Assembly: GCA_002842435.1 (NCBI GenBank)
Contig: PHCX01000002.1
Location: forward strand, 248,001 to 312,000
Reading direction: 5' to 3'
DNA length: 64,000 bases
Source: Betaproteobacteria bacterium HGW-Betaproteobacteria-1
GTDB taxonomy: Bacteria > Pseudomonadota > Gammaproteobacteria > Burkholderiales > Methylophilaceae
Positions 1-64,000 of the stretch are shown one piece after another. A program made the position numbers and the translations under genes. The notes under the pieces were generated by a model, which was given only the letters and a program-made list of their open reading frames with translations, had not been told where the DNA came from and did not search any database. Each line of letters starts with the position of its first letter. Position 1 is the first letter of the stretch.

Positions 1-841
1 TGTAGCGGACTTTTGCCTGTTGCATGGCAGTGGAGACATTTTCGCCGCGCGCTTCCGCCTGCTTGATCCTGACTAGTGGGCGCAGTACCCACATCAACGG
101 GTTCATGACGGCGATCGGTTGTACGCCTTCATCCTGCAGACCCTGCAATATCCTGGCGGTTCGCTCGGCATCACCTGCCAGTACCGCTTCGCCGAGTTGG
201 AATGCGTCATAGCGTGATACGTTCAGTACCGAGGCGCGTACATCCTCATTGCTCAACTTGCCGGCCGGGTACAGCAGGCCAAGTTTCTGAATCTCCTGAT
301 GGGCTGCCAGCAGGTTGCCCTCGACCTGATGTGCAATGAATTCAAGGGTCTCGTTATCCGTTTGCTGCTGTTGCAGTGCCAGGCGGTTGGCAATCCACTT
401 CGGCAGTTGCGCCGATGGCACCTCTTCCAGGAGCAGCAGCACGCAGGACTGTTCAAGAGCCGTGTACCAGGCACTTTTCTGGTCCTTCCAGTCGACCTTC
501 GGCAGGATGATGATGGTGACCGTGTCGGCCAGTGGCTGAGCCGCCAGTTCCTGCAGCACCTTGCCGCCTTCGATGCCGGGTTTGCCCGTAGGGATGTTGA
601 TCTCAAGGATGCGCTGGCTGGCAAACAGTGAACTGGACTGGCCGAAGGCGGTAATTTGCTGCCAGTTGAAATAACGGTCGACCGTCAGGCTGGTCCGCTC
701 CTCATAACCGTGCTTCCGTGCAGTCTGGCGGATGGCATCCAGGCACTCGCGTTGCGCCAGCGGTTCATCCCCCGTCAGTACGTAGCATGGCTGGAGGCCT
801 TCTGCCAGGTGCCGACTCAGTTGCTGGGGAGGTAAACGCAT
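1..841 (-). CDS. holA: DNA polymerase III delta subunit (partial, 3' end outside window)
   Basis: This is the delta subunit of the clamp-loader complex, which opens the beta sliding clamp and loads it on primed DNA. I translated the frame by hand from an ATG at 839-841; it begins MRLPPQQLSRHLAEG and continues with CYVLTGDEPLAQRECLDA, the usual start of the HolA AAA+-like domain. It then runs open to base 1. About 280 residues are present, so roughly the last 60 of a normal ~340-residue HolA are missing because of the window edge. It follows lptE on the same strand with an 18-base gap, the order leuS-lptE-holA seen in many proteobacteria. Nothing in the visible part looks broken. Confidence 0.93.
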   Translation of the reverse strand, partial: MRLPPQQLSRHLAEGLQPCYVLTGDEPLAQRECLDAIRQTARKHGYEERTSLTVDRYFNWQQITAFGQSSSLFASQRILEINIPTGKPGIEGGKVLQELAAQPLADTVTIIILPKVDWKDQKSAWYTALEQSCVLLLLEEVPSAQLPKWIANRLALQQQQTDNETLEFIAHQVEGNLLAAHQEIQKLGLLYPAGKLSNEDVRASVLNVSRYDAFQLGEAVLAGDAERTARILQGLQDEGVQPIAVMNPLMWVLRPLVRIKQAEARGENVSTAMQQAKVRY

Positions 842-859
842 CAGTTGAGAAGTGGTTTG

Positions 860-1357
860 TCAGAGCTTCTTCGGTTTTTGCGCGACCAGCAGGCGCATGA
901 TCTCGCGCACCGCATCATTGCGCATGTCCTCGTACAGGCGATCTTGCTCGAACTGCTTGGCCAGCAGTTGCGTATCGTCGTAAGAGTAGTCGCGACGCCC
1001 TTCGATCTTTTGCGCCGGCCCCCAGACTTCACTATCCGGGCTGCGCAGGCGGAAATCGACGAAATAGACCAGTTCGTATTCCCGCACCAGACCGCCGCCG
1101 CTCAGGGAAAGAATGTTCTGCTGACGGCGTTCCCTGATCAGTTCGAGGAACAGTTCTGCTTTCTGCGGATCATCAACGACCGTAACGCCATTGACCTTGA
1201 GCGAGCGGATCAGGTCTTTCTTGATTGTCAGATTGCCGCCCTGGATGTAGAGGGTCTGAAAAGCCAGGTCCGCCGTGCCGCGCATCTGGAAACCGCAGGC
1301 GCTCAGGGCCAGGATTGATGCCAGCATCAGGATGTGTGACAGTCGGAACAGGTTCAT
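860..1357 (-). CDS. lptE: LPS-assembly outer-membrane lipoprotein LptE
   Basis: LptE is the lipoprotein plug of the LptD barrel and helps deliver lipopolysaccharide to the outer leaflet. The 165-residue product starts with a lipoprotein signal, MNLFRLSHILMLASILALSAC. The lipobox is LSAC and the lipidated cysteine is residue 21, followed by GFQMRG as in most LptE proteins. The mature part has the alternating strand pattern and the PAQKIEGRRDYSYDD region typical of the family. It starts 4 bases after the leuS stop and ends just before holA, so the three genes are very likely cotranscribed. Its partner lptD lies 10 kb away in this same window. Confidence 0.93.
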   Translation of the reverse strand: MNLFRLSHILMLASILALSACGFQMRGTADLAFQTLYIQGGNLTIKKDLIRSLKVNGVTVVDDPQKAELFLELIRERRQQNILSLSGGGLVREYELVYFVDFRLRSPDSEVWGPAQKIEGRRDYSYDDTQLLAKQFEQDRLYEDMRNDAVREIMRLLVAQKPKKL

Positions 1358-1361
1358 GAGC

Positions 1362-4091
<2,730 letters not shown>

Positions 4092-4177
4092 TTAATTTGA
4101 GATATCCGGATTATACCTCGAAGGTGGCCGGCTTGCGTCCGGCCCGGCAGTTGGAAAGTGCTGGGTTGCTGCCTGCT

Positions 4178-4603
4178 TCAGGGGGTGTTGGTCTGATCGT
4201 GTTCGGGCAGGACGACGAAGGTGAATTTTTCCACGCCCGCCCGGCGGATCTGCACCATGGCACGGGCTACTTCGCGATAGGCTACTGCTTCATCGGCCAG
4301 GATCTCGACACGCAATTGGCCGCCGACATTGTGTTTCCGCAGTTCGGCTTCCAGACCGTTCGGCGCTATCTTCTCCTGGTTGAGGAACATTTCGCCGTTG
4401 GCTGCGATGCTCACGCGCATGTCGCTGACTTTCTGGATGGTCTCGGTCGGTGCGGTTTTCGGCAGATTGACGGTGATGACATTGGTCAGTAGCGGAATGC
4501 TGACAATGAATACCACGAGGATGGTAAAGATGACATCGACCAGCGGTGTCAGGTTGATTTCGCTGATGGTGCCGGATTCTGAATCGGAGTCGAACTGCGA
4601 CAT
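4178..4603 (-). CDS. exbD: Biopolymer transport protein ExbD/TolR family
   Basis: ExbD-type proteins use the proton motive force together with ExbB to energise TonB. The 141-residue product has a short cytoplasmic N-terminus. One membrane helix follows (about residues 20-42) and begins INLTPLVDVIFTILVVFIV, which contains the conserved membrane aspartate (LVDVIF) that carries protons. A periplasmic domain completes it. It starts 3 bases after the stop of the ExbB-like gene, so the two are translationally linked. With a TonB-like gene upstream on the same strand it forms an ExbB/ExbD/TonB set. A TolR role cannot be excluded from sequence alone, but no tolA, tolB or pal is nearby. Confidence 0.9.
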   Translation of the reverse strand: MSQFDSDSESGTISEINLTPLVDVIFTILVVFIVSIPLLTNVITVNLPKTAPTETIQKVSDMRVSIAANGEMFLNQEKIAPNGLEAELRKHNVGGQLRVEILADEAVAYREVARAMVQIRRAGVEKFTFVVLPEHDQTNTP

Positions 4604-4606
4604 GGC

Positions 4607-5245
4607 TCAGATCCTGAAACCGGAACGAATCGCCAGATGCTGCAACATCTCGCAGAAACGCTCCATGTCCATCAAGGTGACCCTGATGCGTCGTACAAAG
4701 AAATTATGCCCGAGCAGCGCCGGCACGGCGACGATGATACCGACAGCCGTCGTAATCAGGGCATCGCCGATGGGGCCGGCGACAACGTCGAGACCGGCTG
4801 AACTGAAGGTGGAAATGGCTTTCAGCAGATTCATGATGCTCCATACCGTGCCGAGCAGTCCCAGGATCGTGGAGATGGAGCCGATGCTGGCCAGGGCGGA
4901 TAGGCCTGCTTCCAGTTTGATCTGAATCGAACGGCGTTCCTGGTTGAGAGTGTGGCGCAACATGTCCCCGCGTTCCTGCAGGTCCAGGGAGGGTTCGTTG
5001 GCAAAGGTCTCCAGTTCCCTGACCAGTGCATCAGCCAGCACGCTCAGGTTGCCACTGGAAGTTCTGACCAGTTGTGGTAATTCGTCGGCACTCTTGACGC
5101 GGGAAAAGCGATCTAGAAAATGGCGGTTGGCTCTCCTCTGCCGCGTAAAGATGATGGCCTTGACCAGCAGTATGGTCCAGGTCAGCACGGAAAAAGCCGC
5201 TAGCAGCCAGAGGATGATATGGATGACATAGGGTAGGGTCGGCAT
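4607..5245 (-). CDS. exbB: MotA/TolQ/ExbB family proton channel protein
   Basis: This is the ExbB-type partner of ExbD in the inner-membrane proton channel that powers TonB. I chose the ATG at 5243-5245 (MPTLPYVIHIILWLLAAFSV) rather than the longer open frame reaching 5386. It has a good ribosome-binding site, CAGGAA, about 8 bases upstream, and it begins directly with a membrane helix as the family does. The product is 212 residues with three hydrophobic segments, near residues 5-27, 115-140 and 155-180. The motif GLLGTVWSIMNLL and the A-x-ALITTAVGI-type helix are typical of ExbB/TolQ. The neighbours are exbD downstream and a TonB-like gene upstream after a 197-base gap. Confidence 0.9.
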   Translation of the reverse strand: MPTLPYVIHIILWLLAAFSVLTWTILLVKAIIFTRQRRANRHFLDRFSRVKSADELPQLVRTSSGNLSVLADALVRELETFANEPSLDLQERGDMLRHTLNQERRSIQIKLEAGLSALASIGSISTILGLLGTVWSIMNLLKAISTFSSAGLDVVAGPIGDALITTAVGIIVAVPALLGHNFFVRRIRVTLMDMERFCEMLQHLAIRSGFRI

Positions 5246-5442
5246 TTCAAATTCCTGATGAATGTTTGGTTGAATGAAATTTCTCGCATTCTGCCGGGAT
5301 CGCTGATATGTCTCGCCGGAGCTCTTCGTCAATCGTAACAAGCTCGGAGCATTGGCGGATACTGGCTTCATGGTAACTGCGGCCATGAGTCAAAATCAAG
5401 CGACCCCTGTCATGCGGGAGGATATCTGACCGAAGTTTCAAT

Positions 5443-6198
5443 TTAATCCCGGCCAAAATTCTCGTCATGAGGACGGAACAGCAGGTTCAACTCCCGCAAT
5501 GATGCGAATGTCGCGGAATCATTTGGCACCGGCAAAGGCAGCGACTGCAATATGGCGCGTTCAATGGCATCGTCGCAACTGGCGATGCCACTGCTTTTGA
5601 GCAATATGGGTGCGCGCTCCAGATATCCATCCGGCCGCAGGATAATGGCGAATTCGATTTCTGCCCGCCCGCTCTGGCACAGGTTCCGGTTGACGTTTTT
5701 CTGTATCTTGCCGGCGATCATCGCAATATGACGGCTTATCGCGTTGTCGCCGGCCGCGCCGCTGGCGTACAAACCGTTTTGTCCAGTACCACTACCGCCA
5801 ACCCCACCGATTCCACTACCGCTTCCATAAGCGCCCTTGAGATCTTCCTCTAGAAAGAAGCGCTGGAACTCGCGCAATCTCTCGTTGATCGGGTTTTTCC
5901 TGACCGGCTTCGCTGGCGCAGGTTTTACCTTCTTCACGATCTGATCCTTGCTGGCATCCCTTGACGGAGAAGATTCTTCTGGTGGGGGCTGGTATGTGAT
6001 CTGATCCGTGTCGTCCGGCAACACCTCGGCTACTGTAGCAGAACCACTTCCTGGAGCGCCTCCTGAGCCAGCCACAGGTGCCAGGAATTCCATTGATGCA
6101 TCAATCAATATGCTGCGTTGAGGCGCTGGGGGCCGTTCTGATGGCAGCCATTCCAGCACGGCAAAATGGAGCGCCAGCGATGCAATAAGGGCGGCCAC
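5443..6198 (-). CDS. TonB-like energy transducer protein
   Basis: TonB proteins span the periplasm and pull on outer-membrane receptors using ExbB/ExbD energy. The product has one N-terminal membrane helix (AALIASLALHFAVLEWL), then a long linker rich in Pro, Ser and Lys, then a Gly-rich stretch (GSGSGIGGVGGSGTG). It ends in a C-terminal TonB/TolA-like domain over the last 85 residues or so (GRAEIEFAIILRPDGYLE). The first conventional start in frame is GTG at 6196-6198, giving 251 residues. It has a poor ribosome-binding site and places the start at the very edge of the membrane helix. A strong GGGAGG lies 6 bases before an in-frame ATC at 6247-6249, which may be the true start (see findings). 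It lies upstream of exbB-exbD. Confidence 0.82.
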   Translation of the reverse strand: MAALIASLALHFAVLEWLPSERPPAPQRSILIDASMEFLAPVAGSGGAPGSGSATVAEVLPDDTDQITYQPPPEESSPSRDASKDQIVKKVKPAPAKPVRKNPINERLREFQRFFLEEDLKGAYGSGSGIGGVGGSGTGQNGLYASGAAGDNAISRHIAMIAGKIQKNVNRNLCQSGRAEIEFAIILRPDGYLERAPILLKSSGIASCDDAIERAILQSLPLPVPNDSATFASLRELNLLFRPHDENFGRD

Positions 6199-6370
6199 GA
6201 AGGTCGACTTTTCCGACAGGTCTTGCCCGAAAGGATAGAACGTAGTGATCGCAGGCCTCCCGATTCAACTCAGCTGAATAGCTTGAATGGATTATACCTT
6301 GAAGGTTGGCGGATTCCGGCGGCTGGGGTGCATCAAGACTTGCCCTGCATTCTTCGGGGTGACGCATAAC

Positions 6371-6400
6371 AAAAAAGCATCCCGCAGGATGCTTTTTTGT
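6371..6400 (-). terminator. Rho-independent terminator after the PepSY gene
   Basis: A GC-rich hairpin (GCATCC and GGATGC around a CGCA loop) is flanked by A6 on one side and T6 on the other, so it can act on both strands. It lies 20 bases after the PepSY stop and separates that gene from the TonB-like gene. Confidence 0.85.
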
Positions 6401-6419
6401 CAGGATGGAGCAGACGAAT

Positions 6420-6929
6420 TTATTCGCCGATCTGCCAAACCACTTCTTCTGCATTGCTCAGTTTGCCGCTGATGGCATCGACTTCAACTTCCAGCAGTTT
6501 GCCGCCAGCTGTCTTGATGTCGAATTCGTAGGCAATGCTGCCATCGGATTCCACTTCATATTCGGTCTTCATGACGGCGCCGGGGTGTTTTGCCAGTGCG
6601 GTCTTCAATGCGATATCCAGGCTGACTTTGGCCTTGGAGGTGAAAGTTGCGTCATCAGCTGCGACTTCGCCTTCTGTTTCAAGGATTTTGCCGGTCTTGG
6701 CATCGCATTCAACTTCCCATTGCTTGCCGTCATTGGCGTCGATGTCGAGTTCGTATTGTGCTTTGCCTTCTTCAATTTCGGCGCGAATGGATGTCAGCTT
6801 GCCCGGGAATTTGGCTTGGGCAGCAGCGACGCAGTTGTCGATGGCGTTTTTGCTATTGTGTTTGTCAGCGTAAGCGGCAGGTGCAATAAACATTGCAGCC
6901 ACAGCAATGGCGATCAGGTTTTTGTTCAT
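6420..6929 (-). CDS. Periplasmic protein with two PepSY domains
   Basis: PepSY domains are small beta-rich modules found in periplasmic or secreted proteins, often linked to peptidase inhibition or metal and two-component systems. The exact role here is unknown. The ATG at 6927-6929 follows a clear AAGGAG 6 bases upstream and starts a signal peptide, MNKNLIAIAVAAMFIAPAAYA, cleaved before DKHNS. The mature protein (about 148 residues) has two similar repeats. The first is around residues 30-90, ending in GKQWEVECDAKTGKI; the second is around 95-165, ending in GGKLLEVEVDAISGKL. The gene stands alone between two terminators with its own promoter and a perfect palindrome upstream, which suggests dedicated regulation. 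Confidence 0.88.
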   Translation of the reverse strand: MNKNLIAIAVAAMFIAPAAYADKHNSKNAIDNCVAAAQAKFPGKLTSIRAEIEEGKAQYELDIDANDGKQWEVECDAKTGKILETEGEVAADDATFTSKAKVSLDIALKTALAKHPGAVMKTEYEVESDGSIAYEFDIKTAGGKLLEVEVDAISGKLSNAEEVVWQIGE

Positions 6930-6977
6930 GATGAACTCCTTGTTGTTGGTGGGAAATTTGGTTGAATTCGGTTGTGA

Positions 6978-7006
6978 ATTATAAGCCAATCGCGTCTTAA
7001 AGTAAA
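6978..7006 (-). promoter_or_regulatory. Predicted sigma-70 promoter of the PepSY gene
   Basis: Reading the minus strand, TTTACT (-35, 7001-7006) is followed after 17 bases by a perfect TATAAT (-10, 6978-6983). Transcription would start near 6971, about 42 bases before the ATG at 6929. Confidence 0.65.
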
Positions 7007-7059
7007 TGTAAGTTATTGATTATATTGAAATATGGCTATATATAACCAACTTCAAGGAT

Positions 7060-7081
7060 AAGTGGTTGTATACAACCACTT
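7060..7081. promoter_or_regulatory. Perfect 22-bp palindrome, candidate operator for the PepSY gene
   Basis: The sequence is an exact inverted repeat with 11-base arms, AAGTGGTTGTA and its complement, and no spacer. It is centred about 100 bases upstream of the predicted PepSY transcription start, the usual place for an activator. A related half-site, TATAACCAACTT, lies at 7041-7052. There is no T-run, so it is not a terminator. The regulator is unknown. Confidence 0.55.
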
Positions 7082-7188
7082 TTGGTGGGAATCCGGTCGG
7101 CTGGTATGGTTTTTATCGAACGGAATCGGGAATCTGTGGTGATGCCAGTGCGTATGAAATGATTGAGAGATGAGAATGGCAAGGTAAC

Positions 7189-7212
7189 AAAAAAGCCCTT
7201 GTCGGGCTTTTC
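7189..7212 (-). terminator. Rho-independent terminator after adk
   Basis: The stem AAAAGCCC/GGGCTTTT with a 5-base loop, bordered by A and T runs, lies 26 bases beyond the adk stop. Confidence 0.85.
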
Positions 7213-7238
7213 TGTAGATGGATCGACTGAATCAAAGG

Positions 7239-7922
<684 letters not shown>

Positions 7923-7938
7923 TCAGGCGAGGCTGCTA

Positions 7939-8787
7939 TCAGGCGTTTTGGCGTGACAGGTAGTTGGCGATGTCGACAAATGCCTGAACGGGAAGGTTTT
8001 CCGCGCGCAACTGCGAATCCAGCCCGAGTGCAGCGAATCCGGCGTCGTCGAGCAGCCCTTTGAGCGTGTTGCGCAAGGTCTTGCGTCGCTGACCAAAAGC
8101 CGCTTGCACGACACTAGCGAACAAGATTTCATCCACGGCCGGAAATGGCAGTTTGGCATGCGGTACTGCACGGACGAATGCCGACTCGACTTTTGGCGGC
8201 GGGTCGAACGCCTCCGGCGGCACGGTCAGCAGGTATTCCATTTGCAGACGGTATTGCAGCATGACCGACAGGCGTCCGTAGGCAGGCGTGGACGGAGCGG
8301 CGACCATGCGTTCCACCACTTCCTTTTGTAGCATGAAGTGCATGTCGGTAATGACATCGACATTATCGAGCAGGTGAAACAGGATGGGAGTCGAGATGTT
8401 GTATGGCAGGTTGCCGACGACCCGGATCCGTTGCGAACCGGCGGCGCTTGCGTTTTTGCCGGCGTCTCCCTTCTTGGCTGTCATCTCCGGTTTTTCCGCG
8501 GGTTCCAGGAGACTGCCAAAATCGAATTTCAACGCGTCAATATTGTGGATGCTGATCTTCTCAGCCGGGTAGTGGCTTTGCATCCAACTGACGATATCCC
8601 GGTCCAGTTCGACTACATGCAGGTGTTTCAACCTTGTCAGCAAAGGCTGCGTCATTGCCCCCAGCCCCGGACCGATTTCCACCATGAGGTCGTTCGTTTG
8701 CGGATTGATGGCTTCGATCAGGCTGTTGATGATGGCGCGGTCGGTCAGGAAATTCTGGCCGAAGCGTTTTTTGGGAATATGTTTCAT
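7939..8787 (-). CDS. rsmA: 16S rRNA (adenine1518-N6/adenine1519-N6)-dimethyltransferase
   Basis: RsmA (KsgA) dimethylates two adjacent adenines near the 3' end of 16S rRNA late in small-subunit assembly. Residues 1-15, MKHIPKKRFGQNFLT, are the family signature. The SAM site VEIGPGLGAMT and the catalytic NLPYNISTPILF (NLPY motif) are both present. The 282-residue length is normal, with a slightly longer linker (EKPEMTAKKGDAGKNAS) before the NLPY segment. Its ATG overlaps the pdxA stop by 4 bases, so it is the last gene of lptD-surA-pdxA-rsmA, the standard order in beta- and gammaproteobacteria. Confidence 0.97.
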   Translation of the reverse strand: MKHIPKKRFGQNFLTDRAIINSLIEAINPQTNDLMVEIGPGLGAMTQPLLTRLKHLHVVELDRDIVSWMQSHYPAEKISIHNIDALKFDFGSLLEPAEKPEMTAKKGDAGKNASAAGSQRIRVVGNLPYNISTPILFHLLDNVDVITDMHFMLQKEVVERMVAAPSTPAYGRLSVMLQYRLQMEYLLTVPPEAFDPPPKVESAFVRAVPHAKLPFPAVDEILFASVVQAAFGQRRKTLRNTLKGLLDDAGFAALGLDSQLRAENLPVQAFVDIANYLSRQNA

Positions 8788-9779
8788 TGGTTTTTAGTGG
8801 ATGCTTTATGCGTGAGCTCGATGGCGAGCTCAATGGCGGCCAGCAGGCTGCCGATTTCGATATCGCCCTTGCCGGCCAAGTCCAGAGCGGTGCCATGATC
8901 GACCGAGGTGCGGATGATGGGAAGCCCCAACGTGACGTTGACACCGCCGCCGAAGCTGGCGTGCTTCAGCACGGGTAGCCCCTGGTCGTGATACATGGCC
9001 AGTACGCAGTCGGCCTTTTCCAGGTGGTGCGGTGTGAACAAGGTATCTGCAGGTAGCGGGCCGATCAGGATCATGCCTTCCAGCCTTAATTTTTCCAGCA
9101 CAGGGGTGATGACCGTGATTTCTTCCGTGCCCAGATAGCCGTCTTCACCGGCGTGCGGGTTAAGGCCTGCGACCAGGATGCGCGGCTGGGCAATGCCGAA
9201 TTTATGCACCAGGTCATGATGCAGTATGCGGATAGTAGTTTCCAGGCTTTCCTTGGTGATGGCTTGGCTTACCTCTTTCAATGGCAGGTGGGTGGTGGCC
9301 AGCGCAACTCTCAGACCGCCGCCGACCAGCATCATGACCACTTGTTCGGTTTTGCTGTGCTCTGCGAGAAATTCGGTATGGCCGGTAAAAGGGATGTTTG
9401 CACGGTTGATGATGCCCTTATGCACCGGTGCGGTGACCATGGCATCAAAGCGCCCATGCAGGCAGCCTTCCAGTGCAGTGCTCAATGTGTCGAGCACATA
9501 CTGGCTGTTGGCACAATTCAGTTTGCCTGGCAGCACTATCTGCGACGTGGCCTGGTGCAATACCTGCAGGGTACCGTTGCCTTGGTGAATCGCCCCCTGA
9601 GTACGTTTGATCTGCAGATCCAATCCCAGCGCCTTGGCCCGCTGCTGCAGCATGATCTCATCTGCAATGACGATGATTTCAGCCTGGATGGGACGGTGTG
9701 CCAGCATGACGCAAAGATCCGGGCCTATGCCAGCCGGTTCTCCTGCAGTGAGGGCGATGCGGGGAATGGCGTTTTTCAA
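8784..9779 (-). CDS. pdxA: 4-hydroxythreonine-4-phosphate dehydrogenase
   Basis: PdxA oxidises 4-phosphohydroxy-L-threonine in the DXP-dependent pathway of vitamin B6 synthesis. The 331-residue protein has the N-terminal ALTAGEPAGIGPDL motif. The metal-binding histidines are visible in PVHKGIINRANIPFTGHTEF, in NPHAGEDGYLG and in AMYHDQGLPVLK. The C-terminal IRTSVDHGTALDLAGKG is also typical. It lies 30 bases after surA and overlaps rsmA by 4 bases, so translation is probably coupled. The dxs gene that makes its co-substrate pathway intermediate is also in this window, at about 30-32 kb. Confidence 0.97.
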   Translation of the reverse strand: MKNAIPRIALTAGEPAGIGPDLCVMLAHRPIQAEIIVIADEIMLQQRAKALGLDLQIKRTQGAIHQGNGTLQVLHQATSQIVLPGKLNCANSQYVLDTLSTALEGCLHGRFDAMVTAPVHKGIINRANIPFTGHTEFLAEHSKTEQVVMMLVGGGLRVALATTHLPLKEVSQAITKESLETTIRILHHDLVHKFGIAQPRILVAGLNPHAGEDGYLGTEEITVITPVLEKLRLEGMILIGPLPADTLFTPHHLEKADCVLAMYHDQGLPVLKHASFGGGVNVTLGLPIIRTSVDHGTALDLAGKGDIEIGSLLAAIELAIELTHKASTKNQ

Positions 9780-9809
9780 AAGACGAATCTGCTTCCTGTA
9801 ACGGCTGGT

Positions 9810-11126
9810 TTAATACTTGTCTTCCAGATGCAACTCGACATAGGCGCGGTCACGCAGTTCACGTACCCAGTCGGCATAGGCTTCTTCTGCCTTGCGTGAA
9901 CGGATTTCCTGACGCGCCTTGAATCTGGCGGCTTCCTGTGTCATGTCCTGTTTGCGGCGTTCCTGTACCTGGATGATATGGTAGCCGAACGGTGTACGGA
10001 CCGGCTCGCTGATTTCTCCAGGCGCCAACAGGTTCATGGCCTGTTCGAATTGCGGTACGGTATCGCCCGGGTTGACCCAGCCAAGGTCGCCGCCGCTGTT
10101 GGCAGAAGCGTCTTCCGAGTATTGTCGTGCGAGTTCAGCAAAATCCCCGCCATTGTCCAGACGTTCCTTGATCATGATCATTCTTTGCTGGGCGTCGCTT
10201 TCGGAGACGATCTCGTTCAGCTTGACCAGGATATGGCGCAGCTTGGTCTGTTCAACGACCAGAGGCGATGTGCCGCCACGCCTGTCTGTCATCTTGAGGA
10301 TGTGAAAGCCGTTAGGGCTGCGCAGGATCGGGCTCAGGTCGCCCGGTTGCATTGGTTTCAATGCTTCATTAAAGAGTTCCGGAATTTGCGTAGAGGTTTT
10401 CCAGCCGAGATTGCCGCCTTCCAGCGCATTTGGCGCATCCGAGTGACTGGCTGATACTTCTGCAAAGTTGGCGCCATCCTGCAATTGCTTTAAAGCTTGT
10501 TCGGCTTTCTCACGCAGTTTTTGCAGTTCTTCCGGCGCGCCTTCTTCCGGTGTGCGGATAAGGATGTGAGAAATCTCGAACTCGTCCTGGATGTCGCCTC
10601 GTGCGGATTGAGTCGTCAGGTAATTATCGATCTCGGCTTCGGTGACATTGACCCGGTTGTCAACCTCACGTTCGCGCAGTCTGGCGATGATGATTTCGTT
10701 GCGGATATCTTCTCGGAATTTCCTGTAGCTGATGCCCTCCTGTTCGAGTGCGGCACGAAACTCAGGAATGCTCAGCTTGTTTTGTTCGGCGATGCGCTCA
10801 ACAGTCTTGTCGAGTTGTGTGTCGTCGACACGTACGCCGGTTTGTGCGGCATATTGCAGCAACAGCCGGTCATTGATCAGGCGTTCCAGAATCTGCTTTT
10901 GCAGTACGTCCGTCGGTGGCATGTTACCGCCCTGTTTTTCCAGCTGGCTGCGTACAGTCTGGATACGGTCAATCAGCTCGTTTTCCGTAATAACGACCTG
11001 GTCGACGACAGCCACAATGCGGTCGATTTTTCTGATCTCGTCGTCTTCTGCCTGCGCAGGGCCGGCAATCAGGCCAGAGCTGGCCAGGCAAAGGAGAATG
11101 ATAAAACGGAACAAGGATGACTTCAT
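9810..11126 (-). CDS. surA: Periplasmic chaperone and peptidyl-prolyl isomerase SurA
   Basis: SurA carries unfolded outer-membrane proteins, LptD among them, across the periplasm to the BAM complex. The 438-residue product has a signal peptide (MKSSLFRFIILLCLASSGLIAGPAQA), then the N-terminal chaperone domain (about residues 30-175). Two parvulin domains follow, near residues 180-285 (HILIRTPEEG ... GGNLGW ... GFHILKM) and 295-400 (RHILVKLNE ... GGDLGWV ... GYHIIQV), and then the C-terminal helix. It starts 6 bases after the lptD stop. Cotranscription with its main client lptD is conserved in many Gram-negative bacteria. Confidence 0.97.
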   Translation of the reverse strand: MKSSLFRFIILLCLASSGLIAGPAQAEDDEIRKIDRIVAVVDQVVITENELIDRIQTVRSQLEKQGGNMPPTDVLQKQILERLINDRLLLQYAAQTGVRVDDTQLDKTVERIAEQNKLSIPEFRAALEQEGISYRKFREDIRNEIIIARLREREVDNRVNVTEAEIDNYLTTQSARGDIQDEFEISHILIRTPEEGAPEELQKLREKAEQALKQLQDGANFAEVSASHSDAPNALEGGNLGWKTSTQIPELFNEALKPMQPGDLSPILRSPNGFHILKMTDRRGGTSPLVVEQTKLRHILVKLNEIVSESDAQQRMIMIKERLDNGGDFAELARQYSEDASANSGGDLGWVNPGDTVPQFEQAMNLLAPGEISEPVRTPFGYHIIQVQERRKQDMTQEAARFKARQEIRSRKAEEAYADWVRELRDRAYVELHLEDKY

Positions 11127-11132
11127 GGAAGA

Positions 11133-13907
11133 TTACTCATTTATAGGATCGTAAGAGTTGGTGATTTCACCACTTGGACTGTAGCCGGGGATACTGCGTT
11201 CCAGCAATCGCATCGGGTTGGAGCCGATTGAGGTCAAGCCACCCAGTTCGAGCTGGAAGTACAGCGCATAGTTTGCTTCGGCCGTCGCCGTCGAAACCCG
11301 TTGCAGAACAGAACGCGCCTGCCAGCAGCCAGCGTCGTACTCGATGCCGGCCAGACCTTCAATCGGCTGATTCTCGGAGATGGAATAATTCCAGCGCCCC
11401 ATGCCGTACCAGCCACCACCCAGCGGCCACTGCCCGGAAATGTTGATCTGCTCGAGATCTTCTACGCATTCGTCGTTGAAGTCGCAAAGTGACTGTCTCA
11501 GTAGCCCACCTTCACTATAACGGTAACTGAGGTTGAGCACCTTGCCCGGTTCCGGGTTATAGCGGGCGCCTATGTTGGATTTGACCGTGGTGGAGCGGCC
11601 AGTATTGTATTGCCAGCCGGCATCGACGTTCCAGTGGTTAACCAATTTTGCCGTGACGGCTGCAACGATGTCGGAGCTGTTGTCGGTTCTTGGCGGAGTG
11701 TCAGGTGATAAGGTCACTTTCTGGTCCGAGAAATAGAAACGCTGACCGATCATGGCAGCGAGGCGCTGCTGGCCGGTGTTGGAGTCGATCATGCGGGTGG
11801 TCAGCGCCAGGCTGATCTGGTTGGCGTCGTTCACGCGGTCGTTGCCCCTGAACTGGTTTTCCAGAAACAGCGAGCCGAGATTGAGATCGCCTTCGCTGGT
11901 ATCAAATACCGGGTACATGGATTGATCCTTGTACGGGATATAGACGTAAAACAGTCGGGGTTCCAGTGTTTGTGTATAGCGGTTGTTGACTACCTTGACG
12001 TCGCGATCGAAGTAGAGGCCGCTGTCCAGGCTGAAGATGGGCAGGGTGCGGTCCGGTGCGTCGTAGCTGCGGGCCATGCCGTCTTGAATATAATTTTCAT
12101 TGCTCAGGTCGTAGCTGGTGTAGTGCACGCCGAGTTTGGGGGTGATGTAGCCGTATGGCCTTTCGAAAGGCACACTGATGCTAGGGTTCAGTGTAAAGCG
12201 ATTGCCGGTGACGTCCCGTCTGGTGATGGTTGGCTCATCCCTGTCTCTGTTGCGATCGAAGCTGACCCACTGGGTATAGAGGTCTGTTCTGATCAGGTCC
12301 CAATCCTTGTCGCCGGTCAGGGTCAGTTCCGGTAGTTTCTTATAAGGCCCGATGGAGTCGTTCAGAGTCTGATATCTTTGCACCAGGCCCCTGAAATTCC
12401 AGATTTCGTCTCGGTAATTGACGAAGGCGCGCTGCAGCAAGTTGACTCGACTGGTGGCTGTAATGGCCGTGTCGAGTTCGGAGAAATATTCGTCATCGGA
12501 GACTTTTTCATAGTTGTAACCGGCAGACCAGCCATTACCGAAACGATGTCTGTGTGACAGGTTTACGTAATACCGGTCTTCCTTGCTGATGCTGTCGGAA
12601 GGTAGGTATTCCGCGTTGTTGACGCCGGAGAAATTTTCATTGAGATAGCGGAATTCGCCCTGTAATTGCACGCCTCGTTTACTGAGTGCACGAACGCCAA
12701 AGGTGGCGTCCATTTCTGGGGAAATGTTCCAGTAGTAGGGAACCTGAACCTCAAAACCGCTACGGCTGGTAGTCCCGATAGTCGGCGACAGAAGACCGGA
12801 TTTCCTTTGGTTCAAATAGGAAAAATCTATCCACGGCGTATAGAGCAGAGGCACGCCCATGAACTCGACCCGCGCATTCAACGCAGTTGCTCTTTTTGTA
12901 TAGGTGTCGATCTCCAGCTCACTGGCCTTGATGTACCAGTCATCCTGATCCACTTCGCAGGTAGTGTAACGTGCTGACTTGAGTACTTTTTTGTGTTCCC
13001 CCTCAAAGAGCGCAACTTTTGCATCGCCCCTTGATTTTGACTGCTCTTTTCTTGAAGTCGACTCATGAGTTGCGAGATTTTCTATTTCATCTGAGAGCAG
13101 ATCGTCAATATTGTCAGATGACAACTGATCATCATCCAGATAATTCTGGTCGAGCGTGTCGCGGGTGCTTGCGGTGCTGATCTGCGGGATATCAATTATC
13201 CGGGTTTCCAGTTCGAACGATGGCTGTTGCATTTCGCCTACCGTGTCATAGAGATGCATCCTGAGCTCCGGCCCCCAGACCTTGAGTCCCTCGAATTCGA
13301 TGCGAGTATTGCCGACCACATGCAACTCGTCATTCAGAACATCGTACTCAATCTTGTCGCCATAAATGGCCTGGCCTTCCTTTTTGATCGAGGCGTTGCC
13401 GAATGAACGCATTTTGCGTTCGAGGTAAAAATCCATTTTGTCGCCTTCTACGACGATAGTGCCGGGCTCGGGGTGTGCCTCCTCCATTGTTTCGTCGGGC
13501 ACATAGGGTAGTTGCAGGCGGTGCTCGAGCTTGAGGCCGGGGTCTGCAGGCAATGCGGCAATAGCAGGTGGTTGCTCTGAAATGTTGGAATTATCGACAG
13601 GAATCAGTTCGCTCTGAATTCGGGTCAGCATGTCATTCTCGAATTCCAGCGTTACCCGGCGTTGCTCGATGAGCTGACCTTCATGCCATTTTTGATAGGT
13701 ATACTCCCAGTGGTTCTCCAGATTCTCATTTGCTGTCAAGGGCTTGCCCATGATGGATAGCACCTGGGTCTTGGTGACACCCGGCCGTAGCTGCATCATC
13801 ATTGTGGAAGTTACCACGCCATCTTGCCGCATATCCATCGCGAACAGTGATGCATTCGCCACTAGCATGAGGACAGCGGCGATCGCGATAAGATTGGTTT
13901 TGAGCAT
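11133..13907 (-). CDS. lptD: LPS-assembly protein LptD with an N-terminal BamE-like domain
   Basis: LptD is the outer-membrane barrel that inserts LPS, with LptE as plug. I chose the ATG at 13905-13907 ([20 protein letters not shown]), which starts a signal peptide cleaved near residue 23; the frame is open further up but has no signal there. Residues about 25-99 look like a BamE/SmpA-OmlA domain ([18 protein letters not shown], then HWEYTY and [17 protein letters not shown]), which LptD does not normally have. The LptA-like jellyroll covers about 149-355 and is interrupted by an acidic insert at about 246-297. The barrel runs to residue 924. Cysteines sit at 317, 808, 814 and 861. At 924 residues it is longer than most LptD proteins. 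The order lptD-surA-pdxA-rsmA is standard. Confidence 0.96.
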
Positions 13908-14050
13908 TGTTTTACGAGATGGGGAGCTAGGATTTTTTGTCAGTGATAAAATCGCATAAATCGCGTCTTTAGGCAATCCATAAATACGTGCCGGCATCTG
14001 TCCCATGCCAAAAACATCAATAATCTGTGATTTTGAAAGTCGAACATTAC

Positions 14051-15732
<1,682 letters not shown>

Positions 15733-15748
15733 AAACTGAAGGTCCGGC

Positions 15749-17059
15749 ATGTCTGAAGTGAACCATTTTCTTGAACGCAGAAATGCCTTGATGCAATCAA
15801 TGGCAGCTGGAGTGGCGATCATCCCTACGGCACCAGAGGCGATGCGCAATCGAGACAGCCATTATTCCTATCGCAGCGATAGTTATTTTTACTATCTGAC
15901 CGGATTTACCGAACCGGAGGCGGTTCTGCTGTTGATAGCGGGTGACGAGCCAAAAAGTGTGCTTTTCTGTCGTGACAAGGACCTGGAACGGGAGATCTGG
16001 GACGGTTTTCGCCATGGGCCGGACGGTGCCCGCGAGCGATTCGGATTCGATGAAGCTTATTCCATCACGCGTTTGGATGAACTGGCTCCCGGATTCATGG
16101 CCAATCAACCCCGGCTGTTTTACAGTTTCGGCGCAGATGTGCATTGGGATGGCCGAATCGCAGGCTGGTTGAACCAGCTGCGTGCACAAGGACGCAGTGG
16201 CATTAGCGCGCCGGCCGAGATGGCGGATCCACGCGTGCTGCTCGACGAAATGCGCCTGTTCAAATCAGGCGCGGAACTGGAGGTTATGCGGCGTGCAGCG
16301 GATATTTCGGTAGAGGCCCATAAACAGGTCATGCAGACTGTCCGGCCCGGAATGATGGAGTACGAGATTGAGGCTGCGTTGCTGCATGAGTTTTACCGGC
16401 ATGGCAGCCGCTCGCCGGCTTATACCTCGATAGTCGCCGGCGGCGCCAATGCCTGTGTGCTGCATTATGTAGAGAATAATCAGCGTTTGCACGACGGCGA
16501 TCTTCTGCTGATCGATGCCGGTTGTGAACTCGACTGTTATGCCTCTGACATTACCCGCACTTTCCCGGTCAACGGCCGTTTCAGCGCGGCACAAAAGGAT
16601 ATCTATGAATTGGTGCTGGCCGCGCAGCAGGCCGCGATTGCCAGGATACGCCCCGGCAGCCACTGGAATGAACCGCATGAGGCTGCACTGGATGTGCTGA
16701 TTCGCGGCTTTATCGACTTTGGTCTGTGCAAAGGGAGTCATGATTCCGTTCTCGAGTCGGGCGATTATCGGCGGTTCTACATGCATCGAACCGGTCACTG
16801 GCTGGGACTGGATGTACATGATGCCGGCGAATACAAGCAGTCGGACGGCGGTTGGCGTGTGCTGCAGCCAGGCATGACGCTGACAGTGGAGCCGGGCTGT
16901 TATATACGCCCGGCAGACGATGTACCCAGGGCGTTCTGGAATATCGGCGTGCGTATCGAGGACGATGCGCTGGTGACGGCAGATGGTTGCGAAATCATGA
17001 CTGCCGGCGCACCCAAAACCGTGGCGGAGATTGAAAACCTGATGGCGGCGGCAAAGTGA
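15749..17059 (+). CDS. pepP: Xaa-Pro aminopeptidase (aminopeptidase P)
   Basis: PepP removes N-terminal residues that precede proline, in the cytoplasm. The 436-residue protein has the creatinase-like N-terminal domain and the pita-bread catalytic domain. The two-metal ligands are visible: two aspartates in LLIDAGCELDCYASDITRTF, the histidine in HRTGHWLGLDVHD, and the glutamates in LTVEPGCYI and GVRIEDDALV. It begins 17 bases after murU and its TGA overlaps the GTG of the next gene, so murU-pepP-ubiH are probably one transcript. pepP next to ubiH is a widespread arrangement in proteobacteria. Confidence 0.96.
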   Translation: MSEVNHFLERRNALMQSMAAGVAIIPTAPEAMRNRDSHYSYRSDSYFYYLTGFTEPEAVLLLIAGDEPKSVLFCRDKDLEREIWDGFRHGPDGARERFGFDEAYSITRLDELAPGFMANQPRLFYSFGADVHWDGRIAGWLNQLRAQGRSGISAPAEMADPRVLLDEMRLFKSGAELEVMRRAADISVEAHKQVMQTVRPGMMEYEIEAALLHEFYRHGSRSPAYTSIVAGGANACVLHYVENNQRLHDGDLLLIDAGCELDCYASDITRTFPVNGRFSAAQKDIYELVLAAQQAAIARIRPGSHWNEPHEAALDVLIRGFIDFGLCKGSHDSVLESGDYRRFYMHRTGHWLGLDVHDAGEYKQSDGGWRVLQPGMTLTVEPGCYIRPADDVPRAFWNIGVRIEDDALVTADGCEIMTAGAPKTVAEIENLMAAAK

Positions 17060-18243
17060 ACAAGAACGAGGAAAAATCTGCAGCAGGTATCGTCATCATC
17101 GGTGCTGGTCCGGTGGGGGCAACACTGGCACTCGCGCTTGCAGCCAAGGGCATCCCATCGACACTATTGGAGGCGAGGCCGCAAGGGGCTTCTCATCAGG
17201 ATCAACGAGCGCTGGCCTTGTCCTATGGCACCAGGGTAATACTGCAGCGTCTGGGTATATGGCAGGACGTTGCATCCGAAGCGACAGCCATCAACACCAT
17301 TCATATTTCGCAGCGTGGAAGTTTTGGGCGCAGTCTGCTGAAGGCGGAAGACCAGCATCAGGAGGCTTTGGGTTATGTCGTTTCCTATGGAGCATTGACC
17401 CGTGCACTCGATCATGCGCTTTCAAATCAGCCCGAGATCAAGACGCTTTATGGCGCTGAAGTGCAACATGTCAATCCGGACATGGCAGCCAGTTACGTGA
17501 CATTCATCCATGACGGCGCGACGCATGAACTTGCATGCGAGCTGGCCGTACTCGCGGATGGCGGCAGAACGCCGGGCGATATTGCCGGCTTGCAGCGCGA
17601 GACCAAAGAGTACGGGCATGATGCGCTGGTGACCAAGGTCAGGGCGGAGATGCCGCACGATCATATCGCCTACGAGCGTTTTACGTCGGCAGGCCCCATG
17701 GCCCTGCTCCCGAATGGCGAGCATGATTTTTCCCTGGTCTGGACTGGCGAAAAACAGGAAATCGAGCAGATCATGACACTGGATGATGCGTCTTTTCTCA
17801 ATGCCTTGCATGCGCATTTCGGCGACCGCGTCGGGCGCTTTCTCAGCGTCGGCAAACGGTTGAGCTTTCCGCTCCGCTTGTCCCGTTTGCATCCCGTCGT
17901 CTTGCCGCATTTTGCCGTGATCGGCAACGCTGCCCAGACCATGCACCCTGTCGCCGGACAAGGTTTCAATGTCGGCTTGCGCGATGCCTGGGAGCTGAGC
18001 GATCATCTGGCCAGGTTTGAATCAATTTACTGGGGTGCTCCCGAGACCTTGAGCGGCTATGCAACGACCCGGCAACGGGATACGAAGCGAGGTCTGCTAT
18101 TTACGGATTTTCTGGTGAATATTTTCTCGAACGATATTGTGGGCGTTTCAGGTTTGCGTTCGGCAGGGCTGGGAATGCTGGATATTGTCAAGCCGGCCAA
18201 GCGATTCCTGATCAACAAAATGAGTTTTGGTGCACGTGGATAA
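17056..18243 (+). CDS. ubiH: UbiH-type FAD-dependent ubiquinone biosynthesis hydroxylase
   Basis: UbiH/COQ6-family flavoproteins hydroxylate the ubiquinone ring. The 395-residue product starts at a GTG that overlaps the pepP stop. It has the FAD dinucleotide fold IIGAGPVGATLALALA near residue 14, the DQRALALSYGTR motif, and the second FAD motif GNAAQTMHPVAGQGFNVGLRD. The GNAA form, rather than GDAA, is characteristic of UbiH itself (2-octaprenyl-6-methoxyphenol hydroxylase). A second member of the family follows and overlaps its end. Which ring position each hydroxylates cannot be read from sequence alone. Confidence 0.92.
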   Translation: MNKNEEKSAAGIVIIGAGPVGATLALALAAKGIPSTLLEARPQGASHQDQRALALSYGTRVILQRLGIWQDVASEATAINTIHISQRGSFGRSLLKAEDQHQEALGYVVSYGALTRALDHALSNQPEIKTLYGAEVQHVNPDMAASYVTFIHDGATHELACELAVLADGGRTPGDIAGLQRETKEYGHDALVTKVRAEMPHDHIAYERFTSAGPMALLPNGEHDFSLVWTGEKQEIEQIMTLDDASFLNALHAHFGDRVGRFLSVGKRLSFPLRLSRLHPVVLPHFAVIGNAAQTMHPVAGQGFNVGLRDAWELSDHLARFESIYWGAPETLSGYATTRQRDTKRGLLFTDFLVNIFSNDIVGVSGLRSAGLGMLDIVKPAKRFLINKMSFGARG

Positions 18244-19429
18244 GCTGAATTCCCGGGAGTTCGATGTGCTTGTCGTTGGTGGCGGGCTGGTTGGCATGTC
18301 TTGCGCGCTGGCGCTCAGCAGGCAGGGGATGTCGGTCGGGCTGCTGGAGAGCAGGTCTGGACCTGAAACGCCACAATCATCCATCTCCGGGCAGGACTGG
18401 GATAGCCGCATTTATGCCATCAGTCCCTCCAATGCAGAATGGCTCTCGTCCTTGGGTGTTTGGCAGCATGTGGATGCCGGACGAGTCTGTCCCATAGCGC
18501 AGATGCAGATTTTCGGCGATGCTGACAGCAGTCATCTGAAGTTTGATGCAAGTGAGGCCTATATCGACCAGCTCGGATTCATCGTCGAGAGCCGCCAACT
18601 GGAGCAGGCCTTGCTTGCGGAGCTGAGCAAGTCGGATGTCAGCCTGATGAGCGGTGTTGCCGCACGGTCAGCGGTGTTTTCTGAGAATCATGCCGAAATG
18701 CATCTTTCTGATCAATGCAGACTTGAGGCCCGCTTACTGGTTGCGGCGGACGGGGCGAGTTCCTGGTTACGCAATCAGGCCGACATCGCAATCAGCACCC
18801 ATGACTACCATCAAATGGGCGTGGTCGCCAATTTCGAGACGGAACTGCCGCATGATAACGTGGCCTATCAGTGGTTTAGCGATGATGGCATACTGGCCTG
18901 GCTGCCATTGCCGGGCAATCGCATATCCATGGTCTGGTCTGCCCATGAGCAATTTGCAAAAAGCATGCTAGAACTTCAGGCGGAATCGTTGTCTGAGAAA
19001 GTGGGCAGGCAAGGGGGCATGACGCTGGGTGCGCTGAAGTTGTTGACCGGTGCGCGCGCATTCCCCTTGCGGCAGCAGACGGCTGCAACATTGGTCAAGC
19101 CGATGTTGGCACTGGTGGGAGATGCGGCGCATACGGTACATCCGCTTGCCGGACAGGGAGTGAACCTCGGTTTCCGGGATGTCAAAGTTCTGGCTGAGAC
19201 TCTGTGCGCACGCGGTCAACATCAGTCTTGCGGCGATCATATGCTATTACGTCGCTATGAACGGGCGCGCAAACTCGATTTGCTGGAAATGCAGTGTGTT
19301 ACCAAGGGGCTTTCCGGTTTGTTCTCGCATTCCGGAGTCTTTGTAAGAAAATTAAGGAATTGGGGCTTGAGCTTGACCGACCGGCAGGCAAGAGTGAAGA
19401 AATACCTGATGAATCAGGCGATACGTTAA
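18227..19429 (+). CDS. Second UbiH/UbiF/COQ6-family FAD hydroxylase
   Basis: This is a second flavin-dependent monooxygenase for ubiquinone ring hydroxylation. It has the FAD fold DVLVVGGGLVGMSCALALS near the N-terminus, the DSRIYAISPSN motif in place of the DxR-ALS motif, and GDAAHTVHPLAGQGVNLGFRD towards the C-terminus. The frame opens at a TTG at 18227 and overlaps the previous gene by 17 bases. A GTG at 18236 (reading MDKLNSREFDV) is an equally likely start. It could be UbiF, UbiI or a relaxed-specificity enzyme such as UbiM; I leave the symbol open. dsbC follows after 25 bases. Confidence 0.88.
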   Translation: MVHVDKLNSREFDVLVVGGGLVGMSCALALSRQGMSVGLLESRSGPETPQSSISGQDWDSRIYAISPSNAEWLSSLGVWQHVDAGRVCPIAQMQIFGDADSSHLKFDASEAYIDQLGFIVESRQLEQALLAELSKSDVSLMSGVAARSAVFSENHAEMHLSDQCRLEARLLVAADGASSWLRNQADIAISTHDYHQMGVVANFETELPHDNVAYQWFSDDGILAWLPLPGNRISMVWSAHEQFAKSMLELQAESLSEKVGRQGGMTLGALKLLTGARAFPLRQQTAATLVKPMLALVGDAAHTVHPLAGQGVNLGFRDVKVLAETLCARGQHQSCGDHMLLRRYERARKLDLLEMQCVTKGLSGLFSHSGVFVRKLRNWGLSLTDRQARVKKYLMNQAIR

Positions 19430-19454
19430 ATCATCATTAATCCAGGATATCAAA

Positions 19455-20177
19455 ATGTTAAAAAGCTTGTTGGGTCTGTTAGTCGGTACTTTTCTGATCA
19501 GTTGCGCTTACGCGGACGATGCGGCTCTTAAAAAGGCGATCGAGTCGGCTTATCCGGACATACAGGTAGATAGCATCAAGAAGACGCAGTATGGTGGTTT
19601 GTACGAAGTGTTCATCGGCGGACAGATTGTGTATACCGATGAGAAATTTACGTTTCTGATTGCAGAAGGGCGTCTGATCGACGCGAAAACCAAACGCAAT
19701 GTGACCGGCGAGCGTATGGAGGAATTGACCAGAGTCGACTTCTCCAAGCTGCCGCTGGACAAGGCGATCAAGGTGGTCAGGGGTAATGGCAGCCGCAAAC
19801 TTGTCGTGTTCTCCGATCCGGATTGCCCGTTCTGCAAGCGGCTCGAACAGAAGGAACTCGCCGGCATTACCGACATCACGGTTTACACTTTTCTTTTCCC
19901 CTTGGACAAACTGCACCCGGATGCAGCCAACAAGTCCAAGGCTATCTGGTGCTCTGCTGACCGGGCGAAGTCATGGATGGACTGGGTGCTGAATAACAAG
20001 CTGGTGAAGGGCAGCACGAATTGCGAGAGCCCTGTCGAGAGTTTGGCGAAACTTGGTCAGGAACTCGGCGTGACCAGCACGCCGACCCTGATTTTTGCAG
20101 ACGGTAAACGCATGCTGGGCGCTTATCCGGCTACCGAGATTGAAAAGGCATTGAATGCAGCCGGCGTAAAAAAATAG
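19455..20177 (+). CDS. dsbC: Periplasmic thiol:disulfide interchange protein DsbC
   Basis: DsbC is the periplasmic disulfide isomerase that repairs wrongly paired cysteines. The 240-residue product has a signal peptide (MLKSLLGLLVGTFLISCAYA), an N-terminal dimerisation domain and a thioredoxin domain. The active site is DPDCPFCKRLEQ: CPFC in place of the CGYC of E. coli, a variant that fits the family. The cis-proline loop is TSTPTLIFADG. It may matter for disulfides in LptD and PilA, both encoded nearby, but that is inference. It converges on pilC with a 16-base gap. Confidence 0.93.
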   Translation: MLKSLLGLLVGTFLISCAYADDAALKKAIESAYPDIQVDSIKKTQYGGLYEVFIGGQIVYTDEKFTFLIAEGRLIDAKTKRNVTGERMEELTRVDFSKLPLDKAIKVVRGNGSRKLVVFSDPDCPFCKRLEQKELAGITDITVYTFLFPLDKLHPDAANKSKAIWCSADRAKSWMDWVLNNKLVKGSTNCESPVESLAKLGQELGVTSTPTLIFADGKRMLGAYPATEIEKALNAAGVKK

Positions 20178-20193
20178 CAGAGGTTTGCTAAGG

Positions 20194-21408
20194 TTAACCT
20201 ACAACTTCGCCCAGTTTGAAGATCGGCAGATACATGGCGACGACGAGGCCGCCGATCAATACACCGAGAATTACCATAATGATCGGTTCCATCAGGCTGG
20301 AAAGGCCTTCCACTGCATCATCGACTTCCGCTTCATAAAAATCGGCAACTTTGGAAAGCATGGAGTCGAGCGCACCGGATTCTTCGCCGATGGCAGTCAT
20401 TTGCAGCACCATGTTGGGGAACACTTCCGCGTTCTGCATGGCAACCGTCAAACTGGTGCCGGTGCTGATTTCACTCTGGATTTTTTTGGAGGCATCGTAA
20501 TAAACACGATTCCCTGATGCGCCTGCGACCGAATCCAGTGCCTCAACCAAGGGCACACCGGCAGCGAACATGGTTGAGAGGGTTCTGGCAAAGCGGGCGA
20601 TCGTGGCGATCCTGATCAAATTACCAAAGACAGGCACCTTCAATAGCAGCCGGTCCATGGTTGATTGCATCTTTTCAGAACGTTTCCAGGTGTAGAAGAA
20701 GAACCAGCCCGCAAAGCCAAGTGAGCCGAAGATTGCCCACCAGTAGGAAACAAAATAATCTGATATGGCCATTACCACCAGTGTCGGTGTTGGAAGGTCG
20801 GCGCCAAAGCTGGAGAAAAGTTCTTTAAAGGCGGGAACCACAAAGATCATGATGACCGCTGTGATCACAAATGCAACGATAATGATGGATACCGGGTACA
20901 TCAATGCGGATTTGATCTTGCCCTTAATGGCAAGGATCTTCTCCTTGTAGCTTGCCAGCCTGTCCAGCAGGGAATCCAGAATGCCCGCCTGCTCACCGGC
21001 ACCAACCAGATTGCAATAGAGCGCATCAAAGTAGAGAGGGTATTTTCTGAATGCCTGACTCAGGCTACTACCGGTTTCAACGTCAGCCTTGATATCTCCC
21101 AGTAGCTTGGCCACAGCTGGGTTGCTATGGCCCTTGCCGACAATGTCAAATGCTTGGAGCAATGGAACGCCTGATTTCATCATGGTGGCGAGCTGGCGCG
21201 TGAACAGTGTGACATCCTTGTCAGTGACCTTTCCGCCAGATTTAAACCCGCTCTGTTTGCTTACCTTGATAACATTAATGCCCTGACGCCTGAGGGTTGC
21301 TTTCACAAACGCATCACCGGATGCCTTCATCTCACCCTTGATGCGTTTACCCTTTTTGTCGGTACCTTCCCAAACGTAGGTAATTTCCTTGCTAGCGCTG
21401 ACAGCCAT
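20194..21408 (-). CDS. pilC: Type IV pilus inner-membrane platform protein PilC
   Basis: PilC is the membrane platform on which the PilB and PilT motors act to extend or retract the pilus. The 404-residue protein has an N-terminal segment typical of PilC (YVWEGTDKKGKRIKGEM) and two GspF-type domains. They are near residues 70-195 (FTRQLATMMKSGVPLLQAFD) and 270-395 (RFARTLSTMFAAGVPLVEALD). Three membrane helices sit around residues 175-200, 215-240 and 375-400. It lies 15 bases after pilB. No prepilin peptidase gene (pilD) follows, which is a small departure from the common pilB-pilC-pilD order. Confidence 0.96.
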   Translation of the reverse strand: MAVSASKEITYVWEGTDKKGKRIKGEMKASGDAFVKATLRRQGINVIKVSKQSGFKSGGKVTDKDVTLFTRQLATMMKSGVPLLQAFDIVGKGHSNPAVAKLLGDIKADVETGSSLSQAFRKYPLYFDALYCNLVGAGEQAGILDSLLDRLASYKEKILAIKGKIKSALMYPVSIIIVAFVITAVIMIFVVPAFKELFSSFGADLPTPTLVVMAISDYFVSYWWAIFGSLGFAGWFFFYTWKRSEKMQSTMDRLLLKVPVFGNLIRIATIARFARTLSTMFAAGVPLVEALDSVAGASGNRVYYDASKKIQSEISTGTSLTVAMQNAEVFPNMVLQMTAIGEESGALDSMLSKVADFYEAEVDDAVEGLSSLMEPIIMVILGVLIGGLVVAMYLPIFKLGEVVG

Positions 21409-21423
21409 ATTGTTGTTCCTGAA

Positions 21424-23142
21424 TTATTCGTTAGTGACCGCTTCAACTTCTGCAATGGAGGTCAGTCCCTGTTTTACTTTGAGCAAGCCTGATTGCCGCA
21501 GATCGCGGACACCCTCGAGTTGGGCCTGGTCGGCGATGTCGTGAGCGGTGCCGTTTTTCATAATGATGCGGCTCATGGCGTCACTCACCGGCATGACTTG
21601 ATAGATGCCGACACGACCCTTATAACCGCCGTTGCAAAGTTCGCAACCACCCTCCTTGGGTCCGTATAGGGTCCAGCTGCCATCCAGATCTTCTTCCTTG
21701 AAGCCGACCCCCAGCAATGCTTCCTTCGGTACATCCAGTGGCACCTTGCAGTTGGGACACAGTTTGCGTGCCAGCCGTTGCGCTGTGATGAGGGAAACCG
21801 CTGAGGCGATGTTGAATGGTGCAACCCCCATGTTCATGAGTCGGGTCAGTGTGGATGGTGCATCGTTGGTATGTAGCGTCGACAATACCATGTGACCGGT
21901 CGAAGCAGCCTTGATGGCCATATCCGCGGTTTCCAGATCGCGAATTTCCCCGATCATGATGATGTCCGGATCCTGACGCAGAAAGGATTTAAGTGCGGCG
22001 GCAAATGTCAGGCCCTGTTTGTCATTGACGTTAACCTGGTTGATGCCTGCCAGCGGGATTTCTGCCGGGTCTTCAGCAGTAGAGATGTTCACGCCGGGTT
22101 CATTGAGAATATTCAGGCAGGTGTAAAGCGAAACGGTTTTGCCTGAACCGGTAGGCCCGGTGACCAGTACCAGGCCATATGGACGACTTACGGCTGACAG
22201 CAGGGCTTCCTTCTGGTCTGCTTCATAGCCAAGAGCTTCAATTCCCAGTTTTGCACTGGACGGATCGAGAATACGCATGACGATCTTTTCACCGTGAATC
22301 AGCGGCAAAGTGCTGACACGAAAGTCAATGGTGCGGGTTTTCGATAGCACCAGTTTCATGCGACCATCCTGTGGAATCCGCTTCTCGGAAATATCCATGC
22401 TGGAAATGACCTTGATGCGGGAAGCCAGTTTTTCCTTGATGGCTAGTGGTGGCTGAGCAATTTCACGAAGTACACCGTCAACGCGGTAACGAATCCGGTA
22501 GAATTTTTCATAGGGCTCAAAGTGCAAATCCGAAGCGCCCATGTTGATGGCGTCAATCAGTATCTTCTGCAGATATTTAACGACCGGTGCATCGTCAATC
22601 TCGACCGATTGTGTCTCTTCCTGCGCCTGGTCGTCTCCTTCCAGATCTAGGTTGAAGTCTTCATCGACATCAATTGAACTCATGCTGGTGTCGCTGGCTT
22701 CAACGATTTTTGCAATCCATCGGGCCAGTTTGTCGTCTTCGACAACGACTGGTGACAAGGTCATGCCAGTCTGGAACTTCACATCATCCAGCACATGCAG
22801 ATTTGTGGGGTCGGATAGTGCGACGAACAGTGTGTTGCCGCGACCTTGCAATGCCATGACATGGCTGGATTGCATGAGTTTGACGTCTATCCCCTTTGGA
22901 GGAAGATAGTCGGAGTTGAGGGCATCAAGATCGAATATGGGAAAACCGAAAGCGTTTGCCGCAGTTTCCGCTACCTGTAATGCGCTAAGTTTCTTGCTGG
23001 AAATGAGTTGTTTTACGAAAGGAATTTGCTGCGTATTGGCTGATGACTGGATGGCATTTGCCTCATCATCTGACAGCAGCTTTTCTTGAACCAGCATGCG
23101 GGCAAGCCCGCCCAGTTTGATGGGTGAAATTGCTGTAGCCAT
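21424..23142 (-). CDS. pilB: Type IV pilus extension ATPase PilB
   Basis: PilB is the hexameric ATPase that drives pilus extension through PilC. The 572-residue protein has the N-terminal T2SSE domain (GLARMLVQEKLLSDDEANAI). The Walker A GPTGSGKT is near residue 330, followed by the Asp box, the Walker B DPDIIMIGEIRD and the His box STGHMVLSTLHT. The zinc-binding tetracysteine is split as LCPNCK and CELCNGGY. It precedes pilC on the same strand. The 307 bases upstream hold no gene and must include its promoter. A second, divergent PilB/GspE-type ATPase lies at 45.7-47.5 kb. Confidence 0.97.
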   Translation of the reverse strand: MATAISPIKLGGLARMLVQEKLLSDDEANAIQSSANTQQIPFVKQLISSKKLSALQVAETAANAFGFPIFDLDALNSDYLPPKGIDVKLMQSSHVMALQGRGNTLFVALSDPTNLHVLDDVKFQTGMTLSPVVVEDDKLARWIAKIVEASDTSMSSIDVDEDFNLDLEGDDQAQEETQSVEIDDAPVVKYLQKILIDAINMGASDLHFEPYEKFYRIRYRVDGVLREIAQPPLAIKEKLASRIKVISSMDISEKRIPQDGRMKLVLSKTRTIDFRVSTLPLIHGEKIVMRILDPSSAKLGIEALGYEADQKEALLSAVSRPYGLVLVTGPTGSGKTVSLYTCLNILNEPGVNISTAEDPAEIPLAGINQVNVNDKQGLTFAAALKSFLRQDPDIIMIGEIRDLETADMAIKAASTGHMVLSTLHTNDAPSTLTRLMNMGVAPFNIASAVSLITAQRLARKLCPNCKVPLDVPKEALLGVGFKEEDLDGSWTLYGPKEGGCELCNGGYKGRVGIYQVMPVSDAMSRIIMKNGTAHDIADQAQLEGVRDLRQSGLLKVKQGLTSIAEVEAVTNE

Positions 23143-23449
23143 TAGTTCCTGATTTCTTGGTTTTGTACTTGGTTAATCATTATTTCAAGTTTACTAAACC
23201 TGAGCCCCTGCGTGGATAATGCACGCTAGCTACTTGTTTGTAAAGAAGCAGTGCTCCTTCAGGTTTTGTAGTTGCGTGGCTACGGTTTGCCAATATCCGG
23301 TAAAAAAATCTTGACTTATTGAAATAACGCAAGTAAAAATCCGTTCAGGCGTTTTGATTCGAAGCAATTTTGGCTGGCGATTTTAGCTTAAGTTCTTGAA
23401 TTGAAAACTTTTGGGGCCGCCTCCTCTTGATTTGGTAAGGAAGTTTTAG
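23143..23449. other. Intergenic region between pilB and the cold-shock gene
   Basis: These 307 bases hold no credible gene on either strand. They contain the upstream region of pilB (minus) and, at 23311-23449, the promoter and about 104-base leader of the cold-shock gene (plus). The sequence is A+T-rich. I see no clear sigma-54 signature for pilB. Confidence 0.6.
23311..23339 (+). promoter_or_regulatory. Predicted sigma-70 promoter of the cold-shock gene
   Basis: TTGACT (23311-23316) and TAAAAA (23334-23339) are 17 bases apart. Transcription from near 23346 would give a 5' untranslated leader of about 104 bases, in keeping with the long leaders of cold-shock mRNAs. Confidence 0.6.
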
Positions 23450-23653
23450 ATGGCAACAGGTACAGTAAAGTGGTTCAATGATTCCAAAGGTTTTGGTTTT
23501 ATTACCCCGGATGATGGCGGCGACGATCTTTTCGCACATTTTTCCGCGATTGTGGAGTCGGGCTACAAGAGCCTCAAGGAAGGTCAGCGCGTGACATTTG
23601 ATGTCACCGAAGGCCCCAAGGGCAAACAAGCTTCTAATATTCAGAAGGCTTAA
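23450..23653 (+). CDS. Cold-shock domain protein (CspA family)
   Basis: This small single-stranded nucleic-acid binding protein acts as an RNA chaperone. The 67-residue product is a complete cold-shock domain with RNP1 (KGFGFI) and RNP2 (DLFAHF) and starts [19 protein letters not shown] lies 6 bases before the ATG. The gene stands alone with its own promoter, a leader of about 104 bases and a terminator. Which paralogue (CspA, CspD, CspE) it corresponds to cannot be decided, and it may be constitutive rather than cold-induced. Confidence 0.95.
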
Positions 23654-23679
23654 GCTTAAATCGCAGCACAGACTTTATT

Positions 23680-23705
23680 AAAACGGCCCATGTTAGGGCC
23701 GTTTT
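23680..23705. terminator. Bidirectional terminator between the cold-shock gene and icd
   Basis: The stem AAACGGCCC/GGGCCGTTT with a 6-base loop is flanked by A and T runs on both sides. It can serve the cold-shock gene on the plus strand and icd on the minus strand. Confidence 0.88.
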
Positions 23706-23720
23706 ATATTGTGTCGTCTG

Positions 23721-24962
23721 TTATTGCATGTGGTGGATGATTTCATCGCCGAATTGTGAGGTGCCGACTTGCGTGGCGCCTGACATTTGTGACGAGAAGT
23801 CCTGGGTCACATGTTTGGCGGAAATTGCTTTTGCCACACCTTGTATTACCAGGTCTGCCGCTTCCCCCCAGCCGAGATGACGTAACATCATTTCAGCCGA
23901 AAGTATCAGCGAGCAGGGGTTGGCAATGTCCTGCCCGGCAATCTTCGGCGCTGTGCCGTGTGTGGCTTCAAACATCGCGGTCGTGTCGGAAAGATTCGCG
24001 CCTGGGGCAATGCCAATACCACCAACCTGCGCCGCCAGGGCATCCGACATATAGTCTCCGTTCAGGTTGAGTGTGGCCACTACATCGTAATCCTGTGGAT
24101 GCAGCAGGATTTCCTGCAGGAAAGCATCCGCGATGCAGTCCTTGATAACGATGCCGTTCGGCAGTTTGCACCATGGCCCGCCGTTGATTTCCACAGCGCC
24201 GAATTCTTCCTTGGCGACCTCATAACCCCAGTTCTTGAATCCACCTTCAGTGAATTTCATGATGTTGCCTTTGTGCGCGATCGTTACCGATTTCCGGTTG
24301 TTGTCGATGGCGTACTGGATCGCCTTGCGCACCAGACGTTTGCTGCCGTCGACCGATACCGGTTTGATGCCGATGGCGGAAGATTCAGGGAAGCGGATTT
24401 TTTTGCGCACGCCCATGTCACTGAGGAAATTGATGACTTTTTTGACTTCGTCGCTGCCGGCTGCCCATTCGATGCCGGCATAGATGTCTTCCGTATTTTC
24501 ACGGAAGATCACCATATCGGTTTTTTCTGGATGTTTGACCGGGCTGGGCACGCCGGTAAAGTACTGCACGGGACGCAGGCAAACGTAGAGATCCAGTTCC
24601 TGGCGCAGTGTTACGTTCAGTGAGCGGATGCCACCGCCAACCGGTGTTGTGAGCGGCCCCTTGATCGAAATCACATAGTCTTTGACTGCCTGCATGGTTT
24701 CATCCGGCAACCATTCGTTGTCGCCGTAGACTTTAGTGGCTTTTTCGCCGGCATAGACTTCCATCCAGGAAATGGCGCGTTTGCCGCCGTAGGCTTTTTC
24801 TACTGCAGCATCGACCACCTTGATCATCGGTGGCGTGATATCGACACCGATTCCATCGCCCTCGATAAATGGGATAATCGGATGGTCAGGTACACTGAGT
24901 GAGTTGTCAGCGTTGATGCTGATTTTTTCGCCTTTTTTAGGCACGCTAATTTTTGAAGTCAT
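23721..24962 (-). CDS. icd: Isocitrate dehydrogenase (NADP-dependent)
   Basis: Icd oxidatively decarboxylates isocitrate to 2-oxoglutarate in the TCA cycle. I start it at the ATG at 24960-24962 ([20 protein letters not shown]), giving 413 residues, close to the ~416 of the E. coli type. The substrate loop [23 protein letters not shown] contains the serine that IDH kinase phosphorylates in E. coli. The metal-binding [26 protein letters not shown] is present, as is the C-terminal [13 protein letters not shown]. The upstream gene rluE is divergent and the two start codons are separated by only 15 bases. Confidence 0.97.
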
Positions 24963-24977
24963 GGATTCATCCCGAAA

Positions 24978-25511
24978 ATGCTGATTCTGTTTAACAAGCC
25001 GTATGGTGTTGTTTGCCAATTCAGTGCGCATGAGCAGCACCCTACACTCAAGGACTACATTCCAATCGCGGATGTTTATGCGGCAGGCAGACTTGATACG
25101 GACAGTGAAGGTTTGCTTATTTTAACCGATGATGGGGCCTTGCAGCATCGTCTGTCTCATCCGAAACATAAAGAATTGAAGACTTATTGGGTGCAGGTCG
25201 AGGGCGAGCCTGATGAGCGCGCCTTGAAGGCACTCAGGACCGGGGTGGATCTGGGGGATTTTGTTACTAAACCTGCAGTCGTAAAGCTGATGCAGGAACC
25301 TGAGGGCTTATGGCCAAGGGTACCGCCGATTCGAGAGCGAAAGGCCATACCGACTTGCTGGTTGGAAATCAGGATTTCTGAAGGCAAGAATCGCCAGGTC
25401 AGGCGTATGACCGCCAAGGTTGGTTTTCCTACCCTACGCCTGATCCGCTACGCTATTGGATCACACACGCTGGATGGATTGTCTTTGGGAACGTGGAAAA
25501 AACTTGAATGA
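24978..25511 (+). CDS. rluE: 23S rRNA pseudouridine synthase, RluE type
   Basis: RsuA/RluE-family enzymes isomerise uridine to pseudouridine; RluE acts on U2457 of 23S rRNA. The 177-residue protein lacks an S4 domain and starts directly with [20 protein letters not shown]. The catalytic aspartate lies in [18 protein letters not shown]. The C-terminal [23 protein letters not shown] is typical of the family. It lies back to back with icd, which is a common neighbour of RluE in other proteobacteria. The glutamine-amidotransferase gene follows after 14 bases and may be cotranscribed. Confidence 0.92.
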
Positions 25512-25525
25512 GAATGGGGAGCTGA

Positions 25526-26233
25526 ATGAAGCCAGTCGTTATTTTTCGTCATGCACGGACAGAGGGCCCCGGATACTTGGGTACATTTCTGACGGCAAAA
25601 AGGATTCCATGGCAGCTAATATGTATAGATCAAGGCGAGGCTCTGCCTGAAAGCACCGAAGCCTATAGCGGCATGGTGTTGATGGGCGGCCCCATGAGCG
25701 TCAATGATGATTTGCCTTGGATCCAACCTTTGTTGGCATTGATTCGTGACGCAATGCAACGGGATACTCCCTTGCTCGGGCATTGCCTGGGAGGCCAGTT
25801 GATCAGCAAAGCCCTGGGTGCAACGGTGAGCGGGAACCCGGTCAAGGAAATCGGCTGGGGCGAAGTGAAGTTGACGCCTAGTGATGAGGCACATAAATGG
25901 TTTGGCAACCTGGAGAGGTTTGATGCTTTCCACTGGCATGGGGAAACCTTCGCCCTGCCGCAGGGAGCCGAACATTTGCTCTCAAGCCGGTATTGCCAGA
26001 ATCAGGCATACTCAATCGGCAAGCACCTGGCCTTTCAGTGTCATGTGGAAATGACAGTGGATATGGTCAAAGACTGGAGCGAAGCCGGAGCGGATGAGCT
26101 GAAGGCAGAGGTTGGCAATCCTGCCGTGCAAACAGCCGTAGAGATGCAGCGAAACCTGCAGCAGCGTGTCGCGCGGTTGAATGAGGTCTCGCATTTTGCC
26201 TATGAGCGCTGGATTCTGGGTTTGCGTACATAG
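25526..26233 (+). CDS. Class I glutamine amidotransferase family protein
   Basis: Stand-alone GATase1 proteins of this kind (the YfeJ / GMP-synthase-like group) hydrolyse glutamine or gamma-glutamyl compounds; the acceptor is unknown. The 235-residue protein has the nucleophile elbow GHCLGGQ with Cys87. FQCHVEMT supplies the catalytic His and Glu. The region VLMGGPMSVNDDLPWI is typical of the family. It starts 14 bases after rluE with a GGGGAG ribosome-binding site. It has no synthetase domain of its own, so it is not GuaA. Function unassigned. Confidence 0.87.
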   Translation: MKPVVIFRHARTEGPGYLGTFLTAKRIPWQLICIDQGEALPESTEAYSGMVLMGGPMSVNDDLPWIQPLLALIRDAMQRDTPLLGHCLGGQLISKALGATVSGNPVKEIGWGEVKLTPSDEAHKWFGNLERFDAFHWHGETFALPQGAEHLLSSRYCQNQAYSIGKHLAFQCHVEMTVDMVKDWSEAGADELKAEVGNPAVQTAVEMQRNLQQRVARLNEVSHFAYERWILGLRT

Positions 26234-26343
26234 CTGGAACGGCGATCTCTGACAGCAAAATCCTGTGCAGTCCAGGGAGCGGAGTCCAAGCAATGCTTAT
26301 GATAAAATCAACACATCAGAAACCATGACAAAAAGACCATTTC

Positions 26344-27429
26344 ATGTCCGGTAACACCATAGGTACTTTATTCACGCTCACCTCGTTTGGTGAATCTCAT
26401 GGCCCAGGTATCGGTGGCATTGTTGACGGCTGTCCGCCAGGGCTTGAATTGAATGAGGAGGACTTGCAGGCCGAGCTTGATCGACGCAAGCCGGGGACTT
26501 CCCGTCATGTCACCCAGCGCAAGGAGCCGGATACGGTGGAGATCCTGTCCGGCGTATTTGAGGGCAAGACCACGGGAGCACCTATCGGTTTTCTGATCCG
26601 CAATCAGGATCAGCGCAGCCAGGACTATGGCAAGATTGCAGAAACCTTCCGTCCCGGCCATGCCGATTACACCTACTGGCAGAAATACGGCATCCGTGAC
26701 TATCGTGGTGGTGGCCGTTCCAGTGCGCGCGAGACTGCAGTGAGGGTGGCGGCAGGTGCGATTGCCAAGAAGTGGCTGAAGCAGCGTTATGGTGTAGAGA
26801 TTCGTGGCTATATGAGCCAGCTGGGCGAGATTTCGATTCCCTTCCAGAGCTGGGATGCGGTCAACGAAAACCCGTTCTTCTCGCCGAATCGCGACATATT
26901 GCCGGAGCTGGAAGCCTATCTCGACAATATCCGCAACGAGCGCGATTCCGTCGGTGCCCGTATTTCCATCGTGGCGCAGGGTGTGTCTGTCGGTTGGGGT
27001 GAGCCTGTTTATGACAGGCTGGATGCCGAGATCGCTTACGCCATGATGAGTATCAATGCGGTGAAAGGCGTCGAGATCGGCGCCGGCTTTGCCAGCATCG
27101 CTCAGCGCGGTTCAGTGCACAGCGACGAAATGACTCCGGAAGGTTTTGTCACCAATCATGCCGGTGGTTTGCTCGGCGGTATCTCCACTGGGCAGGATAT
27201 TGAAGTGCAGATCGCCCTGAAACCGACGTCTAGCATCCCACAGGATCGCCGTTCCATAGACAAGCAGGGCAATGCCGTAACCATGGCGACCACAGGCCGT
27301 CATGATCCTTGCGTTGGCGTGCGTGCCACGCCAATCGCCGAGGCGATGCTGGCGCTGGTCCTGATCGATCATGCGCTGCGCCATCGCGCGCAGTGCGCTG
27401 ATGTTGTCTGTAATACGCCGAAGATTTGA
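26344..27429 (+). CDS. aroC: Chorismate synthase
   Basis: AroC makes chorismate from EPSP, the last step of the shikimate pathway, using reduced FMN. The 361-residue protein starts [20 protein letters not shown] and contains the signatures [35 protein letters not shown] and the C-terminal [29 protein letters not shown]-like -10 element lies 40 bases upstream, suggesting its own promoter. The MFS transporter gene follows after 47 bases on the same strand. Confidence 0.98.
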
Positions 27430-27476
27430 GCTGACGCGTTCCAACGTCAGCAGGCATCACCCTTAAAGTCGCCGAT

Positions 27477-28628
27477 ATGCAAAGATTCCCGTATTGGCGG
27501 CTTTCCAGTTTTTACTTCACCTATTACATGTTCGTTGGCGCGTTCGTGCCGTATTGGGGCTTGTACCTCAAATCCGTCAACTTTTCCTCGGTCGAGATCG
27601 GTGTTTTGCTCTCGCTGTTCCAGGTCAGCAGGATTTTTTCGCCTAGTTTTTGGGGTTGGCTGGCGGATAGAACCAATCGTCGTGTTGCCTGGATCAAGCT
27701 GACGGCTCTGCTGGGTCTGCTTGGCTATATTGGCGTGTTCTTCGGCACCAGCTTTGTCTGGCTGTTCTTTGTCATGGCAGCACTCAGTATTTTCACCAGT
27801 TCCACCCTGCCGCTGGCTGAAGCTGTCACCATGGCGCATATCGAGCCCGCCAATCAACCCTATGGGCGTATCCGTGTCTGGGGTTCGATCGGCTTTATCG
27901 TTGCCGTGCTTGGCTTGGGTCTGATGCTGGATTACGCCCGGATTGAAAGCCTGCTCTGGTGCCTTCTGCTGATCCAGGCCACGCTGTTCTTGCTCAGTTT
28001 CAAGATACCTGAACCTTACGTGCCATCGCACCATACCGACCACCTGCCTGTCTGGAAGATCGTTACCCGCCCCGAAGTGCTGTCGCTGTTGATAGGCAGT
28101 TGCCTGATGGTCAGTGCACATAGCGTCTATTACAGTTTTTTTTCAATTTTCCTGGAAGATCGCGGCTATAGTAAAACCTTGATCGGCGTTCTGTGGGCAG
28201 TGGGTGTCGTCTGCGAGATACTGATGTTTGTCGTCATGCCGAAACTGACAGCAAGGTTCAGCCTCAAGCAGATTTTGCTGATGAGCCTGATGCTGGCTGT
28301 GCTACGTTTTGCGATGATCGGATCGGGGGTGTCTTCACTGGCGATACTGCTGCTTGCCCAGACCTTGCATGCCGCGACTTTTGGCAGTTTTCATGTGGCC
28401 TCTGTAGCCATTGTGCATCAGTACTTCAAGGGTAAGCACCAGGCCAAGGGGCAGGCAATATACAGCAGTGTGGGCTATGGTTTGGGCGGGACCATCGGCG
28501 GCATTTCCGGCGGCTATGCATTGCAGTACCTGGGCGGCGAGACCACTTTCATGCTGACAGCCATCTATCCGCTGATCGGTTTTCTGGTGGTTGCGTTCTG
28601 GCTCAAAAGTAGCCATGCTGGTCGCTAA
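27477..28628 (+). CDS. Major facilitator superfamily transporter, HcaT/PPP-like
   Basis: This is a 12-helix inner-membrane carrier by hydropathy. The 383-residue protein starts MQRFPYWRLSSFYFTYYMFVGAFVPYWGLYLK, a form typical of the MFS group that includes HcaT (phenylpropionate) and nucleoside:H+ symporters. The loop 2-3 motif appears as GWLADRTNRR. The middle helices contain GRIRVWGSIGFIVAVLGLG, and the C-terminal half GYGLGGTIGGISGGY. The substrate cannot be inferred, since the neighbours aroC and an aspartic protease give no catabolic context. Confidence 0.87.
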   Translation: MQRFPYWRLSSFYFTYYMFVGAFVPYWGLYLKSVNFSSVEIGVLLSLFQVSRIFSPSFWGWLADRTNRRVAWIKLTALLGLLGYIGVFFGTSFVWLFFVMAALSIFTSSTLPLAEAVTMAHIEPANQPYGRIRVWGSIGFIVAVLGLGLMLDYARIESLLWCLLLIQATLFLLSFKIPEPYVPSHHTDHLPVWKIVTRPEVLSLLIGSCLMVSAHSVYYSFFSIFLEDRGYSKTLIGVLWAVGVVCEILMFVVMPKLTARFSLKQILLMSLMLAVLRFAMIGSGVSSLAILLLAQTLHAATFGSFHVASVAIVHQYFKGKHQAKGQAIYSSVGYGLGGTIGGISGGYALQYLGGETTFMLTAIYPLIGFLVVAFWLKSSHAGR

Positions 28629-28650
28629 TCTGACTTTTTGAAAAATCCGG

Positions 28651-29301
28651 ATGCGAACTTTCTTTTACGTTCTTGCGCTTTACCTTGCATGGGCTTTCCA
28701 GTCTGCGCATGCTGACACGCAGGTTAATGTGGTGGGTCTTTTTACGGGTAAGGCCGTGCTGGTGATCAATAACGGCAAGCCCCAAACACTTTCCGTCGGG
28801 CAAGTCTCGGCAGAGGGGGTCAAGCTCATTTCCGCGAATAGTCAAAGCGCCGTGCTGGAAATTGAGGGCAAGCGTCGTGAACTGATGATGGGGCAAGGTG
28901 TGGCGGTGGGCGGCAGCACGAAATCCCAGCCAGCCAGCGTGACGCTTTATGCCAATTCAGCCGGACACCATCTGGCGGAGGGTCAGATCAATGGTGTGCC
29001 ACTCAAATTCATCGTTGATACAGGCGCCACCTCAATTGCCATGAACAGCGCCGATGCCAGGAAAGCGGGGATTGACTACAAAAAGGGTGAGCAGGTGCCG
29101 GTACATACGGCAAGTGGCAATGTGGCAGCTTATCGGGTGGTTATTAATACGCTTAAGATCGGCGCTGTCGTGTTGCATCAGGTGGAAGGTGTCGTGCTTG
29201 AAGGTAATTCACCGGCGGTTGTGCTGCTTGGCATGAGCGCACTGAGCAGGCTGGAAATGAAACGTGAGGGCATCGCCCTCACGCTGATTAAGAAATACTG
29301 A
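28651..29301 (+). CDS. Exported retropepsin-like aspartic protease (clan AA)
   Basis: Bacterial retroviral-type aspartic proteases are single-domain enzymes that probably act as dimers in the periplasm. The 216-residue product has a signal peptide (MRTFFYVLALYLAWAFQSAHA), then a domain of about 75 residues with GLFTGKAVLVINNGKPQTL. The protease domain follows, with the active-site FIVDTGATSIAMN (Asp123) and the later hydrophobic-Gly motif VVLLGMSALSRL. It fits the family annotated as TIGR02281-type aspartic proteases. It is 22 bases after the MFS gene and converges on folE2 with only 4 bases between the stops. Confidence 0.88.
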   Translation: MRTFFYVLALYLAWAFQSAHADTQVNVVGLFTGKAVLVINNGKPQTLSVGQVSAEGVKLISANSQSAVLEIEGKRRELMMGQGVAVGGSTKSQPASVTLYANSAGHHLAEGQINGVPLKFIVDTGATSIAMNSADARKAGIDYKKGEQVPVHTASGNVAAYRVVINTLKIGAVVLHQVEGVVLEGNSPAVVLLGMSALSRLEMKREGIALTLIKKY

Positions 29302-29305
29302 GGAT

Positions 29306-30112
29306 TTATGCAGACTTGCGCTTGTCGCGCTCTATTAGTGCATATGCGGAATGATTGTGTATCGACTCGAAGTTCTCAGACTCTACGATGTAAGCATCGA
29401 TTCTTGGTTCGGCGTTCAGCTGCGCCGCTACATCGCGCACCATGTCCTCGACGAATTTCGGATTGTCATAAGCACGTTCCGTGACGAACTTCTCGTCCGG
29501 GCGTTTGAGCAAACCGTAAAGCTGGCAAGAGGCCTGTTCTTCAACCAGCGAAATAATATCCTCGACCCAGATGAAATCATTGATACGGGCGGTGACGGTT
29601 ACATGTGAGCGCTGATTGTGTGCACCATAGTCCGAGATTTTCTTGGAGCAAGGGCAAAGGCTGGTGACAGGCACCAACACCTTGACCGTAATGTAGAAGT
29701 CACCATTCCGGATTTCACCGATGAAAGTTACTTCGTAGTCCAGCAGGCTCTGTACGCCGGAAATTGGCGCGGCCTTGTTGACGAAGTAGGGGAAGGTCAT
29801 CTCGACGTGGCCGGATTCAGCTTCTAGGCGCTTCACCATCTCACGCAATATGGTCTCGAAGGATTCAATCGAAATTTCACGCTCATTCATGTTGAGAATC
29901 TCAACAAAGCGCGACATGTGCGTACCCTTGAAATTGTGTGGCAGGTGTACGTACATGTTGAACATGGCGACTGTGTGCTGCACGCCGCCAGTCTTGTCCT
30001 TGACCTTGACCGGGTGGCGGATGGATTTGATGCCGACCTTGTCTATCGCAAGATGGCGGGTATCGGGGGTGTTCTGTACATCCTCGATGGATGGGGCGGT
30101 GGGTTGATTCAT
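29306..30112 (-). CDS. folE2: GTP cyclohydrolase FolE2 (type IB)
   Basis: FolE2 converts GTP to dihydroneopterin triphosphate, the first step of folate and queuosine synthesis, and tolerates other metals when zinc is scarce. The 268-residue product has the FolE2 signatures [27 protein letters not shown] and [20 protein letters not shown] with the catalytic cysteine. It follows dxs by 45 bases on the same strand, so it may be the last gene of xseB-ispA-dxs-folE2. I looked for a Zur-like palindrome upstream and did not find one, so zinc regulation is not supported by the sequence. Confidence 0.96.
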
Positions 30113-30157
30113 GAGCTTCTCGTCTCGATGGGGCTACTCAGATAATACTTGAGTATA

Positions 30158-32002
30158 TCACTGGGTTAATTTTTTCTCAATGGAGGCAATAATGCCTTCG
30201 GAATTCAGACCGCAGTTGGCCAGCATGGTTTCATGCACGCCATGTTCGATGAAGGTGTCCGGCAGGCCCAGGCACAAGGTTTCAACAGTCATGTTCATGT
30301 CTTGCAAGGCCTCCATGACTGCGGCTCCAGCGCCACCGCCGATGGCATTTTCCTCTATGGTTACAATCAGTTCATGTCTGTTGGCCAGATCCTTGATCAA
30401 GTCAAGATCCAGAGGTTTGACAAAGCGCATGTCGGCAATTGTGGCATCCAGTGATTCTGCCGCCTGCAGGGCCGGAGATACCATGCTGCCGAAGGCCAGG
30501 ATGGCAACTTTCTTGCCTTCGCGTCGTATCAGGCCGCGGCCCAAAGGCAGTGCCGACATCTCCTCTGCGATGGCAACGCCGGCGCCGCTGCCGCGCGGAT
30601 AACGCACGGCACTGGGTCCAGTGTGCTGATAGGCGGTGTATAGCATCTGGCGGCATTCGTTTTCGTCGCTGGGTGCCATCACGACCATGTTTGGAATGCA
30701 GCGCAGATAACTCAGGTCGAAACTGCCGGCATGTGTAGGGCCGTCTGCGCCAACCAGTCCGGCGCGGTCGATGGCAAAGACGACCGGCAGGTTCTGCAGT
30801 GCGATGTCGTGAATCAACTGGTCATACGCGCGTTGCAGGAAGGTGGAGTAGATGGCTACTATTGGCTTCAGTCCGTCACAGGCCATGCCGGCAGCGAAAG
30901 TCAGTGCGTGCTGTTCGGCGATGCCGACGTCGAAGAAGCGCTCCGGGTATTTCTCTGCAAAATCATTGAGGCCGGAACCATCGCACATTGCCGGCGTAAT
31001 ACCGACCAGCCGCTGATCCTGACCGGCCATGTCCACCAGCCATTCGCTGAATACCTGGGTGTAGGTTTTCTTGCTGCTGGCGCCGACCGAGTCGCCATTA
31101 CTCGGATCGAACTTGCCGACCCCGTGATATTTGCCCGGATTGTCTTCGGCCGGCTGGTAACCGTGACCTTTCTGCGTCACCACATGCAGGAATTGCGGCC
31201 CCTTCAGTTGGCGGATATTGTGCAGTGTGGCGACCAGCGTATCAAGATCATGGCCATCGATCGGGCCGATGTAATTGAAGCCGAATTCCTCGAACAGTGT
31301 GCCCGGCGTCATCATGCCCTTCACATGCTCTTCCGCGCGCTTGGCGAACTCAAGAACTGGCGGCATCGTCCGCAGCACTTTTTCACCGGAGCGCCACATG
31401 CGGTCATAAAGCTTGCCGGACAGCAGTCTGGCAAGGTAATTGTTGAGGGCGCCGACATTGGGCGAGATCGACATGTCGTTGTCGTTGAGGATGACCAGCA
31501 GGTTGGCATCCATCGCCCCTGCATTGTTCAATGCCTCGAATGCCATGCCGGCAGTCATCGCGCCATCACCGATGATGGCCACAGCACGACGTTCCAGTCC
31601 CTGCTGCTGGGCGGCGACTGCCATGCCCAGCGCGGCCGAGATGGAAGTGCTGGAGTGGCCGGTGCCGAAGGTGTCATATTCGCTTTCGCTGCGGCGCGGG
31701 AAGCCGGCAATGCCACTTGGTTTGCGCAGGGTGTTCATGGCCTCGCGTCTGCCCGTCAGTATCTTGTGCGGATAGGTCTGGTGGCCCACATCCCACACAA
31801 GCCTGTCATCCGGGGTGTCATAGACATAATGCAGCGCGATGGTCAGCTCTACCACGCCCAAGTTGGAAGATAGGTGGCCGCCGGTCTGGGCAACGCTTTC
31901 GATCAGAAAGGCGCGTAGCTGTCTTGCCAATTCAGGCAGTTGCTTGCGTTCCAGCTTTCTCAATTGCTCGGGAGAGTCGATGGTTTCCAGTAATGCGTAC
32001 AT
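30158..32002 (-). CDS. dxs: 1-deoxy-D-xylulose-5-phosphate synthase
   Basis: Dxs condenses pyruvate and glyceraldehyde 3-phosphate using thiamine diphosphate, the entry step of the MEP isoprenoid pathway. Its product also feeds vitamin B6 and thiamine. The 614-residue protein has [19 protein letters not shown], the ThDP motif [18 protein letters not shown] ... [12 protein letters not shown], the catalytic glutamate region [17 protein letters not shown] and the transketolase C-terminal domain. It is 38 bases after ispA, a very common order (xseB-ispA-dxs). pdxA, which depends on Dxs product for pyridoxal synthesis, is at about 9 kb. Confidence 0.98.
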
Positions 32003-32040
32003 ATACGAGTCGGCAGAAAAATTCCGGTTGATGGGTGAGC

Positions 32041-32931
32041 TTAATGGTTGCGGTGCATGATGAAGTCAGCGAGCTGGATCAGTCTTCCGGCTTTTTCACC
32101 ATATGGTGAGACCTGACTGATGGCATGTTCATGTAGTTCCTGAGCCAGGGCTTTTGCACGGGACAAGCCGAGTATCGTCACATAAGTCGGTTTGTTGCTC
32201 TCTGCGTCCTTGCCTGCTGTCTTGCCCAGGGTTGCCGTATCGGCTTCGGTATCCAGAATGTCATCGATGACCTGGAACGCCAGGCCCATGGACTGGGCGT
32301 AGTGATCGATGGCTTTCAGTGTTTCAGTTGATACCTTGTCGGCGCAATGTGCACCCAGTAATGCGGCGGCTCTTATCAATGCGCCGGTCTTGTGGATATG
32401 CATATATTCGAGCTCGGACTGGTTAAGTGCTTGTCCGACGCTGGCCAGATCGATCGCCTGACCGCCAGCCATGCCTCTGGAACCACTGGCGACGGCCAGC
32501 ACATGTACCATGTGCAATTGACTGGCAGCATCCTCGTGCAGGCCCGGCTGGGATAGCAGTTGAAACGCCAGGCTTTGCAGCGCATCGCCCACCAGTAGTG
32601 CGGTAGCGTCATCGTATTGCTTGTGACAGGAAGGTTTTCCCCGGCGCAAATCGTCATCGTCCATGCAGGGCATGTCGTCGTGCACCAGTGAGTAGGCGTG
32701 TATCAGCTCGACCGCACAAGCCGCGGCGTCGGTTTTTTCTGCCTCGGCATCACATAATTCGGCCGCGGCATGCGCCAGCAGGGCGCGCACTCTTTTGCCG
32801 CCGCCCATGACGGAATAACGCATGGCCGCATGCAGCTTTTCCGGAGCGATATCACCGGGCGGTAAAAAATGGTTCAGAGCCGATTCCGTGCGCTGCTGAA
32901 TCCGGCCAGCCCAGTTCTGAAAGTCATTCAT
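32041..32931 (-). CDS. ispA: Farnesyl diphosphate synthase (polyprenyl synthetase)
   Basis: IspA joins isopentenyl units to geranyl and farnesyl diphosphate for ubiquinone, undecaprenyl and other isoprenoids. The 296-residue protein has the first aspartate-rich motif [14 protein letters not shown] and the second [26 protein letters not shown] and the QAIDLAS segment are also present. It overlaps the xseB stop by 8 bases and precedes dxs, so the three genes almost certainly share a transcript. Confidence 0.97.
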
Positions 32932-33151
32932 CTTGATAGGTTTGCAGGATATTGTTTTCGTTTAACAGGCGCACCTGCTGCTCGATGTCCGCCAGAGACT
33001 TCTGGCAGTACTGCAGCAATTCGCTACCACGTTGATAGGCTTGCAGTGACTGTTCCAGAGGCAACTGGCCGGCCTCCATCTGCGCGACGATCGCTTCAAG
33101 CTCCTTCAGCGCCTGTTCGAAGCCGGGTTGGGACTCTTTCTGTTTTGTCAT
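32924..33151 (-). CDS. xseB: Exodeoxyribonuclease VII small subunit
   Basis: XseB binds XseA to form exonuclease VII, which degrades single-stranded DNA. I start it at the ATG at 33149-33151 (MTKQKESQPGFEQALKELEA), giving 75 residues, the normal size. The open frame continues 15 codons upstream without family similarity. An AGAGAACATTGCA stretch gives a weak ribosome-binding site. The motif FEQALKELEAIVAQMEAGQLP is the XseB signature. The 3' end overlaps ispA by 8 bases. xseA is not in the window. Confidence 0.95.
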   Translation of the reverse strand: MTKQKESQPGFEQALKELEAIVAQMEAGQLPLEQSLQAYQRGSELLQYCQKSLADIEQQVRLLNENNILQTYQDE

Positions 33152-33243
33152 TGCAATGTTCTCTGGGATGCATGAGGGGCCGACGGCCTGATACATGGGT
33201 GTAGCGCCAGGCTGTCGACTTTCAAGGATGATAGTTTACGCTG

Positions 33244-33927
33244 TTAGGCGCTTTTGGAGAAATCCTGGGCATCCTGAATAGCCAGGATTGTATGTAAAAA
33301 CTGATGGATATCCGCTATTTCCTCGTCGCTGACACTATGTGCCATCGGATATTCGTGCCAGGTCAGCGGATACCCCGAAGCCGTCAGCAGTTGCGCCGAT
33401 GCCTTGGCGGTTTGTAACGGGACGATAGTGTCCAGATTGCCATGCGCCATGAAAATCGGCAGTTGGCGATTTGCCGTATGTATCTCGTCCTGCAATCGGC
33501 CTTTCATTGGCAGCCAGCTGGATAGCACAAGTGCGCTGGCCAGCGGTTCCGGATGTCGCAAGGCAGTATGCAAGGCAATCGCGCCGCCCTGCGAAAAACC
33601 TGCCAGCACGATGCGCTCCGCTGCAATGCCCCTGGCTTTTTCTGCTTCAATCAGCGCTTCGATCTCGCGTTGGCTTTGCCGGATGCCCGCTTCATCCTGA
33701 GGACTGTCGGCGTCAAGGCCATAAATATCGTACCAGGCACGCATTTCGTAGCCATTGTTGATGGAGACTGGGCGGTATGGTGCGTGCGGCAGGATAAAAC
33801 GCACTCCAGGAAGCTGGAGTGCGCTGGCTATCGGCTCGAAATCGTAGCCGTCCGCTCCCAGTCCGTGGAGCCAGATGATGCTGGCATTGGCATTATCACT
33901 GACGCATCGTTCTAGGGTTTCCAGCAT
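33244..33927 (-). CDS. Carboxylesterase / acyl-protein thioesterase family hydrolase
   Basis: This is an alpha/beta-hydrolase of the phospholipase/carboxylesterase group. I use the ATG at 33925-33927 (MLETLERCVSDNANASIIWL), giving 227 residues; an ATG 12 codons upstream is the alternative. The oxyanion-hole segment is IWLHGLGADGYDF and the nucleophile elbow is AGFSQGGAIAL. The catalytic Asp is probably in HGNLDTIVPLQ and the His in YPMAHSVSDEE. The natural substrate is unknown. It is divergent from the CHASE2 cyclase gene across 165 bases. Confidence 0.88.
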   Translation of the reverse strand: MLETLERCVSDNANASIIWLHGLGADGYDFEPIASALQLPGVRFILPHAPYRPVSINNGYEMRAWYDIYGLDADSPQDEAGIRQSQREIEALIEAEKARGIAAERIVLAGFSQGGAIALHTALRHPEPLASALVLSSWLPMKGRLQDEIHTANRQLPIFMAHGNLDTIVPLQTAKASAQLLTASGYPLTWHEYPMAHSVSDEEIADIHQFLHTILAIQDAQDFSKSA

Positions 33928-34092
33928 GTATGAATCGAGTTTCCGTGGGTGAGTTGATATCAATTAAAAATTTGTCCGACGATGCCGCTGGCGGGAGGTT
34001 TTGCTACACTGTTAAAAGCTGGAATTTTGCGATATGCTGCAATAAATTCAGGGAATTACACTAAATCATCACAATAATAATGATTATATGAC

Positions 34093-36330
34093 ATGAATCT
34101 TCCCGAGTTCATTTCGCGTCACGTCATGCGTATCGCGCTCAGTCTGAGTGTCGTTATTTTACTATTGCTGCACGCCAGCGGGGCATTTCAATTCGGCTTT
34201 ATCAATCGTCTTGAAAATTTCAGTTACGACGTCCGCCTGAATCTGATGATGCCACGTACTCTGGATCAGCGGATCGTGATTGTCGATATCGATGAGCGCA
34301 GTCTTCAGGAACAGGGGCGCTGGCCATGGGGGCGCAACAAGCTGGCGCAGCTGGTGGACAAGCTGTTCGAAGACTATCAGATTGGTGTGCTGGGTTTCGA
34401 CGTCGTGTTTGCTGAAAAGGACGAAAGCTCCGGCCTTAAAAGTCTGGAACAGATTCAGCAGCAGTATCTGAAATCCGACGCAGGTTTTGCGCAATTGGTT
34501 GAACAGTTGCGCCCGCAGCTGGATTACGACCAGCTGTTCGCTAACAGCCTGCAGGGCCGCAAGGTGGTACTGGGCTATTATTTCCGCAATGACGATCACA
34601 TGGATGGCAGGGTAGGCGTGCTGCCTGAGCCTTCTTTCATCGAGGGCAGCTTCAAGGGCAAGGACATCGCCTTCATGCAAGCCACTGGTTTCGGCGGCAA
34701 TCTGGCTGCGTTGCAGCAGGCGGCCACGGCTGCCGGCCATTTCAATCCGGATCCTGATGAAGACGGCATCTCGCGCAGAGTGCCGATGGTCATGAGTCTG
34801 GATGGCAATATCTATGAAGCGCTTTCCGTCGCCCTTGCTCGTGTCGCACTGGATACACCGAAACTGCAGGCCGGTTTTGCCGACGGCCTGGGAGTAGGTA
34901 AAAAATATGCCGGCCTGGAATGGCTGCAAATGGGTGACCGTCGCATCCCGGTCGACGCCAGGGTGACGGCGCTGATTCCCTATCGTGGTCTGCAGGGCAG
35001 CTTCCCTTATGTTTCCGCGACCGATGTGCTGAATGGGAAAACCAGCAAGGAAGTACTGAAGGATCGCATCGTGCTGGTGGGGACTACCGCGCCTGGCCTC
35101 ATGGATCTGCGTGCCACGCCGGTGCAGAATATTTATGCCGGGGTGGAAATTCATGCCAACATGATTGCCGGCATTCTTGACCAGAACATCAAGCAACGCC
35201 CGGCCTATACACTCGGTGCCGAGTTCGTGCTGCTGTTGTTGACCGGATTGTTGCTGGCTTTTCTACTGCCCGCATTGACGCCACTTTGGGCAACGCTATC
35301 GGCTTTCGTCGTGCTTACCTTGTATGTGACTTTCAATCTGCTGTTGTGGCAATCTGCCAATCTGGTGCTGCCACTCGCCTCTGGCCTGTTCCTGATCGTT
35401 GTCATCTATGTGCTGAACATGACCTACGGTTTCTTCATAGAGTCGCGCGGCAAACGTCAATTGGCCGGATTGTTCGGACAATATGTGCCACCGGAACTGG
35501 TAGATGAGATGGCAAAAGATCCTGAGGCCATCAGTCTGGAAGGTGAAAGCCGCGAAATGACGGTGTTGTTTTCGGATGTGCGCGGCTTCACCAATATCTC
35601 CGAAGGGCTGGATCCGAAACAGCTGACGCAGTTGATGAACGAGTTCCTGACACCGATGACGCATGTGATCCATGATAATCGCGGCACCATAGACAAATAC
35701 ATGGGTGATGCCATCATGGCATTCTGGGGCGCACCTCTGAACGATCCGCAACATGCGACTCATGCGGTCAGGGCAGGCATGCAGATGCTGGCCAGTTTGA
35801 ATAGCCTGCAGGCACAATTCAAGGCGCGGGGCTGGCCCGAGATCAAGATCGGTGTCGGTTTGAACACCGGCCTGATGACGGTGGGCAACATGGGCTCCGA
35901 GTTCCGTATGGCATATACTGTGATGGGGGATGCGGTCAATCTTGGCTCGCGCCTCGAAGGCCTGACCAAGAATTACGGCGTGCAGATGATAGTCAGCGAA
36001 TCCACACGGGAAAAAGTGCCGGAATATATCTATCGCGAACTGGATATCGTGCGCGTCAAGGGCAAGGACAAGCCGGTCGTGATTTACGAGCCGGTCTGTG
36101 CCTCGGGCGAGGAGGATAAGTCGCTACAGGACGAGCTCAAGCTGTATCGCGAGACGCTGAAACTTTATCGTGCACAGAATTGGGATCTGGCGGAGATGCA
36201 GTTCATCAATCTGCAACAGATGTATCCACAGCGGCAACTTTATGCCATGTATATTGAACGTATCGCGCATTACCGCCAGAATCCGCCGGATGCCGGCTGG
36301 GATGGTGTGTTCACCTTCCAGACCAAATAG
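34093..36330 (+). CDS. CHASE2-domain adenylate/guanylate cyclase (class III)
   Basis: This is a membrane-bound sensor enzyme that makes a cyclic nucleotide, most likely cAMP. A helix near residues 12-32 anchors an extracytoplasmic CHASE2 domain of about 330 residues (YDVRLNLMMPRTLDQRIVIV at its start). Three membrane helices follow, around residues 375-445. A class III cyclase domain (about 485-660) has both metal aspartates, Asp495 in LFSDVRGF and Asp539 in KYMGDAIMAFW, and the later YTVMGDAVNLGSRLEGL. A short C-terminal helical tail ends at residue 745. I cannot tell ATP from GTP specificity with certainty. The start has no clear ribosome-binding site. It is followed within 12 bases by a phosphodiesterase and then a cNMP-binding protein. 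Confidence 0.94.
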   Translation: MNLPEFISRHVMRIALSLSVVILLLLHASGAFQFGFINRLENFSYDVRLNLMMPRTLDQRIVIVDIDERSLQEQGRWPWGRNKLAQLVDKLFEDYQIGVLGFDVVFAEKDESSGLKSLEQIQQQYLKSDAGFAQLVEQLRPQLDYDQLFANSLQGRKVVLGYYFRNDDHMDGRVGVLPEPSFIEGSFKGKDIAFMQATGFGGNLAALQQAATAAGHFNPDPDEDGISRRVPMVMSLDGNIYEALSVALARVALDTPKLQAGFADGLGVGKKYAGLEWLQMGDRRIPVDARVTALIPYRGLQGSFPYVSATDVLNGKTSKEVLKDRIVLVGTTAPGLMDLRATPVQNIYAGVEIHANMIAGILDQNIKQRPAYTLGAEFVLLLLTGLLLAFLLPALTPLWATLSAFVVLTLYVTFNLLLWQSANLVLPLASGLFLIVVIYVLNMTYGFFIESRGKRQLAGLFGQYVPPELVDEMAKDPEAISLEGESREMTVLFSDVRGFTNISEGLDPKQLTQLMNEFLTPMTHVIHDNRGTIDKYMGDAIMAFWGAPLNDPQHATHAVRAGMQMLASLNSLQAQFKARGWPEIKIGVGLNTGLMTVGNMGSEFRMAYTVMGDAVNLGSRLEGLTKNYGVQMIVSESTREKVPEYIYRELDIVRVKGKDKPVVIYEPVCASGEEDKSLQDELKLYRETLKLYRAQNWDLAEMQFINLQQMYPQRQLYAMYIERIAHYRQNPPDAGWDGVFTFQTK

Positions 36331-36342
36331 ACAGGAGCCAGC

Positions 36343-37113
36343 ATGAGGGTCAAAGTACTAGGTTGCAGTGGTGGCATAGGCGGCACATTGAGGACCACCA
36401 GTTTTCTGATCGATGAGGACATCCTGATGGATGCGGGCACCGGTGTCGGCGACCTGACCATCGAGCAGTTTCTCAAGATCAACCACATCTTCATCACGCA
36501 TTCGCACCTCGATCATGTTGCCTGTATTCCCTTGCTGGCCGACAGCGTGCTGGGTTTCCGTGATACGCCCATCACTCTCTATGCCACGGCAGAAACCTGG
36601 GCGATACTAAAGGAGCATCTGTTCAACTGGAAAATCTGGCCGGATTTCACGGTTATTCCGTCAGAGGAGCATCCCTTGCTGGTCTGGCACGAGATCCGGC
36701 TGGGCGAGACGGTCAAGTTGGGCGAGCGAAGCTTCACCCCGTTGCCGGCCAATCATGTCGTGCCTACCGTCGGTTTTCACCTGGAGGGTCCAACTGCCAG
36801 CATGGTGTTCACTGCAGACACCACGACCTGCGACGCACTGTGGCCTGAGGTCAATCGCATCGCCAATCTCAAGTACCTGATTATCGAGACCGCTTTCAGC
36901 AATGAGGAGATCGAATTGGCCAAAGTGTCCAAGCATCTTTGTCCGGCCATGCTGATTGAGGAGCTGGACAAGCTGGAACATTCGCCGCTGCCGCGTATCT
37001 ATATTACGCATCTGAAGCCGGGCGAAGGCGAGGTCATCATGCGTGAGGTCGACCGTGATGCCTACAGGTTCAACGCACGGCCGTTGTATAACAGTCATAT
37101 CTTTGAGCTGTAG
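36343..37113 (+). CDS. Metallo-beta-lactamase-fold cyclic-nucleotide phosphodiesterase (class II-like)
   Basis: The 256-residue protein has the metal site HSHLDH (His53, His55, Asp57, His58) within ITHSHLDHVACIPLLADS. That form closely follows the class II 3',5'-cyclic-nucleotide phosphodiesterase signature (PDE1 of yeast, CpdP of Vibrio). Other likely ligands are in PANHVVPTVGF, VFTADTTTCDAL and YITHLKPGE. GGACAGGAGCC provides a ribosome-binding site before the ATG. The gene lies 12 bases after the cyclase, so degrading the cyclase product is the simplest reading. A different MBL-fold hydrolase activity (RNase Z or sulfatase-like) is the alternative. Confidence 0.82.
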   Translation: MRVKVLGCSGGIGGTLRTTSFLIDEDILMDAGTGVGDLTIEQFLKINHIFITHSHLDHVACIPLLADSVLGFRDTPITLYATAETWAILKEHLFNWKIWPDFTVIPSEEHPLLVWHEIRLGETVKLGERSFTPLPANHVVPTVGFHLEGPTASMVFTADTTTCDALWPEVNRIANLKYLIIETAFSNEEIELAKVSKHLCPAMLIEELDKLEHSPLPRIYITHLKPGEGEVIMREVDRDAYRFNARPLYNSHIFEL

Positions 37114-37168
37114 TCCGGAGATTTTTGAAGTAGAGTATTTGAGAGCATCGTTTGCAGGAACAATAAAA

Positions 37169-38245
37169 ATGTCATCACCGACCATCGAACAACTTAAGCA
37201 ACTTGCGCCCGTGGCGGTGCTTTCTGAGTCCAGGCTCAAGGAACTGGCCGGCCTATGCTTCATCGAAACCGTCAGCAAGGATCTGGACCCTCTGCGCATG
37301 AACATCCTGCAGGCCGGCGGCCAGTCGCTCTATCTGTTGAAGGGCGACCTCGGTCTACGTTTTGTCGATGGCAGCAAGAAGATCATGCGCGGCGGCACCG
37401 AAGCAGCCAGCCATCCGATCAACGACGGCAGGCTGAAACTGGTCGATACCATCGCCATTACCGATGTCGATATCCTGCGCATCGACGCCGACCTGCTCGA
37501 TATCATGCTGACATGGGACCAGCTTTCCGGTTATGAGCCACCACCACAGCAAGTCCAGGCCGCAGCCGGCGCGCATAAGCGACCTGTTACCGAATGGATG
37601 CGTGAAACGGCGACATTCAGTGCGGATAAACTGCAAAGTGGCGTGTTCAGTCGCCTGCCCAGCGCCAATATCGAGGAAATGTTCAAGCGCATGGAGGCGC
37701 TACCGGTCAAGGCCGGTCAGGTCATTATCACGCAGGGTGCCGAAGGCGACTATTACTACTTGATTGAGCAGGGGCAAGCCATCGTCAGTCGTGTGGATTC
37801 TGCCAGCCAGAAATCAGTGCAGCTGGCAGAATTGCACGCAGGAGATGCCTTTGGCGAGGAGGCGCTGGTATCGGATAACAAGCGCAACGCGACCATCACC
37901 ATGAAAACCGATGGCAGCCTGCTACGCTTGAAGAAAGATGATTTTGTCGAACTGTTGAAATCGCCCATTGTCAGGCGCGTGGATCTGGCGGTGGCTGGTG
38001 AGAAAATCAAACAGGGCGCACAACTACTTGATGTGCGTTTCAAGTCGGAATATGCATATCAACATCCGGAGAGTGCCATCAGTGCGCCTTTGCATGAACT
38101 GCGCAGTATTGCACCGCAACTGGAAAAAGGCCGCGAATACATCGTTTATTGCCAGACTGGCCGGCGCAGTTCGGCAGCGGCTTTTATTCTGGCACAGTTT
38201 GGGTTGACTGCGTATGTGTTGAGTATTGGTCAGAAGCCGGTTTAG
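37169..38245 (+). CDS. Cyclic-nucleotide-binding protein fused to a rhodanese domain
   Basis: The ATG at 37169 has GGAA 9 bases upstream and gives 358 residues; the longer open frame overlaps the phosphodiesterase and is less likely. Residues about 5-115 resemble a degenerate cNMP-binding fold without a recognisable phosphate-binding cassette. Residues about 155-265 are a good cNMP-binding domain whose cassette, FGEEALVSDNKRNATI (229-244), keeps the glutamate and the phosphate-binding arginine (Arg239). Residues 283-354 are a rhodanese domain with active Cys328 in VYCQTGRRSS. There is no DNA-binding domain, so it is not a CRP-type regulator. It is probably the receptor for the cyclase upstream; its sulfur or redox output is unknown. 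Confidence 0.88.
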   Translation: MSSPTIEQLKQLAPVAVLSESRLKELAGLCFIETVSKDLDPLRMNILQAGGQSLYLLKGDLGLRFVDGSKKIMRGGTEAASHPINDGRLKLVDTIAITDVDILRIDADLLDIMLTWDQLSGYEPPPQQVQAAAGAHKRPVTEWMRETATFSADKLQSGVFSRLPSANIEEMFKRMEALPVKAGQVIITQGAEGDYYYLIEQGQAIVSRVDSASQKSVQLAELHAGDAFGEEALVSDNKRNATITMKTDGSLLRLKKDDFVELLKSPIVRRVDLAVAGEKIKQGAQLLDVRFKSEYAYQHPESAISAPLHELRSIAPQLEKGREYIVYCQTGRRSSAAAFILAQFGLTAYVLSIGQKPV

Positions 38246-38260
38246 TTGGCTTGAGCATGA

Positions 38261-38288
38261 AAAAACCCCGCAGAAGCGGGGTTTTTTA
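38261..38288. terminator. Bidirectional terminator between the cNMP/rhodanese gene and pilA
   Basis: The stem AACCCCGC/GCGGGGTT with an AGAA-type loop is flanked by A6 and T6. It lies 15 bases after the plus-strand stop and 20 bases beyond the pilA stop on the minus strand. Confidence 0.9.
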
Positions 38289-38307
38289 GCCGAGTTGCAC
38301 TAAGGCA

Positions 38308-38676
38308 TTAAGGAGCAGGAACTGCTGATGTACAAGTGCCACCGTTTGTAACATCACAGGTAGTGACTTCATCCCCTGGGCCTCTAGGTGTTGCTGTAAC
38401 AGTGGCTGGTAATACACCAGCGGCAGAAAAGTCTATCGCTGCATTGGGGTTAAATGAAGCGCAGGCGCCTGTTGTCGGTGCAGCAAGTGCTTCGCTGTTG
38501 GAATGAGCAATAAGCATTTTATTGACATAGGACTTCGCTTCCATCATGCAGGATCTGTTTGCGGCTTTTCTGGTGTAATCCTGATAAGCTGGGATCGCAA
38601 TCGCTGCCAGAATACCGATAATCGCAACGACGATCATCAGTTCGATCAAGGTAAAGCCTTTTTGAACTTGTTTCAT
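38308..38676 (-). CDS. pilA: Type IV major pilin-like protein PilA
   Basis: This is the structural subunit of a type IVa pilus. The 122-residue prepilin has the class III leader MKQVQKG, cleaved before Phe8, with Glu at position +5 of the mature protein ([20 protein letters not shown]). The mature pilin is short, 115 residues. It has four cysteines (in NRSC, TGAC, TTC and GTC); the last two probably close a small C-terminal disulfide loop in [12 protein letters not shown] sigma-54 promoter lies upstream, as for pilA of Pseudomonas. The motor and platform genes pilB, pilC, pilT and pilU are elsewhere in this window; the peptidase PilD is not. Confidence 0.94.
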
Positions 38677-38755
38677 GTTTGTTCCCCTATGAAGTTAGAA
38701 TTTGCCGCACACTAAAAATAAAGAGCGAAAGACAGGTGCAGCGTATGCGTACTTG

Positions 38756-38771
38756 AGCAACTCTCATGCCA
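38756..38771 (-). promoter_or_regulatory. Sigma-54 promoter of pilA
   Basis: On the minus strand the sequence reads TGGCAT, five bases (GAGAG), then TTGCT. This has the GG and GC dinucleotides exactly 10 bases apart and only one mismatch to the TGGCAC-N5-TTGCW consensus. Transcription would start near 38744, about 68 bases before the pilA ATG. Sigma-54 control of pilA through PilR/PilS is established in Pseudomonas and some other pilated bacteria. Confidence 0.8.
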
Positions 38772-38853
38772 GTAACACGATTGTCTTTCGCATACCAGAC
38801 ATAGCTTAGAGCATCGTCAAAAAAATGTGAACGCATCGTACCCTGTCCTAGTT

Positions 38854-38880
38854 GAATACTGACAAAAATTGTCAGTATTC
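38854..38880. promoter_or_regulatory. Palindrome upstream of pilA, candidate enhancer site
   Basis: Two perfect 12-base arms (GAATACTGACAA and its complement) surround an AAA loop. The site is about 110-136 bases upstream of the predicted pilA start, the normal position for an enhancer-binding activator of sigma-54. It contains TTGTC/GACAA, reminiscent of the TGTC core described for PilR sites. No T-run follows, so it is not a terminator. Confidence 0.55.
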
Positions 38881-38960
38881 CGGCAGTGTTGTGGCGAGTT
38901 TCGACAAATGAGCTGGTTCTTGCAGCAGGCGCTTAAGCTGGTAATGGAATAAAATCACAA

Positions 38961-38996
38961 GCAATAAAAAAGCCTCGAAAGAGGCTTTTTTATTGC
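38961..38996 (-). terminator. Rho-independent terminator after the SRPBCC gene
   Basis: A long perfect stem has GCAATAAAAAAGCCTC on one arm and its complement on the other, around GAAA, with T6 on each strand. It lies 18 bases beyond the SRPBCC stop and closes the 337-base gene-free stretch upstream of pilA. Confidence 0.9.
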
Positions 38997-39013
38997 TTAA
39001 TAACATGAGGCGA

Positions 39014-39535
39014 TTACTTGGCTTCGAGGGTTTTCTTCAGACCGTCCAGGCCGGCATCAAAAACACCGTTGACGGCATTAAGGGCGGTTGCGTCATCCTG
39101 GCCTTCAGGAATCGGTGGGTTCAGCTTGTATACGCGATAGAAGCGGCCAACCCATTGAACGGTCGTTTCGCCAGCGCCCGGACCGGCTTTCACGGTCATG
39201 AAGGCGTTGTAATCGGATACCGGCAGTACGCCTTCGACGATTTCATAACGCAGTTTCATGGCTTCGTCATCGGCACTGCGCAGCTTCTCATGGATTGTGC
39301 CGCCGGATTTCAGGGTCAGGGTTCGGAAAGTGTCATCGCCTTTTTTCTCCAGCTTGGTGCTGGCAACAGCCGGGTGCCATTTATGTATGTTGCCGAAGTC
39401 CTTGACCATGGCCCAGACTTTGGCAGGCTCTGCCTTGATGACGACGGATTTGTCTACTTTTTGCGGGGATGGGCCGTGCGCCATGGCGCTGAGTGGTAGG
39501 ATTGCAAGTGCAAGTAGTGCGAAAATCTTTTTCAT
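39014..39535 (-). CDS. Periplasmic SRPBCC-family protein, MxaD-like
   Basis: SRPBCC (START/Bet v1-like) proteins bind hydrophobic ligands or partner proteins in a deep pocket. The 173-residue product has a clear signal peptide (MKKIFALLALAILPLSAMA) before HGPSPQKVDKSVVIKAEPAKVWAMV, the usual SRPBCC opening. GNIHKWHPAV, GTIHEKL and YRVYKLNPPIPEG are further family-like segments. Exported members include MxaD of the methanol-oxidation cluster, which assists methanol dehydrogenase and cytochrome cL. A GGAGAAA ribosome-binding site precedes the ATG. The YVTN beta-propeller gene lies 95 bases upstream on the same strand, so the two may form a unit. Specific function unproven. Confidence 0.85.
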   Translation of the reverse strand: MKKIFALLALAILPLSAMAHGPSPQKVDKSVVIKAEPAKVWAMVKDFGNIHKWHPAVASTKLEKKGDDTFRTLTLKSGGTIHEKLRSADDEAMKLRYEIVEGVLPVSDYNAFMTVKAGPGAGETTVQWVGRFYRVYKLNPPIPEGQDDATALNAVNGVFDAGLDGLKKTLEAK

Positions 39536-39630
39536 ACGAGTTTCTCCATTCCTATTATAAAAACAACAAACGACTTCTTATTCACGAATTGAATCGGAAT
39601 TCTTTAATAACATCATCTGCGTCAACGCCT

Positions 39631-40593
39631 TCAATCCTGAGCATTGAGGATAAAACGTCCGAACGCGCGACTTTGTTGACCGGTTTTAATGGAATCAACG
39701 ACTTTATGGGTGCTGGCATCAATCACGCTGACTGCATCTTCTGACCAGCTGGCGACGTAAACGCGATGTGAGACCTTATCAAAATCAATGCCTTCTGGAA
39801 AGCCACCGGTTTCAATGGTGGCGATGACCTTGCGTGATTCGACATCAATCACGGAGACGCTGTCATCCTGTGTGTTGGTGACATAGGCGGTCTTGTTGTC
39901 CGGGCTGATGGTGGCGCAGTAGGGGCGGGTACCGACCTCGATCTTGTGCGTCTCGCCGCTGGTCAGTTCGATGACTGATACGCTGTCCTCATAGACGTTG
40001 ACGGCATAGAGATGCTTTCCGTCCGGGCTGATGCTGATGCCGAACGGGTGAGCGCCGACCGGGATACGTGCGGTGACGGTCATGCTCGCTGTGTCGATGA
40101 CGCCGATGTCATCGCTGTCGCGGTTGCTGACGTACAGCGTCTTACCATCGGGGCTGATGGCAAGCCCTGCCGGCGCTTTGCCGATGCTGACTTTGCGCTG
40201 TTGTTTGAAATCCTGCGTGCTGATGGCAATCACGCTGTCCAGATACCAGTCTGCAACGTAGAGTATCTTGCCGTCCGGTGAAACCGTGACGGCTACAGGT
40301 GAGCCGGTCAGCGGGATTTCGTCGAGCACGACATTGCTTTGGCTGTCGATGACGGAGATGGACTGGCTTTCCACATTGGAGACGAACACGCGCTGAATCT
40401 GCGGGGATACCGCTACGCCTACCGGGCCTTTGCCGACGGCGATGGTGGCAATCACTTGGTTGCTGCCGAGGTCGATCACGCTGACATCATGGCTGCCCTG
40501 ATTGGTGATATAGGCGTAATCATTGGCCAGCCCTGGCCTGGATAAGGCGAGTAGAGCAATAAAGCAGCTGGCAATGAAAATTTTTGAGTTCAA
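39631..40593 (-). CDS. Exported YVTN-family beta-propeller protein
   Basis: The 320-residue protein has a signal peptide (MNSKIFIASCFIALLALSRPGLA) followed by about seven repeats of roughly 42 residues that build a beta-propeller. Repeat cores include YITNQGSHDVSVID, VFVSNVESQSISVID, LYVSNRDSDDIGVID, YVTNTQDDSVSVID and VYVASWSEDAVSVID. Such periplasmic propellers are frequent beside PQQ-dependent dehydrogenases and cytochromes but have no single assigned function. It precedes the MxaD-like gene on the same strand. Neither a dehydrogenase nor a cytochrome gene is in the window. Confidence 0.92.
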   Translation of the reverse strand: MNSKIFIASCFIALLALSRPGLANDYAYITNQGSHDVSVIDLGSNQVIATIAVGKGPVGVAVSPQIQRVFVSNVESQSISVIDSQSNVVLDEIPLTGSPVAVTVSPDGKILYVADWYLDSVIAISTQDFKQQRKVSIGKAPAGLAISPDGKTLYVSNRDSDDIGVIDTASMTVTARIPVGAHPFGISISPDGKHLYAVNVYEDSVSVIELTSGETHKIEVGTRPYCATISPDNKTAYVTNTQDDSVSVIDVESRKVIATIETGGFPEGIDFDKVSHRVYVASWSEDAVSVIDASTHKVVDSIKTGQQSRAFGRFILNAQD

Positions 40594-40750
40594 GAAGTGT
40601 GCTTAAAGGGTGATCGGTAGCGTGTAAAAACGCGGATTGGCGGTTTGTGGTTGACTTGGAAGTATAAGCGTCGGCGCCAAACAGCGTCAAGGCGGCATGA
40701 TTCCCGACAGTGAATGACCTCTATCAATAAAAGGTGAAATATGAAAAAAT

Positions 40751-40775
40751 AAGACCAAACTTTTAAGGTCTTTTT
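40751..40775. terminator. Terminator-like hairpin in the rppH leader
   Basis: The stem AAGACC/GGTCTT (40751-40756 and 40767-40772) with a 10-base loop is followed by T5 on the plus strand and by T6 after one base on the minus strand. It ends 3 bases before the rppH ATG, and the only ribosome-binding candidate, AAGG, is inside its 3' side. It may stop minus-strand read-through from psd, or influence rppH expression. Confidence 0.55.
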
Positions 40776-40778
40776 ATC

Positions 40779-41306
40779 ATGTTAGATCGCGATGGATATC
40801 GACCTAATGTAGGCATTATTTTATGCAACGCCAGCAACAAGGTATTTTGGGGTAAACGTATCCGGGAGCATTCCTGGCAATTTCCACAAGGTGGTATCAA
40901 GCACGGTGAGACGCCTGAACAGGCAATGTACCGTGAATTGATGGAAGAAGTCGGTTTGCGTCCGGAGCATGTCAAGATTCTTGGCCGTACCCGGGATTGG
41001 TTGCGTTACGACGTACCCACCAACTGGATCAAGCGGGAATGGCGAGGCAGCTACAGAGGTCAGAAGCAGATTTGGTTCCTGTTACGCATGGTGGGGCGTG
41101 ATACCGATGTTTCTCTGCGCGCCACGGCGCACCCTGAATTTGACGCCTGGCGCTGGAACGAGTACTGGGTGCCGCTGGAAAGTGTGATCGAGTTCAAGCG
41201 AGACGTTTACCGTATGGCATTGAATGAGTTGTCGCATCATCTCAATCATGATCATCCACGACGTAGTGTGAACAAGCAGGCGGCTGAAACCCGGCAGGTC
41301 AGTTGA
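40779..41306 (+). CDS. rppH: RNA pyrophosphohydrolase RppH
   Basis: RppH removes pyrophosphate from the 5' end of mRNAs and so triggers RNase E/G-dependent decay. The 175-residue Nudix protein starts [17 protein letters not shown]. Its Nudix box starts at Gly38 ([17 protein letters not shown], then MEEVGL), with the catalytic Glu53, Glu56 and Glu57. The WQFPQGG and [11 protein letters not shown] segments are typical. The ATG lies directly behind a terminator-like hairpin. It converges on psd. RNase G, which prefers 5'-monophosphate RNA, is encoded at about 52-53 kb. Confidence 0.97.
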
Positions 41307-41346
41307 TGAACTGTTAAAAAAGGTCAGTTCGTTACGTTCTGTAAGT

Positions 41347-42195
41347 TCATGGCTTATTGGCCATGACCTCACCCAGGCGGACAGCCCTGCCGGCAGCCCA
41401 TTGCGGATTGAAATCCAGCTTGTCAGCCGGGAACAGCATGACAACAGTGGATCCCAGCAGGAAGCGTCCCATCTCTTCGCCCTGCTTTAGGGCAATGTTC
41501 TCTTCATCATAGCGCCAGTTTCGCACGGTTCCTGACCGTGGTGGATTGACAATGCCATGCCATGAGGTGGCCATGCTGCCGACGATGGTAGCACCGACCA
41601 GTATCAGCACAAAGCTACCGATGGTTTTAGACTCGAATTCACAGACGATGCGTTCATTGCGGGCGAACAGGCCCGGCACACCTGCTGCGGTTGCCGGATT
41701 CACCGAGAACAGGTCGCCCGGCACGTAATGCATGTTCTTCAGTTGGCCGTCGCAGGGCATATGGATTCGATGGTAATCCCGAGGGCTTAAATACAGTGTA
41801 GCGAAACTACCGTCCCTGAATTTTTCCGCCAGTGCCTCGTCACCCGCAAGCAGGGCGGTGGCTGAATATTGATGCCCTTTAGCCTGGAAGATCTGGCCGT
41901 TTTTGATGGCACCAAACTGACTGATGGCGCCATCCACCGGGCAGATAAAATCCGCGCTGGCGATGGGTCTTGCATCAGCGCGCAGGGCGCGGGTGAAGAA
42001 GTCGTTAAAGGTCGCATATTTGTCGATATCCGGCTCAGCCGCTTCCGCCATGTTGACGCCGTAACGGCCAACGAACCAGCGAATCACGGCCGTAGTCAGC
42101 CGGCCGGCTTTTGCATTGGCGAATTTTCCGGCAAGGATGGTGATGGCCTGTTTCGGCAGACAATACTGAATGATGACGGCAAGACGTTTATGCAC
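41347..42195 (-). CDS. psd: Phosphatidylserine decarboxylase proenzyme
   Basis: Psd makes phosphatidylethanolamine, the main membrane phospholipid, and self-cleaves to create a pyruvoyl cofactor. The 282-residue product ends with the cleavage motif MGRFLLGSTVVMLFP, where the LGST serine becomes the pyruvoyl group. FFTRALRADARPI, SPRDYHRIHMPCDG and VLILVGATIVGSM are family signatures. A terminator at 42251-42288 separates it from ilvC, so psd probably has its own promoter in the 55 bases before its ATG. Confidence 0.97.
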   Translation of the reverse strand: MHKRLAVIIQYCLPKQAITILAGKFANAKAGRLTTAVIRWFVGRYGVNMAEAAEPDIDKYATFNDFFTRALRADARPIASADFICPVDGAISQFGAIKNGQIFQAKGHQYSATALLAGDEALAEKFRDGSFATLYLSPRDYHRIHMPCDGQLKNMHYVPGDLFSVNPATAAGVPGLFARNERIVCEFESKTIGSFVLILVGATIVGSMATSWHGIVNPPRSGTVRNWRYDEENIALKQGEEMGRFLLGSTVVMLFPADKLDFNPQWAAGRAVRLGEVMANKP

Positions 42196-42250
42196 AAGGG
42201 CCTCGAAGGGAATTTGACGGGTAATGCATTATATGGAGTGCGTGACTGAT

Positions 42251-42288
42251 AAAAAAGGGCAGGACGTTTTACGTCCTGCCCTTTTTGG
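42251..42288 (-). terminator. Rho-independent terminator after ilvC
   Basis: The stem AAAGGGCAGGACGT/ACGTCCTGCCCTTT with a TTTT loop is flanked by A and T runs. It lies 17 bases beyond the ilvC stop. Confidence 0.92.
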
Positions 42289-42304
42289 TTTCAATGCCTG
42301 CTGA

Positions 42305-43330
<1,026 letters not shown>

Positions 43331-43360
43331 TTAGTTCAATCTTTGAAAATAGTGGTGGTT

Positions 43361-43852
43361 CTATACTTTTAGAATGCGGTCGCCGCGACCGATGCCTGAG
43401 GCGCCGGTTCGTACGGTTTCCAGAATGGCGCTTTTGTCGAGCGCTTCAAGAAAGGCATCCAGCTTGGAGCTGGAGCCGGTGACCTCGATCGTGTAGCTGC
43501 CATCTGCCACGTCGATGATCCTGCCGCGGAAGATGTCGCACATCCGTTTCATTTCATCGCGAAAAATACCGGTGGCCTTGACCTTGACCAGCATCAGTTC
43601 GCGTTCGATATAACGCCCGTCATTCAGGTCGAGCACCTTGACCACATCGACCAGCTTGTTGAGCTGTTTGATGATCTGCTCGATCACATCCTCTGATCCG
43701 GAAGTGACGATGGTCATGCGTGACAGCGTGGCATCTTCGGTGGGCGCCACGGTCAGAGATTCGATATTGTAGGCACGTGCCGAGAACAGGCCGGCGACAC
43801 GTGATAGCGCGCCGGATTCGTTTTCCATCAGCAGCGAAATGATATGTTTCAT
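43361..43852 (-). CDS. ilvN: Acetolactate synthase small (regulatory) subunit
   Basis: The small subunit activates the catalytic subunit and confers valine feedback inhibition. The 163-residue protein starts MKHIISLLMENESGALSRVAGLFSARAYNIESL, the N-terminal ACT domain with its valine-binding region. The C-terminal domain contains RELMLVKVKA and EVTGSSSKLDAFL. It starts one base after the ilvB stop, so translation is coupled. Naming as ilvH instead of ilvN varies among genomes. Confidence 0.97.
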   Translation of the reverse strand: MKHIISLLMENESGALSRVAGLFSARAYNIESLTVAPTEDATLSRMTIVTSGSEDVIEQIIKQLNKLVDVVKVLDLNDGRYIERELMLVKVKATGIFRDEMKRMCDIFRGRIIDVADGSYTIEVTGSSSKLDAFLEALDKSAILETVRTGASGIGRGDRILKV

Positions 43853-43853
43853 C

Positions 43854-45587
43854 TTATTCTTCTCCCGCCAGAATCATTTCGGACAAGCCCTTGCCGTTCG
43901 GCACCATGGGGAATACGTTTTCTGTCTGGTCGGTGATGAAGTTCATGAAAACAAAGCGGTCCTTCATGTCAAAGGCTTCTTTCAGCGCACCCTCCACGTC
44001 TGCTGGATTGACGATGTTCATGCCGACGTGACCGTAGGATTCGGCCAATTTGACGAAGTCCGGCAGGCTGTCCATATAGGATTCCGAATAGCGGTTCTCA
44101 TAAAAGAACTCCTGCCACTGGCGCACCATGCCTAGATAACGGTTGTTGAGCAGAATGACCTTGATCGGCAACCGGAACTGATGGCAGGTCGACAGTTCCT
44201 GGATATTCATCTGGATACTGCCTTCGCCGGTGATGCAGGCGACCTGTGCCGTCGGGTTTGCCAGTTGGCAACCCATGGCATATGGCAGGCCAACGCCCAT
44301 GGTGCCGAGGCCGCCTGAGTTGATCCAGCGACGTGGCTTGTCGAACTTGTAGTATTGCGCTGCCCACATCTGGTGCTGACCGACGTCGGAAGTGACGTAG
44401 GCATCGCCCTTGGTGACTTCCCACAGTTTCTCGATGACGTATTGGGGCTTGATGACCTCGGTGCTGTTTTTGTAGACCAGCGATTTCTTTTCGCGCCAGG
44501 TATCGATCTGCTGCCACCATGATTTGATGTCGCCGGCATCCGGTGTCTTGGTCTCGGCGATCAGCAGTTCGTTCATCTCGGTCAGCACGGATTTGACGTC
44601 ACCGACGATGGGCACGTCGATCTTGACGCGCTTGGAGATGGAGGAGGGATCGACATCAACATGGATGATGGTGCGGTCCTTGCTGAAGAAATGGCCGGGG
44701 TTGCCGATGACGCGGTCGTCAAAGCGTGCACCGACGGCGAGCAGGACGTCGCAGTTCTGCATCGCCATATTGGCTTCGTAGGTGCCGTGCATGCCAAGCA
44801 TGCCAAGGAACTGGTTGTCTGTAGACGGATAGCCGCCCAGACCCATCAGCGTATTGGTCACCGGATAGCCGAGCTTGCGTGCAAACTGGATCAGTTCTTC
44901 AGCAGCATTGCCGAGAACGACGCCGCCGCCGGTGTAAATCATGGGGCGTTTGGCTTCCAGCAGCAGTTTGACGGCCTTCTTGATCTGTCCGGAATGGCCC
45001 TTGATGATGGGCGTGTAGGAACGCATCTCCACGCTGGCCGGATATTCGAACTTGGCAAAGTGTGCCGTGATGTCTTTCGGGATGTCGACAACCACAGGGC
45101 CGGGACGGCCGGTGGCGGCGATATAGAAAGCCTTCTTGATAGTCGCGGCGATATCCTTGACGTCCTTCACCAGGAAGTTGTGCTTGACGCATGGGCGCGT
45201 GATGCCGACCATGTCGACCTCTTGGAAGGCGTCCATGCCGATGGCTGGTGCCGGCACCTGGCCGCTGATCACGACCAGCGGGATGGAGTCCATATAGGCC
45301 GTGGCTATGCCGGTGATCGCATTGGTAGCGCCGGGGCCGGAGGTGACCAGCGCTACGCCGACTTCGCCGGTGGCTCGTGCAAAGGCGTCGGCTGCATGTA
45401 CTGCAGCCTGTTCGTGACGCACCAGGATGTGTTTGAACGCATCCTGTTTGAAAATTTCATCGTAGATGTGCAGAACCGCACCGCCAGGATAGCCAAAAAC
45501 GAATTTGACTTTCTCTTCCTGCAGGCAACGAATGAGAATTTCAGCACCTGAAATCTGGTGAGAGTGTGGCGAGGTTCGGTCTTCCAT
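43854..45587 (-). CDS. ilvB: Acetolactate synthase large subunit
   Basis: This thiamine-diphosphate and FAD enzyme joins two pyruvates, or pyruvate and 2-oxobutyrate, at the start of branched-chain amino-acid synthesis. The 577-residue protein has the FGYPGGAVLHIYDEI segment with the catalytic glutamate region VRHEQAAVHAADAFARATG. The ThDP motif is GEGSIQMNIQELSTC, ending NNRYLGMVRQWQ. It heads ilvBNC and has a sigma-70 promoter at 45625-45653. The 5' leader is only about 30 bases, too short for a peptide attenuator. Confidence 0.97.
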   Translation of the reverse strand: MEDRTSPHSHQISGAEILIRCLQEEKVKFVFGYPGGAVLHIYDEIFKQDAFKHILVRHEQAAVHAADAFARATGEVGVALVTSGPGATNAITGIATAYMDSIPLVVISGQVPAPAIGMDAFQEVDMVGITRPCVKHNFLVKDVKDIAATIKKAFYIAATGRPGPVVVDIPKDITAHFAKFEYPASVEMRSYTPIIKGHSGQIKKAVKLLLEAKRPMIYTGGGVVLGNAAEELIQFARKLGYPVTNTLMGLGGYPSTDNQFLGMLGMHGTYEANMAMQNCDVLLAVGARFDDRVIGNPGHFFSKDRTIIHVDVDPSSISKRVKIDVPIVGDVKSVLTEMNELLIAETKTPDAGDIKSWWQQIDTWREKKSLVYKNSTEVIKPQYVIEKLWEVTKGDAYVTSDVGQHQMWAAQYYKFDKPRRWINSGGLGTMGVGLPYAMGCQLANPTAQVACITGEGSIQMNIQELSTCHQFRLPIKVILLNNRYLGMVRQWQEFFYENRYSESYMDSLPDFVKLAESYGHVGMNIVNPADVEGALKEAFDMKDRFVFMNFITDQTENVFPMVPNGKGLSEMILAGEE

Positions 45588-45624
45588 ATAGTGCTTGTTT
45601 TTACTGAGGATTATTGAACCCTAA

Positions 45625-45653
45625 ACAGTAACTGCTTGCATGATTTTGGTCAA
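45625..45653 (-). promoter_or_regulatory. Predicted sigma-70 promoter of ilvBNC
   Basis: On the minus strand TTGACC (45648-45653) and TACTGT (45625-45630) are exactly 17 bases apart. Transcription would start near 45618, about 31 bases before the ilvB ATG. Confidence 0.6.
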
Positions 45654-45722
45654 GGCTAAATCCTTATGGAATCATGCGGGAGGCGTATGGGTCAGCCGGG
45701 ATGTGAAGTCGGTTTTTCCTGC

Positions 45723-47504
45723 CTAATCAAGGGGTGAGGGGGCGACCTTGAGCAATTCTTCGATCGTGGTGATGCCTGCCGCGACTTTTTCTGCGCCATT
45801 GATCATCAGGGGCACCATGCCTTCACGATGGGCAGTGGCGCGAATGGCAGCGAGATCTGCATTCTGTGCAATCAACTTCTTGATGGCGGGGCTGATGGTC
45901 AGCATCTCATAGATGCCGCTACGGCCGCGATAGCCTGTCATTCTGCATTCAAGGCAGCCGACTGCTTTCTGAATCTGGTTGGGTTTGGCGATTTTCCAGG
46001 GGCTGACCAATGCATCCCAAGTGGCTTGGTCGATGTCCGTCGCTTCCTTGCAGTGCGGGCAAAGTGTCCGCACCAGGCGCTGCGCCATGATGCCGATGAC
46101 GGTGGAGTTGATCAGGTAGAACGGGACATCCAGATCGAGCAGGCGGGTGATGGATGAAGGCGCGTCATTGGTGTGCAGGGTGGAGAGCACCAGGTGGCCG
46201 GTTAACGCCGCCTGGGTCGCCATCTCGGCAGTTTCGCCGTCGCGGATTTCGCCGACCATGATGATGTCCGGATCCTGGCGCAACAGGGTGCGGATGCCGT
46301 CGGAGAAGGTCAGGTCGATGTTTTGCTGAACCTGCATCTGATTGAAGGCGGGTTCGACCATTTCAATCGGGTCTTCTACTGAGCAGACATTGACTTCCTC
46401 TGTCGCCAATTGCTTCAGCGTTGAATAGAGGGTTGTCGTTTTGCCGGAGCCGGTGGGGCCGGTGACCAGGATGATGCCGTTCGGGTTGGCAGTCCATTCC
46501 TTCCACAGTGCATCCTGTGCCTTGGAGAAGCCCAGCTGGATGAAGTCTTTGACCAGATTCTCCGGTGTGAAGATACGCATCACCAGTTTTTCGCCGAAAG
46601 CGGTGGGCATGGTCGACAGCCGCAATTCGATTTCCTGGCCTTCTGCCGACAGCGTCTTGATGCGACCATCCTGCGGCCGGCGTTTTTCTACCATGTCCAT
46701 GCGGCCGAGCAGTTTGATGCGGCTGGTGATGGCGTTCATGATGGTGGAGGGCAGTTGGTAGACCTGATGCAGGATGCCGTCGATGCGGAAGCGAATGAGG
46801 CCGATGTTTCGCCGCGGTTCCAGATGGATGTCGCTGGCGCGCTGCTCGAAGGCATATTTGAACAGCCAGTCGACGATGTTGACGATATGCTGCTCGTTGG
46901 CATCCAGGTTCTTGCTGTTGCCGAGTTCGACCAGTTGCTCGAAATTCTGCACGCCGACGATCTGGCCGGCTTTCGCGCTACTGGCCAGATTGATGGAGTT
47001 GGCGAGGTTGTAGATTTCCGGCAGATAGCGGTTGATTTCGAGCGGATTGGTGACAACCAGCTTGATCTTCATGCCTAGTGCACGCTCCAGATCAGGCACC
47101 CATTCGGTCTGGAAAGGTTCTGCCGTGGCGATGGTCGCTACGTTGCCCTGCACTTTGACCGGCATGATCTTCAGGCGTTCAGCGTAGGCTTTGGAGACGA
47201 TCTGGGCGACCGAACCGAAATCGAGCTTGAGCGGGTCAACATGGTAGTAATCGAGTCCGGCGCGGCCAGCCAGCCAGACGGTCAATGACTCGACGGTCAG
47301 TGGCTTGTTTTCTGCTGCCAGGTTCTTCCATTGTTGTTCGCCTACAACTACCAGTGGATGCAGGTTGGAGCGGTCGAGTTTGCGGTCCTTGTAGAGTTTC
47401 TCCGCTTGGGATTTTTCGACCATGCCGTCGTTCACCAGCATGCGCAGTGCATCGCCTAGTGTCAGACGACCTTGCAATGTGATGATGGTGTTCGCTTTGG
47501 CCAT
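45723..47504 (-). CDS. PilB/GspE-family secretion ATPase (second copy)
   Basis: This is a 593-residue hexameric ATPase of the type II secretion/type IV pilus extension class, clearly distinct from the PilB at 21-23 kb. It has a GspE N-terminal domain (LTLGDALRMLVNDGMVEKSQ) and a second conserved domain (LDFGSVAQIVSKAYAERLKI). Walker A GPTGSGKTTTLYSTL is near residue 350, Walker B is DPDIIMVGEIRD, and the His box is LTGHLVLSTLHT. Two CxxC pairs (LCPHCK and CLECRMTGYRG) bind zinc. It sits beside nadC, with no pilin, platform or secretin gene nearby. It may be an alternative extension motor or serve a type II system encoded elsewhere. Confidence 0.92.
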   Translation of the reverse strand: MAKANTIITLQGRLTLGDALRMLVNDGMVEKSQAEKLYKDRKLDRSNLHPLVVVGEQQWKNLAAENKPLTVESLTVWLAGRAGLDYYHVDPLKLDFGSVAQIVSKAYAERLKIMPVKVQGNVATIATAEPFQTEWVPDLERALGMKIKLVVTNPLEINRYLPEIYNLANSINLASSAKAGQIVGVQNFEQLVELGNSKNLDANEQHIVNIVDWLFKYAFEQRASDIHLEPRRNIGLIRFRIDGILHQVYQLPSTIMNAITSRIKLLGRMDMVEKRRPQDGRIKTLSAEGQEIELRLSTMPTAFGEKLVMRIFTPENLVKDFIQLGFSKAQDALWKEWTANPNGIILVTGPTGSGKTTTLYSTLKQLATEEVNVCSVEDPIEMVEPAFNQMQVQQNIDLTFSDGIRTLLRQDPDIIMVGEIRDGETAEMATQAALTGHLVLSTLHTNDAPSSITRLLDLDVPFYLINSTVIGIMAQRLVRTLCPHCKEATDIDQATWDALVSPWKIAKPNQIQKAVGCLECRMTGYRGRSGIYEMLTISPAIKKLIAQNADLAAIRATAHREGMVPLMINGAEKVAAGITTIEELLKVAPSPLD

Positions 47505-47512
47505 GCGCTACC

Positions 47513-48406
47513 TTACTCGAAACGCATGGAGAGGTCGATAGCCCGCAAGTCCTTGGTCAGGTGACCTATCGAGATGCGGTCGACGCCGGTCAGTGCAACC
47601 GTGCGTACGTTATCGATACTGATGCCGCCCGATGCTTCAAGGATAGCGCGGCCCTGATTGATTTTTACCGCTTCCGCCATGTCCGAGTGGCTGAAGTTGT
47701 CCAGCAGTATGGAAGTCGCGCCGGCCTCCAGTGCGGTTTGCAGATCATGCAGGTTTTCGACTTCGATCTGGATCGGGATGCCGTTGCCGATTTGCGTGGC
47801 CTTCGCCAGCGCCTGTGCAATGCCCCCGGCGGCAGCGATATGGTTTTCCTTGATCAGGATGCCGTCATATAGCCCCAGCCGTTGATTCTGGCCGCCGCCA
47901 ACCAGCACGGCGTATTTCTGTGCAAGCCTGAGTCCTGGCAGGGTTTTGCGCGTATCGAGAATGCCGCAGTGGCAACTTTTGACGGCATCGACGAATTTGC
48001 GGGTTTCCGTTGCGGTGGCTGATAGCGTCTGCAGGAAGTTCAATGCGCAGCGTTCGGCGCTCAACATGGCTCGGGCGTGGCCGGAAATGCTGACCAATTG
48101 CTGGCCGGGCTGGACAGCGTCGCCTTCGCTGATCTGCCAGTTGATCTTAATGCCCTGATCCAGTTGCGTGAAGCAGGTTTGTGCCCAGGGTAGTCCGCAG
48201 ATCACGGCCTGCTCGCGACTGATGATGCTGGCACGGGCGCGTTGTTCCGCTGGAATCAGCTTTGCCGTATGGTCGCCGGAGAAATCGGTAGAACCAATAT
48301 CCTCGTGCAATGCTCCAAGCACATTATCCAGCATGGCCTGTTGCAATCGCTGCAAATTGGCACCTGTCATGCGAGCGTGAAATAAGGAAGGATTCATGAA
48401 TTCCAT
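47513..48406 (-). CDS. nadC: Nicotinate-nucleotide pyrophosphorylase (carboxylating)
   Basis: NadC makes nicotinate mononucleotide from quinolinate in NAD synthesis. The protein (up to 297 residues) has AERCALNFLQTLSATAT, the DTRKTLPGLRLAQKYAV signature and the EVENLHDLQTALEAG and LEASGGISIDNVR motifs. The start is uncertain: ATG at 48406 reads MEFMNPSLF, ATG at 48397 reads MNPSLFHAR, and ATG at 48370 reads MTGANLQRL. A -10-like TATAAT overlaps the first of these, which argues for 48397 or later. It ends 8 bases before the start of the GspE-like gene, which is probably cotranscribed. Confidence 0.95.
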   Translation of the reverse strand: MEFMNPSLFHARMTGANLQRLQQAMLDNVLGALHEDIGSTDFSGDHTAKLIPAEQRARASIISREQAVICGLPWAQTCFTQLDQGIKINWQISEGDAVQPGQQLVSISGHARAMLSAERCALNFLQTLSATATETRKFVDAVKSCHCGILDTRKTLPGLRLAQKYAVLVGGGQNQRLGLYDGILIKENHIAAAGGIAQALAKATQIGNGIPIQIEVENLHDLQTALEAGATSILLDNFSHSDMAEAVKINQGRAILEASGGISIDNVRTVALTGVDRISIGHLTKDLRAIDLSMRFE

Positions 48407-48412
48407 TATAAT
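48405..48412. promoter_or_regulatory. Overlapping -10 elements between nadC and the GST gene
   Basis: The self-complementary 8-mer ATTATAAT supplies a perfect TATAAT on each strand (plus 48407-48412, minus 48405-48410). No strong -35 is evident on either side. Confidence 0.35.
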
Positions 48413-48427
48413 GCAGGCCTGTACTTA

Positions 48428-48455
48428 CCGTATTCAATTACCCGTATTCAATTAA
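48428..48455 (+). repeat. Tandem duplication of a 14-base unit upstream of the GST gene
   Basis: CCGTATTCAATTAC is followed directly by CCGTATTCAATTAA, which looks like a recent small duplication or two adjacent protein-binding sites. It lies 20-47 bases before the GST start codon. Confidence 0.6.
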
Positions 48456-48474
48456 CTGACGATAACCGCCAATC

Positions 48475-49086
48475 ATGAAGCTACTCTATTCCCTTACCAG
48501 CCCCTATGCCAGAAAAGTGCGTGTAGTCGCCGCGGAAAAGCGCATCGAGATCGAGATGCTGATAGTGGCGCTGGCAGACCCCGACTGCCCGGTCATACAT
48601 CACAATCCATTGGGCAAGATCCCGGTGTTGATTCTGGATGATGGCGAAAGCCTGTTTGATTCGCGCGTGATCGTCGAGTATCTGGACAACCGCACGCCGC
48701 TGGCCAGACTGATTCCGCAGGAAAACTCAGCCAAGATATGGGTGCGTCGCTGGGAGGCGCTTGCAGACGGTGTTTGCGATGCGGCGATTCTTGCCAGACA
48801 GGAAGCGGCGCGTCCGGAGAATTTGCGTGACGCGGCGGTGATCGAGAAGCAGATGGGCAAGGTGACGCGTGGCCTGACCCAGTTGAATGCAGAGTTGGGC
48901 GAGAACAAGTGGTGTGTCGACGATACTTTCAGTCTGGCTGACATTGCGCTCGGCTGCTTGCTGGGCTGGCTCGATCTGCGTTACTCCGACATGGGCTGGC
49001 GCGATGCCTATCCCAACCTGGCACGGCATTTCGATGAGATGATGAAACGGTCCTCGTTCAGTGAGACCGTGCCGCCTGCAAGCTGA
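48475..49086 (+). CDS. Glutathione S-transferase family protein
   Basis: The 203-residue protein starts MKLLYSLTSPYARKVRVVAAEKRIEIEM, a thioredoxin-fold N-terminal GST domain in which Ser9 is the probable glutathione-activating residue. NPLGKIPVLILDDGESLFDSRVIVEYLD carries the glutathione-binding cis-Pro and Ser. The C-terminal helical domain has FSLADIALGCLLGWLDLRY. It resembles bacterial YibF/GstB-like enzymes; the substrate is unknown. It is divergent from nadC and converges on mnmA. Confidence 0.93.
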   Translation: MKLLYSLTSPYARKVRVVAAEKRIEIEMLIVALADPDCPVIHHNPLGKIPVLILDDGESLFDSRVIVEYLDNRTPLARLIPQENSAKIWVRRWEALADGVCDAAILARQEAARPENLRDAAVIEKQMGKVTRGLTQLNAELGENKWCVDDTFSLADIALGCLLGWLDLRYSDMGWRDAYPNLARHFDEMMKRSSFSETVPPAS

Positions 49087-49102
49087 GCGAATTAGCCGAA
49101 TA

Positions 49103-49130
49103 CTTCGCACCTGACTAATCGGGTGCGAAG
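49103..49130. terminator. Hairpin between the convergent GST and mnmA genes
   Basis: The 9-base stem CTTCGCACC/GGTGCGAAG with a 10-base loop lies 16 bases after the GST stop and 4 bases beyond the mnmA stop. Neither side has a strong T-run, so it may protect 3' ends or be a weak terminator. Confidence 0.5.
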
Positions 49131-49134
49131 ATAA

Positions 49135-50220
49135 TCAGATAGCGCGGGTGATGATGCCGCCGCCCAGGCAGACATTGCTTTCATAGATTACCACCGATTG
49201 CCCCGGAGTCACTGCCCATTGCGGCTGACCAAAACGCACTTCCACTTCATCCCCTTCAAGACGATCAATCTCGCAAGGCGCATCCGGTTGGCGATAGCGC
49301 GTCTTGGCGGCATAAACCCAGTGCGTTTCCGGATTGCTGCCGGCTATCCAGTGCAACTGGCCGGCAAGCAGCCCGTCATTCAGTAATAGTGGATGCTCAT
49401 GGCCTTGCACCACAATCAGCACGTTTTTCTCCATATCCTTGCCGGCAACAAACCACGGCTCACCATTACTGGTGCGTGAGCCGCCGATGCCCAAGCCCTG
49501 GCGTTGACCGATGGTGTAATACATCAGGCCTTCATGCTGGCCGACCACTTTGCCGTCCGGTGTCTGCATTTCACCCGGTTCGCGCGGCAGATAGCGGTTG
49601 AGAAATTCCCGGAATGGACGTTCGCCGATGAAGCAGATGCCTGTGGAATCCTTCTTCTCGCTGGTCGGTAATTGCGCCTGCCGTGCGATATCGCGGATCT
49701 CGCGCTTGAGCAGGTGACCGAGCGGGAACAGGGTTTTCGACAGCTGTGCCTGATTCAGGCGGTAAAGAAAATAGCTTTGATCCTTGCTACCGTCTTCGCC
49801 CTTCATCAACTGGAACAGGCCGTCCTTTTCCCGCACCTGGGCGTAATGGCCGGTGGCAATGAGGTCGGCTCCCAGGCCCATGGCATGATCAAGAAAAGCC
49901 TTGAACTTGATTTCGGCATTGCACAGGATATCCGGGTTCGGCGTGCGGCCAGCCTGGTACTCCTGCAGAAAATTGGCGAACACGCGGTCCTTGTATTCCT
50001 TGCTGAAATTGACCGCTTCGATCTCGATGCCGATCTTGTCGGCGACCGAGACGGCATCGATCAGGTCCTGTTTGGATGAGCAGTATTCATCGGTATCGTC
50101 ATCTTCCCAGTTCTTCATGAACAGGCCGACGACTTCATAGCCCTGTTGCTTCAGCAGCAAGGCCGCTACGGATGAATCGACTCCGCCGGACATGCCGACT
50201 ACTACGCGTTTGGTTTTCAT
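49135..50220 (-). CDS. mnmA: tRNA-specific 2-thiouridylase MnmA
   Basis: MnmA adds sulfur to U34 of Lys, Glu and Gln tRNAs. The 361-residue protein has the ATP-pyrophosphatase loop [15 protein letters not shown]. The catalytic cysteines are in [12 protein letters not shown] and [14 protein letters not shown]. The C-terminal domain contains [10 protein letters not shown] and [10 protein letters not shown]. Its start codon overlaps the stop of the upstream Nudix gene by 4 bases (ATGA), so the two are cotranslated; nudJ-mnmA is a common pair in proteobacteria. Confidence 0.98.
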
Positions 50221-50660
50221 AGGTGTGTCAATACGCTCAATGGAAAACGTTGTCCTGCCAGATAATGTTCAATGCACGTCAGCACCTGCGGGCTTCTGTG
50301 TATCGCCTGTGTTGCACGAATCTCGTCGGCACTCATCCAGACTGCGCGCAAAATGCCGTCATCCAGTTTTTGTGCCGGTCTGTGGTTGTTTGCATGACCG
50401 ATGAAAGCGAAGCGCAGATAGGTGAGGTCTTTGCCCGGGTGGCGCCAGTGATAGACACCAAGCAGGTATTCTGGCGTAAAGTCGTAAGCGGTCTCTTCAC
50501 TGGTTTCGCGAATGGCCGCTTCGATCAGCGTTTCACCTTTTTCCAGATGCCCGGCCGGCTGATTGAGCCGGATACCGTCAGTCGTTTCTTCTTCTACCAG
50601 CAGAAACCTGCCATCCTGTTCGATGACGGCGGCTACGGTGGTGTTGGGTTTCCAGATCAT
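50217..50660 (-). CDS. nudJ: Nudix hydrolase, phosphatase NudJ type
   Basis: NudJ-like enzymes hydrolyse thiamine pyrophosphate precursors and nucleoside di- or triphosphates. The ATG at 50658-50660 ([20 protein letters not shown]) gives 147 residues; the frame is open nine codons further. The Nudix box is [20 protein letters not shown] followed by TAYDF. The last glycine of the box is alanine, while all catalytic glutamates are kept. The overlap with mnmA supports the NudJ assignment. Confidence 0.9.
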
Positions 50661-50707
50661 GTCGGGTTCGCGCTGCAAAGCGCCCATTTTACCCCGCCGG
50701 ACCGGAG

Positions 50708-51340
50708 TTACGCCAATCTGGGGAACAATCCCTGCAGACCGTGTGCGATGAACTCGACCGCCATCGCGGCCAGAATCAGGCCCATGAGGCGGGTGACGAC
50801 GTTGATGCCGATGGTGCCCATGCGTGCGGCAATTTTGGTGGACAGGCTCAATGCCAGCCAGACGATGAGGCAGATGACGCCAATCGGAATCATCAGTGAA
50901 AACTGGTTGAGCAGTCCCGGGTTCTGTTGTGCGGCGATGATCATGCTACTGATGGCGCCGGGACCGGCCAGCAAAGGGATGCTCAAGGGTACGATGGCGA
51001 TCGCTTCGCGGTCGGAGACAGCTTCGGCTTCCTCCTTGGTCTGCCTGGCCTCGCTCAACTTTCCGTGCATCATGGAGATGGCAATCAGCATCAGCAGGAT
51101 ACCGCCACCGACCTCGAAGGAGGGAATGCTGATACCGAAGAAGGCGAGGATCTTGTCGCCAAGCATGGCGGAAATCGCAAGGACCAGAAAAACGGTGAAG
51201 GCGACGATTTTGGCGATACGTTTTCTGTCGTGTGTGGACCAGCCCTCGGTCGCGCCTATGAATATCGGCACAGTGCCGATCGGGTTGACGATGGCAAACA
51301 GTGCGATACCGATTTTGAACAAATAGGCCCATTCGAGCAT
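50708..51340 (-). CDS. MarC family integral membrane protein
   Basis: MarC/YchE/YhgN proteins are six-helix inner-membrane proteins of unknown transport function. The 210-residue product starts MLEWAYLFKIGIALFAIVNPIGTVPIFI, the family signature with the NPIG-P motif. PLSIPLLAGPGAISSMIIAA carries the second conserved PxxAGPG motif. About six hydrophobic helices are visible. Despite the family name there is no good evidence for a role in multiple antibiotic resistance. It is divergent from maf across 80 bases. Confidence 0.93.
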   Translation of the reverse strand: MLEWAYLFKIGIALFAIVNPIGTVPIFIGATEGWSTHDRKRIAKIVAFTVFLVLAISAMLGDKILAFFGISIPSFEVGGGILLMLIAISMMHGKLSEARQTKEEAEAVSDREAIAIVPLSIPLLAGPGAISSMIIAAQQNPGLLNQFSLMIPIGVICLIVWLALSLSTKIAARMGTIGINVVTRLMGLILAAMAVEFIAHGLQGLFPRLA

Positions 51341-51420
51341 AGGTGAAATCTTTCAGTTTGGGTATTATCGGTCTTGCCCTGACCATTCTAAGTGACTTCG
51401 GCGGAAACGTCATACGCATC

Positions 51421-52017
51421 ATGAAAAACGCTATTTATCTGGCATCACAATCTCCCCGGCGCAAGGAAATACTGCAGCAGCTGGGCTTGCACAGCATCGT
51501 CCTGCCTTCCGATGTGGACGAGTCCGTGCGTGCCGGCGAACCGCCGGAAGCTTATGTGCTGCGCCTGGCGCACGAGAAGGCGCTGATGTGCCGGCAGGCG
51601 CTACTGCGCGATGGCAAGCCAATGCTGCCAATCGTCGCCGCTGATACCACGGTTTGCGTCGATGGTGCCATCCTCGGCAAGCCGGAGAATGAACAGGATG
51701 CCTGCAATATGCTCAAAAGCCTGTCCGGACGTTGCCACGAAGTGCATACTGCGGTGGCCGTGGCGAGCGCTGATGCGATTGAAACGGCGCTATCGACCTC
51801 GCATGTCGAGATGGCGCCCTTGTCCGATGCCGATATACTGGCCTATATCGCCAGCGGCGAACCCTACGACAAGGCTGGGGGCTATGGCATACAGGGACTG
51901 GCCGGTATTTTCATCAAATCCATCACGGGCAGTTATTCCGGCGTGATGGGACTGCCGATCTTCGAGACGGCTCAACTTTTAAGAAACGCAGGAATCGAGT
52001 TGTTGAAGCATGAGTGA
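51421..52017 (+). CDS. maf: Maf-family nucleotide pyrophosphatase (dTTP/UTP, YhdE type)
   Basis: Maf/YhdE hydrolyses dTTP and UTP, including damaged pyrimidine nucleotides, and was first linked to septum inhibition. I use the ATG at 51421 (MKNAIYLASQSPRRKEILQQL), giving 198 residues; the open frame starts 26 codons earlier but lacks family similarity there. SQSPRRKEIL, VAADTTVCVDGAILGKPENE and the substrate loop EPYDKAGGYGIQGLAG are the signatures. Its end overlaps rng by 8 bases, the conserved maf-rng arrangement. Confidence 0.96.
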   Translation: MKNAIYLASQSPRRKEILQQLGLHSIVLPSDVDESVRAGEPPEAYVLRLAHEKALMCRQALLRDGKPMLPIVAADTTVCVDGAILGKPENEQDACNMLKSLSGRCHEVHTAVAVASADAIETALSTSHVEMAPLSDADILAYIASGEPYDKAGGYGIQGLAGIFIKSITGSYSGVMGLPIFETAQLLRNAGIELLKHE

Positions 52018-53461
52018 AGAGATTCTAATCAATGTAACGCCGCAGGAAACCCGTGTAGCGATCATGGAGCAGGGCGTCGTGCAGGAGTTGCATATCGAGC
52101 GCAATGGCTCTCTCGGGCTGGTCGGCAATGTCTACAAGGGTGCTGTTTGCCGGGTGTTGCCGGGCATGCAGTCGGCCTTTGTCGAGATCGGTCTGCAACG
52201 TGCCGCATTTTTGCATGTGGCCGATATGCTGGAGTGCAGTGGCGACCACAGCGAGAAAACCATCCAGGAGGTGTTGCAGGAAGGCCAGCCGCTGATTGTG
52301 CAGGTGATCAAGGAGCCGATAGGTACCAAAGGCGCGCGCCTGACGACACAGATCAGCATCGCCGGCCGTTTTCTGGTCTACCTGCCGCAACAGGAACACA
52401 TCGGCGTGTCGCAACGCATCGAGGATGAAGCCGAGCGCGAGCTGTTGCGAGATCGCCTGCTCAAGCTGCTGCCCGAGGACAGGAAAGGCGGTTATATCAT
52501 CCGCACCATGTCGGAAACTGCGAGCGATGAAGAATTGCTGGCGGATGTCGATTATCTGCAAAAGGTCTGGCGCAACATCCAGGAATCCAGCCAGAAGGCG
52601 GCTAATCGTTCGCTGGTATTCCAGGATCTGAACCTGCCCATGCGCGTCCTGCGTGATGTGGTAAGTGCCGACACCGACCGCATTCTGGTCGACTCGCGCG
52701 AAACCTATGAGAAGCTGGTGGAGTTCGGTGAGCAGTATGCGCAGCGCGCCGTGCAACGGCTGGAACATTATCAGGGAGTGCGTCCGCTGTTCGACATGTA
52801 CAACGTCGAAAACGAGATCCGCAAGGCCATGGCGCGCAAGGTCGAGATGAAGTCCGGCGGCTATCTCATTTTCGATCAGACCGAGGCGCTGACGACGGTC
52901 GATGTCAATACCGGCAGCTTCGTCAACGGCAAGTCCCTGTCCGATACCATTTTCAAGACCAATCTTGAGGCAGCACAATGCATTGCGCGGCAACTACGGT
53001 TGAGAAACCTCGGTGGCATTATCATCATCGATTTTATCGACATGGATGAGGATGAGCAGCGCGTCGCAGTGTTGAAGGAGCTGAACAGCAAACTGGCCAG
53101 GGATCGGGCACGCACCTGGGTCAGTGGATTTTCGGTACTGGGGTTGGTGGAAATGACACGCAAGCGCACCCGTGAAAGTCTCGCCCACATGTTGTGTGAA
53201 CCCTGCGCGGCCTGTCAGGGGCGCGGCGAACTGAAAACCGCACAGTCCGTATGCTATGAAATTCTGCGCGAACTATTGCGCCATGCACGGCAGTTCAGTG
53301 CGCGCGAATTCCGTGTCATTGCCTCGCCCAAAGTGATTGATCTGTTGATGGATGAGGAGTCGCAGAGCCTTGCCAATCTGTCGGACTTTATCGGCAAGCC
53401 GGTGTCGTTACAGGCTGATCTGCAGTATGCGCAGGAGTCATTTGAAATCGTGTTGATGTAA
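52010..53461 (+). CDS. rng: Ribonuclease G
   Basis: RNase G is the RNase E-like endonuclease that matures the 5' end of 16S rRNA and cuts 5'-monophosphate mRNAs. The 483-residue protein starts MSEEILINVTPQETRVAIME. It has the S1 domain (GNVYKGAVCRVLPGMQSAFVEIG), the 5' sensor region, the catalytic DVNTGSF and FIDMDEDEQ aspartates, and the zinc-link CEPCAACQGRG. It lacks the long C-terminal scaffold of RNase E. It overlaps maf, and rppH, which makes its preferred substrates, is also in the window. Confidence 0.97.
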   Translation: MSEEILINVTPQETRVAIMEQGVVQELHIERNGSLGLVGNVYKGAVCRVLPGMQSAFVEIGLQRAAFLHVADMLECSGDHSEKTIQEVLQEGQPLIVQVIKEPIGTKGARLTTQISIAGRFLVYLPQQEHIGVSQRIEDEAERELLRDRLLKLLPEDRKGGYIIRTMSETASDEELLADVDYLQKVWRNIQESSQKAANRSLVFQDLNLPMRVLRDVVSADTDRILVDSRETYEKLVEFGEQYAQRAVQRLEHYQGVRPLFDMYNVENEIRKAMARKVEMKSGGYLIFDQTEALTTVDVNTGSFVNGKSLSDTIFKTNLEAAQCIARQLRLRNLGGIIIIDFIDMDEDEQRVAVLKELNSKLARDRARTWVSGFSVLGLVEMTRKRTRESLAHMLCEPCAACQGRGELKTAQSVCYEILRELLRHARQFSAREFRVIASPKVIDLLMDEESQSLANLSDFIGKPVSLQADLQYAQESFEIVLM

Positions 53462-53479
53462 CTTGTGACAGCGCGGCTA

Positions 53480-55435
53480 TCAGGCCGCTACAGCCGGGCC
53501 TGCCGATGTTGTCATGTTTCGCGGTTTTGCATCCTGCATCATTTTCAGCAGTAGTTTGTCCAGCATCACGCTTTGTGCCTGCAGGGATGCGAGATTTTCT
53601 TCCAGTGCAGTGATGTTGTTTTGCAGTTCATCGGCATTCTGGTGGATCTGCATGAGAGACTTGCTACGTTTGTCCAGATTTTCCTTGTGCTCGTCTATCT
53701 GTTGTTTTAGCGGTGCCAGTACCTGTTTCAGCCATGTTTGCGCCTGTTTGCAGGTGTCGGCGAAAATCGTTTCAACCTGGCGTCCCAGACTCATGAAGAA
53801 CTTTCTGATGAGAAAGTGTTTTTCCGTCATGACATTGACCGGGTCGCGGCAGAAAGCCTCCGTGATCATTTCCAGAGCTGCCATGCGCTCCGTGAATTCC
53901 GACATATCCAGTCTGGGCGGGATGCGTGCTTCGAACAGATGACGGCTGGCAAACAGCTGATATAGCTGTTCGGCCTGTTGCTGGATATTGCTGCCCATGC
54001 CGTTGATTTCCTCGGCCATCTGTCTGGTCTGCTGAATCAGTTTCCTGATGCTGCGATTCAGGCCGACGGTGCTCCAACTGTCCCCGATCTCATGCTTGCT
54101 TTCTTCCAGCAGTTTCTGCAGGTTCTCCTGCTCCAGCAACCCCAGCAGGTGTTTGCCCAAGCCCGAGATCACATTGCTGCCCTGGTTGAAAGTGGCGACA
54201 GAAGCATCGTAATGCTTGCGGCTCTCGCTGACTTCCGTCAGCAGGTTTTCGATGATGCTGCGATTCTTGCCTCGCAGGTTCTGCAGCTCATCGAGCTGGC
54301 TGCGCCGGTTGGCAAGGCGTTGCTGGATAAAACGCCGTGAATTCTTGACCATGCTGCTGGTTTCCATGACTAGCGTGGTGCGCAGGATGTCGTGCTTGGC
54401 GCCCACCACGTTTTCGGCCAGCATTTTTTCCACTTTCAGGATCCCGCTGCGTTCCAGCAGTTCTGTATCACGTTTGATTTTTGCCAGTAGCGCCTTTTGC
54501 GCCGATATGGCCAGCACACTGGATGTATCAAGATGAAGTTGTCTGGCAGTCTGGTTGATTTGTGAAATGATCTCGGCATCGACTTCGGCTTGCGTCTTTA
54601 ACGCATCCCAGAGGATGTCGATCTTGTTGAGCAAGGCAATCTTGCGCCGACAATGGTTGCCGATGTGGTCGGTCCATATCTGCATATCGGATTTGGTGAC
54701 GCCGGTATCGGTGGCCATGATGAAAATCACCGCATGTGCGTTGGAGATGATGTTCAGCGTCAGCTCCGGCTCGGCTCCCAGCGCATTCAGCCCGGGTGTG
54801 TCGAGGATGACCAGGCCGCTTTTCAGCAGCGGGTGAGGAAAATTGATCAGCGCATGACGCCAGACCGGGATGTCGATCTTGCCTTTGGCTTGCAGGGCCT
54901 GTGTCATGACCTGGTCGTTTTCATCCCACAGCCCGACAGCACGCGCCTCGTCCAGGCTGACCTCCTTCTGCTCGATGATGGACAAGAAGGCTTGTTTCAT
55001 CTGGCTTGGCGAATTGATTTCGAGCCGGATTTTTGACCAGGCCTGGGGGGTGCTTTTGTAGTAATTCAGGCTGTCATCACTCTTGCGTGTTTCAATCGGC
55101 AACAGTTTAATGCAGGGTTCTTCACGGTCATCCCAGAAGACTTCGGTCGGGCACATGGTGGTGCGCCCCGGGTCGGATGGCAACAGTCGCTGTTCATATT
55201 CGGAAAAGAACAGGGCGTTGATGGTTTCTGTCTTGCCGCGGGAGAATTCGGCGACGAAGGCCAGGATCAGCTTGTCACGTTCCAGCGCCTGCTCAATGTC
55301 GTACAGACGCAGTTCCTCGAGGCTGCTTTCCGGATTGGCCTTGCCGAGCCAGTCGCGATAGGCGGAAATGCTTTGCGATAGCTCGTCACGCCACACCTTG
55401 AAGTCGGTGATCTGCTGATTCAGGCTTTTATCCAT
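53480..55435 (-). CDS. Bacterial dynamin-like GTPase
   Basis: The 651-residue protein is a large dynamin-family GTPase. The P-loop is AEFSRGKT (residues 62-69), with Ala in place of the first Gly, a variant that I recall from this proteobacterial subgroup. Switch I is probably the threonine pair in GRTTMCPTEV, G3 is DTPG (212-215) and G4 is NKID (270-273). Residues about 350-650 are predicted long helices with strong coiled-coil character near 565-630 (LDKRSKSLMQIHQNADELQ). I see no membrane helix, so it probably binds membranes peripherally. It lies alone, convergent with rng, with 130 bases upstream before yggT. Cellular role unknown. Confidence 0.88.
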   Translation of the reverse strand: MDKSLNQQITDFKVWRDELSQSISAYRDWLGKANPESSLEELRLYDIEQALERDKLILAFVAEFSRGKTETINALFFSEYEQRLLPSDPGRTTMCPTEVFWDDREEPCIKLLPIETRKSDDSLNYYKSTPQAWSKIRLEINSPSQMKQAFLSIIEQKEVSLDEARAVGLWDENDQVMTQALQAKGKIDIPVWRHALINFPHPLLKSGLVILDTPGLNALGAEPELTLNIISNAHAVIFIMATDTGVTKSDMQIWTDHIGNHCRRKIALLNKIDILWDALKTQAEVDAEIISQINQTARQLHLDTSSVLAISAQKALLAKIKRDTELLERSGILKVEKMLAENVVGAKHDILRTTLVMETSSMVKNSRRFIQQRLANRRSQLDELQNLRGKNRSIIENLLTEVSESRKHYDASVATFNQGSNVISGLGKHLLGLLEQENLQKLLEESKHEIGDSWSTVGLNRSIRKLIQQTRQMAEEINGMGSNIQQQAEQLYQLFASRHLFEARIPPRLDMSEFTERMAALEMITEAFCRDPVNVMTEKHFLIRKFFMSLGRQVETIFADTCKQAQTWLKQVLAPLKQQIDEHKENLDKRSKSLMQIHQNADELQNNITALEENLASLQAQSVMLDKLLLKMMQDAKPRNMTTSAGPAVAA

Positions 55436-55565
55436 TGGCTTTTCTGCATAGCATTCAAGCTCGAGCTTTTATTGATTTTCAAGCTACTGTAAATGAATTC
55501 TGCAGGAATTCCAATTGCTTATATATTGTCAGGCCAGTATTGGCGAATCTGGCTGAAGGTTGTGC

Positions 55566-56141
55566 TTAAAACAGGCTGAGGAATTGCAGCTCCAGTGGAG
55601 TCACAATCAGGATCAACAGCAACTCTGCGATGATGAAGACGACCAGCGGTGACAGATCGACGCCATTCAGTCTGGGAACGAGGCTTTGTACGGGCCTCAT
55701 CACGGGTCTGGTCAAGGCATTAAGTGCCGGGCTGATCACGGTTTGCTGGTGGAACCAGCTGAGGATGGCCTGCAGGATGACGGCGTAGAGAAAGATGTAA
55801 ATGCTGAACTTGATGATGCCGACCAAAGCAAGGCCGAGCAGGGCGAGCCAGACCGGGTAGCCGGCCACAAACAAGGGGAAGTCGCGCGTGAGCTGAATGC
55901 CTATATCCAGTAAGAGCTGGCTGAGATAAGCTAGCAGCAAGGTCGATAGATCGAGGCCGCCCCAGCTCGGCACGATGCGTCGCAAGGGCCTGACGGCGAA
56001 ATTGGTCAGTGCGACGATGGTCTGCGAGACCGGATTGTGAAACGGCGCGTTGGTCAGCTGCAAATAGAAGCGCAGCAGCACTGCGATGGTGAACAGCCCA
56101 AGGATGGTGTGCAGCAGGAATTGTAATGCGTTGGTAATCAT
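55566..56141 (-). CDS. yggT: YggT family integral membrane protein
   Basis: YggT proteins are small inner-membrane proteins with two related halves, implicated in osmotic tolerance and, in other phyla, in membrane-complex or chloroplast division. The 191-residue product has two YggT units. The first contains LRFYLQLTNAPFHNPVSQTIVALTNFAVRPLRRIVP; the second contains ILSWFHQQTVISPALNALTRPVMRPVQSLVP. About four membrane helices are visible. It is the third gene of yggS-proC-yggT, which is conserved in many proteobacteria. Confidence 0.92.
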   Translation of the reverse strand: MITNALQFLLHTILGLFTIAVLLRFYLQLTNAPFHNPVSQTIVALTNFAVRPLRRIVPSWGGLDLSTLLLAYLSQLLLDIGIQLTRDFPLFVAGYPVWLALLGLALVGIIKFSIYIFLYAVILQAILSWFHQQTVISPALNALTRPVMRPVQSLVPRLNGVDLSPLVVFIIAELLLILIVTPLELQFLSLF

Positions 56142-56170
56142 GGATGGCTTTCAGTACGAGTATTTATTTA

Positions 56171-57022
56171 TCAGTTCTGATCGGAACCCAGTTGGTCACC
56201 AAGTTCCCTGGAGCGCAAGGCGGCCGCTTGTGTGGCTTCGATCATGGCTGTCTTGACCTTCGCTGCATCCAGGCTTTGGATGGCGCGCTCGGTGGTGCCG
56301 CCCTTGGATGTCACCTGATGCCGCAATTCGGCAGGGCTGGCGGCACTCTGCAGGGCAAGCTGGCAGGCACCGGCGAAAGTCTGCTGGCTCAGCATCCTGG
56401 CCTGTTCTTCCGGGAATCCGAGATGCATGGCGGCGTCCTGTAGCGCTTCCATCAGGTAGAACACATAGGCCGGGCCGCTGCCCGAGATGGCGGTCACCGC
56501 ATCCATTTTTTCTTCATTATCCAGCCAGAGTGTCTGGCCGACCGCCTGTAACAGCACTTCCGCCTGTTGGCGTTGTGAGGCATTGACTGTCGGCGCGGCC
56601 AACAGGGCGGAAACGCCAAGCTGAATCTGTGCCGGTGTGTTGGGCATGACGCGGACGATGGTCTGGTAGCCACCAAGCCAGCGTGACAGGTCCGTGATGC
56701 GTACTCCAGCTGCGATTGAAATCAGCAGCTGGTGCCTGATCAGACTGCCGAGGAAGATCGAAACGTCTCGCAGCTGCTGTGGCTTGACGGCCAGCACGAT
56801 GATGTCGCTGGCCGCCGCGCTGGGAAGTTGCTCCGTCGCTTGGACACCATAATCCCGGTTGAGGTCTGCACGTTTCTGCGGATCGGACTCGATGACGCTG
56901 ATCTGGGCAGGAGGAAATCCCTGCTTCAACATGCCGCCGATCAGGGCCCGGGCCATATTGCCGCCGCCGATGAAACAGATTTTCAGGGAATTGAGCTGGT
57001 CTTGTGTTTGCATGGTGTTCAC
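56171..57022 (-). CDS. proC: Pyrroline-5-carboxylate reductase
   Basis: ProC performs the last step of proline synthesis. The 283-residue protein has the Rossmann motif KICFIGGGNMARALIGGML, with VLAVKPQQL and VMPNTPAQIQLGVSAL. The C-terminal signature is GSGPAYVFYLMEALQDAA ... LRHQVTSKGGTTE. The N-terminus MNTMQTQDQLNS is a few residues longer than usual; the ATG three codons in is the alternative start. It overlaps yggS by 4 bases. Confidence 0.97.
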   Translation of the reverse strand: MNTMQTQDQLNSLKICFIGGGNMARALIGGMLKQGFPPAQISVIESDPQKRADLNRDYGVQATEQLPSAAASDIIVLAVKPQQLRDVSIFLGSLIRHQLLISIAAGVRITDLSRWLGGYQTIVRVMPNTPAQIQLGVSALLAAPTVNASQRQQAEVLLQAVGQTLWLDNEEKMDAVTAISGSGPAYVFYLMEALQDAAMHLGFPEEQARMLSQQTFAGACQLALQSAASPAELRHQVTSKGGTTERAIQSLDAAKVKTAMIEATQAAALRSRELGDQLGSDQN

Positions 57023-57705
57023 TGGTTTCTTGGTCCAAAAATGGCGGAGCCGATTCTGACGATAGTCGCGCCTTCGGCGATGGCGGCCGCATAGTCATCG
57101 GACATGCCGATGGATAGCGTGTCCAACATCATGCCCTGTTGTTGAAGGGTTTCAAAGGTTTCACGTACCTGCCTGAATTGTGCCCGCTGCAATTCGATAT
57201 CATGCGTTGGTGCCGGAATCGCCATCAGACCGCGCAATTTCAATCTGGGCAGTCCGGCCACGGCATGGGCCAGTTCCGCAGTCTCATCCATGGATAAACC
57301 GCTTTTGGTTTGTTCCTGACTGACGTTGACCTGCAGACAAATCTGCAAGGGCGGCAGATGCTCCGGCCTGGCCATGTTCAGTCGTTGTGCGATCTTCAGG
57401 CGATCCACGCTGTGTACCCAGTCGAAATGCTGGGCGATGGGCTGGGTCTTGTTGCTCTGGATCGGCCCGATGAAATGCCATTCGATGACGAGGTCGGTCA
57501 ATTCGACCTGTTTGTTCAATGCTTCCTGCAGGTAATTTTCGCCGAACAGTCTCTGGCCGGCTGCATAGGCCGCGCGGATGGCGTTGGCCGGATGCGCCTT
57601 GCTGACGGCAAGCAGATGCACCTGCCGCGGGTCTCGTCCGGCACGGATGGCTGCATCGTCCACGCTTGTCCGGACTGCTTGCAAGCGCTCGCTAATAGAG
57701 GTCAT
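57019..57705 (-). CDS. yggS: Pyridoxal-phosphate homeostasis protein YggS
   Basis: YggS binds PLP without being an enzyme and keeps free PLP and amino-acid metabolism balanced. The ATG at 57703-57705 (MTSISERLQAVRTSVDDAAI) gives 228 residues; an in-frame ATG 18 codons earlier is less likely. The PLP lysine is in LLAVSKAHP. FGENYLQEAL, WHFIGPIQSNKT and LSIGMSDDYAAAI are family signatures. It is divergent from pilT across 90 bases that contain a palindrome; yggS back to back with pilT is a common arrangement in proteobacteria. Confidence 0.96.
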   Translation of the reverse strand: MTSISERLQAVRTSVDDAAIRAGRDPRQVHLLAVSKAHPANAIRAAYAAGQRLFGENYLQEALNKQVELTDLVIEWHFIGPIQSNKTQPIAQHFDWVHSVDRLKIAQRLNMARPEHLPPLQICLQVNVSQEQTKSGLSMDETAELAHAVAGLPRLKLRGLMAIPAPTHDIELQRAQFRQVRETFETLQQQGMMLDTLSIGMSDDYAAAIAEGATIVRIGSAIFGPRNQ

Positions 57706-57735
57706 AATCCACTCATCTTTACTGTGACTGATAAA

Positions 57736-57758
57736 TGTTTGGCTGTAACAGGCAAACA
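57736..57758. promoter_or_regulatory. 23-bp imperfect palindrome between yggS and pilT
   Basis: The arms TGTTTGGCTGT and ACAGGCAAACA meet around a single A. All positions pair except one pair in each arm, so the consensus is TGTTTG-N-CTGT-N-ACAG-N-CAAACA. The site lies 38 bases before the pilT start. No T-run follows it. It could be an operator for one or both divergent genes; no regulator is identified. Confidence 0.5.
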
Positions 57759-57795
57759 CTTGCCGTAATCAAAAAAATTATAACAGGAGCCCATA

Positions 57796-58836
57796 GTGGA
57801 TATCTCGGATTTACTCGCATTCTCGGTTAAAAACAACGCATCCGACTTGCATCTCTCCGCCGGCTTGCCGCCCATGATCCGCGTACATGGGGATGTGCGC
57901 AAAATCAATGTGCCGGCGATGGAGCACAGTGAAGTCCACGACATGGTGTATGACATCATGAATGACGGACAGCGCAAGGTGTATGAAGAGGTGCTGGAGT
58001 GTGACTTCTCGTTCGAGATTCCCAATCTGGCGCGTTTCCGCGTCAATGCCTTCAATCACAATCGCGGCGCCGGTGCCGTGTTCCGTACCATTCCTTCCAA
58101 GATCCTGACGCTGGAGCAGTTGAATTGCCCGCCGATCTTCAAGGAGATCGCGCAGAATCCCCGTGGCATCTGCCTGGTCACCGGTCCGACCGGCTCCGGT
58201 AAATCGACCACACTGGCAGCCATGGTCGACTTCATCAACGATAATGAATTCGGTCACATCCTGACGGTGGAAGACCCGATCGAGTTTGTCCATCAGTCGA
58301 AAAAGTGCCTGATCAACCAGCGTGAGGTCGGCCCGCATACGCTGTCCTTCGCCAACGCCCTGCGTTCGGCCCTGCGTGAAGACCCGGACGTGATTCTGGT
58401 CGGTGAAATGCGCGACCTGGAAACCATCCGTCTGGCGCTGACTGCCGCCGAAACCGGTCACCTGGTGTTCGGCACCCTGCATACCAGTTCGGCTGCCAAG
58501 ACCATCGACCGTATCGTCGACGTCTTCCCGGCAGCGGAAAAGGAAATGGTGCGTTCCATGCTTTCTGAATCGTTGCGCGCGGTCATCTCGCAGACGCTGT
58601 GCAAGACCAAGGACGAAAAGGGTCGCGTGGCTGCACACGAGATCATGATCGGCACACCGGCGATCCGCAACCTGATTCGTGAGAACAAGATCGCGCAGAT
58701 GTATTCCGCGATCCAGACCGGCCAGAATGTCGGCATGCAGACGCTGGACCAGAACCTGAAGGAACTGGTACAGCGCAATGTGATTTCTCTGGCCGAGGCC
58801 AAGTCCAAGGCGGCCAACAAAGAAAGCTTCGGTTGA
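57796..58836 (+). CDS. pilT: Type IV pilus retraction ATPase PilT
   Basis: PilT depolymerises the pilus to generate twitching force. It starts at a GTG with AGGAG 6 bases upstream and is 346 residues long. The N-terminal MDISDLLAFSVKNNASDLHLSAG is the PilT signature. Walker A is GPTGSGKSTTLAAMV, Walker B is DPDVILVGEMRDLET, and the His box is ETGHLVFGTLHT. The C-terminal AIRNLIRENKIAQMYSAIQTG motif needed for retraction is intact. pilU follows after 46 bases. Confidence 0.98.
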   Translation: MDISDLLAFSVKNNASDLHLSAGLPPMIRVHGDVRKINVPAMEHSEVHDMVYDIMNDGQRKVYEEVLECDFSFEIPNLARFRVNAFNHNRGAGAVFRTIPSKILTLEQLNCPPIFKEIAQNPRGICLVTGPTGSGKSTTLAAMVDFINDNEFGHILTVEDPIEFVHQSKKCLINQREVGPHTLSFANALRSALREDPDVILVGEMRDLETIRLALTAAETGHLVFGTLHTSSAAKTIDRIVDVFPAAEKEMVRSMLSESLRAVISQTLCKTKDEKGRVAAHEIMIGTPAIRNLIRENKIAQMYSAIQTGQNVGMQTLDQNLKELVQRNVISLAEAKSKAANKESFG

Positions 58837-58882
58837 TTGCAGGCTAACTCAATCCCGGAAACAATTATTGAAAGTCTAGAAA

Positions 58883-60019
58883 ATGGATCAAAGTCAGGCA
58901 GAGAAATTCGTATTCGATTTATTGCGGTTGATGGTGGCGAAAAACGCCTCGGACCTGTTCATTACGACCGGCTTCCCACCCGCGATGAAGATCGATGGCA
59001 AGGTGACACCTGTCACCAATCAGTCGCTGTCAGCACAGCAGGCCAAGGAGATTACGCGTGCCATCATGAATGACAAGCAGGCCGCAGAATACGATGCCAC
59101 CAATGAATGCAACTTTGCTGTCGGTATCCCCGGCCTGGCCCGGTTCCGTGTCAATGCTTTCGTTCAGCGCGGCAATGCCGGTTTGGTGTTCCGTACCATT
59201 GCTACCAAGATCCCGAAATTCGAGGAACTTGGGCTGCCCGAAGTCTTGAAAGAGGTTTCCATGACCAAGCGCGGCCTGGTCATTTTTGTTGGTGGTACGG
59301 GTTCCGGTAAATCGACCTCGCTCGCTGCCATGGTGGGTTATCGCAACGAGAACAGCTATGGCCACATCATCACCATCGAAGATCCGGTGGAGTTCGTTCA
59401 TGAGCACAAGAACTGCATCATCACTCAGCGTGAGATCGGCGTTGATACCGACAATTGGCATATCGCGCTGAAGAACACGCTGCGACAGGCGCCGGATGTG
59501 ATTCTGATTGGCGAAATCCGCGACCGCGAAACCATGGATTACGCAATCGCCTTCGCCGAGACCGGTCACTTGTGTATGGCGACGCTACACGCCAACAGCA
59601 CTAATCAGGCGCTGGATCGCATCATCAACTTTTTCCCGGAGGAACGGCGCAATCAGTTGTTGATGGACCTCTCGCTTAACGTCAAGGCCTTCATTTCTCA
59701 GCGCCTGATTCCGAAAAGGGACGGCAAGGGACGTGTCGCTGCGATGGAAATCATGTTGAACTCACCGTTGATCTCTGACCTGATCTTCAAGGGCGAAGTG
59801 CATGAGATCAAGGAGATCGTCGCCAAGTCACGTGAACTCGGCATGCAGACTTTCGACCAGGCGCTGTTCGATCTCTACGAATCCGGTCAGATCAGTTACG
59901 AGGATGCCTTGCGGAACGCAGATTCGGTCAATGAAGTGCGCCTGCGTATCAAGCTGGAGGGCAAAGAGTCGAAGGAAAAAGACCACTCTGCTGGCCTGGA
60001 TAATCTGGGTATCGTTTAA
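58883..60019 (+). CDS. pilU: Type IV pilus PilT paralogue PilU
   Basis: PilU is an accessory retraction ATPase that works with PilT. The 378-residue protein starts MDQSQAEKFVFDLLRLMVAKNASDLFITTG. It has Walker A as GGTGSGKSTSLAAMV, Walker B as APDVILIGEIRDRET and the His box as ETGHLCMATLHANS. It ends with the charged tail typical of PilU (GKESKEKDHSAG). The tandem pilT-pilU order is standard in beta- and gammaproteobacteria. It converges on the FecR-domain gene across 100 bases that contain no other gene. Confidence 0.97.
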   Translation: MDQSQAEKFVFDLLRLMVAKNASDLFITTGFPPAMKIDGKVTPVTNQSLSAQQAKEITRAIMNDKQAAEYDATNECNFAVGIPGLARFRVNAFVQRGNAGLVFRTIATKIPKFEELGLPEVLKEVSMTKRGLVIFVGGTGSGKSTSLAAMVGYRNENSYGHIITIEDPVEFVHEHKNCIITQREIGVDTDNWHIALKNTLRQAPDVILIGEIRDRETMDYAIAFAETGHLCMATLHANSTNQALDRIINFFPEERRNQLLMDLSLNVKAFISQRLIPKRDGKGRVAAMEIMLNSPLISDLIFKGEVHEIKEIVAKSRELGMQTFDQALFDLYESGQISYEDALRNADSVNEVRLRIKLEGKESKEKDHSAGLDNLGIV

Positions 60020-60119
60020 TCCTGCGCTAGCACGGCATTCCGGCCGTCAGTGCAAGGATGCCAGCAGGCATGGCAATTGTCAGACCGCTGTGAACCCAGA
60101 ATAGTTTGTGTGCACTCCT

Positions 60120-60800
60120 TCAGGGCTGACGGTCAAAGGCCGGAACCCTGCCGACCAGGGATTCCAGCATCCTTAATTCATCATCCGTGTGGTCAATGAC
60201 ATCCATGCTGTTCAGGGCCATGCCGGCCATCTTGTCGCTGGCTTTGCCGGTCGGGTCCTTCACGATTTCATGTGCGGTGTGATAATTGGCATTGATCTGT
60301 TGACGGTGGCGACCGATGCGTAAATCGGTTTCGCCATAGCAAGTGCAGGTATAGAGGCGGTGGGGTTCCGCGCTGACATAGACGGCGGTGCCGCGTATGC
60401 CGATGGTTGCGACGCTGGTGACGATGTGCGCCGGTTTCTTGCGCTTGTCAAAAGCTCCCAGCAGACTGCCGGTGAGCAGGCGCAGGCCGGAAATCACCGA
60501 ACTGCCGACCAGTTCCAGGGCGGTACCGCCTCTGAGCAGAAAGGCATCGCCACCAATGCTGAAGACCAGTTCTCCATCGTGTGAGACCACTATCTTGTTG
60601 CCGGCCGAGATACGGCTGCCAAGGCTGGCGGGACGGTTGTTGATGAAGACCTCGCCACGCAGTTGATGGATATTGGCGCTGGCAAATGCGCGGCCTGACA
60701 GGGTCAGCAGAACAGGTACTGCCAGTGCCGCCTGCATGAATCGACGGCGTGAAATGCTGGTCGGGGCAAATGATGGCTTGTTCTGCAGATGGTCTTTCAC
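60120..60800 (-). CDS. Tat-exported FecR-domain protein
   Basis: The 226-residue protein has a twin-arginine signal, SRRRFMQAALAVPVLLTLSG (Arg18-20), cleaved after Ala40. A FecR domain follows (HQLRGEVFINNRPASLGSRI; SHDGELVFSIGGDAFLLRGG; VATIGIRGTAVYVSAE). It has a conspicuous CTCYGET segment with two cysteines. Classical FecR is an inner-membrane anti-sigma regulator, but this protein has no membrane helix beyond the signal and no fecI-type sigma gene beside it. It lies 17 bases after pyrC' on the same strand, so it may be the tail of the pyrimidine operon. Function unknown. Confidence 0.87.
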   Translation of the reverse strand: MKDHLQNKPSFAPTSISRRRFMQAALAVPVLLTLSGRAFASANIHQLRGEVFINNRPASLGSRISAGNKIVVSHDGELVFSIGGDAFLLRGGTALELVGSSVISGLRLLTGSLLGAFDKRKKPAHIVTSVATIGIRGTAVYVSAEPHRLYTCTCYGETDLRIGRHRQQINANYHTAHEIVKDPTGKASDKMAGMALNSMDVIDHTDDELRMLESLVGRVPAFDRQP

Positions 60801-60817
60801 GCGAACTCCTTCGTATT

Positions 60818-62092
60818 TCAGGTTTTGTAGACGATATCTCCATCAAGGATGGTGTAACGGACTTTTCCAGCCAGTTCCATGCCGGTAAACGGTGTGTTCT
60901 TGCCCTGACTCTTGAGTGCGCGTGCTTCGATTTTCCAGTATTGCTCTGGGTCGAAGATGCAGACATCGGCACTTGTCTGCAGTCCGAGATGACCGCTCTT
61001 GAGACCTAGAATCGCTGCCGGTCTGGTCGTCATGCATGCGATGGCTGTGCTCAGCGGCAGTGACTGCTCCTGAGCCCACTTGAGCGTCAGGGGCAGCAGC
61101 AGTTCCAGCCCGGTAGCCCCTGCCTCCGCTTCGCCAAATGGCAACAGCTTGGCATCTTCGTCCACCGGCGTGTGATCCGAGCAAACGGCATCGATGGTAC
61201 CGTTGGCGAGCCCTTGCCTGAGGGCATCCTTGTCGCGCTGTGAGCGAAGTGGCGGTTGCAGATGGCAATTGGCATCAAAGAAGCCGATGTCATATTCGGT
61301 CAGGTGCAGGTGGTTGGCCGCGATGTCGCAAGTCACCGGCAGACCTTCGGCCTTGGCCACAGCCACCATGTCGATGGATTCGGCAGTGGACAGACGACAG
61401 ACATGCAGGCGTGCGCCAGTCTCTCTGGCGAGACGCAGAATGGTCGCCAGGGCGATGGTCTCAGCCGCAGCCGGGATCGGGCGCAGGCCCAGACGGGCGG
61501 CGATCTCTCCATCGTGAGCAACGCCATTGGCTGCAAGGTAGGTGTCCTGCGGATGCAGCCAGACGGTAAAGCCAAAGGTGGCGGCATACTGCATTGCGCG
61601 CCACAACACCAGCGTGTCGGTAATCGGTTTGTCTGCCTGCGAGAAGCCAACACAGCCGGCTTCCGTCAGTTCGCACATTTCCGTCAGGTTGACGCCCTGC
61701 AACTGTCGGGTAAGTGCGCCAAGCGGATAGACATGCGCCAGATTCAATTGTCTGGCCCGGTGTTTGAGCATCTCCACCAGTCCCGGTTCATCGAGCACCG
61801 GGTCGGTGTCAGGCGGGCAGGCCAGGCTGGTGACGCCTCCGGCAGCGGCTGCCAGCATTTCGCTTTCCAGCGTGGCCTTGTACTCGTAACCCGGTTCGCG
61901 CAATCTGGCAGAGAGGTCGACAAGCCCGGGGCAGACCACCAGTCCTGTGGCATCGATCACCTGGTTGGCAGTGAAATCTGCCGGTGCCTGGCCGATGCCA
62001 ACCACCTTGCCTGCCGCGATAAACAGATCCTGTTTGGCATCGACGCCATTTTTCGGGTCGATCAGCCGACCGTTTTTGATATGAATCTTCAT
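60818..62092 (-). CDS. pyrC': Dihydroorotase-like protein, probably inactive PyrC' (PyrX)
   Basis: The 424-residue protein has the type I dihydroorotase fold, but the metal-binding HxH pair of the usual D-x-H-x-H-LREPG motif is replaced. Here it reads PGLVDLSARLREPG, with Ser61 and Arg63 where the histidines should be. Later motifs are partly kept (VCSDHTPVD near residue 303). This is the pattern of the PyrC' subunit of Pseudomonas, which lacks activity and holds the PyrB aspartate transcarbamoylase in a dodecamer. Its ATG overlaps the pyrB stop by one base (TGATG). A true dihydroorotase should be encoded elsewhere. Confidence 0.92.
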   Translation of the reverse strand: MKIHIKNGRLIDPKNGVDAKQDLFIAAGKVVGIGQAPADFTANQVIDATGLVVCPGLVDLSARLREPGYEYKATLESEMLAAAAGGVTSLACPPDTDPVLDEPGLVEMLKHRARQLNLAHVYPLGALTRQLQGVNLTEMCELTEAGCVGFSQADKPITDTLVLWRAMQYAATFGFTVWLHPQDTYLAANGVAHDGEIAARLGLRPIPAAAETIALATILRLARETGARLHVCRLSTAESIDMVAVAKAEGLPVTCDIAANHLHLTEYDIGFFDANCHLQPPLRSQRDKDALRQGLANGTIDAVCSDHTPVDEDAKLLPFGEAEAGATGLELLLPLTLKWAQEQSLPLSTAIACMTTRPAAILGLKSGHLGLQTSADVCIFDPEQYWKIEARALKSQGKNTPFTGMELAGKVRYTILDGDIVYKT

Positions 62093-63042
62093 CAGTTGTT
62101 ACCTGCAAGAATGGACATCACCGCCATACGCACTGCAATCCCGTAAGTGACCTGCGGCAGGATCACGGACTGTCGGCCGTCGGCCACGGAGGAATCGATC
62201 TCGATACCGCGGTTCATTGGTCCTGGGTGTGTAACGATGGCATCCGGCTTGGCCAGCGCCAGTTTTTCCTGGGTCAGACCGAAAGTTTTGAAATATTCCT
62301 GTGCGCTCGGCAGCAGGGCGCCGGTCATGCGTTCGTTTTGCAGGCGCAGCATCATCACTACATCGACGTCCTTGAGGCCGGCTGCCATGTCGTGATAGAC
62401 GTGCACGCCCAGCTTCTCAACATGTTCCGGCAGCAGTGTCTTCGGTGCGATGACGCGGACTTCCGGTACTCCCAGTGTTGTCAGGGCGTGGATTTCGGAG
62501 CGAGCGACACGCGAGTGCAGGACATCGCCCACCAGCGCTACGCGCAAGTTGTGCATTTCCGGTTTGTAGCGACGGATGGTGAAGACGTCGAGCAGAGCCT
62601 GCGTCGGGTGAGCGTGGCGCCCATCGCCGGCATTGATGACGTGGATGTGCGGCTTGACGTGCCTGGCAATGAAATGCGCGGCGCCGGATTGCGAGTGACG
62701 TATGACGAACATGTCGGCGTGCATCGCCGTCAGGTTGTCTACCGTGTCGAGAATGGTTTCGCCCTTGGATTGTGAAGAGGTGCTGACGTTCAGGTTGATG
62801 ACGTCGGCAGACAGCCGTTTTGCTGCAATCTCGAAAGTGGTGCGGGTACGCGTGCTGTTCTCGAAGAAGATGTTGCAGACCGTCTTGCCACGCAATAGTG
62901 GCACTTTTTTCACTTCCCGCTCGGCGACGCCGACGAAGGATTCCGCCGTATCCAGAATCTGGGTGATGATGCTTTTCGGCAAACCTTCAATTGAAAGCAG
63001 GTGTTTCAGCTTGCCGTCATCAGTGAGTTGCGGGTTATACAT
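62092..63042 (-). CDS. pyrB: Aspartate carbamoyltransferase catalytic subunit
   Basis: PyrB condenses carbamoyl phosphate and aspartate, the first committed pyrimidine step. The 316-residue protein has the carbamoyl-phosphate loop [18 protein letters not shown], the [14 protein letters not shown] motif and the aspartate-binding loop [24 protein letters not shown] is near the C-terminus. It overlaps pyrR by 8 bases and pyrC' by one base. With PyrC' next to it, the holoenzyme is probably the class A dodecamer known from pseudomonads. Confidence 0.98.
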
Positions 63043-63553
63043 CTTGGCTTTCTTCCAGTGTGAGATAGAACCTGCCAGCCTTATCCTGCATCAGTTGCAG
63101 GTTGCGGTCCGCTGGCAATTGCATATTGTGGGCGCAGAATTGCGGTGTGATAGGCAGTTCCCTGCCGCCCCGATTGACCAGAACGGCCAGTGAAATACTG
63201 GCTGGCCGGCCGTAGTCGAACAGTTCGTTCATGGCGGCACGTATCGTGCGGCCGGTATAAAACACATCATCGATCAGAATGATATGGCGGCCTTCGACGT
63301 CGAAAGGAATCTGCGAGGGTAGCGTGTCCTGATGCAGGCCGCGCTGGCCGAAATCATCCCGATAGAAGGACACATCCAGCTTGCCGTGCGCGATATCCTT
63401 GCCCAGCATGGGCAACAGGCGTTCTGTCATCCAGACGCCGCCGCTGTGGATGCCGACCAGTGCAGTTTCGCCATTGATAACCGGTTTGAGTTGCTCGGCC
63501 AGACGGGAAAGCAGTTGCTCGGCGTCCGGCAAATCGATGGTTGGCTGCGTCAT
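63035..63553 (-). CDS. pyrR: Bifunctional PyrR: pyr regulatory protein / uracil phosphoribosyltransferase-like
   Basis: PyrR family members bind UMP/PRPP and, in Gram-positive bacteria, attenuate pyr transcription. In proteobacteria the regulatory role is less clear. The 172-residue protein has the PRPP-binding loop [19 protein letters not shown] and the [15 protein letters not shown] segment. Its ATG overlaps the ruvX stop (ATGA). I see no PyrR-type RNA anti-antiterminator hairpin in the operon, because all genes overlap; any leader would lie beyond the window. Confidence 0.95.
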
Positions 63554-64000
63554 TGCTTGAGTCCGTCAAAATAGGATTGAAGAATGTGTTGTGCTGCCAC
63601 CTGATCTATCATCGGTTTCTGTTTGCGGCCGCCTATGCCCAGTTCCTTGAGGGTCTGGCTGGCTTCCGCCGAGGACAGGCGTTCGTCGATCATGACGACG
63701 GGCAGATTGAAGCGGCCTTCGAGGCGGCGGGCAAATCTTTTGCATAACAGCGTCAGTTGGTGTTCTTCCCCGTCGAGCGAAAGTGGCAGGCCGACAACCA
63801 GCGTTACCGGTTTCCATTCCGCAATCAGATCGCCAATCAGACGAAACCGCTCAGTGTTGATTTCAGTGGCGATGGTGGTCAGTGGATGGGCGATGCCAAG
63901 CAGATGCTCGCCCAGTGCGACGCCGATGCGTTTTTCACCGAAGTCGAAGCCCAGTACGCTGCCTTCTGGACGGTCGATGGGCTTGGGAAAGCCGGGAGCT
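63550..64000 (-). CDS. ruvX: Putative pre-16S rRNA nuclease / Holliday-junction resolvase-like YqgF (partial)
   Basis: I translated this frame by hand. It enters the window from the right edge and ends at a TGA at 63550-63552. GFDFGEKRIGVALG is the RNase H-fold signature; VVGLPLSLDGEEHQ, VVMIDERLSSAEA and the C-terminal DQVAAQHILQSYFD follow. About 150 residues are visible and the start codon is outside the window; the normal length is 135-160, so little is missing. The order ruvX-pyrR-pyrB-pyrC' is typical of betaproteobacteria and pseudomonads. Confidence 0.95.
   Translation of the reverse strand, partial: APGFPKPIDRPEGSVLGFDFGEKRIGVALGEHLLGIAHPLTTIATEINTERFRLIGDLIAEWKPVTLVVGLPLSLDGEEHQLTLLCKRFARRLEGRFNLPVVMIDERLSSAEASQTLKELGIGGRKQKPMIDQVAAQHILQSYFDGLKQ

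What the first reader, a model, noticed from the sequence alone, without database searches (positions are those of the whole stretch)
13611..13835. LptD carries an extra N-terminal BamE-like domain
After the signal peptide, residues about 25-99 of this LptD read like a BamE (SmpA/OmlA) domain: [18 protein letters not shown], then HWEYTY, then [17 protein letters not shown]. BamE-type proteins share the pattern LRpGMTxxQVxxxLGTP ... W-Y-Y ... EQR-x-x-x-x-F. The LptD jellyroll and barrel follow in the same uninterrupted frame. BamE is an accessory of the BAM machine that folds LptD, so the client may carry its own assembly module, or the domain may help LptE docking or the hand-over from SurA, encoded next door. 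I do not know of this architecture being characterised. It has a signal peptide but no lipobox, so unlike BamE it is not a lipoprotein.
Basis: partly seen in the sequence, partly recalled or inferred. Interest (0 to 1): 0.85.

Follow-up and report, generated by a model that had tools for sequence, protein, structure and literature searches.

The report
LptD with a captured BamE domain
In a few methylotrophic bacteria the outer-membrane protein that delivers lipopolysaccharide to the cell surface (LptD) carries, fused to its front end, an unlipidated copy of BamE, a part of the machine that normally folds LptD; the fusion is real, rare, retained by selection and has moved between species, but what it does is untested.

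Summary
Window 13907..11133 (-) encodes a 924-aa LptD whose residues 31-97 match Pfam BamE (PF04355, 54 bits, cut-off 23.2). The best PDB sequence and fold matches are BamE, although the domain model is only of moderate confidence. The domain follows LptD's own signal peptide and has no lipidation Cys. It is not an assembly error: 7 of 187 Methylophilaceae genomes carry it (3 in the window's genus, 4 in a second genus), all beside an intact standalone bamE. It was not found in 150 genomes of the order or in 112 further genomes of the class. New here: (i) each genus's fused domain resembles that genus's own BamE, favouring two captures of the resident gene, though trees do not reject a single origin; (ii) in one species about 500 bp carrying the module were imported by recombination into an otherwise unfused lptD; (iii) the domain is under purifying selection (dN/dS about 0.1-0.2) but has lost residues invariant in standalone BamE. 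Most likely function (inferred, about 0.4): a client-borne BamE module that docks nascent LptD to BAM/SurA during assembly. Rival: a docking domain of the mature Lpt bridge. Verdict: new variant of a known kind.

The parts
11133..13907 (-). lptD CDS, 924 aa plus stop; signal peptide - BamE domain - linker - beta-taco - barrel
13839..13907 (-). signal peptide of LptD, residues 1-23 ([23 protein letters not shown]); homologous to the signal peptide of unfused congeners; no lipobox
13596..13838 (-). BamE domain, residues 24-104 (PF04355 match 31-97 = 13617-13817)
13467..13595 (-). poorly conserved linker, residues 105-147
13203..13466 (-). LptD N-terminal beta-taco (jellyroll), residues 148-235; PF03968 match just below its cut-off, but conserved and aligned in all LptD relatives
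11136..13037 (-). LptD barrel region, residues 291-924 (PF04453 match 443-833)
13945..13957 (-). motif ATGCGATTTTATC conserved upstream of lptD across genera, probably part of the promoter; 38 bp before the ATG
9810..11126 (-). surA, chaperone of LptD and a BamE contact in E. coli, directly downstream (context)
   Evidence: PMC9177699
893..1261 (-). lptE (PF04390 match), the plug partner of LptD, in the same window (context)
   Evidence: G000:C7:248893-249261

Best explanation
A copy of the resident bamE, starting exactly at the folded core (MDIQQGN...) and without lipobox and tether, was inserted into lptD between the signal peptide and the linker before the beta-taco. The product is an LptD with an N-terminal, non-lipidated BamE domain in the periplasm on a 40-90 residue flexible linker (shown by sequence). 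Inferred mechanism: the domain is the first part of LptD to fold. It still recognises BamE partners (SurA P2 domain, BamA POTRA4/5-BamD, or resident BamE as a second BamE), and so holds the slow-folding LptD at BAM while the barrel closes around LptE. This would parallel the specific role of BamE in building RcsF/OMP interlocked complexes. Loss of some BamE-invariant residues would tune the contact to be transient, so that it does not displace resident BamE. Confidence: anatomy and BamE descent about 0.97; retention by selection about 0.85; assembly role about 0.4.
For: Domain identity: PF04355 54 bits, PDB sequence hits, helix-helix-three-strand topology, top 24 Foldseek hits all BamE. The recruited domain is BamE itself and follows the own-genus BamE at the clear informative columns (14, 15, 53, 72, 73); g7 fused plus g7 own BamE form a clade at 99/97.8. 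The same insertion point was used in both genera. Purifying selection: dN/dS 0.09-0.22 in the domain against 0.23-0.61 in the linker of the g1 genes. The module was gained by recombination in G153. In E. coli, SurA P2 contacts BamE residues 39-72 (PMC9177699), BamE is needed for lipoprotein-in-barrel complexes, and immature LptD waits on BAM for LptE (PMC8423444). lptE, bamC and standalone bamE are all present.
Against: Three residues present in all 48 standalone BamE (Q4, G6, F39 of the 83-column core) are gone from all 7 fused domains, and R27-F28, conserved in nearly all, are changed too. The resident BamE is still there, so the module is dispensable for BAM. 168 of the 175 family genomes with a detected LptD do without it. 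No interaction was tested: the full-length model failed (pLDDT 29), and no complex could be modelled.
Confidence: 0.42

Rival explanations
1. The domain works in the mature translocon: sitting at the periplasmic end of the beta-taco, where LptA docks, it stabilises or gates the LptA-LptD bridge or holds it to the outer membrane or peptidoglycan. It keeps the BamE fold but not BAM binding.
For: It sits N-terminal to the jellyroll that receives LptA (PMC6372539). BamE-invariant residues are lost in parallel while the core is kept. Pseudomonads also have an extra ~100-residue N-terminal LptD domain of unknown function near the murepavadin site (PMC6372539), so the position is known to tolerate accessory domains.
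Against: A generic bridge function does not explain why BamE was the domain recruited, probably twice and each time from the resident gene. The linker is long and poorly conserved, which argues against rigid docking.
Confidence: 0.27
2. Tolerated, nearly neutral fusion: bamE duplicates by accident into the permissive linker of lptD and is slowly lost; it has little function.
For: Rare and patchy (7 of 187 genomes). Diverged from BamE faster than BamE itself (long branches). Standalone bamE is retained.
Against: dN/dS 0.09-0.22 in all computable pairs; frame and core intact in 7 species of two genera; module gained by recombination in G153.
Confidence: 0.2
3. One ancestral fusion, later spread and lost many times, with gene conversion from the resident bamE giving the genus-specific residues, rather than two captures (a rival on history, not on function).
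For: Monophyly of all seven fused domains is not rejected (p-AU 0.199 protein; 0.274 DNA). Same junctions. Shared changes S/A/T at 28, V81 and D82 in most fused domains.
Against: g7 fused plus g7 own BamE exclude the g1 fused domains with 99/97.8 support. Many losses would be needed, as 168 LptD-bearing genomes lack the domain. The clear genus-informative columns agree with separate origins.
Confidence: 0.3
4. Assembly chimera, frameshift or wrong start.
For: None found.
Against: Seven genomes, two genera, independent assemblies; no stop; conserved upstream motif just before the ATG.
Confidence: 0.01

Closest known systems
BamE (SmpA/OmlA; PF04355) of the BAM complex
   Same: Homologous domain; same helix-helix-three-strand fold; core residues M13, L17, P19, Q25, G31, P33, L34, W44, Y46, Y48, R60, V62, F66, L71 (83-column numbering) kept
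   Different: Not a lipoprotein, not a separate small protein; fused to LptD; Q4, G6, F39 lost; resident BamE coexists
LptD (PF04453) of the LPS translocon
   Same: Signal peptide, beta-taco, barrel, surA-pdxA neighbourhood, lptE present
   Different: Extra ~80-residue BamE domain plus linker after the signal peptide; congeners G001, G002 and G004 lack it
N-terminal insert domain of Pseudomonas LptD (~100 residues, function unknown; PMC6372539)
   Same: Extra periplasmic domain before the jellyroll
   Different: No BamE similarity detected: the window LptD aligns to the 924-aa PDB LptD 8h1r only over residues 292-910 (that 8h1r is P. aeruginosa is my recollection). Its fold was not compared here

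Membership tests
BamE (PF04355) | Profile match above the curated cut-off | tested here: met
   54.2 bits against 23.2
BamE (PF04355) | BamE fold | tested here: met
   Foldseek top hits all BamE, best E 2e-4, TMt 0.55; model of moderate confidence, pLDDT 65-82 in most of the core
BamE (PF04355) | Lipobox and lipidated N-terminal Cys | tested here: not met
   no Cys in signal peptide or domain
BamE (PF04355) | Residues invariant in family BamE (QQGN, D37, F39, R43, D45) | tested here: not met
   Q4, G6 and F39 lost in all seven fused domains; others partly lost
BamE (PF04355) | Association with BamA/BamD | not testable with these tools
   needs complex modelling or pull-down
LptD | LptD barrel profile PF04453 | tested here: met
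   363 bits
LptD | N-terminal jellyroll (PF03968) | tested here: inconclusive
   18.9 bits against cut-off 20.4, but aligned and conserved in relatives
LptD | Partner LptE encoded in the genome | tested here: met
LptD | Disulfide linking taco and barrel | not testable with these tools
   C317 and C861 are conserved in all seven fused LptD, but bonding was not shown
Pseudomonas LptD insert domain | Homology to that insert | tested here: inconclusive
   phmmer finds no N-terminal match to 8h1r; fold not compared

The most novel reading that the evidence does not exclude
An outer-membrane client that carries in cis its own copy of a BAM subunit. LptD captured the resident BamE, probably independently in two methylotroph genera, to direct its own slow assembly with LptE, and the module now spreads between species by homologous recombination in lptD.
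Probability: 0.33. Interest if true: 0.85.

Novelty: new variant of a known kind. Interest (0 to 1): 0.6.

Why it matters
What BamE does in BAM is still debated (redundant stabiliser, SurA contact, or a specific role in lipoprotein/barrel complexes; PMC13067283). A natural fusion of BamE to the most demanding BAM client is an experiment done by evolution: it points to a BamE-LptD functional link and makes that link testable by deleting or transplanting one 80-residue domain. It also shows that lptD, an essential and conserved gene, can take up and exchange an accessory domain by recombination.

Tried and rejected
Assembly artefact: rejected. Fusion elsewhere: none found in 150 genomes from 51 families of the order or in 112 further genomes of the class, one per family. 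The one 941-aa frame (G279) is a high-GC read-through around a BamE-like lipoprotein, not LptD. Domain replacing LptE, BamC or BamE: rejected, all three are present. Module exchange within the window's genus: G000/G005 divergence is higher in the domain than in the barrel, but the flanking upstream DNA is similarly diverged, so not claimed. Full-length AlphaFold model: useless, pLDDT 29. Viral contigs: no relatives. AU tests do not decide between one and two origins. The genome-contig scan reached only four close relatives.

Full report
OBSERVATION. The reported segment 13611-13835 (-) is residues 25-99 of a 924-aa LptD that starts at ATG 13907 and ends at 11133. Pfam BamE (PF04355) matches residues 31-97 with 51 bits in the full protein and 54 bits in the N-terminal 169 aa, against a curated cut-off of 23.2. 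The NCBIfam BamE equivalog is hit below its cut-off, as expected for a diverged copy. phmmer against all PDB chains returns BamE only (7jrk, 1.2e-11). The same protein carries the LptD barrel with 363 bits. A 13-base motif conserved upstream of many lptD genes of the family lies 38 bp before this ATG. Any later start would remove the signal peptide, so the domain is translated and exported. There is no Cys in the signal peptide or the domain, so it is not lipidated.

FOLD. A model built from three sequences shows helices 13-17, 24-31 and 37-41 and strands 44-53, 56-68 and 71-80 (numbering from residue 23), with block-mean pLDDT of 65-82 across most of the core but a low mean overall of 59. The 24 best Foldseek matches are all BamE (best N. 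gonorrhoeae BamE, E 2e-4, TM 0.55 by target). A full-length model failed (pLDDT 29), so the position of the domain relative to the translocon is unknown.

IT IS NOT AN ARTEFACT, BUT IT IS RARE. The genome has a normal standalone bamE elsewhere (G000:C9:203129-203335). Of 187 genomes of the family, 7 carry the fusion: G000, G003 and G005 in the window's genus, and G011, G153, G170 and G172 in a second genus (g7). All seven also keep standalone bamE. LptD was found in 175 of the 187; no other lptD frame examined holds a BamE domain. Records identify the family as Methylophilaceae (HGW-Betaproteobacteria-2, UBA7525, MTYP). No fusion was seen in 150 genomes from 51 families of the order or in 112 further genomes of the class, one per family; the few weak second matches in the order sample lie in frames far too short for LptD, apart from a read-through frame in G279 that is not LptD.

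HOW IT AROSE. In both genera the domain sits directly after the LptD signal peptide, which is homologous to that of unfused congeners, and starts at the same BamE residue (MDIQQGN), just past the lipid tether of BamE. At the columns that separate the two genera's own BamE most cleanly (14, 15, 53, 72, 73) each fused domain follows its own genus. In the protein tree the four g7 fused domains are a clade (100/97) beside the BamE of G011, inside the g7 BamE; in the DNA tree g7 own plus g7 fused exclude the window-genus fusions with 99/97.8. This favours two captures of the resident bamE. However, AU tests do not reject a single fused clade (p 0.20 and 0.27), and one old fusion with gene conversion remains possible.

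IT MOVES. On the LptD tree the fusion needs three changes, because G153 nests among unfused G182, G165 and G180. Along the DNA, G153 is about 90% identical to those sisters both upstream and from +500 onward. From about -100 to +400 it instead resembles the fused G172 (73-94% there, 65-80% in most of the rest of the gene). Synonymous divergence between G153 and G172 is 0.38-0.42 over signal peptide, domain and linker but saturated in taco and barrel. About 500 bp carrying the module were therefore imported by homologous recombination.

SELECTION. Domain dN/dS is 0.09-0.22 in all computable pairs, lower than in the linker of the window-genus genes (0.23-0.61) but higher than in taco and barrel (0.00-0.09). 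Fourteen of the 28 columns invariant in 48 standalone BamE are kept in every fused domain, mostly core residues (W44, Y46, Y48, P33, L34, F66 and others). Q4, G6 and F39 are gone from all seven, and R27-F28 are changed. So the fold is kept while some BamE surface has been given up. Placing these residues on BamA or BamD contacts needs a structure that I could not read here.

MECHANISM. Shown: the architecture, BamE descent, export signal, selection, recombination, and presence of LptE, BamC and standalone BamE. Inferred: because the recruited domain is BamE, most likely taken from the resident gene on two occasions, BamE-like contacts probably matter. In E. coli the SurA P2 domain contacts BamE residues 39-72 (PMC9177699). 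[quoted passage not shown]). LptD is a slow BAM client that waits on BAM for its lipoprotein plug LptE (PMC8423444). BAM with two BamE copies has been observed (PMC13067283). I therefore favour a client-borne assembly module at about 0.4, with a mature-bridge docking domain (0.27) and a nearly neutral insertion (0.2) as rivals. The one-origin scenario is a rival on history, not on function.

KNOWN OR NEW. I found no description of a BamE-LptD fusion in the open-access library; papers outside that library were not searched. Pseudomonads have another extra N-terminal LptD domain of unknown function (PMC6372539) without detectable sequence similarity to BamE. I file this as a new variant of LptD, not as a BamE protein: the BamE profile and fold are met, the lipobox and invariant-residue tests are not.

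Noticed in passing
window 13945-13957 (-) and lptD upstream regions of many Methylophilaceae loci: Motif ATGCGATTTTATC with an upstream ATTGCC..AAA block, conserved before lptD across genera (a relaxed form was found in 67 of 90 loci scanned, some loci being duplicates); probably the lptD promoter or a regulator site in the lptD/amgK divergent region.
   Followed up: partly
L097 (G037:C3:65000-78000): A 1134-aa LptD frame from another family of the order with a long Ala/Pro-rich N-terminal extension holding a repeated motif (EPFSVDPGLLGG / APFEVDPALLGAP); no BamE match.
   Followed up: no
L159 (G279:C61:3500-9500): Two neighbouring lipoprotein genes, each with what look like two BamE-like repeats in tandem, in a genome of the same order.
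   Followed up: no
G012:C36:12885-14711 and G012:C68:1119-2990: Two lptD copies in one Methylophilaceae genome (4% contamination estimate, so perhaps a mixed bin).
   Followed up: no
L079 (G026), L080 (G023), L081 (G100), G011:C1:548706-548906: Second, separate BamE-domain proteins in some Methylophilaceae, not fused to LptD.
   Followed up: no
window 14027-15732 (+): Divergent from lptD lie a phosphotransferase and a nucleotidyltransferase gene that look like amgK-murU (cell-wall recycling).
   Followed up: no
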